Origin: Acidobacteriota bacterium
Lineage (GTDB): Bacteria; Acidobacteriota; UBA6911
Length of the DNA: 51,871 nucleotides
Assembly (NCBI GenBank): GCA_016934295.1
Contig: JAFGTD010000258.1
Location: 1-51,871, forward strand
Direction: 5' to 3'
Below, piece after piece: positions 1 through 51,871 of the stretch (its first letter is position 1; each line of letters begins with the position of its first letter). The notes under the pieces are model-generated. The model saw only the letters and a program-made list of their open reading frames with translations, ran no database searches and was not told the origin of the DNA. Both the position numbers and the translations under genes were made by a program.

Positions 1-1
1 C

Positions 2-448
2 ATGGGCAGGCAGGCAACCTGGGTAGAGGTGGAGGTCGACCCTGACACAGGTGAGATCGAAATAAAAACCGTCGTCAACTCCAACGACGTCGGCAAGTGT
101 TTTGATCCTGACGGGGTCAATGCCCAGCAGTACGGCGGCTCCTATATGGGCTTAAGCCACGGCCGCCAGGACGGCAAAGTTTACGACCCGGATACGGGCA
201 TCGTGCTCAACGACAACCTAATTGACTACAAATGGTTCTCGTTCAACGACATCACCGGGCCCATACACCAGCGCATCGTTGAAAGCGGCCTGGGGTACGC
301 ACCCTATGGAGCCATCGGAGTCGGGGAGAGCCTGGGAGCGGTGACCGCCACTATACTGGCCGGCGCCGTTTACAACGCAACCGGAAAATGGATCACGGAT
401 TTTCCAATTACGCCGGACAAGGTCCTTAAGGCGCTGGGGAAGATTTAA
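2..448 (+). CDS. Xanthine dehydrogenase-family molybdopterin-binding subunit, C-terminal part (partial at window edge)
   Basis: This is the last ~148 residues of a large molybdenum-cofactor subunit of the xanthine dehydrogenase/aldehyde oxidase/CO dehydrogenase family; the reading frame runs off the left edge, so the first Met is probably internal. Seen: the phrase VDPDTGEI near the start, a segment rich in N/D/G (GKCFDPDGVNAQQYGG), and GVGES about 40 residues from the end. In this family the Glu of the GxGE motif is the catalytic base beside the molybdenum. The enzymes hydroxylate or dehydroxylate purines, aldehydes or aromatic rings with Fe-S and FAD partner subunits, which would lie upstream of the window. 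The substrate cannot be told from this fragment. It may belong functionally with the catabolic genes that follow, but nothing here proves it. Confidence 0.88.
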   Translation: MGRQATWVEVEVDPDTGEIEIKTVVNSNDVGKCFDPDGVNAQQYGGSYMGLSHGRQDGKVYDPDTGIVLNDNLIDYKWFSFNDITGPIHQRIVESGLGYAPYGAIGVGESLGAVTATILAGAVYNATGKWITDFPITPDKVLKALGKI

Positions 449-846
449 CCCGCATTCCTCACAGGATTAACTAGCGGTCTTGTTGGCCTGTCCCTCTCTC
501 GGGAAGGAAAATTCCGGCATCGGGAAGACCGCACCTGCAGGGAGGCTCCATACCGGAATACGCATTTAAATCAATAATGCTATCCTGTTGGAAACCTTCA
601 GCCGGGCGCAAAAATCCTGTGCCGACAGGAAGAATAAACGCTTCTTTTTAAAGTTTCGGTCTCTATTCCGCTTTTGGATTCCGATAATGAGAATTATGTT
701 ATTTTCGCTGAATTTCTGTTCTTGATAGTGTGAAGCTATTTCTGAGACACCACACAAGCCCTTCTCCTTATACTATCCTTCAAATTAAGTCTACGGTGTC
801 CTTAGATCGCTTAGTAATTTCGAGGTTTTGGTGACTGTCACCGAAA
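449..846. other. Intergenic region, about 400 bp, no convincing gene
   Basis: The stretch lies between the end of the molybdenum subunit and the end of the convergent beta-helix gene. A 63-codon frame on the minus strand (566-757) has no domain-like composition and no good ribosome-binding site. The region is AT-rich in its second half. No T-run terminator was recognised after 448. The only structure seen is the small palindrome at 817-848. Confidence 0.6.
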
Positions 847-848
847 TT
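817..848. repeat. Short imperfect palindrome around GGTGACTGTCACC
   Basis: GGTGAC and GTCACC face each other across one base, and AATTTC (817-822) matches GAAATT after it, with a seven-base insertion in the left arm. It abuts the stop codon of the beta-helix gene. The GGTGAC core recurs in the longer inverted repeat at 3964-4061 (ATTGGTGACAG), so it may be a decayed end of the same kind of element. It could also act as a weak transcription end structure for the minus-strand gene. Confidence 0.4.
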
Positions 849-3800
849 ATTCCGAGGCGCGCACCTCCACCGAGTAGAGCGCACGATGAGCCAGGATGTA
901 CAACGTACGATTGTCATTGCCTCCAAAGATGATGTTGATCGGGCGCCGGGGCACGTCGATGCGCGCTATCTGTTCCCCCTCGGGGTTGTAGACGAAGATC
1001 TGTCCGTTCGCGACATAGATGTTGCCATCGGGTCCGACTGCGACGCTTTCGCCGCCGCGGCAGGCCAGGAGTCGCAGGTCGTTCAGGGCGCCGTCCGCAC
1101 CCACCACCGCACTATAGGTGCGGGCTTCCGACGAGCTTGCGACATAGATCCGATCGCCGACCGCGGCGTTGAGGAAACCGTACGTATCCAGGTTATTGGA
1201 GAAGCGCCAACCGGTGGCATCGGGCGCCCCCTGAGCGACGACGAGCCCGGCCGGGAGAAAGATGCTGCCGTCGGGCGAAACGTATTGCTTCTCCTCCGGA
1301 GTGGTCACATCCTCCGCGAACATCTCTGCAAGCGTCCTGTACCGCATCGTGGAAAAATCGAGCTGGTTTCTGAACTCGCCGTTGTTCCAGTAGTTGGCCG
1401 GCAGAATCGCGCGCGCCTCCGGCCGCGGCTGCGTGGGCTGCTGCGCTAGAACCCTGATATCGGCCGGCGCACCGGGACGGAAAGAGTATACGGTCCCCTC
1501 CGGCCCCCAGGAGGAGAGCACCATCAGGTTGCCCGATCGGTCGAAGGCCAGGTTCACCGCATCCAACGGATGATCGTTTTCGATGACGAGCCCGTCGGCC
1601 GGCGACCAGCTGTAGATTCGATTCTTGTGGTGTTCGACGAAGTAGAGCTTGCCGGCACTGTCCACGGCCGCACCGGAAATGGAGTGGAAACCCTTTTCCA
1701 GTTTCCGGACCTTCGCGCCGGGCGCAAGCACCGCGGAAGCATCGGCGGGTGGAGGATCGGGCGGATTCGCGGGAATGTCGAGCACGGCAAACTCGCGTTC
1801 GCGCACCTCAAGTTTATGGGTCATATCCTGAATGGAATTCTCGAACGGGAACTTGCTCAAGCGCAGGAACGTGTGACAGCCGTCCTCATTGCAGAATCCG
1901 ACTCCACTCTCGGCATTGACATGCACATTCCGAAAACGAATGTTCTCGGAGTTGTAGCTACGGACCGCCGCGGGGAATGGCGCGCGCGTGCGGGTCACCC
2001 GATACCCGTGATAATTGGCGATCGTGATGTTCTTCGACGCGTTGATCTCCAGAGACACGGCTTCTACGCTCTCGCCGCCTTCGCCTTCTGTTTGCGGCGC
2101 GTTGATGTCCCAGTTCTCCACGCGGTCGAGCTTGATCTCGGCGCGGACATGGTGTTCATTGGAAAGCTGATAGACATGACCCGGAGTTTTGGTATTGGAA
2201 ACGTAGAAGCCCGCCTGGGCGTAGGTGTTCGGAGTCCAGATGTTGGCGAACGTTCCTCCGCCGCCGTCGGTCACCCACAGGCTGGGATACTGCCCGTCCC
2301 ACCGCTTGCGCAGTTCTTTATCGGCCGTGCCGTTGTTGTTATGGAGATCCCAGGATCCGCTGCCGTGCCCGCCCAGGAACCGCACGTCGTTGATCATGGA
2401 ATCGGCGCCCGCGCGCCAGATCACACCCGAGGCCCGGGGATTCACACCGCCGGTGAAAACTCCGAAGCCGCTCAGGATGTTTGCGCCCCCCGAGGGAGCC
2501 GCTATCATCGGCCTGGGTGCGCCTATGCCTTCAAAGCCGGGAGTATCGTCCGAAAGGTTGAGCTGTGTCATGAGCGGATGCAGCCCGATCAGGACCGTGT
2601 CGGGTTTGAGCTTAAGCGTATCGCTGATGATGTAGCGACCGCTCGGAAAGTAGAGCACACGGTGTTCGGCGATCGCCGACAGGATCGCGGCGGTGTCGTC
2701 GGTAGTCCCGTCGCCTGCTACGCCGAGCGTGCGGACGTTCACCCACTCCCCGGTCGGAGGCAGCGGCCGGATGGCCGGGGGCAGCGGCTTCGGCATCGTG
2801 TCGAGGGGTGTCGCTCTGTAGATCATGTCGATAGTCCCTGTCATCCCCAGGCCCGGTACGATGAGCCCGTAGTTGAAATCTTCGACCCGGTACTGTTTCC
2901 CCCTGCCGGCCACTTCCCTGCCGCTTTGCCGGAACCGGGCAAACACCGGCACGTCCCGCAATACGGCGTTCTCGACACCGACTTCGACGAGCGGGCTGTT
3001 CTCGTTGCTGATGATGATGGCGGGACCGGAAATGTTCTCGAAACGGCAGTCTTTGACCCACAACTGGTCGTAATACTCCGGGTCTATTTCAATGGCGGTG
3101 GGTGTGTTACGGAAGGTGTTGCGGATCAGGGTAAGTCCCGCCTCATGCTCGCGGATGGCGGCCTTGCGCTGTTCCTCGAATACCGAATCGATCAGGGTGA
3201 ACTGCCATGCTGCCGAAGGCTTGCCGGTGAGGATGCCGTAGTCTCCCCCATAGAAGCGCAGGTTCTCGGCCTCGTTCCCTATCTCTGTGAGGGCAGCGAG
3301 ACCGGAACCGACATGGAAATCCATGTGCCTGAGAAAGCTGTGCTGGGAGTAATGAGCCCGGATAGCAACCGCGGCGGGATTGCCCTCGCCGATTTCAAAA
3401 TCGATGTTGCTCATCGCCGAATAGAAGCTTGCCGGACTGGCGTCCCCGATCGTGTCATTCGGCGGCACGGTTCCCGGCGGGGGGAATGGAACACGGAAAG
3501 ATCCCGAAAATCCCCGGTTCGAAACGGCGGGTCGGGGCTTAAAGCCGGCAAACATCACCATGAGGCCGATGTCCTCCCGGTATCCCGGCGTGTTGTCGCC
3601 GAGTACGAAGACGGGCCGCGTCGGACCGTAGCCGTAGATGCGAACGCCCGCCCATACATATATCGTACGCGTGAGCCGATAGCGACCTGACGGCACGAAT
3701 ACGATGCCCTCCCAGGGACCGCTCGCGGCTTTGTCGACGGCCGCCTGGATAGCGGCGCTGTCGTCGCCTATGCCGTCGCCATGCACCTCAAAAGCCGGGG

Positions 3801-3924
3801 CCTCCAGGTACACCGCCCTGGGATCTTCGAGCCTGTCGGTCAGGGCGGATTCCGAGGCGAGAACAGAAGAGGCTCCAGACAATAAGATGATGGAAAAAAG
3901 ACAAATTCGGACTGAAGTTATCAT
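847..3924 (-). CDS. Secreted protein with two pectate-lyase-type beta-helix domains and a C-terminal beta-propeller
   Basis: About 1025 residues. An N-terminal signal peptide (hydrophobic run ending SSVLA) is followed by two copies of the pectate_lyase_3/GH55-like right-handed beta-helix fold. Each starts with the hallmark GDGxxDDxAAI (around residues 50 and 405) and a VPSGRY or FPSGRY turn. From about residue 740 there is an NHL/SMP-30-like propeller (repeated VDSAGKLYFVE, FDRSGNLMV, VGPDGNIYVANG). Proteins of this build bind or cut polysaccharides outside the cytoplasm; substrate and catalysis are not predictable here. I chose ATG at 3924 rather than the TTG nine bases upstream: AGG lies about nine bases before the ATG, and the signal peptide begins there. 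It stands alone, facing the molybdenum-subunit gene. Confidence 0.85.
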   Translation of the reverse strand: MITSVRICLFSIILLSGASSVLASESALTDRLEDPRAVYLEAPAFEVHGDGIGDDSAAIQAAVDKAASGPWEGIVFVPSGRYRLTRTIYVWAGVRIYGYGPTRPVFVLGDNTPGYREDIGLMVMFAGFKPRPAVSNRGFSGSFRVPFPPPGTVPPNDTIGDASPASFYSAMSNIDFEIGEGNPAAVAIRAHYSQHSFLRHMDFHVGSGLAALTEIGNEAENLRFYGGDYGILTGKPSAAWQFTLIDSVFEEQRKAAIREHEAGLTLIRNTFRNTPTAIEIDPEYYDQLWVKDCRFENISGPAIIISNENSPLVEVGVENAVLRDVPVFARFRQSGREVAGRGKQYRVEDFNYGLIVPGLGMTGTIDMIYRATPLDTMPKPLPPAIRPLPPTGEWVNVRTLGVAGDGTTDDTAAILSAIAEHRVLYFPSGRYIISDTLKLKPDTVLIGLHPLMTQLNLSDDTPGFEGIGAPRPMIAAPSGGANILSGFGVFTGGVNPRASGVIWRAGADSMINDVRFLGGHGSGSWDLHNNNGTADKELRKRWDGQYPSLWVTDGGGGTFANIWTPNTYAQAGFYVSNTKTPGHVYQLSNEHHVRAEIKLDRVENWDINAPQTEGEGGESVEAVSLEINASKNITIANYHGYRVTRTRAPFPAAVRSYNSENIRFRNVHVNAESGVGFCNEDGCHTFLRLSKFPFENSIQDMTHKLEVREREFAVLDIPANPPDPPPADASAVLAPGAKVRKLEKGFHSISGAAVDSAGKLYFVEHHKNRIYSWSPADGLVIENDHPLDAVNLAFDRSGNLMVLSSWGPEGTVYSFRPGAPADIRVLAQQPTQPRPEARAILPANYWNNGEFRNQLDFSTMRYRTLAEMFAEDVTTPEEKQYVSPDGSIFLPAGLVVAQGAPDATGWRFSNNLDTYGFLNAAVGDRIYVASSSEARTYSAVVGADGALNDLRLLACRGGESVAVGPDGNIYVANGQIFVYNPEGEQIARIDVPRRPINIIFGGNDNRTLYILAHRALYSVEVRASE

Positions 3925-3963
3925 TTGGACCAACCTATCTGCGCAGAAATGACGCGGTAGAAA

Positions 3964-4061
3964 AAAATGGGACCTGGTTATTCTGTCACCAATTCCCGCG
4001 GACTACTGTCGAGCATCCCTGCTCCGTCTAAATTGGTGACAGAACAACCAGGTCCCATTTT
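3964..4061. repeat. MITE-like inverted repeat, two 31-bp arms
   Basis: Arms at 3964-3994 and 4031-4061 are reverse complements with one mismatch, separated by 36 bp. Each arm reads from AAAATGGGACCTGGTT at the outside to ACCAATT inside. There is no open reading frame inside. Size and symmetry fit a small non-autonomous element or REP-like palindrome inserted upstream of the beta-helix gene. A similar but longer element with TTGGTGTCAGG ends sits at 36370-36514. Confidence 0.8.
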
Positions 4062-4170
4062 ATAACAGCGATCGGGCATTCCGGTACCGGTGAAATTGGT
4101 GAACGGAAAATCTGTAATTATCTGGCCTGTGACTCTTTCCGAAGCGAAAAGCTGGGCCGGAAATACATCG

Positions 4171-4236
4171 GCGTCGGGATCGGAATCGGTATCGGGATCG
4201 AGCTTTTAAAAACCGATTCCGATACCGACCCCCGAA
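4171..4236. repeat. ATCGGN hexamer array forming an inverted repeat
   Basis: The left half (4175-4200) is a run of ATCGGG, ATCGGA and ATCGGT units. The right half (4211-4235) is the complementary CCGATTCCGATACCGA, so the two can pair as a hairpin with a short AT-rich loop. The same hexamer array occurs near the right end of the window (51790-51820). It is non-coding and lies downstream of the methyltransferase gene. Confidence 0.7.
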
Positions 4237-4288
4237 AAATTACCCGGAGTCACAGATTGTTTAATCCGGTACCAACCGGAGGCCGGGC

Positions 4289-5602
4289 TTACTTCTGTAC
4301 CGAGAAAGTTTTTGATTCTGTCATTTTTCTAGCAGCTATAACATATATTGTCGATTCGACTTTTACTTCTCCCGGAGACAGGCCGGGATCTTTGTTCTCC
4401 GCGCTGAACCCCATGCTGTATTCCAGGAAATTACAGTCGGAAGTGAGATCCGGCAGATCCGATTTCTGCACAACCGCCGCACTTGTCCGGAAACCGGCCT
4501 CTTCGACGAGGAATCCCGTTTCACCCAGCAGCTTCAGTAAATGTTTCGTGTAGCTCTCGACGCCATTAATCACTTCATGTTTAACTTCCAAAGCATCCAA
4601 TATGCGTTGAAGCCTCTCAATGGCGGCAACCGTTTCCGTGCCCCCTTTGCCGAAGATCCCGGCGTATTGCCGGGCCGGGCTATTCATATAGGAACGCAGC
4701 GCTGCCGACTCTACAGGATCCAGCCTTGATTTGTGCTGGTCGAGAGCACGCAATAATTCCCCGCGATTCACTTTCAGATAATAACTTCTGCCATCCAGTT
4801 TTATTGTGCCGGGCAATTGCCTGATTGTGGGAAATAAAATGTCTTCGGGGAAAATTTCCATTGTTATTTCGTGACTGGGCTGCATATCAAAGAACGCAAT
4901 CATCGGAGACCCCGGCTTTAAAACACGATGGATCTCTTCTACAACCTTCCTGCCGTTAAATAGAGCGTCCAACACCTCTATGCTTATAATCCCCGGCACC
5001 TCCCCGTCCCTGAACGGCATGTCGTAGACATCCACGACCATTTTGCGCGTATCGAATGGATTCTCTTTCAGGAGTTCGGGAAATACATCGGTTTGTATGA
5101 GTTGCCTTAACATACTCTTTGGGAGGAGTCGGGCCAGTTCTCCATCCCCGCAGCCGATCTCCACCATATCGCCTTCATGGAAATATTCAGCCAGCGTTTT
5201 CTGAACGGTTCTGCTTGTTGCGGGGCGCGCGTCTCTCCTGGTGCGGTCATAAGCATTAAAGTCGTAATATTTCCTGTAATCATCATTTCTGCCCTGCTGC
5301 TGCGGTGTTTGAGCACTTCCGGGCCACAGAGTCGATATGAATACAATCGCTGCCGCTGCAGCGGCGCCACGCGCAAACAACCTGCGGGATAATATTGATT
5401 TCGATTCCCCTGCATTTAGCGCGCATCCCTCCGGATTTTGTTGGATTGACTCAGGATGGCGATCTCTTTGAGCTTTCGGACCACTCCCTGCGGATCTTCG
5501 CCTGAGTGTCTGCCTGCAGTTGTTTCCACAGACACTCACAAATGTCCTGTGGACAACCCTTATCAAAGCTTTTACCTCGCCGTTGGACAGGAAAACAGAC
5601 AC
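4289..5602 (-). CDS. Exported class I SAM-dependent methyltransferase (start uncertain)
   Basis: The conserved part holds a Rossmann methyltransferase core: VEIGCGDGELA binds S-adenosylmethionine, followed by DVYDMPFRDGEV and a downstream acidic loop. Before it is a signal-like segment with twin arginine (SRRLFARG, then an Ala-rich run ending GSAQ), suggesting Tat or Sec export, which is unusual for a methyltransferase. The start is not settled. The frame opens at GTG 5602, but the first ~70 residues do not look like protein. Better-placed alternatives are TTG 5566 (GAGG upstream) and GTG 5539 (AGGA upstream). A strong GGAGG sits before an ATG at 5415, but that ATG is in another frame, so a sequencing or real one-base frameshift is possible. 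Substrate unknown. It precedes the cupin gene on the same strand. Confidence 0.72.
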   Translation of the reverse strand: MSVFLSNGEVKALIRVVHRTFVSVCGNNCRQTLRRRSAGSGPKAQRDRHPESIQQNPEGCALNAGESKSILSRRLFARGAAAAAAIVFISTLWPGSAQTPQQQGRNDDYRKYYDFNAYDRTRRDARPATSRTVQKTLAEYFHEGDMVEIGCGDGELARLLPKSMLRQLIQTDVFPELLKENPFDTRKMVVDVYDMPFRDGEVPGIISIEVLDALFNGRKVVEEIHRVLKPGSPMIAFFDMQPSHEITMEIFPEDILFPTIRQLPGTIKLDGRSYYLKVNRGELLRALDQHKSRLDPVESAALRSYMNSPARQYAGIFGKGGTETVAAIERLQRILDALEVKHEVINGVESYTKHLLKLLGETGFLVEEAGFRTSAAVVQKSDLPDLTSDCNFLEYSMGFSAENKDPGLSPGEVKVESTIYVIAARKMTESKTFSVQK

Positions 5603-5835
5603 CCTGTAAAAGGAGTTGTCTACTGTCGAAACCTGACAATAATTTCCGATAAAATGCTTTCTGTTGTTTGCTTTGAATTTATGGACTTTATCTTACTATG
5701 CTTCGCAGCAGATTTGGTAAAATATTTGGAAACTGGCGCAAATCTATTTTAATACCCGAAATTGCATAGAATCGAAACGATCCCTGATAATAAATGGCAC
5801 GGATTCCCTTGCCGGCAATACACCATGCCGCTCCG

Positions 5836-6351
5836 CTACGGTTTTGCCTCTTTCGGCGTGCCATAGGAGCTTGAAAGCGATATTTCCAGAAACACAATAG
5901 GTTTTTCGGGACTCACATTCTTGATTACGATCGGGCAATGCGGAATTCCCGGCGGCATTGTGACACAACCCGGTTTTGTAAGAACGTGTTTCTCTCCGTC
6001 AATTGTATATTCAATCACCGCATCAAAATCGGTTATATCCAACGGATTGCCTCCGATAAAACAAAGAGTTTCCTCGAAATCATGGGAATGAGGCATATCG
6101 AAGCTGATAGGCTTTGCCAGGCAGTGGTAGCACATACTGACATCGCCCTGGAGTTTGCCGTCGCGGGCCACCAGGGACGTTCCGGTATAGTGCGCAATCT
6201 TGTGATAAAGCTCCGTCGTAAGCACATATTTCCCATATTTTGTATTATCCCTGTCTGATACCGGCTCTTGAGAAGAAGCTTTCAATCCGGCCCAAACCAA
6301 AACGGCCGCTAAACATGTCGCGGCCACCAATCCCTTTCGCATCAGTTTCAT
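5836..6351 (-). CDS. Exported small cupin-type protein (family copy 1)
   Basis: 171 residues. A signal peptide (MKLMRKG, hydrophobic core, cleavage near LKASSQ) leads to the family signature KYGKYV. The cupin metal motif follows: HSHDFEE, then FIGG, and later PPGIPHCP. The two His of HxH, the Glu and the last His would form the usual metal site. Three relatives lie at 8506, 30753 and 35919; this is the only copy with a signal peptide. The start ATG has GGAGG seven bases upstream. It is transcribed divergently from the candidate selenoprotein operon across a 313-bp gap. What it binds is unknown; a sensor, isomerase or oxygen-independent lyase are all possible for the cupin fold. Confidence 0.8.
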   Translation of the reverse strand: MKLMRKGLVAATCLAAVLVWAGLKASSQEPVSDRDNTKYGKYVLTTELYHKIAHYTGTSLVARDGKLQGDVSMCYHCLAKPISFDMPHSHDFEETLCFIGGNPLDITDFDAVIEYTIDGEKHVLTKPGCVTMPPGIPHCPIVIKNVSPEKPIVFLEISLSSSYGTPKEAKP

Positions 6352-6664
6352 GGTTCTTCCTCCCTTTGTTTATTCAGGTTACGGTCTCCTGCCCGGAATA
6401 TTCACACACAGGACAGATATCAGGGCGATACACTGTTTCTCCTATATTTAATAAACAGACAGATCGGACTCAAAATTCAGCGACACCTGATATCACGGAA
6501 GTTTGCCTCTCCATAGCAGCCCGTGGTAAAAGCACGATAGGCATCAAAAAAACGGAAGCAGGGCCGTCAGAAATAATTTATTCATTTTCCGCCATTCATA
6601 TTCCCATTGAAATTATTGAATACATAGAGAAAATCATAAGACAATTTAACCGGAGAGGGAGAAT
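6352..6664. promoter_or_regulatory. Divergent promoter region between the exported cupin and the UGSC operon
   Basis: The 313-bp AT-rich gap carries the 5' ends of both transcription units. The plus-strand end holds a strong ribosome-binding site (GGAGAGGGAG just before ATG 6665). I could not identify a confident -35/-10 pair or operator, and no gene is seen. Confidence 0.5.
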
Positions 6665-8443
6665 ATGAGTTCGTTACATTTAACAACCAAACGGTATTGG
6701 AGATTTTTTATCATCGGTGCGTTCATTCTCGCATCATTTGCCGCCTGTAAAAACGATGGGAAGCTGACCGTTCTCGATCCCAGAGGCCAGCCGTCCGGCA
6801 TATTCGGCCGGGTGGCTGAAGCAGGCGCGGGCATACTGGCCAATCGCAATCCCGAAACCCAGCCCACGCTGTCCGTTGACGAGCTTGTTCCCCTTCGGAT
6901 GGCGCCCAGGCTGGACAGTCTGGACAACAAGACGATTTACCTGGTGGATGTCGGTTTCGCCGGCAGCAAAGAGTTCTTTGAAGAAGTGAAGGCGTGGTTC
7001 CGTGAAAATATGCCTTCCGTCAAAACGGTAATCCACATCAAGAGCAACAGCGCGTTCGAGGACAGTCCTGAACTCTGGCCCGAACTGAAGAAAAAGGCGG
7101 ACGGCGTGGTTTTCGGCGTGGGCGGGTGAGACGGTTGTTCGGCGGGTACCGCCGAGTTCTCCCGCATCATGGAAAGCGAGTACGGGATTCCCACTGCCCC
7201 AGTCGTCACCGCACGATTCGCGGAATACGTCTTAAGAGACGGCCGCTCCCATGGAATGAACCTGCGCTGGACCTTCCCTCCTTATCCCGTCGCGTGGGTT
7301 TCCAGGGAAACTCTCCGTGAATACATACAGGGGAACGATCCCGTAACCGGCGTGCCGTTAATGACTGAAATTATCGACGCGCTGACAAAGCCGTTAACCG
7401 AGGCCGAGAAGAACCCCGAAATACCCGAAAGGCCCCAAAGGCCCCGCCTGCTGGATCCGGATTCCGAGGCGAACCTCCACCGGTTGTTCCTGCAGAACGG
7501 CTGGACCGACGGGTTGCCTATCGTGCTGCCGACCGAGGAAAGAGTCGCAGAAATGCTTACCGGAACCGACCATGATCCCCGGGAAGAGGTAGGCATGATG
7601 TCCGTCACCACACATGAGGAACAGAATAAATACACTGTGGAAAAGGTGGCCGTAAACGCCGTTATGGCCGGCGCCCGGCCGGAGCATCTGCCGGTCATCC
7701 TGGCGATCGCTTCGACCAAGCACCCCTCCATTCCCAGCTCGACAGGTTCCTACGGAAGCATGGTGGTCGTAAACGGTCCGGTTGCGAAGACAATCGGCAT
7801 GAACAGCGGCGTCGGTGCAATGGGGCCGTTCAATTATGCCAATTCCGTCATCGGCAGGGCCTGGACGCTTATGAGCATTAACTTCGGCAACGCGCGGGCG
7901 GGCGACACCTATATGGCGACGATCGGCAACGGTTTGAGTTTTACCAACCAGTGCAGCGCCGAAAACGAGGAAAAGAGCCCCTGGGAGCCCTTTCATGTAC
8001 GTAAAGGATTCAAGGCCTCCGAGAGTACAGTCAGCGTTTTTCGCGGCTGGAACGTCTCGACACTCGGGATGGGCGGAGCAGATGCATTGCTGCAGAGAAT
8101 TCAATCATCCGGGATGATGGGAAACAGTACCTTCGTGGTGGACCCGTTGGCAGCCAAGTCCCTGAAAGACGAAGGCTGGAACGATCCGGGCAGGCTGAGC
8201 GAGCATCTGGCTGATAAGATTGGATCCTCTTACTTTAAACCAAATCCGGAAGGCATCAATTTCATCGTTGTAGGCGGTGAAACCAATCCCATCTGGCAGT
8301 CAACCGACTATACCTATTATAAGACCGCGTCGATAGACAAATGGGTGCCCAAGGACGGGATCAAACTTGATGCGATGCCCCTCCGCATGCCGGTATATAA
8401 AGAATGTGAAGACGAACTGTGCATTATAGGGAGAAGCAATTGA
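6665..8443 (+). CDS. UGSC-family candidate selenoprotein, Sec encoded by in-frame TGA at 7127, probable lipoprotein
   Basis: One 592-residue frame is interrupted only by TGA at 7127-7129 (residue 155). The frame reads on without shift, and the protein on both sides belongs together: VVFGVGG, then U-D-G-C-S-A-G. This gives a UxxC redox pair with the same spacing as the motif that names the UGSC (seleno)protein family. A hairpin with a GGU loop follows the UGA at SECIS distance. The next ATG (7169) has no ribosome-binding site, against a separate second gene. The N-terminus is hydrophobic and ends SFAAC, so a membrane lipoprotein is likely. The C-terminal domain carries GWTDGLP, TVEKVAVNAVMAGA and AENEEKSPWEPF, as in UGSC relatives. 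The biochemical role of the family is not established; a thiol/selenol redox step is inferred. It is the first gene of the glycyl radical enzyme operon, 62 bp before the cupin. Confidence 0.82.
7127..7158 (+). promoter_or_regulatory. Candidate bacterial SECIS element at UGA codon 155
   Basis: UGA at 7127-7129 is followed by an 8-bp stem, 7137-7144 with 7150-7157. It has six Watson-Crick pairs nearest the loop and two G-U pairs at the base, closing the five-base loop GGUAC. Bacterial SECIS hairpins place a GGU-containing apical loop about 15-20 nt after UGA for SelB binding; here 15 nt separate UGA from the loop. All stem bases are coding, as expected. Confidence 0.75.
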
Positions 8444-8505
8444 GGGCTACATCTGAGTCCGTATTTGCGGTATGCTTACAGGATGTCATTGAATAGGAGT
8501 TGCTG

Positions 8506-8967
8506 ATGTCAGATCCAAAAGAGGAGCCCAAAGCGGTGTTTTGCACCAATACCCAGGTGCCTCCCGGTGTCCATGATTTCGAGACCGAGGACGGGGAACC
8601 CGGTACGAAGGACGCGCCCGATCCTATTAACAGAGTCATTTACATGGACGATCGCGTTGTTCCGGGATCTTTTTATGTCGAAGCCGTGTGGGTGACGGGA
8701 TCGGTACCGAAGGTTCACCCCGTTCATCGTCACGATCACGATGAGGTCCTCGGCTTTGTGGGCAGCAATATGGATGATCCGAATGACCTGGGAGCCGAAA
8801 TCGATATCATCATTGACGGCAAAAAAACGACGATTACGAAAACATGCTTTATCCATGTGCCTGCCGGAGTGGAGCATGGAGGGCTTTGTTTCAGGAAAAT
8901 CGACAGGCCGGTATTCCAGATCGCCATGCTGAGGCAGGATAAATTTGAAAGTGTTCCGCCCACATAA
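8506..8967 (+). CDS. Small cupin-type protein (family copy 2), in the glycyl radical enzyme operon
   Basis: 153 residues, cytoplasmic (no signal). It has the metal motif HRHDHDE with FVGS following, DLGAEIDIIID, then VPAGVEHGG. The family is shared with the proteins at 5836, 30753 and 35919; alignable blocks are HxHDxDE, DLGxE(I/V) and PAGxxH. I chose ATG 8506 because AGGAG lies seven bases upstream; a TTG at 8500 is too close to it. It sits 62 bp after the UGSC gene and 19 bp before the activase, so it is almost certainly co-transcribed. The operon setting suggests it handles the substrate, product or a metal needed by the radical enzyme pathway, but that is inference. Confidence 0.82.
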   Translation: MSDPKEEPKAVFCTNTQVPPGVHDFETEDGEPGTKDAPDPINRVIYMDDRVVPGSFYVEAVWVTGSVPKVHPVHRHDHDEVLGFVGSNMDDPNDLGAEIDIIIDGKKTTITKTCFIHVPAGVEHGGLCFRKIDRPVFQIAMLRQDKFESVPPT

Positions 8968-8986
8968 AAATCAATGAAATCGTGTC

Positions 8987-9922
8987 ATGATGCCTACCGG
9001 GGAAATTGTTGCGCCGCAAACAGCGGTCATTATCAACATTCAGGGATTTTCCATCCACGACGGACCGGGAATAAGAACCGTCGTCTTTTTCAAGGGATGT
9101 CCGCTGTCCTGCCGGTGGTGCGCGAATCCGGAATGCCTGTCGGTAGAGCCGCAGGTTGGCTTCATTGAAACCCTCTGCACGGATTGCGGCAAATGCTTCG
9201 AAATCTGCGCCCATAAGGCCATCCGACCCGGAGAAGGGGTTCACAGAATCGACTATTCCCGGTGCAACTCCTGCGGAGATTGCGTGGATCACTGCGGTTA
9301 CGGCGCGCTTGTCCGCTATGGCGAATCGAAAACGGTCGCCGATGTCTGGGATGTCGTCCGGCGGGACAAGATTTTTTACGACAGTTCGGGCGGAGGCGTC
9401 ACGGCTTCGGGCGGGGAGCCGTTGCTCCGGGCGGGATTCGTTCGGGAACTGTTTGAGCTGTGCAAGGGGGAGCAGATTAATACCTGTATAGAAACATGCG
9501 GGTTAGCCGGCCGGGAGGCGCTGCTTGAGGTCATCCCCGTTACGGATCATTTTCTGTTTGACCTGAAGCATATGGATTCGGACCTCCATAACAGGCACAC
9601 CGGACAACCCAACAGTTTAATTCTCGAAAACGCCGCCTGGATTCTTGAACAGAGTGTGGACACCGTGTTCCGCCAGCCGTTGGTTCCGGGGATAAACGAC
9701 ACAACCGGGAATATCGAGGCGACCGCGGCATTTCTGTCCGGCCTCGGTAAAAGCGACCTAAGACTGGAGTTAATGCCCTACCATCGAATGGGCCAAAGCA
9801 AATACCGGGCGCTCAACATGAAATATCCTATGGACGGGACCGACGCCGCAGAGGAAGAAATGGTAGAATCGGTAATGAGAGCGTATCAGGACCGCGGCAT
9901 ACGCTGCACGATCTCAAGATAA
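8987..9922 (+). CDS. Glycyl-radical-enzyme activating protein (radical SAM)
   Basis: 311 residues. The protein uses S-adenosylmethionine and a 4Fe-4S cluster to abstract a hydrogen from the glycine of its partner. Seen in order: FSIHDGPGIRTVVFFKGC, the radical-SAM triad CPLSCRWC, an inserted ferredoxin-like domain with two clusters (CTDCGKCFEIC and CNSCGDCVDHC), the glycine-rich SAM strand TASGGEPLL, and FDLKHMD. The inserted two-cluster domain is typical of activases for dehydratase-, decarboxylase- and succinate synthase-type glycyl radical enzymes rather than of PflA. The target is clearly the next gene, 19 bp downstream. ATG 8987 or 8990 may serve as start. Anaerobic function is implied. 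Confidence 0.95.
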   Translation: MMPTGEIVAPQTAVIINIQGFSIHDGPGIRTVVFFKGCPLSCRWCANPECLSVEPQVGFIETLCTDCGKCFEICAHKAIRPGEGVHRIDYSRCNSCGDCVDHCGYGALVRYGESKTVADVWDVVRRDKIFYDSSGGGVTASGGEPLLRAGFVRELFELCKGEQINTCIETCGLAGREALLEVIPVTDHFLFDLKHMDSDLHNRHTGQPNSLILENAAWILEQSVDTVFRQPLVPGINDTTGNIEATAAFLSGLGKSDLRLELMPYHRMGQSKYRALNMKYPMDGTDAAEEEMVESVMRAYQDRGIRCTISR

Positions 9923-9941
9923 ATGTACACCGGAGTCAGTT

Positions 9942-12386
9942 ATGGTTAATGCAAACACGCAACTGCTGGATCGGATCGATAATCTCAAACTCGGCGAACG
10001 CGTCCTGGAATGGAAGCAGGCCATGAACGCCGCCGGGTGGAAGCTTTTCGCCGAAAGGGAAAAGTGGACCGTCGAATCCTGGCGGGAAACCGCAGGGCTG
10101 GATATCCAGCTGCGGCGCGCGCTCCTTTTCAAGAAGATTGTGGAAAATATCGAAATCCGCATTCATGACTACGACATGCTGGCGGGCCGGCTGACGCCTG
10201 CCGTTATTGGTTGCATGACATCCATCGACGTTTGCGGCGACTACATCCCGGGCATCTGGAAAGACTCCGACGAGCTGAAAATCACGATGGACGCGAATGT
10301 AGGCATGGATCCCGAAAGCATTGAAATTCTTCGCACCAGCGCCCGGGAATTCCGGGGCAAAACAGCGCCCGAGATGACCTACAAGGCGTGGGAAGCGGCC
10401 GACGGAGGCTGGATACGGGATGCCGAAGCAGCCAAGCTGAAAGACCCGACCCTGGACACCGCAATATTCGGGCAAGTCACGTCCGTACTGATGTGGAACA
10501 AGGTCCTCGAAAAAGGCCTGAAAGCATTCATCCAGGAGGCCCGTCAACATATCGATGCGTTTATTGAAAACCGGGAAAGCGATATCGACAGGCTTTACTT
10601 CTGGAAATCTTCAATCATCGCCTGCGAAGCGGTCATCAGCCATGCGCGCAGATACGCCGCTTTAGCAAGGGACATGGCAAAAGAGGAAACAAGGCCGGAA
10701 CGCAAGGCCGAATTGCTCCAGATTGCGGCCTGCTGCGACCATGTGCCGGAAAACCCGGCCAGGACTTTTCATGAGGCCCTTCAGTCGATGGCCATTGTCG
10801 GCGTATGCAAAAACTACGAACATCCGATGCACAACAATCCGCAATGGGGCCGCGGCGACCAGTATCTGTATCCCTACTTTATCCGGGACATTGAAAACGG
10901 CACCATTACGCTGGAAAAAGCATCCGACCTGCTTGCGGAACTTATAGGCCGATGGGGCACGCAGACCTTCGTTTCTTCCGAAAGCTCCATGGAATCGCAC
11001 CAGATCAATTTCGGTATCAACAACGCCATGATCGGCGGCGTAGATTGTTCGGGCGCCGATTGCTCGAACGAATTGAGCTATCTTTTCCTGCACGTTGTCG
11101 GCCTCCTTCAGCTGTCGTCTCCCACGCTGGGACTACGCTGGAACAAAAATACGCCTTCCTGGATGATGAACAAAGCCATCCGAACGAACATGGCCACGAA
11201 AGGCGGCATTCCCCTGTTCGAGAATGACGAAGTCGTCCTATCGCATTTCCTTAAGGACGGGATTCCCATGGAGGAAGCCGTGGAGTGGTGCGGTCTGGGG
11301 TGCGTGTATCCCTGTCTCCCTTCGAGAGCGGAGCATTACGGCGCTGAAGGCATCGCCGCCTGCAATATGGCCTCAATGCTGCACCTGGTTTTGCACAACG
11401 GCGTGGATGTAAACGGCAAACGCACGGGACTTGAAACCGGCGATCCGAGAGAGTTTAAGAGCTTTGATGCGTTGTATGACGCACTGATGCAGCAGCACCG
11501 ATTCATCACACACCGCATTTTCTGGTTAGCCTCCATTGCCCGAAAGGAACAGCCCAAGCACATGAGGCTCCCGTTTCTGTCGACCGTGGGCATTCAAAGC
11601 TGCATGGACCGGGGACAGGATCTGCTGATTCCGGATCCTGATTCCTGCATGTTCGGCATTTCCGACAGGGCCATTATCGATGTCGCCGATTCTCTTACGG
11701 CCGTCAAAAAGCTGGTATTCGATAAAAAGAAGCTGACCATGGAGGAGCTTCTCGAGGCACTCGACAGTAACTTCGAAGGCAAACGGGGTGAAGAAATCCG
11801 GCTCTTGTGTCTGGCGCAACCTAAATTCGGCAATGATATCGATGAGGTGGACCTGCTGGCTAAAAAAATCGGCGAAGACTCGGAGCGCATTATCCGCGGT
11901 TATGACAACTCTCCCTTCCGCAATTACATGATCGCGAGAGAAGGTCTTGCCTGGCACTATTTCGGCGGGCTCGGCGTGGGTGCTTTGCCCAACGGCAGAA
12001 AGGCATTCGAGCCGCTCAATGACGGCGCAATCTCTCCGATGAGAGGGGTTGATCAGTCGGGACCGACCGCCGTGCTTCGTTCGGCGCTCAAAGCGGGATT
12101 CAAGGAATCCCATGCCTCTGTGCTGAACCAGAAATTCTCCTCTTCAATGCTGGGAAGCAACGAGAGCATTGACAAGCTGGGCGCTTATACCAACGCCTTT
12201 ATGGCGAACGGCGGTTCTCACATTCAGTACAACATGGTGGACACGAACGAACTGCGGGACGCGAAAATACATCCTGAAAACCATCGCGATCTGATCGTCC
12301 GCATCGGTGGATTCAGCGCTTATTTCACGCAGCTTTCTCCCGACATCCAGGATGATGTCATAAACAGGAGCGAACATAGCCTTTAA
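9942..12386 (+). CDS. Glycyl radical enzyme of unknown substrate (pyruvate formate-lyase superfamily)
   Basis: 814 residues, full length for the family. The radical-bearing glycine is Gly790 in RIGGFSAYF, 24 residues from the C-terminus, as usual. The thiyl-radical cysteine is Cys454 in the loop GLGCVYPC. In diol dehydratases, choline lyase and arylacetate decarboxylases the active Cys is followed two residues later by Glu (CxE); here Tyr follows, so those reactions are less likely. A formate-lyase CC pair is also absent. The enzyme may be an X-succinate synthase-like or uncharacterised branch. It ends an operon with a UGSC candidate selenoprotein, a cupin and its own activase. The downstream gene converges on it, 27 bp away. 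Function requires strict anoxia. Substrate cannot be assigned from sequence alone. Confidence 0.93.
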   Translation: MVNANTQLLDRIDNLKLGERVLEWKQAMNAAGWKLFAEREKWTVESWRETAGLDIQLRRALLFKKIVENIEIRIHDYDMLAGRLTPAVIGCMTSIDVCGDYIPGIWKDSDELKITMDANVGMDPESIEILRTSAREFRGKTAPEMTYKAWEAADGGWIRDAEAAKLKDPTLDTAIFGQVTSVLMWNKVLEKGLKAFIQEARQHIDAFIENRESDIDRLYFWKSSIIACEAVISHARRYAALARDMAKEETRPERKAELLQIAACCDHVPENPARTFHEALQSMAIVGVCKNYEHPMHNNPQWGRGDQYLYPYFIRDIENGTITLEKASDLLAELIGRWGTQTFVSSESSMESHQINFGINNAMIGGVDCSGADCSNELSYLFLHVVGLLQLSSPTLGLRWNKNTPSWMMNKAIRTNMATKGGIPLFENDEVVLSHFLKDGIPMEEAVEWCGLGCVYPCLPSRAEHYGAEGIAACNMASMLHLVLHNGVDVNGKRTGLETGDPREFKSFDALYDALMQQHRFITHRIFWLASIARKEQPKHMRLPFLSTVGIQSCMDRGQDLLIPDPDSCMFGISDRAIIDVADSLTAVKKLVFDKKKLTMEELLEALDSNFEGKRGEEIRLLCLAQPKFGNDIDEVDLLAKKIGEDSERIIRGYDNSPFRNYMIAREGLAWHYFGGLGVGALPNGRKAFEPLNDGAISPMRGVDQSGPTAVLRSALKAGFKESHASVLNQKFSSSMLGSNESIDKLGAYTNAFMANGGSHIQYNMVDTNELRDAKIHPENHRDLIVRIGGFSAYFTQLSPDIQDDVINRSEHSL

Positions 12387-12413
12387 CCCGGGTTGCCGCA
12401 ATCGGGATAGCTA

Positions 12414-15029
12414 TCACTCTTCAGTGGCCAGGTAACAGACCGCCCTCTGTTTCTGCGCATTCGCATTCACGTAAAGCTTCAATCCCTCCCTGATTTTGGC
12501 GGGTTCGATAACTCGAACCGCCTCCTGCCATTGGCCGTGGTCCGGAAGGATCCGCTTCAGAAGGTTGGGGGCGCCTTCGAGGAACTTCCTGTTAAAAACT
12601 ACGTCCTCCCTGTCGGGGAAAACCGCGAGGTAGAGCGTGTCGTTCTCAACGATCTCGTTGAAGAAGTGGGTTCCAAGAGAAACGTCGGGTATAAGGTCGG
12701 CATGCATCTCGGCGATTTCACACACGACGGCTGCCGGACTGATCTCGGCGTATGATACCGGGACTCCCAGCGACGGAATCGTCGTTCCCCATCGTCCGGG
12801 GCCTATAATCATAAGATTGCCATTCCCTTCTTTGAGATGCGCAAGGCGTCCGACCAGCCTGGCAACGGAGTAGCGATCCCTTTCCGGCATATGGGCGTAG
12901 ACGGACGGCACGACATAGATCAGCCTGTCAATAACATACTGGCATACGGGACCGATTACCGGGCCTTTGGTCCGGAGGATTAGATTCTCATCTTCGATAG
13001 CCTCGGGCGGATCGACGACGCAGCTTCCTCCCTTGACTTTAAAGGGGCGGCATTGAACCAGGTTGACCCTGTAGGCATTATCGTCGAGAAAGTTCACCGT
13101 GAACTCCACGTCCACCGGATGCTCGTAGGCCCCGCTCAGAGTCTGAAGCAGATCCCGCATCTCACCTGCAAAGGAAGTATCGGTCAGCAGCTTTTCAAAG
13201 GTCAACAGCCACGGAAAGACATCCGATTGTCCCGTCTCCCTGGACCGTCGGATTAATTTTTCGTCGCGGGTCGCAAAAATTTCCAGAGGGAAACGCGGTT
13301 TTTCGTCGACCACTTCCTCGAACCACCGGGAATCAATTTGGTTCGACTTGAGATTCAAAACATCGACGTGCTTCTGAGAGCATACCCGCTGTTCGTGCAG
13401 GGTCACTTCAGGCCGGTGCATCGGGGCATTGAGCGCCACGATCCTGGTATAGTCGCCCTCTAATGAATTGACTGCGCGAGTCCCCAGCCCGAAAACAAGG
13501 CGCAGCAAACCGGCATTCGGATCGATCTGCTCGCTCCAGACGTAGGGATTGAAAGACAAACCGACGCCGGCAGCCTGCGGGAAGAAAAGCTCGTCGTACA
13601 TTGCGCCCGATACCCGCTGGACCAGCAGCGCCATCTGCTCATCCTGCTGCAGAAGCCCCCGCCTGGCGCGGTAATGCAGCGCTTCCTCTCCCATGGTGCT
13701 GGCGAATACTCTCCGGACGGCGTTTTCGAACGCTTCGAGGCGCTCTTCGGGCGTCCCCTGATTGACGCAAAATATGCTCTCGTATTTTCCGGCGAAGGCG
13801 TTGCCGAATGCGTCCTCCAGAAGACTGCTGGAGCGCACCACGATAGGCGCCTGCCCGAAGTATTCGAGCATCTCTATAAACTGCCTCCGGATGAATCCGG
13901 GGAAGGAGCCGGCAAGAATCCGCTCCCGCACCTCCGCCGCATTCTCCAGGTATTTCTCCGGGTCCCGCTGCTGCTGGCGCAGCCGCCAGCAGTTGTTTCG
14001 CACCAGGTAGGTGTAGAATACATCGCAGCCTATGTAGAAGGAATCGTGTGTCTCCAGCAGGCTTTTCCACTTGTCGTCGCGATCGTTCAGGATCGCGCGG
14101 GCCAGGATCATCCCCACCGATTTTCCTCCGATCAATCCCGTACCGAGCATTCTCTTTCGGATGCCCAGGAGATCCGACAACTTCAGGTATCTCTTGGCAA
14201 GCTTCAGAAGACGCGCATCGCGCGTAACCATCATCCTCAGGAGCCGCTCGAAAAGTTCATCCGTTTCCAGGAAAAGCGCTTCTCCGCGCGCCTGCCGGGC
14301 CAGCGCATCCTGCGCCTGAAAGAACACCCGGTTCCACATGTCAATGTCCCGCGCGGCGGATCCTACCTCGGGCTGCGAGGTGGAAGCAAAAAGGTCCGCT
14401 ATCGTGGCGCTTTCGGTGACGGTCCGGAATTCGTCCTCCACCCATACATGCGGGAAGTACATCGTCGGCGAATCCCGTTTCCAGACCTTCAAGGGATGGA
14501 CATAAAGGCTCCCACGGTGGCGGTGGACGTCTATCAGTAGCTGGGTGGTGTCGCGAATCGATGCGACGGTTTCGGACCAGTGGCGGTGCCGCAGCAGCGC
14601 AAAATAGGTTATGGTGTCCAATTCATACAGATACGGGCAGGTAACCATGAAAAAATTGCCCAGCATCAGGTCGCTGTACCAGTCCGCGGCAAGGTCCGAG
14701 AGACAGTCGAACACGTAATAGGCCCCCCGGCCGGCCTCTCCTATCTTTCTGTGAATCTCCGCGGCGAACGACTCAAACCCTATCTGGGGGTCCAGCCGGA
14801 TTATCTCGGCGCCGCAGTCATCCGCCAGCAGCTGTTCGTGATGTGCGAAGCGAAAGTAGAGGATCTTCCTGCCTTCCAAGAGCGCCCGCTCGCAATACGG
14901 TTTCACGAAAGGGGCGTAATCGTCGATGGAATCCACCTGCAGCACTATGTTGTCGCCAAGCTGCAGGCCCTTTAGAAGGTTGTCCAATCCGGAGAGACCC
15001 GTGCTTGGTGGAAGATTTACAGTGGACAT
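12414..15029 (-). CDS. KaiC-like domain fused to PEP synthase/PPDK N-terminal ATP-grasp domain
   Basis: 871 residues. The first ~220 residues resemble a RecA/KaiC-type fold (GLSGLDNLLKGLQLGDNIVL, YYVFDCLSDLAADWYSD). The rest is a PPDK_N/PEP-synthase ATP-grasp domain: GLIGGKSVGMILAR, IVVRSSSLLEDAFGNAFAGKYES, and a late GPGRWGTTIPSLGVPV. The phosphohistidine swivel and PEP-binding domains of true PEP synthase are missing, so it is not a complete PEP synthase. Such proteins are usually annotated as PEP/pyruvate-binding domain proteins; their role is unclear. ATG 15029 has AGGA upstream. It stands alone between the GRE operon and the HD protein. Confidence 0.85.
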   Translation of the reverse strand: MSTVNLPPSTGLSGLDNLLKGLQLGDNIVLQVDSIDDYAPFVKPYCERALLEGRKILYFRFAHHEQLLADDCGAEIIRLDPQIGFESFAAEIHRKIGEAGRGAYYVFDCLSDLAADWYSDLMLGNFFMVTCPYLYELDTITYFALLRHRHWSETVASIRDTTQLLIDVHRHRGSLYVHPLKVWKRDSPTMYFPHVWVEDEFRTVTESATIADLFASTSQPEVGSAARDIDMWNRVFFQAQDALARQARGEALFLETDELFERLLRMMVTRDARLLKLAKRYLKLSDLLGIRKRMLGTGLIGGKSVGMILARAILNDRDDKWKSLLETHDSFYIGCDVFYTYLVRNNCWRLRQQQRDPEKYLENAAEVRERILAGSFPGFIRRQFIEMLEYFGQAPIVVRSSSLLEDAFGNAFAGKYESIFCVNQGTPEERLEAFENAVRRVFASTMGEEALHYRARRGLLQQDEQMALLVQRVSGAMYDELFFPQAAGVGLSFNPYVWSEQIDPNAGLLRLVFGLGTRAVNSLEGDYTRIVALNAPMHRPEVTLHEQRVCSQKHVDVLNLKSNQIDSRWFEEVVDEKPRFPLEIFATRDEKLIRRSRETGQSDVFPWLLTFEKLLTDTSFAGEMRDLLQTLSGAYEHPVDVEFTVNFLDDNAYRVNLVQCRPFKVKGGSCVVDPPEAIEDENLILRTKGPVIGPVCQYVIDRLIYVVPSVYAHMPERDRYSVARLVGRLAHLKEGNGNLMIIGPGRWGTTIPSLGVPVSYAEISPAAVVCEIAEMHADLIPDVSLGTHFFNEIVENDTLYLAVFPDREDVVFNRKFLEGAPNLLKRILPDHGQWQEAVRVIEPAKIREGLKLYVNANAQKQRAVCYLATEE

Positions 15030-15299
15030 GTTGAATTCCTGCCTCCCATGGCGGCTGCATGGATTGAAAAGTCGTTATTCCTTTTCCGGGGCGCCTTCTT
15101 GGATCCGGCAACTTATATTATCATCGAATAACGGGTATTTTTACAGAGCTGAGATCCAGGGCCCACTATAAAAATATTTCAGCAAACAATGACGGGCGCA
15201 GAAATCTACAGGCGATTCCATAGGGCCCATGATAAAGTCGCCCGGTCTGGAAATTATTTCAAACAGAAAAAGGGCATCGATTTATGAGTGGAGGGGGGG

Positions 15300-15875
15300 A
15301 TGGAAATGAATCGTGACGACGCATGGAGTCTTTTGACGGAATATACGAAAAGCGAAAACCTGCGCAAACACGCCCTGGCTGTCGAGATACTCATGCGCGC
15401 GCTGGCGGAAAAATTCGGCCAGGATCCGGACGTATGGGGCATTGTAGGCCTGCTGCACGATTTCGATTATGAAATGTATCCGGAATTTCCCGATCATCCG
15501 ACCAAAGGCTCGGCCATTCTCCGGGAACGCGGCTATCCGGAAGAAATCATCCAGGCGATTGCCTCGCACGTGGAAGCCATGAAGCTGCCCCGTGATTCCA
15601 TGTTGCGCAAGGCAATCTTTGCCTGCGACGAGCTGGCCGGTTTTCTTATCGCGGCTGCCCTGGTTCGCCCGGGCAAATCCATCATCGGGATGCAAACCAA
15701 GTCCGTTAAAAAGAAGCTCAAAGACAAGGCATTCGCAAGAGCCGTGAATCGCGACGAAATTCGCCGGAGCGCCGAAGAACTCGGCTTTAGCCTGGAGGAG
15801 CACATCGCCTTCTGCATTCAGGCCTTTGAGGACAAAGCCTCGCTCCTGGGACTGGGCGGCGGGAGTCCGGCATAA
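15300..15875 (+). CDS. HD-domain (HDIG-type) metal-dependent phosphohydrolase
   Basis: About 191 residues with the H...HD...D metal signature of the HD superfamily: a His in the helix KHALAVEI, then LLHDFDYE, and HPTKGSAIL followed by AIASH. Proteins of this size in the YqeK/HDIG group hydrolyse nucleotides or phosphates; the substrate is not evident. The start is ambiguous: GGAGGGGGG precedes ATG 15300 by five bases and ATG 15306 by eleven; GTG 15288 is less likely because it lies before the Shine-Dalgarno sequence. The gene ends 8 bp from the convergent DsrE gene. Confidence 0.85.
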   Translation: MEMNRDDAWSLLTEYTKSENLRKHALAVEILMRALAEKFGQDPDVWGIVGLLHDFDYEMYPEFPDHPTKGSAILRERGYPEEIIQAIASHVEAMKLPRDSMLRKAIFACDELAGFLIAAALVRPGKSIIGMQTKSVKKKLKDKAFARAVNRDEIRRSAEELGFSLEEHIAFCIQAFEDKASLLGLGGGSPA

Positions 15876-15883
15876 ACCAATCT

Positions 15884-16258
15884 CTAATAATTAAGAACCG
15901 CGTTTGCCTCGAGAGCTTCCTGGACGACGCGCGCGCCTGCTATGGGCTCCGCGTTTTCCACGAGCATCGACTCGTCTATTTGCCTTTCCTTGATGCACGG
16001 GCTGCACACCAACAGCTTGCCGCCCTGTTCTAAAAATGATTTCATCAAATCTTTCAGCGGGGGGAGCCCGCCGGCGTAAACGTGGTCGTACGATCCCTTT
16101 TTGGCCAGCAGAACAGCGGCGCCCTGGAGCACGATAACGGCTTCTGTATCCATAACCAGTGCAGCATTTGCTATAACGAACGGAAAAGTTGCTCGTTCCA
16201 GATCATCAGGTCCGTGGGTTGCGATAATGAGTATTTTTTCGGTTTTTTCTTCGGACAT
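15884..16258 (-). CDS. DsrE-family sulfur-carrier-like protein, last gene of the Qmo/Hdr operon
   Basis: 124 residues, DsrE/YchN fold: EKILIIATHGPDD at the N-terminus, and a CSPC pair in GGKLLVCSPCIKER where DsrE-type carriers bear their reactive cysteine. Members of the family accept or relay sulfane sulfur, often with TusA; others bind small thiols. It lies 21 bp after the QmoC-like gene on the same strand, with a good GAGGG site before ATG 16258. With the TusA gene in the same operon, a role in moving sulfur to or from the membrane complex is likely but inferred. Confidence 0.85.
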   Translation of the reverse strand: MSEEKTEKILIIATHGPDDLERATFPFVIANAALVMDTEAVIVLQGAAVLLAKKGSYDHVYAGGLPPLKDLMKSFLEQGGKLLVCSPCIKERQIDESMLVENAEPIAGARVVQEALEANAVLNY

Positions 16259-16279
16259 TTTTCCCTCTTGGATAGAAAG

Positions 16280-17488
16280 TTAATCAGCGGCAACGCGGAA
16301 TTTGCGGAAATTTTGAAACCAGATTGCCACGGTTCGATAGATTACGTGCGCGAACTTTGTAAAAGGCATGAGTATTAAAAGCTCCATCGCGAGAATCACG
16401 TGGATGAGAAACACGACATAAAGCCATGAACCGGCGACGGGCATATATATGGCGGCCGTGAGCACGAATCCCGTAACGGAGATAATCCACAGGAGTCCCA
16501 GGAACAGCCAGTCAAATGGCGCCGTACGGGAGTAATAATGCTGGCGGGCGGACATCAGGCTTCCCGGCTTTGTTTTTTTCAGGCGCGGCAGGATTGCGAC
16601 AGTGACGCCGTAAGTACAGATAACACCGGACAGGATCCCCAGCAGCCGGATCGGGTGCCAGGGCATAACGTGCAGGTCCGGGTCTTTGAACAGGTAGTCC
16701 AGGATGGTCGCAGCGGCAAGTCCCAGAAAGCCTCCCATAATACACAGGTGCACGAACCAGCGTCTTATCAGCAGCGGGCGCCGGCTTGTCTGGTCCTGCC
16801 CGCAATCGCGTTGGGAACTGTGCAGAATAACGTCGGATATGGTTCTCAAAACCGCTTTCAGGGCTGCCTGAGCGGGAAACATGCCCGGACCTTCGGGGGG
16901 CTTGCCTACGTTGCCCGGTACCGGCGAGTGCGTCATCGCCCAGAACATGTTCAAAAAGGTTATCAGCGCCATGACGCCCAACAGAACGAACAGGACGATC
17001 CCGGCGTCGTGCAGTATCTCGAAAGGCACGAAATCGAGCATCGCGGCGGTGGAAAAGCCTGCGGTCATGCCCTCCGGTATTCCCTGTGACTCCCAGAGCA
17101 GTACGGCCGCAAAAAGAACACCCAGGATTAAAATAACTGCGGCTATGCTCACGACAGACCGGTCCAGCCGGCGGGCCAGGCCGAAGGGATCGAACGAGCT
17201 GATGGCGTAGCGCCGGGCGGCCGCCATAAACTCAGCCGGCCCTGCCCGTCGCGGGCAGGTCTCGGAACACTCCCCGCAATGATGGCACAGCCAGAGCTCC
17301 TTGCTCGACAGAAGATACTCTTTCATCCCGAGCTGGGCATAACGGATCATGCGCCGCGGAAATGCATCGTTGCCCTGCGACAGGGGACAAACAGCCGTAC
17401 AGTTGCCGCAATTAAAACAGGCGCTGATATCCGCCGCACCGTATTTCTTCAGGTTGGACAACAACCGGGGATCTGCACGTGTGGCCAT
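16280..17488 (-). CDS. QmoC-like membrane subunit: HdrC-type Fe-S domain fused to cytochrome b-like transmembrane domain
   Basis: 402 residues from ATG 17488 (GGGAG upstream); the longer open frame to 17635 overlaps the previous gene and is not used. The N-terminal 100 residues carry two 4Fe-4S motifs, CFNCGNCTAVCP and CHHCGECSETCP, as in HdrC. The remainder has about six hydrophobic helices with conserved His, like the NarI/HdrE heme-b unit. This fusion defines QmoC, which links the soluble flavin subunits to the quinone pool. In sulfate reducers Qmo feeds electrons to APS reductase; no aprAB is in this window. The gene begins 4 bp after the small winged-helix gene. Confidence 0.88.
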   Translation of the reverse strand: MATRADPRLLSNLKKYGAADISACFNCGNCTAVCPLSQGNDAFPRRMIRYAQLGMKEYLLSSKELWLCHHCGECSETCPRRAGPAEFMAAARRYAISSFDPFGLARRLDRSVVSIAAVILILGVLFAAVLLWESQGIPEGMTAGFSTAAMLDFVPFEILHDAGIVLFVLLGVMALITFLNMFWAMTHSPVPGNVGKPPEGPGMFPAQAALKAVLRTISDVILHSSQRDCGQDQTSRRPLLIRRWFVHLCIMGGFLGLAAATILDYLFKDPDLHVMPWHPIRLLGILSGVICTYGVTVAILPRLKKTKPGSLMSARQHYYSRTAPFDWLFLGLLWIISVTGFVLTAAIYMPVAGSWLYVVFLIHVILAMELLILMPFTKFAHVIYRTVAIWFQNFRKFRVAAD

Positions 17489-17492
17489 GGCT

Positions 17493-17804
17493 TCAGGCTC
17501 CCTTCTTTTCAACGGGGACAAGCCTGTACTTGAAATAATCCCCATCCTGCTCATCCTCGGCCACCATGCCGTAGGTCCGCATTTCCATAAGCATCCACAG
17601 AATCCGATCGGTTGTTTCACCGATAGACTCGGCAAGGCCGGGTACCGTTTTAGGCTCGTCCTTCAGGGCTTTCCGGATTTTATTGCGCAGCGTTGCGGTA
17701 TCTTTAAGGCCGGCCTGCACGGCTTTAAGGTGTTCGGCCCGTTCTGCGCGGAGTTTTTTCAGGGTCTCTTTGATTTGAATTTTACGTTCGCTTTCCGCGC
17801 TCAT
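17493..17804 (-). CDS. Small winged-helix protein inside the Qmo/Hdr operon
   Basis: 103 residues. The N-terminal half is a charged, probably coiled helix (SERKIQIKETLKKLRAER). The second half fits a winged helix-turn-helix (VPGLAESIGETTDRILWMLMEMRTYGMV, then a beta wing EDEQDGDYFKYRL). Its ATG overlaps the stop of the HdrA-like gene (ATGA), so translation is coupled. I do not know a named family. Being locked between two complex subunits suggests a structural or sulfur-responsive accessory role rather than a free regulator, although DNA binding remains possible. Confidence 0.78.
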   Translation of the reverse strand: MSAESERKIQIKETLKKLRAERAEHLKAVQAGLKDTATLRNKIRKALKDEPKTVPGLAESIGETTDRILWMLMEMRTYGMVAEDEQDGDYFKYRLVPVEKKGA

Positions 17805-19633
17805 GAGGAAACCTCCACAGGATCGGCGACAATGGCGTCGACCATGGCTTCATACTGGTCGAGAGTCCAACCGCTGACCTGCAGGGCCCGAGTCGGACAG
17901 ACGGCAACGCAGCAGCCGCATCCATTGCAAATGGCCGGATTGACTTCAACATGTCGTTCGTTTCCTTCTCCCACCATATGAAGCGCACCATCCAATGGGC
18001 ACTCTTCGACGCACAGGCCGGTGCCTTCACAGCGCGCAAGATCGACCTTCACTACATAAGGATCGAGTTCGACATACCCTTTGCGCAGAATGGCCGCTGC
18101 CTTAATCGCCGCGGCCGATGCCGAAGCACAGCTTTCCGTAATATCTTTTGGAGCCTGGCAGGCGCCGGCCAGCAGCACACCGTTCACGGCCATTTCCACG
18201 GGGCGCAGTTTAGGGTGCACCTCCTGAAGGAAACCGTCGGAACTCGAAGCGAGTTTCAGATTATCGATAATAGTCGCGTTATCCGCGGGCATCATCCCCA
18301 CTGCCAGGACGAGTATGTCGACACCGACCTCAATCTCTTCGCCTGCAGTCAAACTATCCTCCACCGTTATCAGGAGATTATATTCATCCGCCGCCGGGGC
18401 CTTGGCGACCCGGGGAGGGGATTCCGCCCTATAACGATGGAAGATAACGTCACTCTTGGAAGCCTGCTCGTAATAATCCTCGTGGCCGCGACCGTACGTG
18501 CGGATATCCTGGTAGAAGTCATGTATCTCCATATCGGGGAAACGCCGCCGGAGCCGACAGGCCGTGTGCAGGGTGGCCGTACAGCATACCCTGGAACAAT
18601 ATCGATTGATATTCCCGTTTTCCCCGGGCTTGTGGACGCCTTCAATCTGACGGCTTCCCACACAGTGGACAAAACCGACGCTTCGGACGGGCTTCCCCTC
18701 AAATTCCAACACCGCTGAATCGCCGGCGGAAGCAACGAGAAGTTCATTAAAGTCCGCAAGAGTAACGACTCGAGACAGTTTTTGATACCCCAGTTCCTTT
18801 TTTGCGGGTTGATAGGAGCGGAATCCGGTAGCGACAATAATCGTGCCGGCCTCAATTCGTATTTCACCCGCCTTAGAATCGGAGTTTTTGCGGACCTGTG
18901 CCGTGAAGTTTCCGATATAACCCTCAATGCCTGTCACTTCACTGTTCGTGTGCACGACGATACCGGAATCGGTTCGGACCGCCTCAACAAGGCGGGAGAG
19001 CAAGGCAGTCGCAGGTTCTTCATCCGGATAGAGGGCATCCAGACGCCGCACAAAACCGCCCAGCTCTTTTTCACGCTCGACGAGCACCACTTTAATACCC
19101 AATTTCGAAAGGTCCCCGGCGGCACGCAGTCCGGCTACGCCCCCGCCTATCACGAGTGCGCAGTTGGTGGCCTCCACGCGTACCGGGTTGAGGGGAACCA
19201 ATCTGCGGGCCTTTGCTACGGCGGCGCGTACCAGGGTGAAAGCCTTGGCGGTGGCTGCCTCCTGCCCGTGGTGCGGCCAACTGCACTGTTCCCGAATGTT
19301 GGCCTGCTCCAGCAGGTAGGGGTTCACGCCATTGCGCGCCAACAGGCTGGCGAAAGTAGTCTCGTGCAGGCTTCTGGTACAGGCGGCAACAACAAAATTG
19401 TCGACAAGGCCTTTCTGAATGTCTTCCTGGATCATCTTCTGTCCGGGATCGGAGCACATGAACATATTGGTACGGGAAACGGCAACTCCCGGCAGCTGAG
19501 CAGCTTCGGCAACAACCTTTTCAACATCTACAACGTCGGAAATGTTGCCGCCGCAATGGCAAACGTAGACACCCACTCTGGGTTCGTCTTTTTTATTTTC
19601 CGGTTTGGGCTGTGTATCTTCCAGATCCGTCAT
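17801..19633 (-). CDS. HdrA/QmoB-like FAD and Fe-S oxidoreductase subunit
   Basis: 610 residues. The N-terminal HdrA module (VGVYVCHCGGNI, then MFMCSDPG) precedes an FAD Rossmann fold (ALVIGGGVAGLRAAGDL with VVLVEREKELGG). A cysteine-rich insert follows (HCVGSRQ, YCSRVCC), and two C-terminal 4Fe-4S sites (CEGTGLCVEECP, CNGCGCCVAVCP). QmoB of sulfate reducers is an HdrA unit with an MvhD domain at the C-terminus; here that domain is absent and a separate MvhD-like gene is two genes upstream. The role is electron transfer between soluble donors or sulfur chemistry and the QmoC membrane subunit. The start overlaps the previous stop (ATGA). Confidence 0.92.
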   Translation of the reverse strand: MTDLEDTQPKPENKKDEPRVGVYVCHCGGNISDVVDVEKVVAEAAQLPGVAVSRTNMFMCSDPGQKMIQEDIQKGLVDNFVVAACTRSLHETTFASLLARNGVNPYLLEQANIREQCSWPHHGQEAATAKAFTLVRAAVAKARRLVPLNPVRVEATNCALVIGGGVAGLRAAGDLSKLGIKVVLVEREKELGGFVRRLDALYPDEEPATALLSRLVEAVRTDSGIVVHTNSEVTGIEGYIGNFTAQVRKNSDSKAGEIRIEAGTIIVATGFRSYQPAKKELGYQKLSRVVTLADFNELLVASAGDSAVLEFEGKPVRSVGFVHCVGSRQIEGVHKPGENGNINRYCSRVCCTATLHTACRLRRRFPDMEIHDFYQDIRTYGRGHEDYYEQASKSDVIFHRYRAESPPRVAKAPAADEYNLLITVEDSLTAGEEIEVGVDILVLAVGMMPADNATIIDNLKLASSSDGFLQEVHPKLRPVEMAVNGVLLAGACQAPKDITESCASASAAAIKAAAILRKGYVELDPYVVKVDLARCEGTGLCVEECPLDGALHMVGEGNERHVEVNPAICNGCGCCVAVCPTRALQVSGWTLDQYEAMVDAIVADPVEVSS

Positions 19634-20949
19634 AATACTCTGCTTTCCGATTTATTGGATGTAATACCTGTCTGTTTCATATATATGGCTGCCTCAGTTG
19701 CCGCTGCACCGGCTTCGACAATGCTATCCACAATATCTTTCGGACCGGTTGCAGTCCCGGCGACAAATACTCCCTCCACCCCGGTATTACACGGAGCATC
19801 TTTGGCATGGGGAAGCATTACGAATCCGTCATTTCCGGTTTCAATGGGCAGCATTCGACCGGGATTGTCGCCGGGCAGCATGCCGAGAGACAGAACCACC
19901 AGATCGTGCTGCCGCTCTTCAACCTGTCCGAATCCGTCGATGTGTTCGAACCGAAGTTTCACCGAGCGGTCCGGATTTTCGGTGATCCGGGCGACTTTGC
20001 CTTTTATGAACTCAATTCCCATAGCCTTGGCATTTTGGTAGAATTCTTCAAATCCCTTTCCGAAGGTGCGGATATCCATATAGTAAATGGTAATATCGGC
20101 CAACGGCACCGCCCCGCTCAGCAGCATAGCCTGTTTGATGGCATACATGCAGCACACCCGTGAGCAATAGGGAACACCCAAAGTCGCGTCGCGGGAGCCG
20201 GCGCATTGAACATAGGCAATGGAATCGGGAACCTTGCCGTCCGCGGGTCTTAGAACTCTGCCGTAAGGACCGTGGGGCGCCAGCAGACGTTCCATCTGCA
20301 ACGGCGATATGACATTGGCAATCGAGTCGCCCCGGTACTGCGGTTTGGCATCAATCGGCGTGAGTTTCCAACCGGTGGCGACAATGACGGTCTTTGCCTG
20401 TATTTCCAGTGTCTGCGGCTTCTGTTCGAGGTCAATGGCATCCGTAGGACAGGACGAAATGCATTGACCGCACAACGTACAGGCGTTCTCATCCACCAGC
20501 GCAACCTGGGGTATGGCATTGCTGAACGGGATGTGGATCGCGCGCAGGCCGCTATACCCTCCCTGGAATTCATCCTCCATACTTGAAGTGCAGGCATACT
20601 CACACAGTCGACAACCGATACAGAGGTCTTCCTTGACGAACCGCGGCTTCTTCGTAAGCCGGGCGGTGAAGCCTCCATTTTGCCGGGTCAGCGAATCGAC
20701 TTCGGTATAGGTCAGGAGTGTAATGTTGTCATGATGCGCGGCGGCCGCCATCTTCGGCGTGGTGATACAGCTTGCGCAATCAAGCGTCGGAAAAACCTTG
20801 CTCAGCCTGATCATGGCGCCGCCTATACTCGGCTGGCGTTCCACCACAGCGACCTGGTAGCCCTGCTCAGCCAGGTCCAGCGCCGCCTGCAGCCCGGCGA
20901 TTCCACCCCCGATCACAAGAGCATCCGTTTCTGAAGGAATCGTACTCAT
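19630..20949 (-). CDS. QmoA-like / HdrA-family flavoprotein
   Basis: 439 residues. An FAD site (ALVIGGGIAGLQAALDLAEQG, VAVVERQPSIGG) is followed by CASCITTPKM. Two ferredoxin-type clusters follow (CIGCRLCEYAC and CTLCGQCISSCP), and then YCSRVCC, the cysteine cluster common to HdrA proteins. It lacks the N-terminal HdrA module, as does QmoA. It would pair with the HdrA/QmoB-like protein to form the soluble part of a Qmo-type complex. Both ends overlap neighbours by ATGA, so its synthesis is coupled to the MvhD-like protein and the next subunit. Confidence 0.9.
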   Translation of the reverse strand: MSTIPSETDALVIGGGIAGLQAALDLAEQGYQVAVVERQPSIGGAMIRLSKVFPTLDCASCITTPKMAAAAHHDNITLLTYTEVDSLTRQNGGFTARLTKKPRFVKEDLCIGCRLCEYACTSSMEDEFQGGYSGLRAIHIPFSNAIPQVALVDENACTLCGQCISSCPTDAIDLEQKPQTLEIQAKTVIVATGWKLTPIDAKPQYRGDSIANVISPLQMERLLAPHGPYGRVLRPADGKVPDSIAYVQCAGSRDATLGVPYCSRVCCMYAIKQAMLLSGAVPLADITIYYMDIRTFGKGFEEFYQNAKAMGIEFIKGKVARITENPDRSVKLRFEHIDGFGQVEERQHDLVVLSLGMLPGDNPGRMLPIETGNDGFVMLPHAKDAPCNTGVEGVFVAGTATGPKDIVDSIVEAGAAATEAAIYMKQTGITSNKSESRVL

Positions 20950-21359
20950 GAGGATTCCTCCTGCTCTTTTATCAACAGATCGTTCATTTCATTAACCTCT
21001 TTGAGAAAGGCTTTTGTACAGACAGTACAGACGGAACACAGCTTCAACCGTCCCTGTTTGATCCCGCGCTTTTTGAGGCCCAGGGATACCCGATCCAGTT
21101 TGGCCGCCAGCCGTTCGTACGCACCTTCAAAAGGGCACTCCACCCCGCAGGACATCACAATGATGCCGTCGATGCCGCGTTCAAGGCAGCGGTAGTAGAA
21201 GTTTTCGGGAAACACACAGGGGGACGGAACATCAATAATGTACGTATTCGGCGGATAACTGAGGTGGGCCTGCCCCGTGGCATCGGCGCCCGTGTACCCG
21301 CAGGAACTGGTTGCCAATATTAAAATTTTCGGTGGAGCCTTTAAATTTGTTTCACTCAT
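20946..21359 (-). CDS. MvhD-like iron-sulfur protein (delta-type subunit)
   Basis: 137 residues from ATG 21359; upstream codons to 21497 do not resemble the family. It is a stand-alone MvhD/FlpD-type [2Fe-2S] protein: CGYTGADATG near the N-terminus, SCGVECPF, and CSVCTVC. In methanogens MvhD passes electrons from hydrogenase to HdrA; in QmoB the same domain is fused to HdrA. Here it is the second structural gene, before the QmoA-like gene, with an ATGA overlap. It therefore probably supplies the electron entry domain missing from the HdrA/QmoB-like protein. Confidence 0.88.
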   Translation of the reverse strand: MSETNLKAPPKILILATSSCGYTGADATGQAHLSYPPNTYIIDVPSPCVFPENFYYRCLERGIDGIIVMSCGVECPFEGAYERLAAKLDRVSLGLKKRGIKQGRLKLCSVCTVCTKAFLKEVNEMNDLLIKEQEESS

Positions 21360-21517
21360 AACATTCTCTGATTCGGCCCCATGCCGATTTTTTGCCGGCA
21401 CGATACAGGAAAAACCTCCAACCAGGCCGAATGCAAATGAGCTGACCCGGCGACGCGCAATAATTCCGTGTATCGCTATGGACGCAATCGCCGGCAAACA
21501 GCTTCTAAATTATTTGA

Positions 21518-21775
21518 TTATTTTCCGCGCTTTACAAAGATGCGATCGTATCCTTCCTCGGCTTCCAACACTCCAAGGTAGTCATGTCCCACTTTTTTAG
21601 CCCAGATAGGAATGTCGTTACGGGTACCCTTGTCGCTGGACCGGATCTCAAGCACCTCCCCAACCTCTACGTTGCCGATGCCTTTTTTGGCTTCCAGCAG
21701 CGGGCCCGGGCATGCGCTTCCGCGGGCATCCACAATATGTTCCGGCTCCAAATCTTCAAGATCTTCAATATCCAT
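21518..21775 (-). CDS. TusA-family sulfur-carrier protein
   Basis: 85 residues with the TusA signature DARGSACPGPLLEAKKG; the Cys of the CPxP motif carries persulfide sulfur. The C-terminal half (VLEIRSSDKGTRNDIPIWAKKVGHDYLG) matches the family's second strand-helix unit. An acidic N-terminal extension (MDIEDLEDLEPE) is a little unusual. It opens the structural part of the operon, downstream of the ArsR gene and 158 bp before the MvhD-like start. With the two DsrE proteins it points to persulfide relay associated with the Qmo-like complex. Confidence 0.93.
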   Translation of the reverse strand: MDIEDLEDLEPEHIVDARGSACPGPLLEAKKGIGNVEVGEVLEIRSSDKGTRNDIPIWAKKVGHDYLGVLEAEEGYDRIFVKRGK

Positions 21776-21863
21776 ACTGGTGTACCTTTCCTGATTGATA
21801 AAAATTGTTAATGGGCCAAATCAAATATGAAACTCTTTCAATAAACCATACGCCGACAGGCAC

Positions 21864-22217
21864 TCAGTCTTCGTGCGAAACGCCTTCAGGGTCAATTTCC
21901 CTCGCAATAATGCCTCGCTGATGCATACTCTTGAGCAAAACCCGGCGAATCATGACTGTGGCTTCCATGAGAGCAGCATCCACAAGGCTGTAATAAACCG
22001 TCTGCCCCGCCTTTTTGGTATTCACGATATGGCGTTCCCGCAACACCCGCAGGTGCTGGCTGATTGTTGCCAGAGCGGTATTCGTAGCTTTGGCAATATC
22101 TCCCACGGACATGTCCTCCTTACTTAAGAGGGCAATAATCATTAACCGTTTAGGATTGGACAGCACTTTGCAGAATTCTGCATGCAATTGAAATATTTCT
22201 TGATTGCTTATTTTCAT
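21864..22217 (-). CDS. ArsR-family transcriptional regulator
   Basis: 117 residues with a winged helix-turn-helix: HAEFCKVLSNPKRLMIIALL, then DIAKATNTALATISQHLRVLRERHIV and a wing KAGQTVYYSL. This matches ArsR/SmtB regulators. Only one cysteine (in EFCK) is seen, so the two-cysteine persulfide switch of SqrR/BigR is not obvious. It lies 88 bp upstream of the TusA gene, on the same strand, and divergent from the secreted DsrE gene, so it is the likely local regulator of both units. The signal sensed is unknown. Confidence 0.9.
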   Translation of the reverse strand: MKISNQEIFQLHAEFCKVLSNPKRLMIIALLSKEDMSVGDIAKATNTALATISQHLRVLRERHIVNTKKAGQTVYYSLVDAALMEATVMIRRVLLKSMHQRGIIAREIDPEGVSHED

Positions 22218-22418
22218 AATCTATTACTTCCGTATTTGCGAAACCGCTAAAATATATACTGGGAAGATTCCCCTACGTCAAGAAATTTTTCATTTTTTAC
22301 GGTAGTATTAAAAATAAAGCCGGTTTACTAAATCCGTTAAGAGGCTGGGGGAATTTCTTTATTTTCGGTGGATCGGAAACGGTTAAAACCGGATCATTCC
22401 CTCAAAAAGGAGAAGTTT

Positions 22419-22853
22419 ATGAAATCCAAAAAGAGAACCTATCTATCGCTTTTTGTAGTGCTTGTATTCGTCTGCGCCTTCGTGCAAACAGCAATCACAC
22501 AGGAAGAAAAGGCAGCTTCCGGCAAGCTGGCCGTTCTATGGACGAGCGGAGATCCGGATGTGGCCCACAATGTCGCTTTCATGTATGCACACACTGCAAA
22601 GAAAGTCGGCTGGTTCGGAGAAGTGACTCTTATCGTCTGGGGCCCCTCCCAGCGCCTTCTTGCAGGGGATAAAAGCCTGCAGGATAAACTCAAGGCCATG
22701 CAACAGGATGGCATTGTTGTTGAAGCCTGCGTTGCCTGCGCGATGAACTACGGCATAGTGGAAGAACTGAAGGCTCTAGGCGTATCGGTACGCGGAATGG
22801 GCCTGCCTTTAACCGACTATCTCAAAAACGGCTGGGAAATACTGACATTTTAA
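22419..22853 (+). CDS. Exported DsrE-family protein
   Basis: 144 residues from ATG 22419 (AAGGAG seven bases upstream). A signal peptide (MKSKKRTYLSLFVVLVF...) ends near AITQ. The mature part is a DsrE/F-like fold: LAVLWTSGDPDVAHNVAF, a ValGluAlaCys-ValAlaCys pair in EACVACAMNYG, and a C-terminus RGMGLPLTDYLKNGWEILTF typical of the family. It would act in the periplasm, unlike the DsrE at 15884. Divergent placement next to the ArsR regulator suggests common control with the sulfur operon. Confidence 0.87.
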   Translation: MKSKKRTYLSLFVVLVFVCAFVQTAITQEEKAASGKLAVLWTSGDPDVAHNVAFMYAHTAKKVGWFGEVTLIVWGPSQRLLAGDKSLQDKLKAMQQDGIVVEACVACAMNYGIVEELKALGVSVRGMGLPLTDYLKNGWEILTF

Positions 22854-22906
22854 AAGGTCCGTTCTTATACCTGCAGAGATAAGGGGGTAACTCTGATTGC
22901 CGTAAC

Positions 22907-25900
22907 TCACGCGATACAATCTTTGAAGTCCGACAGGAGCTGGTAAGCGGATTGGGGCCGCAGGCCGCGATCCGGGGCCAGGGTTTTTTCAAAGAAATAC
23001 TGCCATCCTGCAGGCGCTTCCGGAAGATGTTCTGACAGCGGCGTCATACGCCCGTCCAGAATTGCGTTCCGGACTTCCGCCGACGTGGCCCCTGCGAATG
23101 GGTGCAACCCCACCAGCATCTCATACGCTATGACCGCCAATGCCCAAATGTCCCAGCCTTCGTCGGGCTTATCCCCGTGCAGCTCTTCCGGTGACATGTA
23201 TTTCAGAGTGCCGACCAGCCTGCCGGGTTCAGTCTGGTTTGCATCAAGGTCTTCGGGAGACTGGATGAGCGACTTGGCAACCCCAAAGTCCAGGATCTTT
23301 ACCGACTCCATCCCCTCAGAACTCGCGACAAATATATTTTCAGGTTTTAGATCCCGGTGCAGGAGTCGTTGCCGGTGGGCGGCATCCACGGCCGCGCAGA
23401 CTCCGGATAGAATTTCGGATGTACGCGATGCGGACAGGTGATGACACTGTCTCAATTCCTGCCTGAGAGTCGAACCGTGAAGAAGCTCCATAACCAGATA
23501 GGCTCTTTGACCTTCTCCGACGTCGAAGTCATAAACGGTTACAACGTTTGGATGAGTGAAACCAGCGGCAACCCGGGCCTCCCGCTTGAACCGCGTCGCC
23601 GCCTCAGAGCTGTCCGTAAGTGCCGGGTGAATCAGCTTGACCGCAACGTGCCTCTCGAGTTCCATGTCGAAAGACCTGTAAACAATTCCCATTCCCCCTT
23701 TCCCAAGCCTCTGCTCGAAACGGTATCGACAACCCAGCACACGGGGATAAGGAATCGGTGTCAGCGTAGTCCCTCCATTCCTGCAGCTGTCCGAATCGCT
23801 GTCATAGCACATGCCGCATTCGGGGCACTCCTTGAATCCCCAGCTGTCGATATCCACTACCGGAGACTGCTCCAGCAGCAGGGCCAGGCTGCCGGCGATT
23901 CCCTGAAGGAGTTCCTGGTCTTCACGGGAGTACGGAGATTCGGACCGCTTCGGCCCGACAGCGAGCAGGGCCTCGGTCCGCCCTTCCGTAAGGCAGATGG
24001 GGAAAAGCCATTCCAGATTTGACTGCCGCAGAATACGGCTCTCCTCCTCGGGCAGTTGAGTCCACGGCCAGCCGTCAGGATCGTGAGAAATTTCAACAGG
24101 CTTGTCCAGCACGCGAATCATTGCCAACAATCGGCTGTCGGCCGCGATGGGTTGTAACTCCCTATCTTCCCGGGCCAGGTCCTTGAATGCGGATTCCCCG
24201 GGCCGTCGCACGAGGATAGCGGCCGTCTGAGGGTGCAGGGCCGACTCGATCTGCAGCACCGCGCCCGGCGCCACCTTCTCGAAACTCCCGGATTTTCGAA
24301 TCTCTTCAATGACGGTGCGCAAAACCCCATGGGCCTCGTAGTGCTCCCGGAAAAAACGCCGGTCGAGGGCCTCGAGCCAGGTCCGCCTGTAGAAATACAG
24401 CAGCAATGCCGCACCTACCATCACGGCGTAAAGCAGACCTCGTTGGGCCATAATTTTTTCCAGTGTTTGGCTGCGATGCACGGCCAGATCCACCGCCATC
24501 ACAAGCAGAATGATCGGCACCAGGGAGAGTATGAATCCCCGGGCGGCGGCATACTGCACCCCCTGCCGGATCATGATGCGAATATCGAACAGGCGGTGGC
24601 GCATGATGCCGTAGGCTTTTATTATGGGAGAAATGAATGCAATGTAGTTGAGCACCATCACTATAGTATTTTTCACACCCGTCCCGACAAAAAGCAGCCT
24701 GAACAAGCCGGGAAATACCGACATCGAGATCACGGGCGACAACCCGACCATGGAAGCAGCAGCCCCTATGATCAGGATACGGACTCTTCTCCTGTCATTC
24801 GGGTCCCGGAGCCGCCTGTAATTCAAAATGGTGACGACAAACTCGGAAATAATACTGGCCAGGGCGACAAGGCTGACGGTAGTCAGGTACCATTGCGGCC
24901 ATTGGAAGTTTACGGAATATACCGGCTCGTGATTGGACAGGATCCCCGGAGGGATGAAGATCAGGGCGGGCAGCCATACCAGCGCCCAGATCCAATTCTG
25001 CCGGAACAGTCTGCGCGGAAATACCGCGAAAAAAGTAATGATGGCTGACATCTGAATCGCGGAAGCCAATGCCGGGAACAACACCGTCAGCCAGGCGACC
25101 GGGCGCGGAAGAGCCAGCAGGGTGCTGCCCCAACTGGGGGATCCCATTGAGTAATTGCAGTAAATTGAAATGGTCCCCATCATCAAAGCGCCCCATCTTG
25201 CCGCAAGGTCGTAGGGACGCGCCAATGCCACAATCAGGGCCAGTATCAAAAATGAAAGCGAATTTAAAAGAACGAGGCTGCGTACTCCACCGTCGATAAG
25301 CCACTTCACCGGCGAGAATGTTCGATCCAGTTCCAGATATATGATTTTTGTTTCCCGGTCGCGCGTGATTTTCAGGGGATAGGGGTAGTCGGCTTTCAAG
25401 TAACCATAGCCTGTGCCGGGCCGGGATCGATCCAGATATTCAGAACCGGTCACCTCGATCCAATCACCAACCTCAATTCCCGCTTTTGCCCCTGCAAGAC
25501 CAGGCTTCACTTCCGTGACACGCACCTTCTTCTCCGTCGTGCCCCTGATCAGACCAGGCTCCCACATAAGCCCCGGATCCTCCGGCGCCGTAGAAAAATC
25601 GTAATAACGAATCGCGGTGCATAAAAGGAAAGCCGCGATCAGCGCATACATCCACCACGGGGCGCGCTTCGGGTGTGTTGGTTTAGCAGTTTCCTTCACG
25701 GGATCAGGCGCGCGATCCTTTTTCCCTGCAGCCTCATGATCTCCGACCGTCTCGCCCCCCGGTTTGCTTGCAGGATCTTGTCCGGAAAGGCCCCCTTCTT
25801 TTCCGATAAGAGCCCTCGCGGCCACTTCCACGGCGGGGGATTCGATGAAGCCGCCGGCCTCCTCCCGGGCTTCAAGGAGGGCATCGATTTCCTTGCGAAG

Positions 25901-26011
25901 GGATGCATCTTCCGCGCAGGCCTGATTCAGAAATGCCTCGCGCCCGGCCGGTTCGATTTCAAGTACTTCAGAATAGATCCGTTCGATCCTGTACCACTGT
26001 TCCGGTTTCAT
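22907..26011 (-). CDS. Large membrane Ser/Thr protein kinase with PDZ, transmembrane, GAF-like and zinc-ribbon parts
   Basis: 1034 residues. The N-terminus (MKPEQWYRIERIYSEVLEIEP) is the short leader typical of acidobacterial kinases. Then come one helix, a PDZ-like segment (AGLAGAKAGIEVGDWIEVTG), about seven or eight membrane helices (residues ~240-540), a GAF-like region (~560-720), a small cysteine motif (CPECGMCYDSDSDSC) and a complete kinase domain at the C-terminus. The kinase has GKGGMG, VAVKL, HRDLKPEN, DFGVAK and GTLKYMSPEE. Having the kinase last, after the sensor and membrane parts, differs from the usual order. The start lies one base after the ECF sigma stop codon (TGAGATG), so the two are coupled and probably form one signalling pair. 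Confidence 0.9.
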   Translation of the reverse strand: MKPEQWYRIERIYSEVLEIEPAGREAFLNQACAEDASLRKEIDALLEAREEAGGFIESPAVEVAARALIGKEGGLSGQDPASKPGGETVGDHEAAGKKDRAPDPVKETAKPTHPKRAPWWMYALIAAFLLCTAIRYYDFSTAPEDPGLMWEPGLIRGTTEKKVRVTEVKPGLAGAKAGIEVGDWIEVTGSEYLDRSRPGTGYGYLKADYPYPLKITRDRETKIIYLELDRTFSPVKWLIDGGVRSLVLLNSLSFLILALIVALARPYDLAARWGALMMGTISIYCNYSMGSPSWGSTLLALPRPVAWLTVLFPALASAIQMSAIITFFAVFPRRLFRQNWIWALVWLPALIFIPPGILSNHEPVYSVNFQWPQWYLTTVSLVALASIISEFVVTILNYRRLRDPNDRRRVRILIIGAAASMVGLSPVISMSVFPGLFRLLFVGTGVKNTIVMVLNYIAFISPIIKAYGIMRHRLFDIRIMIRQGVQYAAARGFILSLVPIILLVMAVDLAVHRSQTLEKIMAQRGLLYAVMVGAALLLYFYRRTWLEALDRRFFREHYEAHGVLRTVIEEIRKSGSFEKVAPGAVLQIESALHPQTAAILVRRPGESAFKDLAREDRELQPIAADSRLLAMIRVLDKPVEISHDPDGWPWTQLPEEESRILRQSNLEWLFPICLTEGRTEALLAVGPKRSESPYSREDQELLQGIAGSLALLLEQSPVVDIDSWGFKECPECGMCYDSDSDSCRNGGTTLTPIPYPRVLGCRYRFEQRLGKGGMGIVYRSFDMELERHVAVKLIHPALTDSSEAATRFKREARVAAGFTHPNVVTVYDFDVGEGQRAYLVMELLHGSTLRQELRQCHHLSASRTSEILSGVCAAVDAAHRQRLLHRDLKPENIFVASSEGMESVKILDFGVAKSLIQSPEDLDANQTEPGRLVGTLKYMSPEELHGDKPDEGWDIWALAVIAYEMLVGLHPFAGATSAEVRNAILDGRMTPLSEHLPEAPAGWQYFFEKTLAPDRGLRPQSAYQLLSDFKDCIA

Positions 26012-26012
26012 C

Positions 26013-26582
26013 TCAATTCCGATTTTTGAGTTCCCTGTAGAGCCAGGTCCTTGCTATTTCCCAGTCCCGATCCACCGTGCTTGTCGATACTTCCAGCACC
26101 TCGGCCGTTTCCCGGACACTCAAGCCTCCGAAGAAACGCAGTTCCACAACTTTGGCCTTTCTGGAATCGAATCCGGCAAGGGCGTCGAGCGCTTCATCGA
26201 TTCGGATAAGGTCGGGATCCCTATCTATAGGAATGGTCGAAAATGTGTTGAGGGAAATCCTTTTCACTTTGCCGCCGCGTTTCTGGTATCCGCGGGATCG
26301 CGCGAGATCCACCAGAATGCGGCGCATCAGGTTGGCACTTATGGCATAAAAATGATTCCTGTCTTTCCATTCGATTTCCCGGGCCTTGACAAGCCTCAGG
26401 AAAGCCTCGTTGACCAGGGCCGTGGTCTGCAGGGTCTGATTGCCGCGCTCCTGCCGCATGTAGCTGTGGGCCAGGCGGTGGAGCTCTTCATAAACCAGGG
26501 GCATGAGCTTGTCGAGCGCTGTCCGGTCGCCCCCGCACCAGGCATGCAGCAAAGAAGATATCTCATCAGCAGTCGATTGCAT
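26013..26582 (-). CDS. ECF-type RNA polymerase sigma factor
   Basis: 189 residues from ATG 26582, which has a perfect AGGAGGT site upstream; the frame extends to 26642 but without support. Region 2 is ALDKLMPLVYEELHRLAHSYM with LVNEAFLRLV, and region 4 is AKVVELRFFGGLSVRETAEVLEVS followed by TVDRDWEIARTWLYREL. This matches the acidobacterial/planctomycete ECF subfamily that commonly sits before large Ser/Thr kinases. It would direct a stress or envelope regulon, with activity probably set by the kinase encoded one base downstream. No anti-sigma gene is present. Confidence 0.93.
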   Translation of the reverse strand: MQSTADEISSLLHAWCGGDRTALDKLMPLVYEELHRLAHSYMRQERGNQTLQTTALVNEAFLRLVKAREIEWKDRNHFYAISANLMRRILVDLARSRGYQKRGGKVKRISLNTFSTIPIDRDPDLIRIDEALDALAGFDSRKAKVVELRFFGGLSVRETAEVLEVSTSTVDRDWEIARTWLYRELKNRN

Positions 26583-26647
26583 CCAGGCACCTCCTGCCAT
26601 CCGAGAAAACCGATTTTTACAATTTTCAATATTATATACCAACAGCG

Positions 26648-26763
26648 TGTTAAACTTAATTCTTAGATTATCAATGTTTTATAAATACACCTTCTCCAAG
26701 GATTCCAAGAATTCAGATTTTCCTCTCCAGCATGAGGTTTTTCTGCTCCATTTCCCGCATTAA
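26648..26763 (+). repeat. Direct repeat, copy A (relative of 27731-27815)
   Basis: About 85 bp here match 27731-27815 at roughly 80%, sharing the block AATGTTTTATAAATA and CTCCAAGG. The two copies flank the small secreted gene at 27023. Copy B continues into a recognisable protein C-terminus, so copy A may be a shorter fossil of the same coding sequence. It lies just upstream of the sigma gene start on the other strand. Confidence 0.6.
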
Positions 26764-26891
26764 CAGGTAAGAAGGCAGAACCTCTTTTGCCTATTAAACG
26801 AATAGTTCTTTGTGGATTCAGGTTGCATTCGTGAAGCACTGCCCGCTGCCTAGACTCTCATGTTGGGAGAAAGCGGGATGAAATTTAATCG

Positions 26892-26921
26892 GGCTGGCTC
26901 CGATGTGGCCGGAGACCAGCC
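26892..26921 (+). other. Strong hairpin in the leader of the 27023 gene
   Basis: GGCTGG (26892-26897) pairs with CCAGCC (26916-26921), and CTCCG (26898-26902) with CGGAG (26910-26914), leaving a one-base bulge and a seven-base loop. It lies 101 bp before the start codon. No T-run follows, so it is not a standard terminator. It may be a leader RNA structure. I do not recognise a riboswitch class. Confidence 0.5.
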
Positions 26922-27022
26922 TTGGGAGTTAGGGTGGAAAAGATATCCTGCCCTCACTCCCGCAAACAAGCCAATCTGATACTTAGACTTTTAGCTTTTC
27001 CATGTCTATGGAGGAATTCCCG

Positions 27023-27493
27023 ATGAAAAACCTATTTCGGGCGACGCTGATGATGGCTGCGGTCATTATGCTCACCGTCAGCATTACGCCTTTTGTGAAA
27101 GGTGAAGTAATCCAAAACGAAAGAACATATGTTGATGGGTTCGTTATGTTCAATCCTAATGCCAACGGAGGGGCAGGTGAGGATGTTCTTATTAGCGGTG
27201 TGTCACATTTAGTTATTTCGTCGACCGTAAATGATAATGTGGTGACATACAAATTCCATACCAATTGCCAATATGTGGGAATTGGTCAAATAACCGGAGA
27301 CATTTATCAGGCTCCAGGCGGTGATAACATGCATTACAGTTATCAAGTTCCCTTGGGACAGCCATTCGAGTTATCGGAAGTATTTAGTTACCGATTAATC
27401 TCGCACGGAAGCGGGGAAAATTTGGTTTTCCATGTTGTGGCTCATATAACCATTAACACAAATGGAGAAGTCATCGTTTACTTCAGTAAGTAG
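27023..27493 (+). CDS. Small secreted protein of unknown function
   Basis: 156 residues from ATG 27023, which has GGAGG eight bases upstream (the ATG at 27002 precedes that site). Signal peptide: MKNLFRATLMMAAVIML..., cleavage near VKGE. The mature part is rich in beta-strand-forming residues and Asn/Gly, without cysteine pairs or repeats apart from one Cys (TNCQYVGIG). I do not recognise a family. Related phrases such as HVVAHITINTNGEV suggest a small beta-sandwich. It is flanked by the two copies of a direct repeat, and its base composition is more AT-rich than its neighbours, so it may have moved in. Confidence 0.7.
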   Translation: MKNLFRATLMMAAVIMLTVSITPFVKGEVIQNERTYVDGFVMFNPNANGGAGEDVLISGVSHLVISSTVNDNVVTYKFHTNCQYVGIGQITGDIYQAPGGDNMHYSYQVPLGQPFELSEVFSYRLISHGSGENLVFHVVAHITINTNGEVIVYFSK

Positions 27494-27613
27494 CATGAAA
27501 CATAAAATTAGAGTTCCGAATCGCATGAGCGCAATCCTGTTTTGGATTGAAGGTTTGGAAAAAGATAAAGTTTTGTGATTAAGGCCGCTCTCCGGGGCAG
27601 TTCGTTTGCACAA

Positions 27614-27699
27614 GTAGGGGCGAACCTTGTGTTCGCCCTTTTTTCTTCTTCCGAAAACCTTCTTTATGGCCATAGGGCGAACACAAGGTTCGCCCCTAC
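27614..27699. repeat. Long perfect inverted repeat, 26-bp arms
   Basis: Arms at 27614-27639 and 27674-27699 are exact reverse complements, each reading GTAGGGGCGAACCTTG outward to TTCGCCCT inward, around a 34-bp T-rich loop. This looks like a widespread mobile palindrome (REP/MITE class). It lies about 120 bp after the 27023 gene and could also end transcription on both strands. Confidence 0.85.
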
Positions 27700-27730
27700 C
27701 TGCATGACCGCGGTCGGATCACGAGAAGGG

Positions 27731-27924
27731 CATTAAACGTAATTCCTAGATTATTAATGTTTTATAAATATCCCGCCTCCAAGGGTTCCGGGAATTCAGG
27801 ATTTTTCCTCTCCGACACGGATTATTTCTTCCCGGGCGACGATGTGCCGTTTTGGAGCGATCCTGTCAGTACTACAACCGGACAAAAGCTGACGATCGGT
27901 CAGAACATACCTTTGCCGGAATAG
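27731..27924 (+). pseudogene. C-terminal remnant of a secreted repeat protein (carboxypeptidase-regulatory-like), with direct repeat copy B
   Basis: An open frame ending TAG at 27922 gives SGNSGFFLSDTDYFFPG, then WSDPVSTTTGQKLTIGQNIPLPE at the stop. The pattern of aromatic-Pro-Gly, then a Thr/Gly run with G-Q-x-(L/I)-x-I-x-x-x-LP is what closes carboxypeptidase-regulatory-like (beta-sandwich) repeats in secreted acidobacterial proteins. There is no start codon with a ribosome site and no upstream domain, so it is probably a fossil. Its first 85 bp repeat 26648-26732. Confidence 0.45.
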
Positions 27925-27966
27925 CGTAACGATAGAAAAAGAGACAGGATCCTTACAATCAGGCTG

Positions 27967-28009
27967 AACCGCGGATTCAAACGGCAACAATCCAGGCGAA
28001 TCCGCGGTT
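27967..28009. repeat. Inverted repeat with 12-bp arms (AACCGCGGATTC)
   Basis: AACCGCGGATTC (27967-27978) and GAATCCGCGGTT (27998-28009) pair exactly around a 19-base loop. A non-coding palindrome in the repeat-rich gap between the secreted genes; no T-run follows. Confidence 0.6.
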
Positions 28010-28116
28010 TACCCTATCCCGGTGTTATTGGAACATCGACCTTACCGATCCTGTATTACAATCAAATTATCAGTTTGATATTTTATGAGGATATTTCGAT
28101 GGGGATACAATTCCCC

Positions 28117-28146
28117 TGGAGTGCGGCAGCAAGCTGCCGCACTCCA
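28117..28146. repeat. Perfect 14-bp-arm palindrome (TGGAGTGCGGCAGC)
   Basis: The arms 28117-28130 and 28133-28146 are exact complements around AA. The core GTGCGGCAGC recurs in decayed form at 41414-41453. It is a dispersed palindromic repeat rather than a gene part and may fold strongly in RNA. Confidence 0.75.
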
Positions 28147-28414
28147 AGGAAGCTCCGTTTTACGAAATATGATATTTTAAATTTCGCCAGAACTCCAACC
28201 ACCTAAATTTTTCATTAGAGTATGAAGCGGGCTCTGAAACAATACACCCGGCCCGCATTTCTCGCAGTCCTAATATTAACCAAGAATCTTGGTATAATAG
28301 GAAACATTCATGATAAAGTCGTCGGAAGTTCGACATATTATCCAACCCTCAAATTTGGGATAGGGTAACAAAGGATCCGGAAACGCAGAACAAAAGTAAT
28401 ACGAGGGGAATTGA
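28147..28414. other. Intergenic leader of the 28415 gene
   Basis: AT-rich, non-coding by composition; minus-strand frames here lack start sites and overlap the real gene. The end carries the GAGGGG ribosome-binding site of the next gene. No promoter is called with confidence. Confidence 0.4.
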
Positions 28415-29197
28415 ATGAAGACCGTTGCTGTTGTGACATGCATAATTTTCCAATTGTTGCTTGTTTCCTTTTGCATTTCCCAGGATGAGACAAAGTCCTG
28501 CAGAAACCACCCCATGGTTACGGGGGAATGCTTTCTCTTCTGGGGACGGATGCAGCTGTATGAAGAAAGCCCGCGCGTGCGCATATGGCGGGTAGGGACA
28601 ACCCGCGTACTCGGAGTAATGGACGACGAATACCAGCTTGAAGGCTATGAGAACGTTCCAAGCGACCTCATAGGCCGGATCGACTGGAACACGGCCATGT
28701 TCGGGGATTTTACGGTTTGCCCCTTCGCCGACGACATACCCCACAGAATGAGGCCCATATGCGTCGAAAAGGCTGAAAATACAGTCATAAAAAAACGCCG
28801 GGATGCGCCTCAAAACGCGAATCGCCTTGTGGATTACGCTCCGGCCGTCGTCACTCTTACAGGCACCTTAACGAAGGAAAAAATACCGGGTTCATCGGAC
28901 GACGATTCGGCGGAAACACAGGAAGTCGGAATATTTCTAACCTTAGAGGAGCCTATCGACATACGGCACGGCGATGCAGTCAATGTAGCGGAAACAGGCA
29001 TCGAGCGGCTGCAGCTGGTCCTTTTTGCGGAGCACCTGGAAAGGCTGGAAGCGTTCCTTCGCCGGAAGGTGATCGCCACGGGAACTCTTTTCCATGCACA
29101 CTCCGAAGATCAACCCGCCAGGGTAACATTGATCGTCGAGAAACTGGTGGATCCGGAGCCAAGGCTTGTAACGAATGACATAATGACGGAACCTTAA
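28415..29197 (+). CDS. Secreted protein with a DUF4431-like C-terminal part
   Basis: 260 residues with a signal peptide (MKTVAVVTCIIFQLLLVSF, cleavage near CISQ) and a GAGGGG site before the ATG. The first half has conserved-looking aromatic and Cys residues (GECFLFWGRMQLYEESPRVRIWRVG). The second half reads VTLTGTLTKEKI, then FLTLEEPIDI, IERLQLVLF, and VIATGTLFHAHSEDQPARVTLIV. This resembles the DUF4431 pattern, in which an OB-like domain ends in GTLFHA. The assignment is by pattern only, and the function is unknown. It is alone on its strand and converges on the formate/nitrite transporter. Confidence 0.78.
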   Translation: MKTVAVVTCIIFQLLLVSFCISQDETKSCRNHPMVTGECFLFWGRMQLYEESPRVRIWRVGTTRVLGVMDDEYQLEGYENVPSDLIGRIDWNTAMFGDFTVCPFADDIPHRMRPICVEKAENTVIKKRRDAPQNANRLVDYAPAVVTLTGTLTKEKIPGSSDDDSAETQEVGIFLTLEEPIDIRHGDAVNVAETGIERLQLVLFAEHLERLEAFLRRKVIATGTLFHAHSEDQPARVTLIVEKLVDPEPRLVTNDIMTEP

Positions 29198-29272
29198 TCC
29201 TGCGACATCGCCTCCCTGTTTTTTCTCAATGCCCTAATACGGGAATCGCGTAGTGTGCCCTGCGTCGTTCTG

Positions 29273-30130
29273 CTACGAATCCCCGTTAGGAATACGGCTC
29301 AAGCCCCGCAGGTAAATGAACCAGTAGACCAGGCCGACCATCAGGGTGCCCCCGACGATATTCCCGAGAGTGACCGGGATAAGATTGCCCAGAAACCCGG
29401 AAATATCCAGCGATTGTGCCGGATTTGCCAGCCTTGCTGCAAGTTCCGGCTGCAGTTTCGAAAGCAGCATGCCCATGGGAATAAAATACAGGTTTGCAAT
29501 CGAGTGCTCGAATCCCATGGAGACAAAAGCCGTGATCGGGAAGATGATCGCTATAATTTTGTCCACCGTCGCACGGCAACTGAAACAGAGCCAGACGGCC
29601 AGGCAGACCAGGGCATTGCACATCACGCCGCGAAAGAAGCACTCCAGCCACGAAATATCCGTTTTCGCCGCCGCAATCTGAATCGCCCTCGTGCCGACAG
29701 CCTCGGAACCCAAAACCCAGACGCCGGATAGATAGATCAATCCAACCGTTATCAAGGCGCCGACGGTGTTGCCCAGAAGAACAATGCCCCAGTTGCGCAC
29801 GACATCGCGTAAACCGATTTTGCGCGAAACATAAGCCATGACGATCAGGTTGTTCCCGGTGAACAGCTCGGCGCCCGCGACAATCACCAGGATAAGCCCC
29901 AGGCTGAAGACCAGGCCGGCGAGCAGCTGGCTGAGACTGAAAGGCATGCCGTTATTGGCGGAAGCCAGCGTGGCAAAATGCGCGCCCAGACCTATGAAGG
30001 AGCCCGCCAGGATTGCCAGATACAGCATGCTCCAGAATTCCATTTTTGCCTTGGTAACGCCGACTTCGTTGACTCTCTGAGCCATCTCCCGGGGAAGATA
30101 TGCATCGGTTTGAAAAGGTTTTTGAACCAT
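29273..30130 (-). CDS. Formate/nitrite transporter family (FocA/NirC type) channel
   Basis: 285 residues with six membrane helices and the family's internal symmetry: AILAGSFIGLGAHFATLA, AGAELFTGNNLIV, GNTVGALITVGLIYL, CNALVCLAVWLCF, FVSMGFEHSIANLYFIP and GNIVGGTLMVGLVYW. The pore-lining His in FEHSIAN is present. These pentameric channels pass formate, nitrite or hydrosulfide. With sulfur and glycyl-radical genes nearby, hydrosulfide or formate is plausible, but the sequence does not decide. The start is ATG 30130, seven bases after AGGAG; ATG 30136 is too close to that site. No formate enzyme lies next to it. Confidence 0.93.
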   Translation of the reverse strand: MVQKPFQTDAYLPREMAQRVNEVGVTKAKMEFWSMLYLAILAGSFIGLGAHFATLASANNGMPFSLSQLLAGLVFSLGLILVIVAGAELFTGNNLIVMAYVSRKIGLRDVVRNWGIVLLGNTVGALITVGLIYLSGVWVLGSEAVGTRAIQIAAAKTDISWLECFFRGVMCNALVCLAVWLCFSCRATVDKIIAIIFPITAFVSMGFEHSIANLYFIPMGMLLSKLQPELAARLANPAQSLDISGFLGNLIPVTLGNIVGGTLMVGLVYWFIYLRGLSRIPNGDS

Positions 30131-30321
30131 GAACATTCTCCTAATTACTTTAAAATGAACAATGCACTTTTATTGTCTCCAAAACACAAGCGCCCCCTGA
30201 CTTTTTAAGATTACACCCTATGAATAAGTTCGCAAATTTGAGGGCGCCCACAAGCGGATAAACCCTGCAGGAAATACGGGCCGGATGGAAGCAAATGTCT
30301 CCAAAAACGGAATTGCTCCGG

Positions 30322-30708
30322 TCAGGATCCGGTTCCAGGAATAAAGTCAAATAGCGGCACAAGAGGAATGAACTCCTCGCTCATGCCCAGAGTAGAACCG
30401 CCAGCAGCAGTGGCGGGCACAATCACTACAGTGAGCAGAGGGCCGGAATGGGCGAACCGATCAAGGAGCTTTTGCAGGACGGCCGTAATTGTGCCGGTAC
30501 ACTGCAATATGCCGAATACACCGCCGATGATGAATATGAAAAACATTATGCCCGCCGATTCCTCCATGCGCCGGGGAACAGCGCTGAGAAAGCCGACTGC
30601 ACTTACGGGCGTAGACTTATCCTCAACCTGCGTGCCTGACAGGATCCCCTCCAGCGAATAATGCCTGGACAGTTTTTCATAAGTCCCGGGAACAACAACC
30701 GTACGGTT
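30322..30708 (-). pseudogene. Fragment of a YfcC/DcuC-like carboxylate transporter
   Basis: An open frame from about 30708 to the stop at 30322 encodes VVVPGTYEKLSRHYSLEG, then AVPRRMEESAGIMFFIF, IIGGVFGILQCTGTI and GGSTLGMSEEFIPLVPLF. This matches roughly residues 50-180 of YfcC-family (C4-dicarboxylate anaerobic carrier-type) transporters of ~480 residues. Both ends are missing: a stop (TGA) lies just upstream in frame, and the end diverges into FDFIPGTGS before stopping. No signs of the remaining helices are seen nearby, so this is a gene fossil rather than a small protein. Confidence 0.7.
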
Positions 30709-30752
30709 TCACCGATTCAAATTGTGGAAGTGACCGGCAACAAAATTTTGTG

Positions 30753-31187
30753 TCAGACCCTGCTGTATTCGGGAGCGAAGAAAAGGTCGTGAAACAGGAT
30801 CGGCTTGTCGGGATCGTTGATTTTTTTGAAATTCAGCGGTCCGTGATACAGGCCGGCCGGAATAAAGATCATGGTGGCTTCCGTGATGACCTGCGTTTCA
30901 ATATCTTTCCCATCCTCGCTCAGGCCGAATTCCACGACACCGCCCAAATCGGGCATATTCTTAATGTCCCCTCCGGCAAAGATAATAAACTGGTCAAAAT
31001 CATGTTTATGGCAATCCTCCACCATCACAAAGGGCTCGGTAATCGCCCACCAGCTCATTGAAAAATTCGTATTGCCGAAATCTCCGCCGCTCTTCAGTCC
31101 CAGACGCGGCGCCGTCACTTCAGGGTGAGGCGTAGGGTTGTTCATCACCCCTTTCCTGACATATTTTGCAAACTTCGATGATTCCAC
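30753..31187 (-). CDS. Small cupin-type protein (family copy 3, metal Glu replaced by Gln)
   Basis: 144 residues, cytoplasmic. It has FAKYVRKG at the N-terminus, HKHDFDQF with FAGG following, DLGGVVEFGL, then IPAGLYHGPLNF. In the other three copies the residue after HxHDx(D/E) is Glu, which would be a metal ligand; here it is Gln, so metal binding may differ. It also carries a His-Lys-His-Asp core otherwise intact. GTG is the start codon (31187), with GGGAGGG seven bases upstream. It lies next to the YfcC fragment and 45 bp before the convergent-strand VWA gene end on the same strand. Confidence 0.78.
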   Translation of the reverse strand: MESSKFAKYVRKGVMNNPTPHPEVTAPRLGLKSGGDFGNTNFSMSWWAITEPFVMVEDCHKHDFDQFIIFAGGDIKNMPDLGGVVEFGLSEDGKDIETQVITEATMIFIPAGLYHGPLNFKKINDPDKPILFHDLFFAPEYSRV

Positions 31188-31231
31188 TTCTTCCCTCCCT
31201 ATAAAAGCCTGCTGTCGCGGGTCTTCACCGC

Positions 31232-32098
31232 CTACCTCATATAACCCTTTCTTGCACTGATCTTGTCATACCGATGATTTTTAACTTTCACTTCAAGTTC
31301 ATGCCAGCCGGCCTTCCCGACTCCCGTGGGAGAATAAGTCAACAGATACCGCTGACGGAATTCTTCAAGGATATCGACAAAAACGGATCCGAGATCGTCG
31401 GTCGATTCGATCTCAACCAGGAATCCCCCGGTGGTATTCGTCAGTTCGCGAAGAAACGTTCTGTCCGGCAGCCTGCCGGCCGATACGGCGTAAATCACGG
31501 CATCGCTGCGTCGGGCCGACTCCAGCACCGCTTCGTCCGTAAGCCAGCTGGACGTATCGAGACCGTCGCTGAAGACAATAATCAGGGGCTGGTCGGCTTT
31601 CGATTCCGCGTGGATCAATCCGGCATAACTTGCATCAATCAGGGATGTCTTCCCGAAGGACCGGGGCTGGGTACGATCGAGCGCCTGTCTTACATTCTGC
31701 AGGTCCGGTGTCAGCGTCGAATTGAGCGTCACAGCATGATTGAAAGTAATCAGGGCCGCACGTTCGCCTTCCCTCAATTTATCCAACAGGTCAAAGCCGG
31801 CTCTTTTCAAATGATCGATCAATCTGCCGACCAACCCGCTGCCGCTCATATCGAGGACAAGGATCACGCTGGCGGGAATTTCCTGAAAACTGGCCGACTG
31901 AATGGTTTGCTGCACTCCATTGTCCCGCACCTCGAAATCGGAAGCCCTGATGCCTGTCACCGGCTTGCCGTCGTCGGTCACAAGCACGTCGATGCGCACC
32001 TCTTCTCTCTTGACTGAAAAAGTGAGATTTTGCGCCGACACGGATACAATGCCCGCCGTCAGGAAAGTCGCCAATATTGCCGACAATAAACTTCTCAT
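31232..32098 (-). CDS. VWFA-related acidobacterial-domain protein, secreted
   Basis: 288 residues from ATG 32098 (GGGAGGG upstream); the longer frame to 32317 is not supported. A signal peptide ends near VSVSAQ. The segment VRIDVLVTDDGKPVTGIRASDFEVRDNG is the hallmark of the VWFA-related acidobacterial domain (TIGR03436). The VWA fold follows with an intact MIDAS: DMSGSG, a later Thr, and FSDGLDTSSW. It ends with YLLTYSP, common in the family. These proteins bind metal and mediate protein contacts outside the cell; the partner is unknown. It is strong evidence for an Acidobacteriota host. Confidence 0.9.
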   Translation of the reverse strand: MRSLLSAILATFLTAGIVSVSAQNLTFSVKREEVRIDVLVTDDGKPVTGIRASDFEVRDNGVQQTIQSASFQEIPASVILVLDMSGSGLVGRLIDHLKRAGFDLLDKLREGERAALITFNHAVTLNSTLTPDLQNVRQALDRTQPRSFGKTSLIDASYAGLIHAESKADQPLIIVFSDGLDTSSWLTDEAVLESARRSDAVIYAVSAGRLPDRTFLRELTNTTGGFLVEIESTDDLGSVFVDILEEFRQRYLLTYSPTGVGKAGWHELEVKVKNHRYDKISARKGYMR

Positions 32099-32410
32099 TC
32101 TCAAAGCCCTCCCCCTGTTCAAGAATTTTCCGGACCTTATTGCGGGCATAAACTCTATCCCGGGCCGATAATGGATGGATCTCTTCCTGTTTGAACCTTT
32201 ATAGCTACGATTGTTCTTACAGTCATAGATAACAAGGATTTGCATTTTTCTCAAATTAATTCCAGAGCATGATTGTACCCTATAATATTTTTCTTGTGTC
32301 CCGGTCAAGAAATCCATATAAATCTCCTAGCCCGAGCGCCGACAACAATCGAATAATTTTTCTGCGCATATCCAGACTCTGACCTGTTTCGTAGAAGAGG
32401 GGATACCGAT
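32099..32410. promoter_or_regulatory. Divergent region between the VWA and tannase-like genes
   Basis: 312 bp holding both 5' ends: GGGAGGG for the minus-strand VWA gene, and GAGGGG before ATG 32411 for the tannase-like gene. The middle is AT-rich. No confident promoter or operator was picked out, and no gene is seen. Confidence 0.4.
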
Positions 32411-33964
32411 ATGAAAACACATCGCATTTCATCGGGATGCCTGCTACTGGCTGCCTGCCTGATGACAATCACAACCATGGCATATGCTCAACAGCCATGT
32501 GAAAAGCTCGTAGAGCAAAAGCTTCCGAATGTGACGATCAGTTCGGCTGCATTTATGAACGACCCGCTCGGATTCTTGCCGCCCAAGACACCCGGAATAT
32601 TCGGCACGCCTCCAGGTTTGAAGGTTTCGGAGCCGTTCTGCCGCGTAATCGGTCACATCAATCCTGTTCCCAACTCCCGCATCGGCTTTGAAGTCTGGCT
32701 GCCTCCCTCCGAAAAATGGAACAACCGATTCCTGGCAACGGGCAATCCTGCTTTTGAAGGGGCGATCAAGTATCAAGGACTGGCGAGTTCGCTGGCGCAA
32801 GGGTATGCGACAGCCTCGACAGATACGGGCCATCTCGATCCCGGACACGAATGGGGCATGGGGCATCCGGAAAGACTGATCGACTGGGCCCATCGGGCCG
32901 TGCACGAAACGACGGTTGTGGCCAAGCATCTTATAGAGGCATTCTACGGACACCCGCCCCAATATTCCTACTTTAACAGCTGTCATAACGGAGGACGCCA
33001 GGGCCTGGCGGAGGCTCAGCGTTATCCCGATGATTACGACGGCATCCTGTCCGGCGATCCGGCCTTTCATTTGACTTACCTGCAACCGGGTTCCGAATAT
33101 CTCAGCTGGGTGGCCCTGAAAGACGGTGTGGATGCGCCCGGTTATATCCCCCCGGACAAATACCCGGTACTCAACCGGGCGGCGCTGGATGCCTGCGATG
33201 AACTGGATGGAGTCAAGGACGGCGCCATTGAGGATCCGTCAAGGTGTGATTTCGATCCTGCTTCCATTCAATGCCCCGGGCCGGACAAGCCGTCCTGCCT
33301 GACAGTGGCCCAGGTCAACACGGCACGGCGACTCTATACCGGAGCGCAATTCTCCGACGGCACACAGATCTACTCCGGCTTTGAACCGGGAAGCGAACTT
33401 CTCTGGGGCGCCATGATTGAAGGCCCGGAGCCGCTTTTTATCAACAACGACTTTTTCAAATATATCGTCTTCGAAGATCCCGAGTGGGATTATCACACTT
33501 TTGATGTGGATTTGGACACGCGCAAGACCGATGAACGCCTGGGCTCCATGATCAATTCCATTGATCCCGACCTTAAAGCCTTCAAGGAAAAGGGCGGCAA
33601 GCTTATTCTTTACCAGTCCTGGAATGAAACATGGGTGCCGCCGCGCTATATCACCGGGTACTACGACCAGGTCACGGAAACCATGGGCGGCGCCGGAGAA
33701 ACCAAAGATTTTTTCCGCCTGTTTATGGTGCCGGATATGGGCATGTGCCCGGCGGCGTCTCCGGGCACTTTCAACGCCATGGAAGCGCTCCAGAAATGGA
33801 CGGAAGAAGGCATCGCACCGGATCAGATCAAGGCTACCTATAGCGACGGCCCGCGAGTATATAAAACCCGCCCGGTGTGCGCCTATCCGAATGTCGCGAT
33901 CTACAAGGGCGAAGGCGATCCGAATAAAGCGGAGAATTTCCGCTGCGGCCGGCCCACCTGGTGA
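32411..33964 (+). CDS. Tannase/feruloyl-esterase family protein lacking the Ser-Asp-His triad
   Basis: 517 residues with a signal peptide (cleavage near AYAQ). The family is clear: GFEVWLPPSEKWNNRFL, a Cys-rich lid, the calcium-loop-like DELDGVKDGAIEDPSRCDFDP, and AMEALQKWTEEGIAPDQI. In active members the nucleophile is in CSxGG, the Asp is in HGWADP, and the His in the HC of VPGMGHC; a disulfide joins the two neighbouring Cys. Here the motifs read SCHNGG (Cys191-His192), QSWNETW (Glu406) and DMGMCP (Met445-Cys446). All three catalytic residues are replaced, while the disulfide cysteines remain. It is therefore probably not a serine esterase; binding or a changed mechanism is possible. It is transcribed alone, before the GltD/DsrL-like gene. 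Confidence 0.9.
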   Translation: MKTHRISSGCLLLAACLMTITTMAYAQQPCEKLVEQKLPNVTISSAAFMNDPLGFLPPKTPGIFGTPPGLKVSEPFCRVIGHINPVPNSRIGFEVWLPPSEKWNNRFLATGNPAFEGAIKYQGLASSLAQGYATASTDTGHLDPGHEWGMGHPERLIDWAHRAVHETTVVAKHLIEAFYGHPPQYSYFNSCHNGGRQGLAEAQRYPDDYDGILSGDPAFHLTYLQPGSEYLSWVALKDGVDAPGYIPPDKYPVLNRAALDACDELDGVKDGAIEDPSRCDFDPASIQCPGPDKPSCLTVAQVNTARRLYTGAQFSDGTQIYSGFEPGSELLWGAMIEGPEPLFINNDFFKYIVFEDPEWDYHTFDVDLDTRKTDERLGSMINSIDPDLKAFKEKGGKLILYQSWNETWVPPRYITGYYDQVTETMGGAGETKDFFRLFMVPDMGMCPAASPGTFNAMEALQKWTEEGIAPDQIKATYSDGPRVYKTRPVCAYPNVAIYKGEGDPNKAENFRCGRPTW

Positions 33965-34004
33965 ACGGTTCTTTATCAGGTATGCCGCAGGCTTCTCTAA
34001 ATAA

Positions 34005-34064
34005 TGAACGTTTGAACGTTGGACGTTTAACGTTAAACGCTTGACGTCCAACGTCTGCACGTTC
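34005..34064. repeat. AACGTT-rich imperfect palindrome
   Basis: The region is a set of AACGTT-like words arranged symmetrically around TTTAACGTTAAA, beginning and ending in GAACG/CGTTC, with about 25 paired positions. It lies 41 bp after the tannase-like stop codon. It may be a dispersed repeat or a transcription end, but there is no T-run. Confidence 0.6.
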
Positions 34065-34184
34065 AAGGATCCCTAAAAAAAGGATTTCACCTTTGTAAAC
34101 CTGAGGCATTATCGATATTATTAACGATGCATTTTTTAGAAATTCCTCCCTTCTTCCCATCCTTTTTATATGAGGAACCGACAT

Positions 34185-35912
34185 ATGGGTCTGTTTAAAG
34201 AAAAGAAAGCGCTTAAAAAATCGGCCATCAGCATGACCTCCACAGGGACTCGAAAAGAAATCTCACCGTTGCGTCCGAAGTACGGGGAAAAGAATCCGCC
34301 CTGCCGCATAAGCTGCCCGAGCGGGAATGACATTCGAGGCTGGCTGACGGTTATTGCCCAGCATGAAAAATTAGGATGGTCCCTTGAGAAAGCAGGCGAT
34401 CAAGCCTGGACCATCGAAGTGGAAACCAATCCTTTCCCGGCGGTTATGGGCAGAATATGCCCGCACCCATGTGAAACCGACTGCAACCGTAAAGAAAAAG
34501 ACGGGGCGGTGGCGATCAACTCGGTGGAACGTTATCTGGGCGATTGGGGGATCGAAAGAAAACTTGAGCTTCCGAAACTGGATGAAGGCGGGCCCTTTGA
34601 AGAGAAAGTTGCCGTAATCGGCGCCGGTCCCTCGGGTCTGTCGTGTGCCTATCAACTGGCGCGACGCGGCTATAAGGTCACCCTTTTCGAGAGCTTCGAA
34701 AAACCGGGCGGCATGCTCCGCTATGGAATACCGGAATACCGCTTGCCGCGTGCAGTGCTGGATGCCGAGATTCAAAAAATACTAGATCTCGGGGTGGAAC
34801 TCCGGTGCAGCACGACTATCGGGGAAGATATCACCCTGGAGGATCTCAGGCGCGATTACAGCGCTGTTTTTGTAGGCATCGGCGCCCACAAAGGCCGGAC
34901 AATGGGCATTCCGGGAGAGGACGGACCGGGGGTCTATACAGGGACCGACTTTCTTAATAAAGTGAATTCGGGGAGAGAACTGGAAGTCGGCCAAAAGGTC
35001 GTGATTGTCGGCGGCGGCGATACGGCAATTGACGCCGCCAGAGTTTCCCTCCGTTTAAGTTCCGACACGGCCGAGGTATCCCGCCGCATGGGAGCCGATG
35101 TCACCGTTCTTTACCGGCGTACAAAGAATGAAATGCCCGCGATCGAACGCGAAATTGAGGAAGCTCTGGAAGAAGAAATCCAATTCGAATTTCTCGCGGC
35201 TCCGGCAAAAATCGAACGCGATGAATCGGGCAGGATATCCAGTCTGATCCTGCAGCGTATGGAACTGGGCGAACCGGACGATTCCGGGCGGCGCAGACCC
35301 GTTCCCATAGAAGGCGACGTAAAGGAAATCAAGGCGGACACCGTTATCATGGCGGTGAGCCAGGAGCCGGACTGGAGCACGCTGGGCGCCATCCAGTCCG
35401 ATGGATCGTGGCTCGACGTCGACGAGTGGGGACGCACCTCCATCGATAATGTCTACTCGGGCGGGGACACCCTGCGTCTCGGGCTGGCTACCATTTCAAT
35501 CGGCCAGGGGCGCAAAGCTGCGGAATGCATACATGCCGAGCTACGGGGCAGGCAACCCAAGGAACCGCCGGCCCTTCCGAAGATCGGTCCGGATCGTCTC
35601 AAGCTCGACTGGTATCCCGCCAAGGAAAGAGCGCAGCGAGAAATACTCTCCCCCGAGGAGCGCCTGGCGAAACCGACCGTAGAAGTGGACCTCGGGATTA
35701 CGCCGGAAGCGGCCGTCGAAGAAACAAGCCGCTGCTTCAGCTGCGGTCTTTGTTTCGGATGTGAAAACTGCTGGATGTATTGCCAGAATACATGCTTCAA
35801 AAAGCAACCCGAAGTGAAACCCGGCAGCTACTACTACACCGACCTGGCTATTTGCGACGGCTGCAAGAAATGCTGGGAGGAATGCCCCTGCGGTTACATC
35901 GACGCGATATAG
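34185..35912 (+). CDS. GltD/DsrL-like FAD-NAD(P) oxidoreductase with N- and C-terminal Fe-S motifs
   Basis: 575 residues from ATG 34185 (GAGGA nine bases upstream). An N-terminal Cys-rich part (CRISCPSGNDI, then CPHPCETDC) precedes two nucleotide-binding folds: FAD (VAVIGAGPSGLSCAYQL) and NAD(P) (VVIVGGGDTAIDAA). The C-terminus has a dense Fe-S region (CFSCGLCFGCENCWMYC, CDGCKKCWEECPCGY). The build matches the small-subunit-of-glutamate-synthase family in the form seen in DsrL and in aromatic-pathway electron carriers. It would shuttle electrons between NAD(P)H and a partner enzyme. The partner may be in the cupin/GRE pathway, but none is adjacent. The following cupin converges with only 6 bp between. 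Confidence 0.87.
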   Translation: MGLFKEKKALKKSAISMTSTGTRKEISPLRPKYGEKNPPCRISCPSGNDIRGWLTVIAQHEKLGWSLEKAGDQAWTIEVETNPFPAVMGRICPHPCETDCNRKEKDGAVAINSVERYLGDWGIERKLELPKLDEGGPFEEKVAVIGAGPSGLSCAYQLARRGYKVTLFESFEKPGGMLRYGIPEYRLPRAVLDAEIQKILDLGVELRCSTTIGEDITLEDLRRDYSAVFVGIGAHKGRTMGIPGEDGPGVYTGTDFLNKVNSGRELEVGQKVVIVGGGDTAIDAARVSLRLSSDTAEVSRRMGADVTVLYRRTKNEMPAIEREIEEALEEEIQFEFLAAPAKIERDESGRISSLILQRMELGEPDDSGRRRPVPIEGDVKEIKADTVIMAVSQEPDWSTLGAIQSDGSWLDVDEWGRTSIDNVYSGGDTLRLGLATISIGQGRKAAECIHAELRGRQPKEPPALPKIGPDRLKLDWYPAKERAQREILSPEERLAKPTVEVDLGITPEAAVEETSRCFSCGLCFGCENCWMYCQNTCFKKQPEVKPGSYYYTDLAICDGCKKCWEECPCGYIDAI

Positions 35913-35918
35913 CGTTCC

Positions 35919-36353
35919 TTATTGATCTTCGTCTTTAATGTACCGGCCGCCGGGCACGGTGGTGAAATGGAATATGGGCCGGTCGACGCGCTTCAGTATC
36001 AGGGGGCAGTGTTTCATCCCCGCAGGCACGAACAACAGGGCGCTCTTGGTAATAACCTGCTTTTCGTCTTCAATCCACATTTCTATTTCTCCGCCCAGAT
36101 CGTGGGGATTGGCCGGATCGCTGCCGAAAAACCCGATGATCTCGTCGGCATCGTGGACGTGGGGTTTATCTTCCAGCGTGGCCGCCTCTTTCATGTACCA
36201 TGCCGTATTCATATGAAACGCCCCTTCAACGACATTCTCGTCCATCCATAAAATGCGGGTGGCATATTTGGCATAGTCGGCCGCGATCTTCTTCTTCTCT
36301 TCGGGAACGATAAGATCGGTCACAACATATTTCCCATACTTCGACTCAGACAT
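35919..36353 (-). CDS. Small cupin-type protein (family copy 4)
   Basis: 144 residues, no signal peptide. It opens SKYGKYVVTDL, very close to the start of the mature exported copy (KYGKYVLTTEL). The metal site is HVHDADE with FFGS following, DLGGEIEMWIE, then VPAGMKHCP. ATG 36353 has AAGGAG upstream. It ends 6 bp from the GltD/DsrL-like gene, and a MITE-like repeat follows between it and the arylsulfotransferase. The function of this family is unknown; the repeated placement beside redox or catabolic genes suggests linked substrates. Confidence 0.82.
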   Translation of the reverse strand: MSESKYGKYVVTDLIVPEEKKKIAADYAKYATRILWMDENVVEGAFHMNTAWYMKEAATLEDKPHVHDADEIIGFFGSDPANPHDLGGEIEMWIEDEKQVITKSALLFVPAGMKHCPLILKRVDRPIFHFTTVPGGRYIKDEDQ

Positions 36354-36369
36354 CGGATACTCCTTTTGA

Positions 36370-36514
36370 AATAATTTGGTGTCAGGCTAGATGGGCACCA
36401 AATACATCTGCTTGCCATTAAACGGTTTCTGAAAATTTACATTGATGGAGTGCCGCGGTTTTCAAATAAATCCTTGCATTAATTGGTGCCAATCTAGCCT
36501 GACACCAAATTATT
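36370..36514. repeat. MITE-like inverted repeat, two 34-bp arms, overlapping the arylsulfotransferase stop
   Basis: Arms 36370-36403 and 36481-36514 are reverse complements with two mismatches; each starts AATAATTTGGTGTCAGG at the outer edge. The ~77-bp middle has no gene. The right arm's outer AATAA supplies the TAA stop codon of the arylsulfotransferase (36510-36512), so the insertion trimmed or replaced that gene's original end. A related, shorter element sits at 3964-4061. Confidence 0.8.
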
Positions 36515-37982
36515 GGGCGCCCCCCTGTTTCCAGACTCCGGTTTTTTCTGTCCCGAAATCGGGCCGGGATCCGTCTTCGGCCGGGATGGTAAACAGATAG
36601 TTGGGTCCGGCATCCACGGCCGCTTCCTTCGGCTTCGGCAGTTGCGGCACCCAATCGTAAGGCACGCGATAAGCCCGGTAGACAAGGTTGCGGATAAAAG
36701 GAAGGTCGGAATCCCACAGATACGGATTCATATATTCCCAGACGATTTCGTAATCCCGGGTCACCTCGATAATGCGTCCCTGGGCCCCCTCCGTAATCAA
36801 CGTGTTTCCGTTGGGAAGACGCTGGGCGGAAGAAACATTCACGCTGTACAGCTTATGCCCGAATCCGGAATTGGGATTATTCGAACTGCTGGGAGTATAT
36901 TCCCAGACGATCTCCTTAGTAACCGGATTGAACTCGACGACCCTGGAGTGGTCGCGTCGCATAACCATTTGACCGTCCGGCGCGAAGTCGGTCGGCAGCC
37001 CGTATCCGGAACTCCCGCCGTTGTCGAAAACCATAATGTTCCCGGCTCCGGGTAATCCGCCGGGAATCATATGCGTATGATGCGGCCCGATCATCCATCC
37101 CAGCTTTTTATCCTCAGCGTCCCGGTAATAAGGACCGGCACGCCATACGATACGACCGCTTTCATGGTCGACGACGGCCAGAATACCCGCCTGGCGGCTG
37201 TCCAGTATAATATTATCCGGATGGAAACGCCGGTCTCCTCCGTCGTACCACTTATTGGGGCCGAGGTAGGAAGCGCAGTTCTGGTGAAACCAGTCGTATC
37301 CGTCCCCCTCGCTCCTCGGCTCGGTTTTATAGTTCTGCATGGCCTCGAGTGCAGCGGCGTCAAAACCCATCTCGTCCACATGCTCGGCCGCTTTCCATTC
37401 CCAGATTATTTTGCCTGTAGCTATATCCACTTCGTACATCACATCATCCACAAGCGGCACCTTCCGGTTGATTTTTTCATTCCGGACATTGTAATGAGCC
37501 AGGGCCAGAACGGTACCGCTGGATATATCCAACGGCTTCGAGTCCGGGATGTAATAGCCGACAGGATTCCCTTTTATCTGGAGATCGTGATGCTGACGCG
37601 AAAGCCACATTTTCCCTTCCCCTTCATTCGCCTTGCCCTGCATCCACCGGTTGAATTTCCATAAAACGTTATCGTTAAAGTCCCTTACCTGGATTTCAAC
37701 GGCGTCCTGCCGTCCATGCACCCAGGCCGCGGTCGATGCCAGGAGGTACCCTCCGGGAAACACCTTGTTCGGGTGATGCAGCTTGCCTTTCCAGAGGTGC
37801 ACAAGGTTCCCGTTCATATCCACCAGACGCCCCTCCTCGGAGGAAAGAATCGTGAAACCGTTCCAGCACTTCTCCGGCTTGTAAATTGTGGTGCCCAGCG
37901 GATAAACACTGGGATTCGCCTGGATAATGATCGGGATGAGCATCAACAAAACCAATACAGTAAATCCTGTCAATCGTTTCAT
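36510..37982 (-). CDS. Aryl-sulfate sulfotransferase (ASST-type), exported
   Basis: 490 residues from ATG 37982 (AAGGAG upstream); the frame to 38072 has no support. A signal peptide (MKRLTGFTVLVLLMLIPIII) is followed by a beta-propeller-like body: EEGRLVDMNGNLVHLWKG, LSRQHHDLQIKGN, DYDWFHQNC-type phrase YDWFHQNCASY, GPHHTHMIPGG, and YGLPTDFAPDG. These fit the arylsulfotransferase family, which moves sulfate between phenolic compounds without PAPS in the periplasm. The His-rich phrases fit its catalytic histidines, but I did not map each one. The C-terminus is set by a repeat element that donates the stop codon. Confidence 0.87.
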   Translation of the reverse strand: MKRLTGFTVLVLLMLIPIIIQANPSVYPLGTTIYKPEKCWNGFTILSSEEGRLVDMNGNLVHLWKGKLHHPNKVFPGGYLLASTAAWVHGRQDAVEIQVRDFNDNVLWKFNRWMQGKANEGEGKMWLSRQHHDLQIKGNPVGYYIPDSKPLDISSGTVLALAHYNVRNEKINRKVPLVDDVMYEVDIATGKIIWEWKAAEHVDEMGFDAAALEAMQNYKTEPRSEGDGYDWFHQNCASYLGPNKWYDGGDRRFHPDNIILDSRQAGILAVVDHESGRIVWRAGPYYRDAEDKKLGWMIGPHHTHMIPGGLPGAGNIMVFDNGGSSGYGLPTDFAPDGQMVMRRDHSRVVEFNPVTKEIVWEYTPSSSNNPNSGFGHKLYSVNVSSAQRLPNGNTLITEGAQGRIIEVTRDYEIVWEYMNPYLWDSDLPFIRNLVYRAYRVPYDWVPQLPKPKEAAVDAGPNYLFTIPAEDGSRPDFGTEKTGVWKQGGAQ

Positions 37983-38206
37983 TTTTCGATCTCCTTGGCA
38001 AATATGTTGGAAATCCGGACGGTTAAATGTATCACAGCCTCCGGTATTTTCACGGATGATTCCTGAAAGCACTTTTGGAAATTAGACAACGATAAATCAA
38101 TGAAATCATGGTAAAATTTTGGAAATTATTTCCTGATATGTTTCTGTCTCACCAATATATTCAGGAACTTGCTTGAATTACTTAAGGATTAGCATGTGAG
38201 GTAATT

Positions 38207-39403
38207 ATGCGGAAGCGTTTTCCCGCCTTAATTGCCATCCTCTTTCTCCTGCCGTTTTGCCGGGCCGTAAACCCGCAGGAGGATGGAAGGCAATGGATCG
38301 ATCGGGTTGCACAGGCTTATGGAGAATTGCAGTCCTATCGCTTTGAAGGAGCGACCAAATCAAAAATTTACGGTTTCAGCAACACTTCAAAAACCACCCC
38401 CTTTGTGCGGTACGGGAAACCCAAGGAAAACAAATTCAGATACCAGACAGGAATAGGAAGATCGGTATGCGTGATCGCTTCCGACGGCATGACTACGACC
38501 GCCTGTCTCGGCGACAACCTGCAATATGCTCAAAAAAATTCGTCCGACATCGCTACCGATATCGCTGCTTTCTTTAAAAATGCAGCTGGTGCATACCTCG
38601 GATCGGCGCTTCCGGGTGATTACTCAGTACTCGGACCTAAAATAAGCCGCACCGTAATACTGGGACGTGAAAAGGTTCGCCTCAAGTCCACGCGTGTCGA
38701 CTGCATTGTTGTCGAAGCGGAGATTATTCCGGAAACTCCTTCCCTGCATACACAGACCATACGCACACTATGGATCGACCCGGACAGTTCGGTCGTATTG
38801 CGGGATATCAGGCATTTCCAGGCAACATCCCCGAAAGGCAAGGTATTTATAGATTCCACTGAGGAGATGCGGGTGTCATCGTACCGTATTAATGAAGAAA
38901 TCGAAGATTCGGTTTTCCAATTTACACCGCCGCGAAACGCCTATCTTTCTGAAGCGTTGGACCTTTCGTATCCCGATTCCGGTCTGGCCATCGGACCGCC
39001 GACCGATACTTTACAGTTATCGGATCTGGACGGCCGCAGTTATACCTTTGAAGAAATGAAAGGACAGATCGCTCTTCTCGATTTCTGGGCGACCTGGTGC
39101 GTCCCCTGTCGAAAGGAAATGCAGTCCCTTGAAAAGATCCATCAGCGGTTCAAGGACAGGGGACTCATAATATTCGGAGTCAACCGCGAGAGCGGACAGG
39201 TGCAATCGGATTTCCTTAAGAAAAAGCCCTTCACCTATCCTATGCTGCTGGATCAAAACGGCGATCTCACCAGGCGTTTCAACGCCGTAAACCTGCCGAC
39301 ACTGGTTCTTATAGACCGGCAGGGAAGAATTGCGGCATGGGAACAGGGACTGCTTAAGGAGGAAGAACTGGAAGGCCTGTTGAAACCTCTTGGCATTCAA
39401 TGA
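38207..39403 (+). CDS. Secreted protein with LolA-like N-terminal and TlpA-type thioredoxin C-terminal domain
   Basis: 398 residues with a signal peptide (MRKRFPALIAILFLLPF) and a GAGGT site five bases before the ATG. The first ~250 residues resemble the LolA/DUF2092 beta-sheet fold (ELQSYRFEGATKSKIYG). From about residue 265 there is a TlpA/AhpC-type thioredoxin domain with the redox pair WATWCVPCRKEM and the cis-Pro loop NLPTLVLI. Such fusions are common in Acidobacteriota, and probably act on disulfides or heme-related proteins in the envelope. It is followed 20 bp later by the VWFA-related gene, probably in one transcript. Confidence 0.85.
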   Translation: MRKRFPALIAILFLLPFCRAVNPQEDGRQWIDRVAQAYGELQSYRFEGATKSKIYGFSNTSKTTPFVRYGKPKENKFRYQTGIGRSVCVIASDGMTTTACLGDNLQYAQKNSSDIATDIAAFFKNAAGAYLGSALPGDYSVLGPKISRTVILGREKVRLKSTRVDCIVVEAEIIPETPSLHTQTIRTLWIDPDSSVVLRDIRHFQATSPKGKVFIDSTEEMRVSSYRINEEIEDSVFQFTPPRNAYLSEALDLSYPDSGLAIGPPTDTLQLSDLDGRSYTFEEMKGQIALLDFWATWCVPCRKEMQSLEKIHQRFKDRGLIIFGVNRESGQVQSDFLKKKPFTYPMLLDQNGDLTRRFNAVNLPTLVLIDRQGRIAAWEQGLLKEEELEGLLKPLGIQ

Positions 39404-39422
39404 AGACATGGAGAAGAACCGT

Positions 39423-41366
39423 ATGAAGAAACCATACCTTTCTCTTTTTATCCTGTTAGTCATGGCATCCATATTATGTGCCGGTCATTCCGCTCAATTT
39501 GAAATGGTGGAATTAAAGAATAAAGTGGAACCGATCATTTCAAGATCCCTCGTTCTGATTGACGCCAGCGTAACCGACAAAAACGGCAACCCCGTGCAAG
39601 GGCTTAAGGCAGAGGACTTTAAGCTTTCCCAGGACGGAAGGCAGCAGGAAATTACCGAATTTCATGAGATCGAACGCGCTACAGACGGCACTGAACCGAG
39701 AACAATCATATTTGTTATCGACGACCTCGGACTTCCCGGCAAGAAGTTCAACCAGGTTCGAACTGCTATTCGCAACTTTACAGATACCGTCATGCATCCC
39801 ACGGACAAGGTTGCAATAGCACGCACCGCCGGAGGCGGCGTCGTATTCCAGCCGCTGACTTCGGACGCATCCGAACTACGAACATCGATCAGCCGATGGC
39901 AATGGAGCATTGAAGCCGGGCGCCCTGCACAGAATGTCCTTCTGGCAACCAGCACATCCAGCGCCGCATTTATCCAATCCTGCGCCGGAAGCACCTGAGC
40001 TCCTAGAGGAATGGCAGTGCTGCCAACAAATAGATACGTTCAGCGGTATGATATACGTCCGTATACGGCTATGAACAGGATTTTCAACGACCTTATACCC
40101 ATCCCCGGGCGTAAGACAGTCATTCTTTTTTCACACAATTCTCTACCGTCTTTTTCTTCAACGTCCATAGGCCCTGTCCAAGCCATGAGAGCCTCCATTA
40201 ACATGTATCAGGCCGGATTGCCCGGATGGCGCCGGGACTGGGCCGATTTTGTTGAACAGACCGGGGGCTATGCGATTAAAGCGCGGACGGACGAATTTAC
40301 AGAGATCACACAGATCCTGCAGGATCAGGATCATTACTATATGCTGGGATACGTACCGGATGCCGAAACCCTGGATATCAAGCAAACAACCATCCAGACC
40401 GGTCAAGGTCCCAGGCAGTCCTATAAATTGGAATCTCACTTATTGAAGGTCAAGACCAAAGGTTCAAAGGTACGCACCAGGGCGGGTTTCAGCAACGTCG
40501 AACTGATATCAGGCTCCGCCAGTTCCAATAGATTCCGTCCAAGCAGCACATCCGGAATGATTACAAGCTCCCCTTTTGTTTCAGGGGACCTGAAAATTAC
40601 CACGGAAGCTATGTCCTTTTACAGTCCTACCGGGGATAGCATTATCCGTATCACACTCCATCTCGATGTAAAAGATCTTGCATTTGCGCCCAGATTTAAT
40701 GAGAACCAGAGTATCGCCGAGGTGAGTATTACGGGAAGGCTTGCGATTGACGGAAGGACCGTAAACACCTATAAGGGAAACGCCAGTTTCACGGCACCGT
40801 TACAGGCCTATAAAAAATCAATAGAGAAGGATTTTACATCCACTTTTGACATCCCGGCAGCCGGCCCGGGACTTTACGAACTGAGAACCTCGGTTTTCCA
40901 GCCACAAGCGGCACGAATCGGTAACGAGTCCATCCTGGTGGAGGTTCCCGATTTTACCCGTTCCGGACTGGTAACTTCGGGCATTGCCACATTCAACTCT
41001 TCAGAAGAATCTGAGGTGTATTCAGACGAAAGGCCGATCACACGGAGGGTGTCCCGGACGGATGCGTTCGGCTGCAGCCTTTACGTTTATAACGCTGAAC
41101 GGGATAAATCCAACGGCAAAGCCCGAATAGAAAGCCAATATCGACTTTACCGGGACGACAAACTGGTTCAGGCTTCTGAAGTACTCCCCGTATTGGATAT
41201 CGGAGGCCGTTCGACATCCGACAGCATCCCGGTCCAATTCGATATCGACCCCAGCCCGGAACTCACCGCCGGCAACTACCTTCTTGAAGTCCTCGTGGTA
41301 GACCGGCTCGCCGGGAACAAGAAAAATACTGCAGCACAGTCCGTTGCCATCGAACTGCTTGAATGA
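39423..41366 (+). pseudogene. VWFA-related acidobacterial-domain protein interrupted by in-frame TGA at 39996
   Basis: One frame of 647 codons is broken once, by TGA at 39996-39998 (codon 192), between CAGST and APRGM. Both sides are needed for one VWFA domain: VLIDASVTDKNGNPVQGLKAEDF before it, and IPGRKTVILFSHN, then YYMLGYVP, after it. A signal peptide starts at ATG 39423 (GGAG upstream). The first metal loop reads IDDLGLPG rather than DxSxS. The downstream ATG 40011 has a GAGGA before it but would start inside the domain. The likely causes are a nonsense mutation (fresh pseudogene) or UGA recoding; a short hairpin at 40012-40025 follows the TGA but is weaker than the one at 7137. Sequencing error is also possible. 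Confidence 0.75.
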
Positions 41367-41413
41367 TGCAGTCCGGACGGATTTTCCACGGCTCGGTGTG
41401 TAATTACAGGTTG

Positions 41414-41453
41414 GTGCGCGGCAGCAAGTGCGCAGGCCTGCCTGCTGTCGCAC
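41414..41453. repeat. Decayed copy of the GTGCGGCAGC palindrome
   Basis: GTGCGCGGCAGCA pairs with TGCTGTCGCAC around an inner GCAGGCCTGC palindrome, a degenerate relative of the perfect palindrome at 28117-28146. It is intergenic, between the VWFA gene and rtcB. Confidence 0.5.
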
Positions 41454-41614
41454 TTCAAAACTGCCACTCTCCGGATTGTCACCGCAGCATTTGAAGCAAT
41501 CCTTTCCGTTATTCCCATATTGAGTACCGGGTCTATTGATGCAATCCTTATTATGTGTGAGCGATAGTCTTGCACACGCAATACAGTATTTTAAAACCAG
41601 AGTCCAATTCTGTT

Positions 41615-43012
41615 ATGAAAAAGCGTGAACTAATCAATCTCGGAATCCCCAGGGGAAGACCCATGAATGTGGCTTTCCGCGTCGTCAAGCGCCTGGCCGA
41701 CAGGGGAGAATCCAGGCAGTCGATACGGGCCAAAATTAAAGCCCTTATTGAGAAACCTGAAGATTACAAAGACGATGCGGATTTTGGAGATCTGACCGGG
41801 GTACTTTTAAGAACGTCGACAGCCCGGGGCCGTTTTGAAGAGAGAACGGAGCCGGCCCCTTATCGAAGATGGGGATCGGACTTCGACCAAACCTCAATAA
41901 CACAGATTGAAAATGCCTGCAGACTGCCGGTATCCGTCGCCGGCGCTCTCATGCCGGATGCCCATACAGGATACGGTCTGCCGATCGGCGGAATTCTGGC
42001 AACCCGGAATGCCGTCATTCCCTATGCCGTGGGGATGGATATCGCGTGCCGAATGAAACTGACCGTGCTGGATATGCCCGTATCATCCATTCGCGGAGAG
42101 GAGGGTTTCCTCAGAAATGTGCTCAAACGGGAAACGCGGTTCGGCATCGGGGCCGAATTCAAACATAAAAGAGACCATTCGGTCATGGATAAAGACTGGT
42201 CGGCAAGTCCGATTACGCGACAGAACAAAGACAAAGCATGGAAGCAGCTCGGATCCAGCGGCAGCGGCAATCACTTCGTCGAATTCGGAACGCTGGCCCT
42301 GGATCGGGACGACCTCGGACTCAAGGCGGGTGTTTATTTTGCTCTTCTAAGCCACAGCGGCAGTCGCGGTACCGGCGGCAATATCGCCCGTCATTACAGC
42401 AGAATCGCGATGCAAACGCACCCCGAACTTCCCAGGGAACTCCTTCACCTGGCGTGGTTCGATATGGACAGCGATACAGGCCGGGAATACTGGGCCGCGA
42501 TGCAACTCATGGGTCTCTACGCGGCGGCCAATCACGAACTGATCCACCGGCACATCGCCCGGGCTTTGAAGGCACGGGTGCTGCTAGATATCGAGAACCA
42601 TCATAATTTCGCCTGGAAGGAAAAACATTTTGGAGAAGACGTTATTGTTCACAGAAAAGGGGCAACTCCGGCAGGCAAAGACATGCTCGGCATTATTCCC
42701 GGTTCCATGGCTTCTCCGGGCTATATTTGCCGTGGCAAGGGAAATTTGGAATCGATGAATTCGGCGGCGCACGGCGCCGGTCGCGCCATGAGCCGCAAGG
42801 CCGCGAAAAATTCCTATACATGGCATGAAGCCGGAAAATTCCTGAAAGAACGGGATGTAGTCCTGATTTCGGCGGGATTGGATGAGGTTCCGATGGCGTA
42901 CAAAGATATTAATAAAGTCATGGCGGCGCAACGGGACCTTGTCGAAATCGTGGCACGCTTCGATCCGAAACTGGTAAAGATGGCCCCTGCGGGCGAACGA
43001 CCGGAAGATTGA
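41615..43012 (+). CDS. rtcB: RtcB-family RNA-splicing ligase
   Basis: 465 residues from ATG 41615; an upstream TTG at 41570 is unlikely. The enzyme joins 2',3'-cyclic phosphate or 3'-phosphate RNA ends to 5'-OH ends using GTP and Mn2+. Motifs: DAHTGYGLPIGG, VGMDIACRM (metal-binding Cys), GSSGSGNHFVEFG, LSHSGSRGTGGN, SMASPGYICRG, and HGAGRAMSRKAA containing the guanylated His. Several positions differ from the classic enzyme (DIAC rather than DIGC, SPGYI rather than TxSYV), placing it in the divergent bacterial branch. It is alone between the VWFA gene and a convergent protease gene; no archease is present. Confidence 0.92.
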   Translation: MKKRELINLGIPRGRPMNVAFRVVKRLADRGESRQSIRAKIKALIEKPEDYKDDADFGDLTGVLLRTSTARGRFEERTEPAPYRRWGSDFDQTSITQIENACRLPVSVAGALMPDAHTGYGLPIGGILATRNAVIPYAVGMDIACRMKLTVLDMPVSSIRGEEGFLRNVLKRETRFGIGAEFKHKRDHSVMDKDWSASPITRQNKDKAWKQLGSSGSGNHFVEFGTLALDRDDLGLKAGVYFALLSHSGSRGTGGNIARHYSRIAMQTHPELPRELLHLAWFDMDSDTGREYWAAMQLMGLYAAANHELIHRHIARALKARVLLDIENHHNFAWKEKHFGEDVIVHRKGATPAGKDMLGIIPGSMASPGYICRGKGNLESMNSAAHGAGRAMSRKAAKNSYTWHEAGKFLKERDVVLISAGLDEVPMAYKDINKVMAAQRDLVEIVARFDPKLVKMAPAGERPED

Positions 43013-43053
43013 AATAAACTCAACCTGCATTTCTCACACAGGTTTGAGGCGGA

Positions 43054-44694
43054 TTAAAGCTTTTTTTTCGTATGCATCTCTATGAGCTCCCGAGCCTCAT
43101 CCCGTCTGGCGATAGCTTCCTTCAGCTGGTTGTCCAGTTCGAGAGCCACCTTGTAGCTGGCTTCCTCCCCGACGTACAACAACAGGAGTTCCTGCCGCAG
43201 AAAGTTTTTAAGGACGGCATCGTTCTCCTTCCATTCTTCTTCGCTGAGGGAAACGGATCTGGAACTCACAAATTCCCGGAATTTTCCCATGAGGGCATCG
43301 TCTATTTTTACCTGTTGTGCGACTTCCTGCTTACGCTTTTCCGATGCCGTTTCGAGCTCTTCCTTGGAGACCTGCTGATACAGGACCGACGGAATTTCGC
43401 CCGAGAAAATCCTGGAAGCAAACTCCCTGGGCAGCCTTCGCCCCTGAACACGGCTGGCACCCTTCTGGAGATTATCCACTTTGACAATCACGTCGGGATT
43501 TATTCCGCCTCCGCCGTAAACGACCCGGCCGCTGTCCGTGTAATATGCTTCCTTATCCGCGGTCGCATCGTCTTCTTCATGGTTGGAAAAATAGCTGAAA
43601 TAACTTTCGGAATAATCGCGCTGTATCAACCGGTTGCTCGGCGTGTAGTACTTGCCGGTAGTCAGAGCAAGGCCGCGGCCGCCTTCAAGAGGGAATAGCG
43701 TCTGCACCAGTGCTTTGCCGAAGCTGGTCTCTCCTACAATCAGTGCGCGGTCGTGATCCTGAAGGGCGCCTGCCACGATTTCACTGGCACTGGCGCTGGA
43801 CTGGTTGATCATAACAATCATTGCATATTGCTTTTTCTTCGGCCGCAAGGCTTTATAGTCCCGGTCCTCCCGTCCCGTTCTCGACCTGGTTCGGACAATG
43901 ATCTGGTCTTTTTCGAGAAACCGATCGGAAACCGCCAGGGCCTGGCTCAACGCGCCTCCGGGATTGTCCCTCAGATCGAGGATCAACAGTTTCAGGTTTT
44001 CTTCATTGATCGAATCGAGCGCCTCATCCAGCTCGGCCCCAGTTGTTTCAGCAAAACGGGCGATGCGGATGTAACCGACGTCCGGCGTCAAATTGAATGC
44101 GAATTTAATCGTGTAAATGTCGATCTCATCGCGCTCGACCGCAAACAATAGCGGGGCCTCTTCGCCCGGTCGGTGTACGGTAATATTGACGATCGTTCCC
44201 TTGGGTCCCTTCAGGTTGGGAATAACTTCCGTGTTCATATCCCAGTCGTCGATCGGTTCCCCTTCGATCTCGGCGATTACGTCACCGGCACGTAATCCCG
44301 CCTTGTAGGCAGGCGTTCCCGGAGCCGGAGGCTCGACTATGACGACTCTTCCACTGCCGGGAGTTTCGGACCGGATCGAGATCCCAAGCCCGTAATACTT
44401 ACCCTTCTGCTCTTCCTGAAGCTGGTTAAAATCACGATCCGAAAAGAATGAACTGTGGGGATCGAGAGTGCGAAGCATCCCACGAATCCCGCTCTCCACG
44501 AGGTCTTCGAAGGAGACATCGCCGACATAGTTCGCCTCTACAGTGTCCAGCACTTCAGTAAAACTTCGCAGGAATTCCCTGTTGTCGGGGGATGTGTCCG
44601 CGGCAACGGTCCTGTCGCCGCCCCAGAATCCGCCCAGGACGGCGGCCGTAGAAATCGAAAACAATATTAGGATTATACCGAGTCTATTTCGCAT
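43054..44694 (-). CDS. S41-family C-terminal processing protease (CtpA type)
   Basis: 546 residues from ATG 44694 (AGAGGA upstream). A signal/anchor segment (RNRLGIILILFSIST) leads to an N-terminal helix region, a PDZ domain (GLGISIRSE, then AYKAGLRAGDVIAEIEGEPI), and the S41 catalytic core. The core shows DLRDNPGGALSQA, NQSSASASEI with the nucleophilic Ser, and GKALVQTLFPL with the Lys of the Ser-Lys dyad. A charged C-terminal helical tail follows. These periplasmic proteases trim envelope proteins. It stands alone downstream of rtcB, facing it. Confidence 0.93.
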   Translation of the reverse strand: MRNRLGIILILFSISTAAVLGGFWGGDRTVAADTSPDNREFLRSFTEVLDTVEANYVGDVSFEDLVESGIRGMLRTLDPHSSFFSDRDFNQLQEEQKGKYYGLGISIRSETPGSGRVVIVEPPAPGTPAYKAGLRAGDVIAEIEGEPIDDWDMNTEVIPNLKGPKGTIVNITVHRPGEEAPLLFAVERDEIDIYTIKFAFNLTPDVGYIRIARFAETTGAELDEALDSINEENLKLLILDLRDNPGGALSQALAVSDRFLEKDQIIVRTRSRTGREDRDYKALRPKKKQYAMIVMINQSSASASEIVAGALQDHDRALIVGETSFGKALVQTLFPLEGGRGLALTTGKYYTPSNRLIQRDYSESYFSYFSNHEEDDATADKEAYYTDSGRVVYGGGGINPDVIVKVDNLQKGASRVQGRRLPREFASRIFSGEIPSVLYQQVSKEELETASEKRKQEVAQQVKIDDALMGKFREFVSSRSVSLSEEEWKENDAVLKNFLRQELLLLYVGEEASYKVALELDNQLKEAIARRDEARELIEMHTKKKL

Positions 44695-44859
44695 CAGGTC
44701 CTCTTGGTAAAAGGTTTTCAGCAATTTAGTATACCATCATCGGGAAAAAGTCGATCGATTGGATGAAGGGAAAGATCCCGACATGAAAAGAATAAAATTC
44801 CCGGGATCTCAAAATACCTTTCCTGCAAGTATGTTCGGTTTGAAACTTCAGTGCACGGA

Positions 44860-46500
44860 TCATTGTTTCGTAGTGAAGGCAACACGGGCAAGAACCGCCG
44901 CAGAAGCTTCCGCCATGGAATCATAGAACGAAACGAATTTCCCTGTTTCGTCCGCCTTCTGCAAGCCCAGATTCCGGGCCCATCGATAGCCGATCGGCTG
45001 GTATAAAAGCTCTGCCTGGATGGTATAGGGGCCTGCATCCTGCTTCAGATCTATGGAGTAGAGAGTTCGGTCACCGGATCCTGCAAAATCGGCATCCTCC
45101 CGCGCCGGTCCCTGCACGGAGACATCCCGATCGGCTTTCAACTTGTCGAATCCCCGGGGCAGCAGACGATTGTCCTTGATATAGCGCACTGCACTTAAAA
45201 GACCTGTCGTCACATTCCCTTCGCCATCCTCCATAATTGCCTCATAAACCTGGACTTTTTCAGGATCGTCAATCTCTTCATAATGCGGTTCATACGCACC
45301 GGAATGGGTGTCGTTGTCATTGCCCTGAATGGATCCATCCGGGGATAGGGATCCGGACTGGAATACCGGATTGCCCTGCCCATCGCGCACGGTGAAATGA
45401 ATCCACACGCGCCTGGAAGGATATGCTGTCGGCAGCTTGTGACCGGCAAGATTCTCTATTTCTACCTCCGCAGACAACCTTCCCCGCGAATGCCTCACAT
45501 TATTTATCGACATGCGTACGGAATCCCTTTCCAGGTGCTCAATGGTCCTGCGGGAAACTTTATCGAGTTCCTGGGGTAAAGCCTTCACATTCGTCAGATC
45601 TCGATAACGATTCAATATACGGGGCATGAAAAAATTCCCCCCGCGAAAAACATGCCGCGAGAGGCGGCTTCTCGGCTGGCCAAGTACGGAAGAAATAGCC
45701 ATATCCTTTTCAACGGTCGGCAGGTGGCAGGACGGGCATCCCTGATTCGGGGAATAGCTGCTGTGGCGCCATTCCAGGTAGGGGACCTGTTCCGGCAACT
45801 CCCCGATTACCTCCCCTTCGGCATTCAGAGAATGGGTGTAAAGAGTATGACAGGTGGCGCAAATCTCGGATTCCCCCAGATGGGCAGACTGAACCGGCAC
45901 AAAACCTGTGGACGATTGCATGATTGTCCGGCGGCCTTCATCCACATCGAAGGGCCCGAAGATGGAGCGGGCGTTTATTTTCAGGTTGGTATCAATGACA
46001 AATCCACCGACAAAACTTTCCCTGCTCCCTAATTCCTTATCCTCGATCTGATGGCATGCGGTGCAGGAAACTCCGTCGACAGCCAGCATTGCGGCGCGCG
46101 GTTCAGCTGCGGCGGGCTGCAGATTCGCAAAAATGCCGTATGTTTTCCCTGCAGCCCTTGCCTCGAAACGCGCCATCGGCATATGACAGATCGAACATTC
46201 GTTTTCAATAGCCGCCCCAGCTGTGGGATGGTCCAGGACTTCCCTGCGGACAGCAGCCTGCCAGTAGGGATCCCTTGCGGAATTGGCCATCATCGAAGCC
46301 CTCCAGTCCGTCCCGATCGAGACATCCGCACCCGAAGGCGCAATCAGACCGTTGTGGCAGGCCATGCATCTGTCCGAGGCAAGAAAGAGCGAGGGATTTT
46401 CTCCGGCTGAACCTGCCGCCGGACCCTGATAAAACACTCCGGAGATCAGTACCAGGCCGGCAAGAAATACGCGTAACGTAAACATCATGTCAATCACCAT
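44860..46500 (-). CDS. Exported pentaheme c-type cytochrome
   Basis: 546 residues with an N-terminal signal peptide and five CxxCH heme sites: CMACH, CSICH, CTACH, CATCH and CPSCH, all in the first half. The second half has a conserved-looking domain (NLAGHKLPTAYPSRRVWIHFTVRD) seen after cytochrome c554-type heme clusters, and ends in beta-rich sequence. It probably carries electrons in the periplasm or on the outer membrane. It overlaps the end of the upstream cytochrome/barrel gene by 7 bp (ATGGTGA), so the two are coupled. The start may also be ATG 46488 or 46485. Redox partner unknown. Confidence 0.88.
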   Translation of the reverse strand: MVIDMMFTLRVFLAGLVLISGVFYQGPAAGSAGENPSLFLASDRCMACHNGLIAPSGADVSIGTDWRASMMANSARDPYWQAAVRREVLDHPTAGAAIENECSICHMPMARFEARAAGKTYGIFANLQPAAAEPRAAMLAVDGVSCTACHQIEDKELGSRESFVGGFVIDTNLKINARSIFGPFDVDEGRRTIMQSSTGFVPVQSAHLGESEICATCHTLYTHSLNAEGEVIGELPEQVPYLEWRHSSYSPNQGCPSCHLPTVEKDMAISSVLGQPRSRLSRHVFRGGNFFMPRILNRYRDLTNVKALPQELDKVSRRTIEHLERDSVRMSINNVRHSRGRLSAEVEIENLAGHKLPTAYPSRRVWIHFTVRDGQGNPVFQSGSLSPDGSIQGNDNDTHSGAYEPHYEEIDDPEKVQVYEAIMEDGEGNVTTGLLSAVRYIKDNRLLPRGFDKLKADRDVSVQGPAREDADFAGSGDRTLYSIDLKQDAGPYTIQAELLYQPIGYRWARNLGLQKADETGKFVSFYDSMAEASAAVLARVAFTTKQ

Positions 46501-47657
46501 CCGCTGAAAAAGCCGCCGTCAAACCAGTCCCAAAGAAGATAAAACAACAGCTGGGTATCCCGGACATCGCTGTCGGTTAAAGGCAGCCGGACACCGACAT
46601 TGGCCATAATATGCTGCCTCTGGTTCAATGTGACCTGAATCTGCGGCACAACATCCCATTGCACATACTCTTCCGATTCAAGCTCTCTTGCTCCCAGAAA
46701 TTCACATATGGGAGACCAGGACCTTCCAAACTGTCCCGAAGTAAATGTGCGTCCCAGGGAAAAGCGCCAGAACGCCTCCCGGCCGGCCCGGTCGGTATCG
46801 ACGGGAAGCTCGAATCCGGCCTGGGACTGAAAGAAAAACTCCGAGGGAAGTATCTGCCCGAAAGAGACAAAAGGCTCAAAAACTGTCGTACCCTTGCCGA
46901 AACCTTTTTCCCTGTCTCCTGTAGGTACGACGATTTCTCCGGTTGCGCTGAAAATCGTCCCTGTTCGGGCGTTGTGAAAGAATGCTCGCTTGACGCCCAG
47001 GGCCACGTCCCCGAGCCCCCCGACCCAGTTCCCGGCGGGCGTCTCCTCAGACCCGGAGCCATCCTGCTCCTCCCAGCCGAAGGGAATGGTCAGCTCGAAC
47101 TGATTGCGGGCCCCGAAACGCTTCTCATAGACAATCTTATTGGTCACCGCCCCCTGTCCCTCTACGTCGATTGCCAGAGAATATACGGCTTCATCTTCGG
47201 GATAAGCTTTTTCGGTAGCCAGGGAGCGGGGCAGATTCAGTTCTCCCGGGGGCCAGTCCGGATTCCCGCAAAAACTTCGGATATACGCAACAATCAATTC
47301 CAAATCTTCGAAACTGAGCGCTTTGCCGAAAGCCGGCATGAGTTTCGAAAATCCCCGTACGGGTCCTCCCTGGTGGGCGACCGCCACCCAGTCCGCATCC
47401 GGTTCCCTGGATGAAAAACTGCAATCAGTGAAGTCGGGGAGCGGCAGATCGAAACCAACATGATATTGAGGCGCACCTCTGCCGTCCGCTCCGTGACAGC
47501 TGGAACATGCAGTCAGGTAAAGGGTTTCACCTTTTTTATTTGCTTGCGCCGGACCTTGCCTTGATTCGGCACCCGGCACAAGCGCGAACATCAGCAGCCC
47601 GATCGTAAAAAGGGCGGCAATGACGACTTCATGCCGGGAATTTCTTCTCCAGGTCAT
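46494..47657 (-). CDS. Monoheme cytochrome c fused to an outer-membrane beta-barrel-like domain
   Basis: 387 residues from ATG 47657 (GGGGA upstream). A signal peptide (ending near GAESRQG) precedes a cytochrome c domain with CSSCH (residues ~50-54) and a later axial Met candidate in SKLMPAFGKAL. From about residue 125 the sequence is strand-rich and amphipathic (ATGEIVVPTGDREKG, VFEPFVSFGQIL, RQHIMANVGVRLPL), with alternating aromatic residues and a final Trp, as in outer-membrane barrels. A heme domain fused to a barrel could pass electrons across the outer membrane. It is followed by the pentaheme cytochrome, with overlapping ends. The barrel call is from composition, not a named family. 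Confidence 0.78.
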   Translation of the reverse strand: MTWRRNSRHEVVIAALFTIGLLMFALVPGAESRQGPAQANKKGETLYLTACSSCHGADGRGAPQYHVGFDLPLPDFTDCSFSSREPDADWVAVAHQGGPVRGFSKLMPAFGKALSFEDLELIVAYIRSFCGNPDWPPGELNLPRSLATEKAYPEDEAVYSLAIDVEGQGAVTNKIVYEKRFGARNQFELTIPFGWEEQDGSGSEETPAGNWVGGLGDVALGVKRAFFHNARTGTIFSATGEIVVPTGDREKGFGKGTTVFEPFVSFGQILPSEFFFQSQAGFELPVDTDRAGREAFWRFSLGRTFTSGQFGRSWSPICEFLGARELESEEYVQWDVVPQIQVTLNQRQHIMANVGVRLPLTDSDVRDTQLLFYLLWDWFDGGFFSGW

Positions 47658-47982
47658 GTTTATCCCCTGCATAATTTAAGTGCCATCGGGTCTATACACC
47701 CCGATATGGAATTGTAAAACTCCCCAGTCAGATAGGCCGAGTATATCGCTACAGATGCGTGAAAACAAGAAAACGCACTAAATCGATAAAACTCTCTCAT
47801 CTGCAGGTAAGGGAAGGATATACAACCGCAGCGAACAGCCCTGATACCGGCGCATCCGTAAAACCATGCACCCACCTGAATTATTGGAAATAATTTTTTT
47901 CGACTAATTACCGTTTTTTATTGACGACACGTCCTTATTGGGTTATGAAAATCAGTTTCATATTAGAGAAATTACCCTGTAA
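47658..47982. promoter_or_regulatory. Divergent promoter region with a candidate -35/-10 pair
   Basis: The 325-bp gap separates the cytochrome genes from the OprB-like gene. TTGACG (47921-47926) and TATGAA (47944-47949) are 17 bp apart and end 33 bp before the OprB-like ATG, a fair sigma-70-type promoter. The cytochrome side has no comparable match, and no gene is seen. Confidence 0.5.
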
Positions 47983-49218
47983 ATGCTTAAACATATAGCA
48001 AGAATCATCCCTCTTTTTATGCTTTCAGTGCCCACCATGCTACCGGCACAGGAAAACACCGAACATCATGAGAAATCTTTGTTGACTATCAGCCGCCATC
48101 CTCGACTTGAGAATATAGGGATTCAGCTGCAGGCCGGCTATATAGGCGAATTCTGGGCCAATACCCGCGGGGGAATAAAGCGCGGCCAAACCCATCTGCA
48201 CGAAATCGATCTTTCCGTCACATTGGACACCGAAGGAGCCGGCCTGTGGTCGAACGGAGAATTCTTCCTCCAACTTTTATCCCAACAGGGAGGAGATCTG
48301 TTGAGCGAAGAGTTCGTGGGAGACTGCCAGACCGTCAGCAACATCGAAACAGCGCACTCAAGCAGGCTCCATCAACTCTGGTACGAACAAAGTCTTCTGA
48401 ACGAAAAATTGTCCCTTTTGTTCGGGATCCATGATTTCAATTCCGATTTTGCGGTAAACGAACACGGTTCCCATTTTATTAACAGCGCCTTCGGACTTTC
48501 AAGCGATGTGGCCATGGCTGCGAGGCCCTGTACATTCCCCCTGGCGGCCCCGGGAATTCGCGCCAGATTCACGCCCCACCCCTCATGGGAATTCCTGCTG
48601 GGCGTTTACAACGGCAATCCCGGTGACCCCGTAGAGCAAAAACACTTACCAAAACTTGATTTTGACAACCGTGCGGGCGCACTCCTTGCTATCGAAGTCG
48701 CCTATCATTACAGCCGGGCTTTCCTTCCCGGGACGGTTAAATTCGGATACTGGAAGAACACGGGAACCTTTGAGGATCTTCTCAATGTGGATTCTTCCGG
48801 CAATCCTGTCGAACATAAAGGGAATCACGGCTGGTATTTGATTGCGGACAAGAAAATCACGGCGGAAAATCACGGAAGCCGGGGACTCGGGGCCTTCCTG
48901 CAACTCGGATGGACACCGAAAGAAAACCTCAGCCCGTTCGATACCTACATAGGCGCGGGCATGCATTATACAGGATTGATCCCGCATCGGGACGAAGATG
49001 AAACCGGCATTGCCGTAGCCCGTGCCGGGGTCAACGACAAAATCAGATTCGCTGCAGGGAGAGAACGGGCGGAAACAACCCTGGAAATAACCTACCGTGC
49101 GGTGCTGCATCCCAACGTAGCCTTACAGCCGGACCTGCAGTTTATTATCAATCCCGGGGCGGATCCCGACCTACGGGATGCCATCGCTGCGGGAGTCCGA
49201 CTGGAACTGGCTTTCTGA
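47983..49218 (+). CDS. OprB-like carbohydrate porin
   Basis: 411 residues with a signal peptide (cleavage near LPAQ). The strand-rich body has OprB-type phrases: HLHEIDLSVTLDTEGAGLW early, LWYEQSLLNEKLSLLFGIHDFNSDFAVNEHG, FPLAAPGIRARFTPHPSWEFLLGVYNGNPGDP, and a C-terminus ITYRAVLHPNVALQPDLQFIINPG ending in LELAF, typical of the family's last strands. OprB proteins let sugars or related solutes across the outer membrane. The gene is divergent from the cytochromes and 113 bp before the symporter; joint use of solutes is plausible. Confidence 0.87.
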   Translation: MLKHIARIIPLFMLSVPTMLPAQENTEHHEKSLLTISRHPRLENIGIQLQAGYIGEFWANTRGGIKRGQTHLHEIDLSVTLDTEGAGLWSNGEFFLQLLSQQGGDLLSEEFVGDCQTVSNIETAHSSRLHQLWYEQSLLNEKLSLLFGIHDFNSDFAVNEHGSHFINSAFGLSSDVAMAARPCTFPLAAPGIRARFTPHPSWEFLLGVYNGNPGDPVEQKHLPKLDFDNRAGALLAIEVAYHYSRAFLPGTVKFGYWKNTGTFEDLLNVDSSGNPVEHKGNHGWYLIADKKITAENHGSRGLGAFLQLGWTPKENLSPFDTYIGAGMHYTGLIPHRDEDETGIAVARAGVNDKIRFAAGRERAETTLEITYRAVLHPNVALQPDLQFIINPGADPDLRDAIAAGVRLELAF

Positions 49219-49331
49219 ATGTAATATCCCTCCACCTTTTCCCTTGATTGCCGCAATATAAGGCCCTATAAGGTTTGTCCAGTAATCCACGGACAAAAAG
49301 CATAAGAAGTTCGGGATGAAAAAGGAATCCA

Positions 49332-50681
49332 ATGGAGATTGATCGGACCATCCTGAATATCGTTCAAAAAGCCAGCGAATACGTCTGGGGCGCCCCGATG
49401 CTTGTTCTGCTGGTGGGCACCGGTATTTTTCTGACGATTCGATTGCGCGGCCTGCAATTTCACGGCCTCTTCCATTCACTGTACCTGGCATTTATCAAGA
49501 GGCGGGAAGACGAAGCCTCGGAGGGCGACATCACCCATTTCCAGGCATTGATGACCGCGCTTTCCGCCACGGTCGGAACCGGCAACATCGCCGGAGTGGC
49601 CATTGCAATTGCCGTGGGAGGCCCGGGAGCGCTGTTCTGGATGTGGATCACGGGCCTGTTCGGGATGGCTACCAAATATGCCGAAGCGGTCCTGGCGGTG
49701 AAATACCGCGAACAGGATAATTCCGGCTCCATGCGGGGCGGGCCCATGTATTACATTTCAAAGGGACTGGGATGGCGATGGCTGGCTGTTGTTTTCGCCG
49801 TACTGGCTTCGGTCGCCGCTTTCGGTATCGGAAATATGGTCCAGTCCAATTCAGTCGCCGAGGCGGTTTCAGCCACATTTCATATCGAACCATGGATTTC
49901 CGGGCTCTTCCTGGCGGTCATCACCGGGTGTGTCATTATCGGCGGCATTAAAACCATCGGCAGAGTGACCTCTGTCCTGGTGCCGGTCATGATTGTTTTT
50001 TACATCCTTGCCGCTGTTGTCGTCCTTATTATCAATTTCAGATCGATCCCGGAAACAGTCGGCCTGGTTTTCACTCATGCATTCACGGCCACGGCCGCAA
50101 CCGGGGGATTCCTGGGCGCTTTCGTCAAGGATACGATCCGCCTGGGCGTTTCCAGGGGCGTCTTTTCCAACGAATCCGGCTTGGGAAGCGCACCGATCGC
50201 CGCAGCCGCAGCTCAGACCAAAAATCCGGTAACCCAGGCGCTGGTATCCATGACCCAGACATTCATCGACACTATTGTGGTCTGTACCCTGACGGGATTC
50301 GTCATTCTTACCACCGGCGTATGGAACAGCGGCGCAACCGGCGCGGAATTGACTACGATGGCGTTCAATACGGGGCTGAAGGGGAGTATCGGTGAGATCA
50401 TAGTCGCCGTCGGTCTGATTCTCTTTGCCTATTCAACCATGCTCGGATGGTGCTATTACGGCGAAAAATCGCTGGAATACCTGTTCGGATCGAAATTAAT
50501 CCGACCCTATCGATTCGCCTTCTGCCTTGCCGTTTTCGTCGGCGCCTATACAAAATTGGATCTTGTCTGGGCGGTCGCCGACGTGTTCAACGGCCTGATG
50601 GCCGTGCCCAACCTGATTGCCCTGCTCGCCCTGTCAGGAGTCGTCGTGGCTGAAACAAAACGGTTTTATAAACGACGGTAA
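49332..50681 (+). CDS. Sodium:alanine symporter (AGCS family)
   Basis: 449 residues with about ten to eleven membrane helices. Family marks are seen: [22 protein letters not shown], the motif [11 protein letters not shown], and [19 protein letters not shown], with a Cys-Tyr-Tyr-Gly-Glu ([13 protein letters not shown]) near the C-terminus. These transporters take up alanine or glycine with Na+. ATG 49332 has AAGGA upstream. It could share a transcript with the OprB-like gene, 113 bp before it. Confidence 0.94.
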
Positions 50682-50832
50682 CCGATAAGATCGATTTTTT
50701 TGAGACAAAAACAGGCTTAATGCATCAGTATTTGCAGCACAAATATTCATTGATATTTTAATTCCATAAAATAGTATGATTGCAAATAACCAGCCCGCGT
50801 CTTTGGAATATCCTTCAAAGGAATCGTCTATT

Positions 50833-51660
50833 ATGAAAAAGAAACGTCCGGCCCGACTCTTCCTGTTGTTTTGCATGTTATTGTTTTCCTCCCCCATCCT
50901 TCTTGGCGGAAATATAAATAAGAATGCGGAAAATCAGCTGAAAAAATTATATGAGAAAAAGACATTCATCCTGCGTCATTTCTACAGCGGAGAAAAACTA
51001 AAATACAGCCCGGAAGGGATTCTTGTGTCGGGTGGCAAACCTGGGATCTGGACACTGGACGGATTGATTACAATAAACAAGCTGAAGATTAAAAATGAAA
51101 AATTGGAAATGACCGGAAAACGGGAATTCTGGAGCTACGACCAGAAAGAAAAGAAGCCCCGGCAATTCAAGAGTACTGAGAAAACTACTATTGAGATCGG
51201 CCCTTTCAATGCACCGTCTGATGCAACTTTATTACATCAAGCTATCCAAAATATTTTCCTGAAAGACAACGAGCCACTCCATAATGCCGTCCCCGATTAC
51301 TGGAAAAACACCGTCATAAGGTTTTTCACCGGCCAAAATGCCTTAATAAACAATACCCCGAAGAAACAACTCTTTAACCGCGGAGACAACCTCACCCTCC
51401 CGAAATTAATTTCAAAAGCCGATCCTCAATATACCCCTACGGGAAGGAAGCTGAGGGTAGGAGGAACTGTCATGCTTAAGGTGAAAATCGATAAAGAAGG
51501 CAATGTCTCGCTCCAGGAGATCGTCCTGCCACTGGGATTGGATTTGGATGAAAGCGCGATTAAGGCAGTATTGAAATGGAAATACGCGCCGGCATCTCTT
51601 AACGGAGAACCTATCGATTTCGAAACCACGCTTACAATGCAGTTTTACATCGGTTCATAA
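50833..51660 (+). CDS. TonB C-terminal-domain protein, exported
   Basis: 275 residues from ATG 50833; the open frame from 50776 is extended only by unlikely codons. A signal peptide (ARLFLLFCMLLFSSP) is followed by a domain of unknown type (residues ~25-190). A TonB-like C-terminal domain follows: GGTVMLKVKIDKEGNVSLQEIV, then DLDESAIKAVLKWKYAPASLNGEPI. Unlike true TonB it lacks the proline-rich spacer, so it may be an accessory energy-transducer-like protein of the type common in Acidobacteriota. It is alone near the right edge. Confidence 0.83.
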   Translation: MKKKRPARLFLLFCMLLFSSPILLGGNINKNAENQLKKLYEKKTFILRHFYSGEKLKYSPEGILVSGGKPGIWTLDGLITINKLKIKNEKLEMTGKREFWSYDQKEKKPRQFKSTEKTTIEIGPFNAPSDATLLHQAIQNIFLKDNEPLHNAVPDYWKNTVIRFFTGQNALINNTPKKQLFNRGDNLTLPKLISKADPQYTPTGRKLRVGGTVMLKVKIDKEGNVSLQEIVLPLGLDLDESAIKAVLKWKYAPASLNGEPIDFETTLTMQFYIGS

Positions 51661-51871
51661 TGTCTGACGGATATCTATTACCCCCAAAAGGACAGTAGAT
51701 AATAAGCCTGAATTTCTTACAGAGTTTTGCCGCTTTAGTAACCGACCACGCCCGGAAGGCCTGGCTTTGGCTTGCCCCGCACATCGGGGCTCGGGATCGG
51801 TATCGGAATCGGAATCGATCGCAAAGTAGAGAATCTATTTTTTCAAACGTATATGCAGATTCCCGATGTCG
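51661..51871. other. Right-edge intergenic sequence with an ATCGGN array
   Basis: Non-coding stretch after the TonB-like gene. The hexamer array GGGATCGG-TATCGGAATCGG (51792-51814, within 51790-51820) repeats the motif seen at 4171-4236. No gene or terminator is recognised before the window ends. Confidence 0.5.

Follow-up and report, generated by a model that had tools for sequence, protein, structure and literature searches.

The locus considered here raises two questions: whether a TGA codon inside a long frame of an Acidobacteriota genome is read as selenocysteine (Sec), and what chemistry the resulting protein might perform. Within the 51,871-nucleotide stretch of DNA that was analyzed (the window), a forward-strand frame of 592 codons runs from 6665 to 8440 and is closed by a TGA stop at 8441-8443. 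A count of its internal stops returned a single TGA, at 7127-7129, in agreement with the preliminary description of this DNA. Read through, this codon gives GVGG-U-D-G-C, with Sec155 followed by Cys158 (7136-7138), which is the U-x-x-C spacing of the UGSC motif that had been pointed out earlier. Because the same gene (6665-8443) terminates with TGA, the codon has not simply been reassigned in the host. A purine-rich, Shine-Dalgarno-like GGAGAGGGAG can be read at 6652-6661, upstream of the ATG at 6665, and inspection by eye likewise showed no ribosome-binding site ahead of the next ATG at 7169, as had been claimed. The first 28 codons (6665-6748) encode a putative signal peptide with a lipobox-like FAAC ending in Cys28; the lipoprotein prediction consists of a hydrophobic segment plus a Cys under a pattern of our own. 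The hydrophobic segment also closes with Cys in the orthologues L050-L053, which are 74-86% identical to the window protein; a fifth orthologue, L054, is 64% identical.

Across the whole window, four TGA-interrupted frames with long open flanks were found, the frame at 6665-8443 among them, and by eye neither U-x-x-C nor C-x-x-U occurs in the other three. Elsewhere, ORFs of 204 and 455 codons share one frame (39384-41363) and are split by a single TGA at 39996, the context of which holds no redox motif; this is perhaps a pair of genes or a broken gene.

The genome (GCA_016934295.1; 5.45 Mb, 343 contigs, 93.8% complete) encodes the Sec machinery that the preliminary description had proposed to search for: selA (550 bits), selB (407 bits), a tRNA-Sec with anticodon UCA (72.5 bits), and two copies of selD, both with an in-frame TGA of their own. 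We translated 53 loci, 28 from this genome and 25 from GTDB, and could align the Sec site in 43 of them. TGA occupied the site in 35 (20 from this genome, counting the window gene, and 15 from GTDB). Of the other eight, two betaproteobacterial loci (L056 and L057) had Cys there and six had neither. A Streptomyces homologue (L070), which adjoins the same partner gene, carries GDCGSC, so relatives bearing Cys at this position, the other comparison that had been suggested, do exist. Coding constraint was seen on both sides of the UGA, including the downstream side where its lack had been named as evidence against recoding: dN/dS was 0.06-0.15 before and after the codon in four orthologues (L050, L051, L053, and L054), with dS above 1 in all of these except L050, the only unsaturated comparison, and no dS for L052. 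Judged from these alignments, the conservation of the UGA is beyond chance occurrence, and the window gene almost certainly encodes a selenoprotein by UGA recoding. The reading of UGA 7127 as Sec, as originally proposed, is very probably settled, short of protein chemistry.

The hairpin described behind the UGA is present, with one change in its geometry. It spans 7138-7156 on the forward strand and starts 8 nt past the UGA; in the 8-bp fold, 7138-7145 pairs with 7149-7156 around a GUA loop, and the GGUAC loop originally assigned to the 8-bp stem belongs to an alternative fold of 7 bp. Across 33 Sec loci, the 27 nt starting 7 nt past the UGA were predicted to be more stable than other segments of the same ORFs. 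The median rank was the 4.7th percentile, which is the most favourable of three choices of segment (the other two medians were 7.0 and 8.4), and the accompanying KS p of 1.6e-17 is too small because the loci are kin. Six of eight U-less loci showed no unusual stability, and the Cys homologues L056 and L057 were as stable as the Sec loci, so the signal may be partly coding. Pair-by-pair covariation of the stem was tested in two subgroups (9 and 13 sequences) and reached significance in neither; by eye, the distance from UGA to hairpin varies slightly between subgroups, which hampers a joint count. The SECIS-like hairpin is thus a candidate supported by its place and predicted stability, without backing from covariation.

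The protein had been assigned by name to the UGSC family, and Pfam upheld this: residues 67-220 match PF24696 at 8.2e-18 and 65.5 bits against a gathering cut-off of 25. The narrower NCBIfam equivalog NF041046, "UGSC family (seleno)protein", reached 43.2 of 125 bits, below its curated cut-off. The 2008 Global Ocean Sampling survey (PMC2398784) already describes the family and its fusion to an unknown domain (Unknown_1) and guesses a thioredoxin-like fold for it; a 2026 review (PMC13188914) restates the thioredoxin-like placing and describes nearly all such proteins as largely uncharacterised. The basic identity of the protein is that of a known family, and what is new is the relationship predicted for this family and its unusual expansion throughout the genus.

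To characterize this relationship, we compared the UGSC profile with a profile of the Sec half of GrdB and PrdB, built from 18 of 20 fetched loci, the other two being left out because no Sec motif was recognised in them. The hhalign comparison gave 94.4% (score 52.8, P 8.8e-8) over 71 columns and placed U over U and C over C. The score was 45.3 when the U and C columns were both masked and 46.2 when the one GrdB in the profile was removed; the best of 200 column shuffles reached 20.5, the reversed profile 12.6, and seven other profile pairs 11.5-21.6. Against GrdB/PrdB, a window-like subgroup (n = 8) scored 46.7 and a UGSC-motif subgroup (n = 6) 38.9, whereas a single PrdB-like sequence matched the UGSC profile only weakly, at 22.6% (P 9e-4). 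The profile comparisons argue that the Sec domain (6863-7324, forward strand; predicted doubly wound alpha/beta) is likely to be distantly homologous, over about 70 residues, to the Sec-bearing half of GrdB/PrdB.

Existing models did not bring the two families together, as the window protein matched none of PF07355, TIGR01918, and TIGR04483 up to an E-value of 1. TIGR01918 and TIGR04483 do span the Sec. On the GrdB L103, which has its Sec at residue 355, PF07355 stops at residue 353, and it is blind to the shared part because it ends ahead of the Sec; this may be one reason why the link went unseen. None of the passages on UGSC that we found in open-licence literature connects it with GrdB. 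Sequence searches of the PDB returned nothing below E 0.19 with the UGSC-fusion profile and nothing with one GrdB and one PrdB-like sequence. The UGSC profile showed no similarity to four thioredoxin-family domain profiles, and no thioredoxin-like protein appeared among the matches listed for the Sec domain. A member of the thioredoxin family encoded in the host genome (L140) has an in-frame TGA in SWUPYC. PrdB-like selenoproteins with U-P-x-C (L104-L121) are found in many other genomes of the phylum, in two of which (G108 and G156) a search for GrdE gave no match.

The remainder of the protein is dominated by a C-terminal domain (residues 266-560; 7460-8344, forward strand) with no significant Pfam match, the best-conserved stretch of which is ENEE-K-SPW-P-H. 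Nine GTDB loci (L064-L072) were picked up by this domain, and in eight of them it adjoins a UGSC domain, which is in pieces in L068; the ninth, L072, starts at a contig edge. The eight adjoining UGSC genes carry UGA in seven cases and Cys in L070. Being fused to UGSC here and adjacent to it elsewhere suggests that the C-terminal domain is a functional partner, and on this pattern it is likely the partner of the UGSC domain. On one Burkholderiales contig (L069), three UGA-bearing UGSC domains and three partner domains lie within about 6.5 kb. Pairing of a Sec protein with a partner subunit is also known from GrdB/GrdE and PrdB/PrdA. The host genome yielded no PF07355 match to GrdB and no match to GrdE (PF09338), for which the positive control G132 gave two, and the C-terminal domain showed no similarity to two GrdE sequences; the substrate-activating half would therefore differ from GrdE.

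We further analyzed how often the family occurs. A search of the host genome with the window protein returned 34 matching stretches, and Pfam UGSC gave 28 matches, 27 of them above the cut-off; an in-frame TGA is present in 20 of these 27 and absent from seven. One additional TGA-bearing locus (L045) was picked up by the window protein only. The closest pair of full-length paralogues is just 70% identical, so the copies are not strain duplicates. All 10 genomes of the genus that were searched contained 11-34 matching stretches each, and an in-frame TGA was counted by eye in all 109 of the strongest matches (at least 267 bits), its place being checked in few of them. In a phylum sample scored at up to four candidates per genome, 31 of 297 genomes had a UGSC match, including nine of nine from the genus and none of four from other genera of the same family. 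A 2016 survey of more than 5,200 genomes listed 33 UGSC selenoproteins in 26 organisms, against which a single genome with about 20 Sec-bearing members of the family is unusual. The largest whole selenoproteomes cited comprise 57 and 63 genes, the 63-gene assembly possibly mixing strains.

A hydrophobic N-terminal segment, defined by a simple threshold, occurs in 17 of the 26 paralogues of this genome longer than 400 residues, and four of these 17, the window gene included, have a lipobox under our pattern; among the Sec paralogues of sufficient length to be assessed, a hand count gave 14 of 19 with such a segment. From these features, many UGSC paralogues look exported, and the window protein looks like a lipoprotein. 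Where the site could be aligned within this genome, Cys at +3 was present in 19 of 20 U-bearing loci and in none of six U-less loci (Fisher p 3e-5). By this pattern, Sec is retained or lost jointly with the Cys at +3, as expected of a predicted redox pair. Since the six U-less loci also lack the +3 Cys, some UGSC members would do something else. One paralogue (L043) has two successive in-frame TGA codons at the Sec site (GGUUGC).

The gene neighbourhood was examined as well. Downstream in the window, 8987-12383 encodes a glycyl radical enzyme (814 aa) and its activase; the closest NCBIfam equivalogs of the enzyme are sulfopropanediol and hydroxyproline dehydratases, all below their cut-offs. 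A link between the selenoprotein and this cluster (cupin at 8500, activase at 8987, enzyme at 9942) was considered and dropped, as a tblastn search next to L050-L054, of which L053 is just 4.5 kb long, detected neither the cupin nor the activase nor the enzyme. When 20 UGSC regions were compared, no cluster besides UGSC recurred in more than six; one that includes a molybdopterin-domain piece of the window and one unnamed family each reached six of 20. Four small cupin-like proteins were recognised by eye (5839-6351, 8500-8964, 30756-31187, and 35922-36353), and Pfam Cupin_2 matched weakly in the two of them that were tested.

Characterized relatives of the Sec half offer a model for function. 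As summarized in a review, the GrdB subunit of glycine reductase binds glycine and frees ammonia, and the homologous subunit in the cleavage of the proline ring is PrdB. In a further study of a strain that carries eight grdB genes, Sec attack by a GrdB-like selenoprotein is proposed to break the C-F bond of fluoroacetate (PMC10838667). Because the Sec domain is homologous, we propose GrdB/PrdB-like chemistry for the window protein. The C-terminal domain would hold the substrate, and a selenolate at the N-terminus of a helix would attack an activated centre of this substrate and expel a leaving group. Cys158 would then resolve the adduct, forming an Se-S bond that an external dithiol could reduce. 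The roughly 20 Sec paralogues might, on this scheme, be reductases for different substrates.

The explanation we favour, with a probability of roughly 60%, is that the gene encodes an exported UGA-recoded selenoprotein, probably a lipoprotein, with a GrdB/PrdB-like Sec domain that acts in reductive bond cleavage. For reductive cleavage by the window protein taken separately, which is argued by analogy, we would put the odds somewhat short of even. More speculative again is the wider proposal that the selenoprotein-B superfamily of glycine and proline reductases might include UGSC as a branch not recognised so far, in which a new kind of partner holds the substrate, and that the genus might possess a battery of up to about 20 mostly exported selenoenzymes, each cleaving a different substrate reductively.

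These proposals need to be weighed against other readings of the same data. If UGA 7127 were a real stop, the locus would encode two products, a lipoprotein of 154 residues and a second protein of 424 residues starting at ATG 7169, or would be a recently broken full-length gene. Translation under table 11 does end at this codon and an ATG is available, but the presence of this UGA at 34 further loci and of Cys at two, the low dN/dS on its two sides, the lack of a visible ribosome-binding site ahead of 7169, and the complete Sec machinery leave this reading next to no weight. Accepting Sec, the protein could instead be a general thiol-disulfide or peroxide oxidoreductase in which U-x-x-C passes electrons back and forth and no bonds other than S-S or O-O are cleaved. 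Its motif spacing is common to thioredoxin-type selenoproteins, the co-occurrence of Sec and the +3 Cys fits equally, and such a role is implied by the thioredoxin-like fold guessed in print; we nevertheless regard it as rather unlikely.

Sec-dependent handling of metals or metalloids, with paralogues for different metal species, would suit the predicted exported, lipoprotein-like location, and a selenolate-thiolate pair suits soft metals. Metal-ligand roles are also suggested for some other selenoproteins in the 2026 review (PMC13188914). The homology to GrdB/PrdB points elsewhere, and we consider metal handling improbable. For the favoured reading, reductive bond cleavage by an exported selenoprotein, this homology supplies a concrete and testable chemistry, and it puts the thioredoxin-like guess in question. 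If the wider proposal is true, the battery would resemble the multiplied reductive dehalogenases of other anaerobes.

Compared with known systems, the window protein shares with the UGSC family the U-x-x-C motif with Sec or Cys at the site, whereas it differs in reading U-D-G-C instead of U-G-S-C, in its C-terminal domain fusion and lipoprotein-like signal, and in belonging to a set of about 20 Sec paralogues within a single genome. It resembles the UGSC/Unknown_1 fusion of PMC2398784 in joining a UGSC domain to an uncharacterised one. With thioredoxin-like selenoproteins it has the U-x-x-C spacing in common, but the predicted strand order around the Sec differs. Like GrdB and PrdB, it combines U-x-x-C, a helix, and a GIPT strand in its Sec half, and unlike them, it carries a different partner domain and is predicted to be exported.
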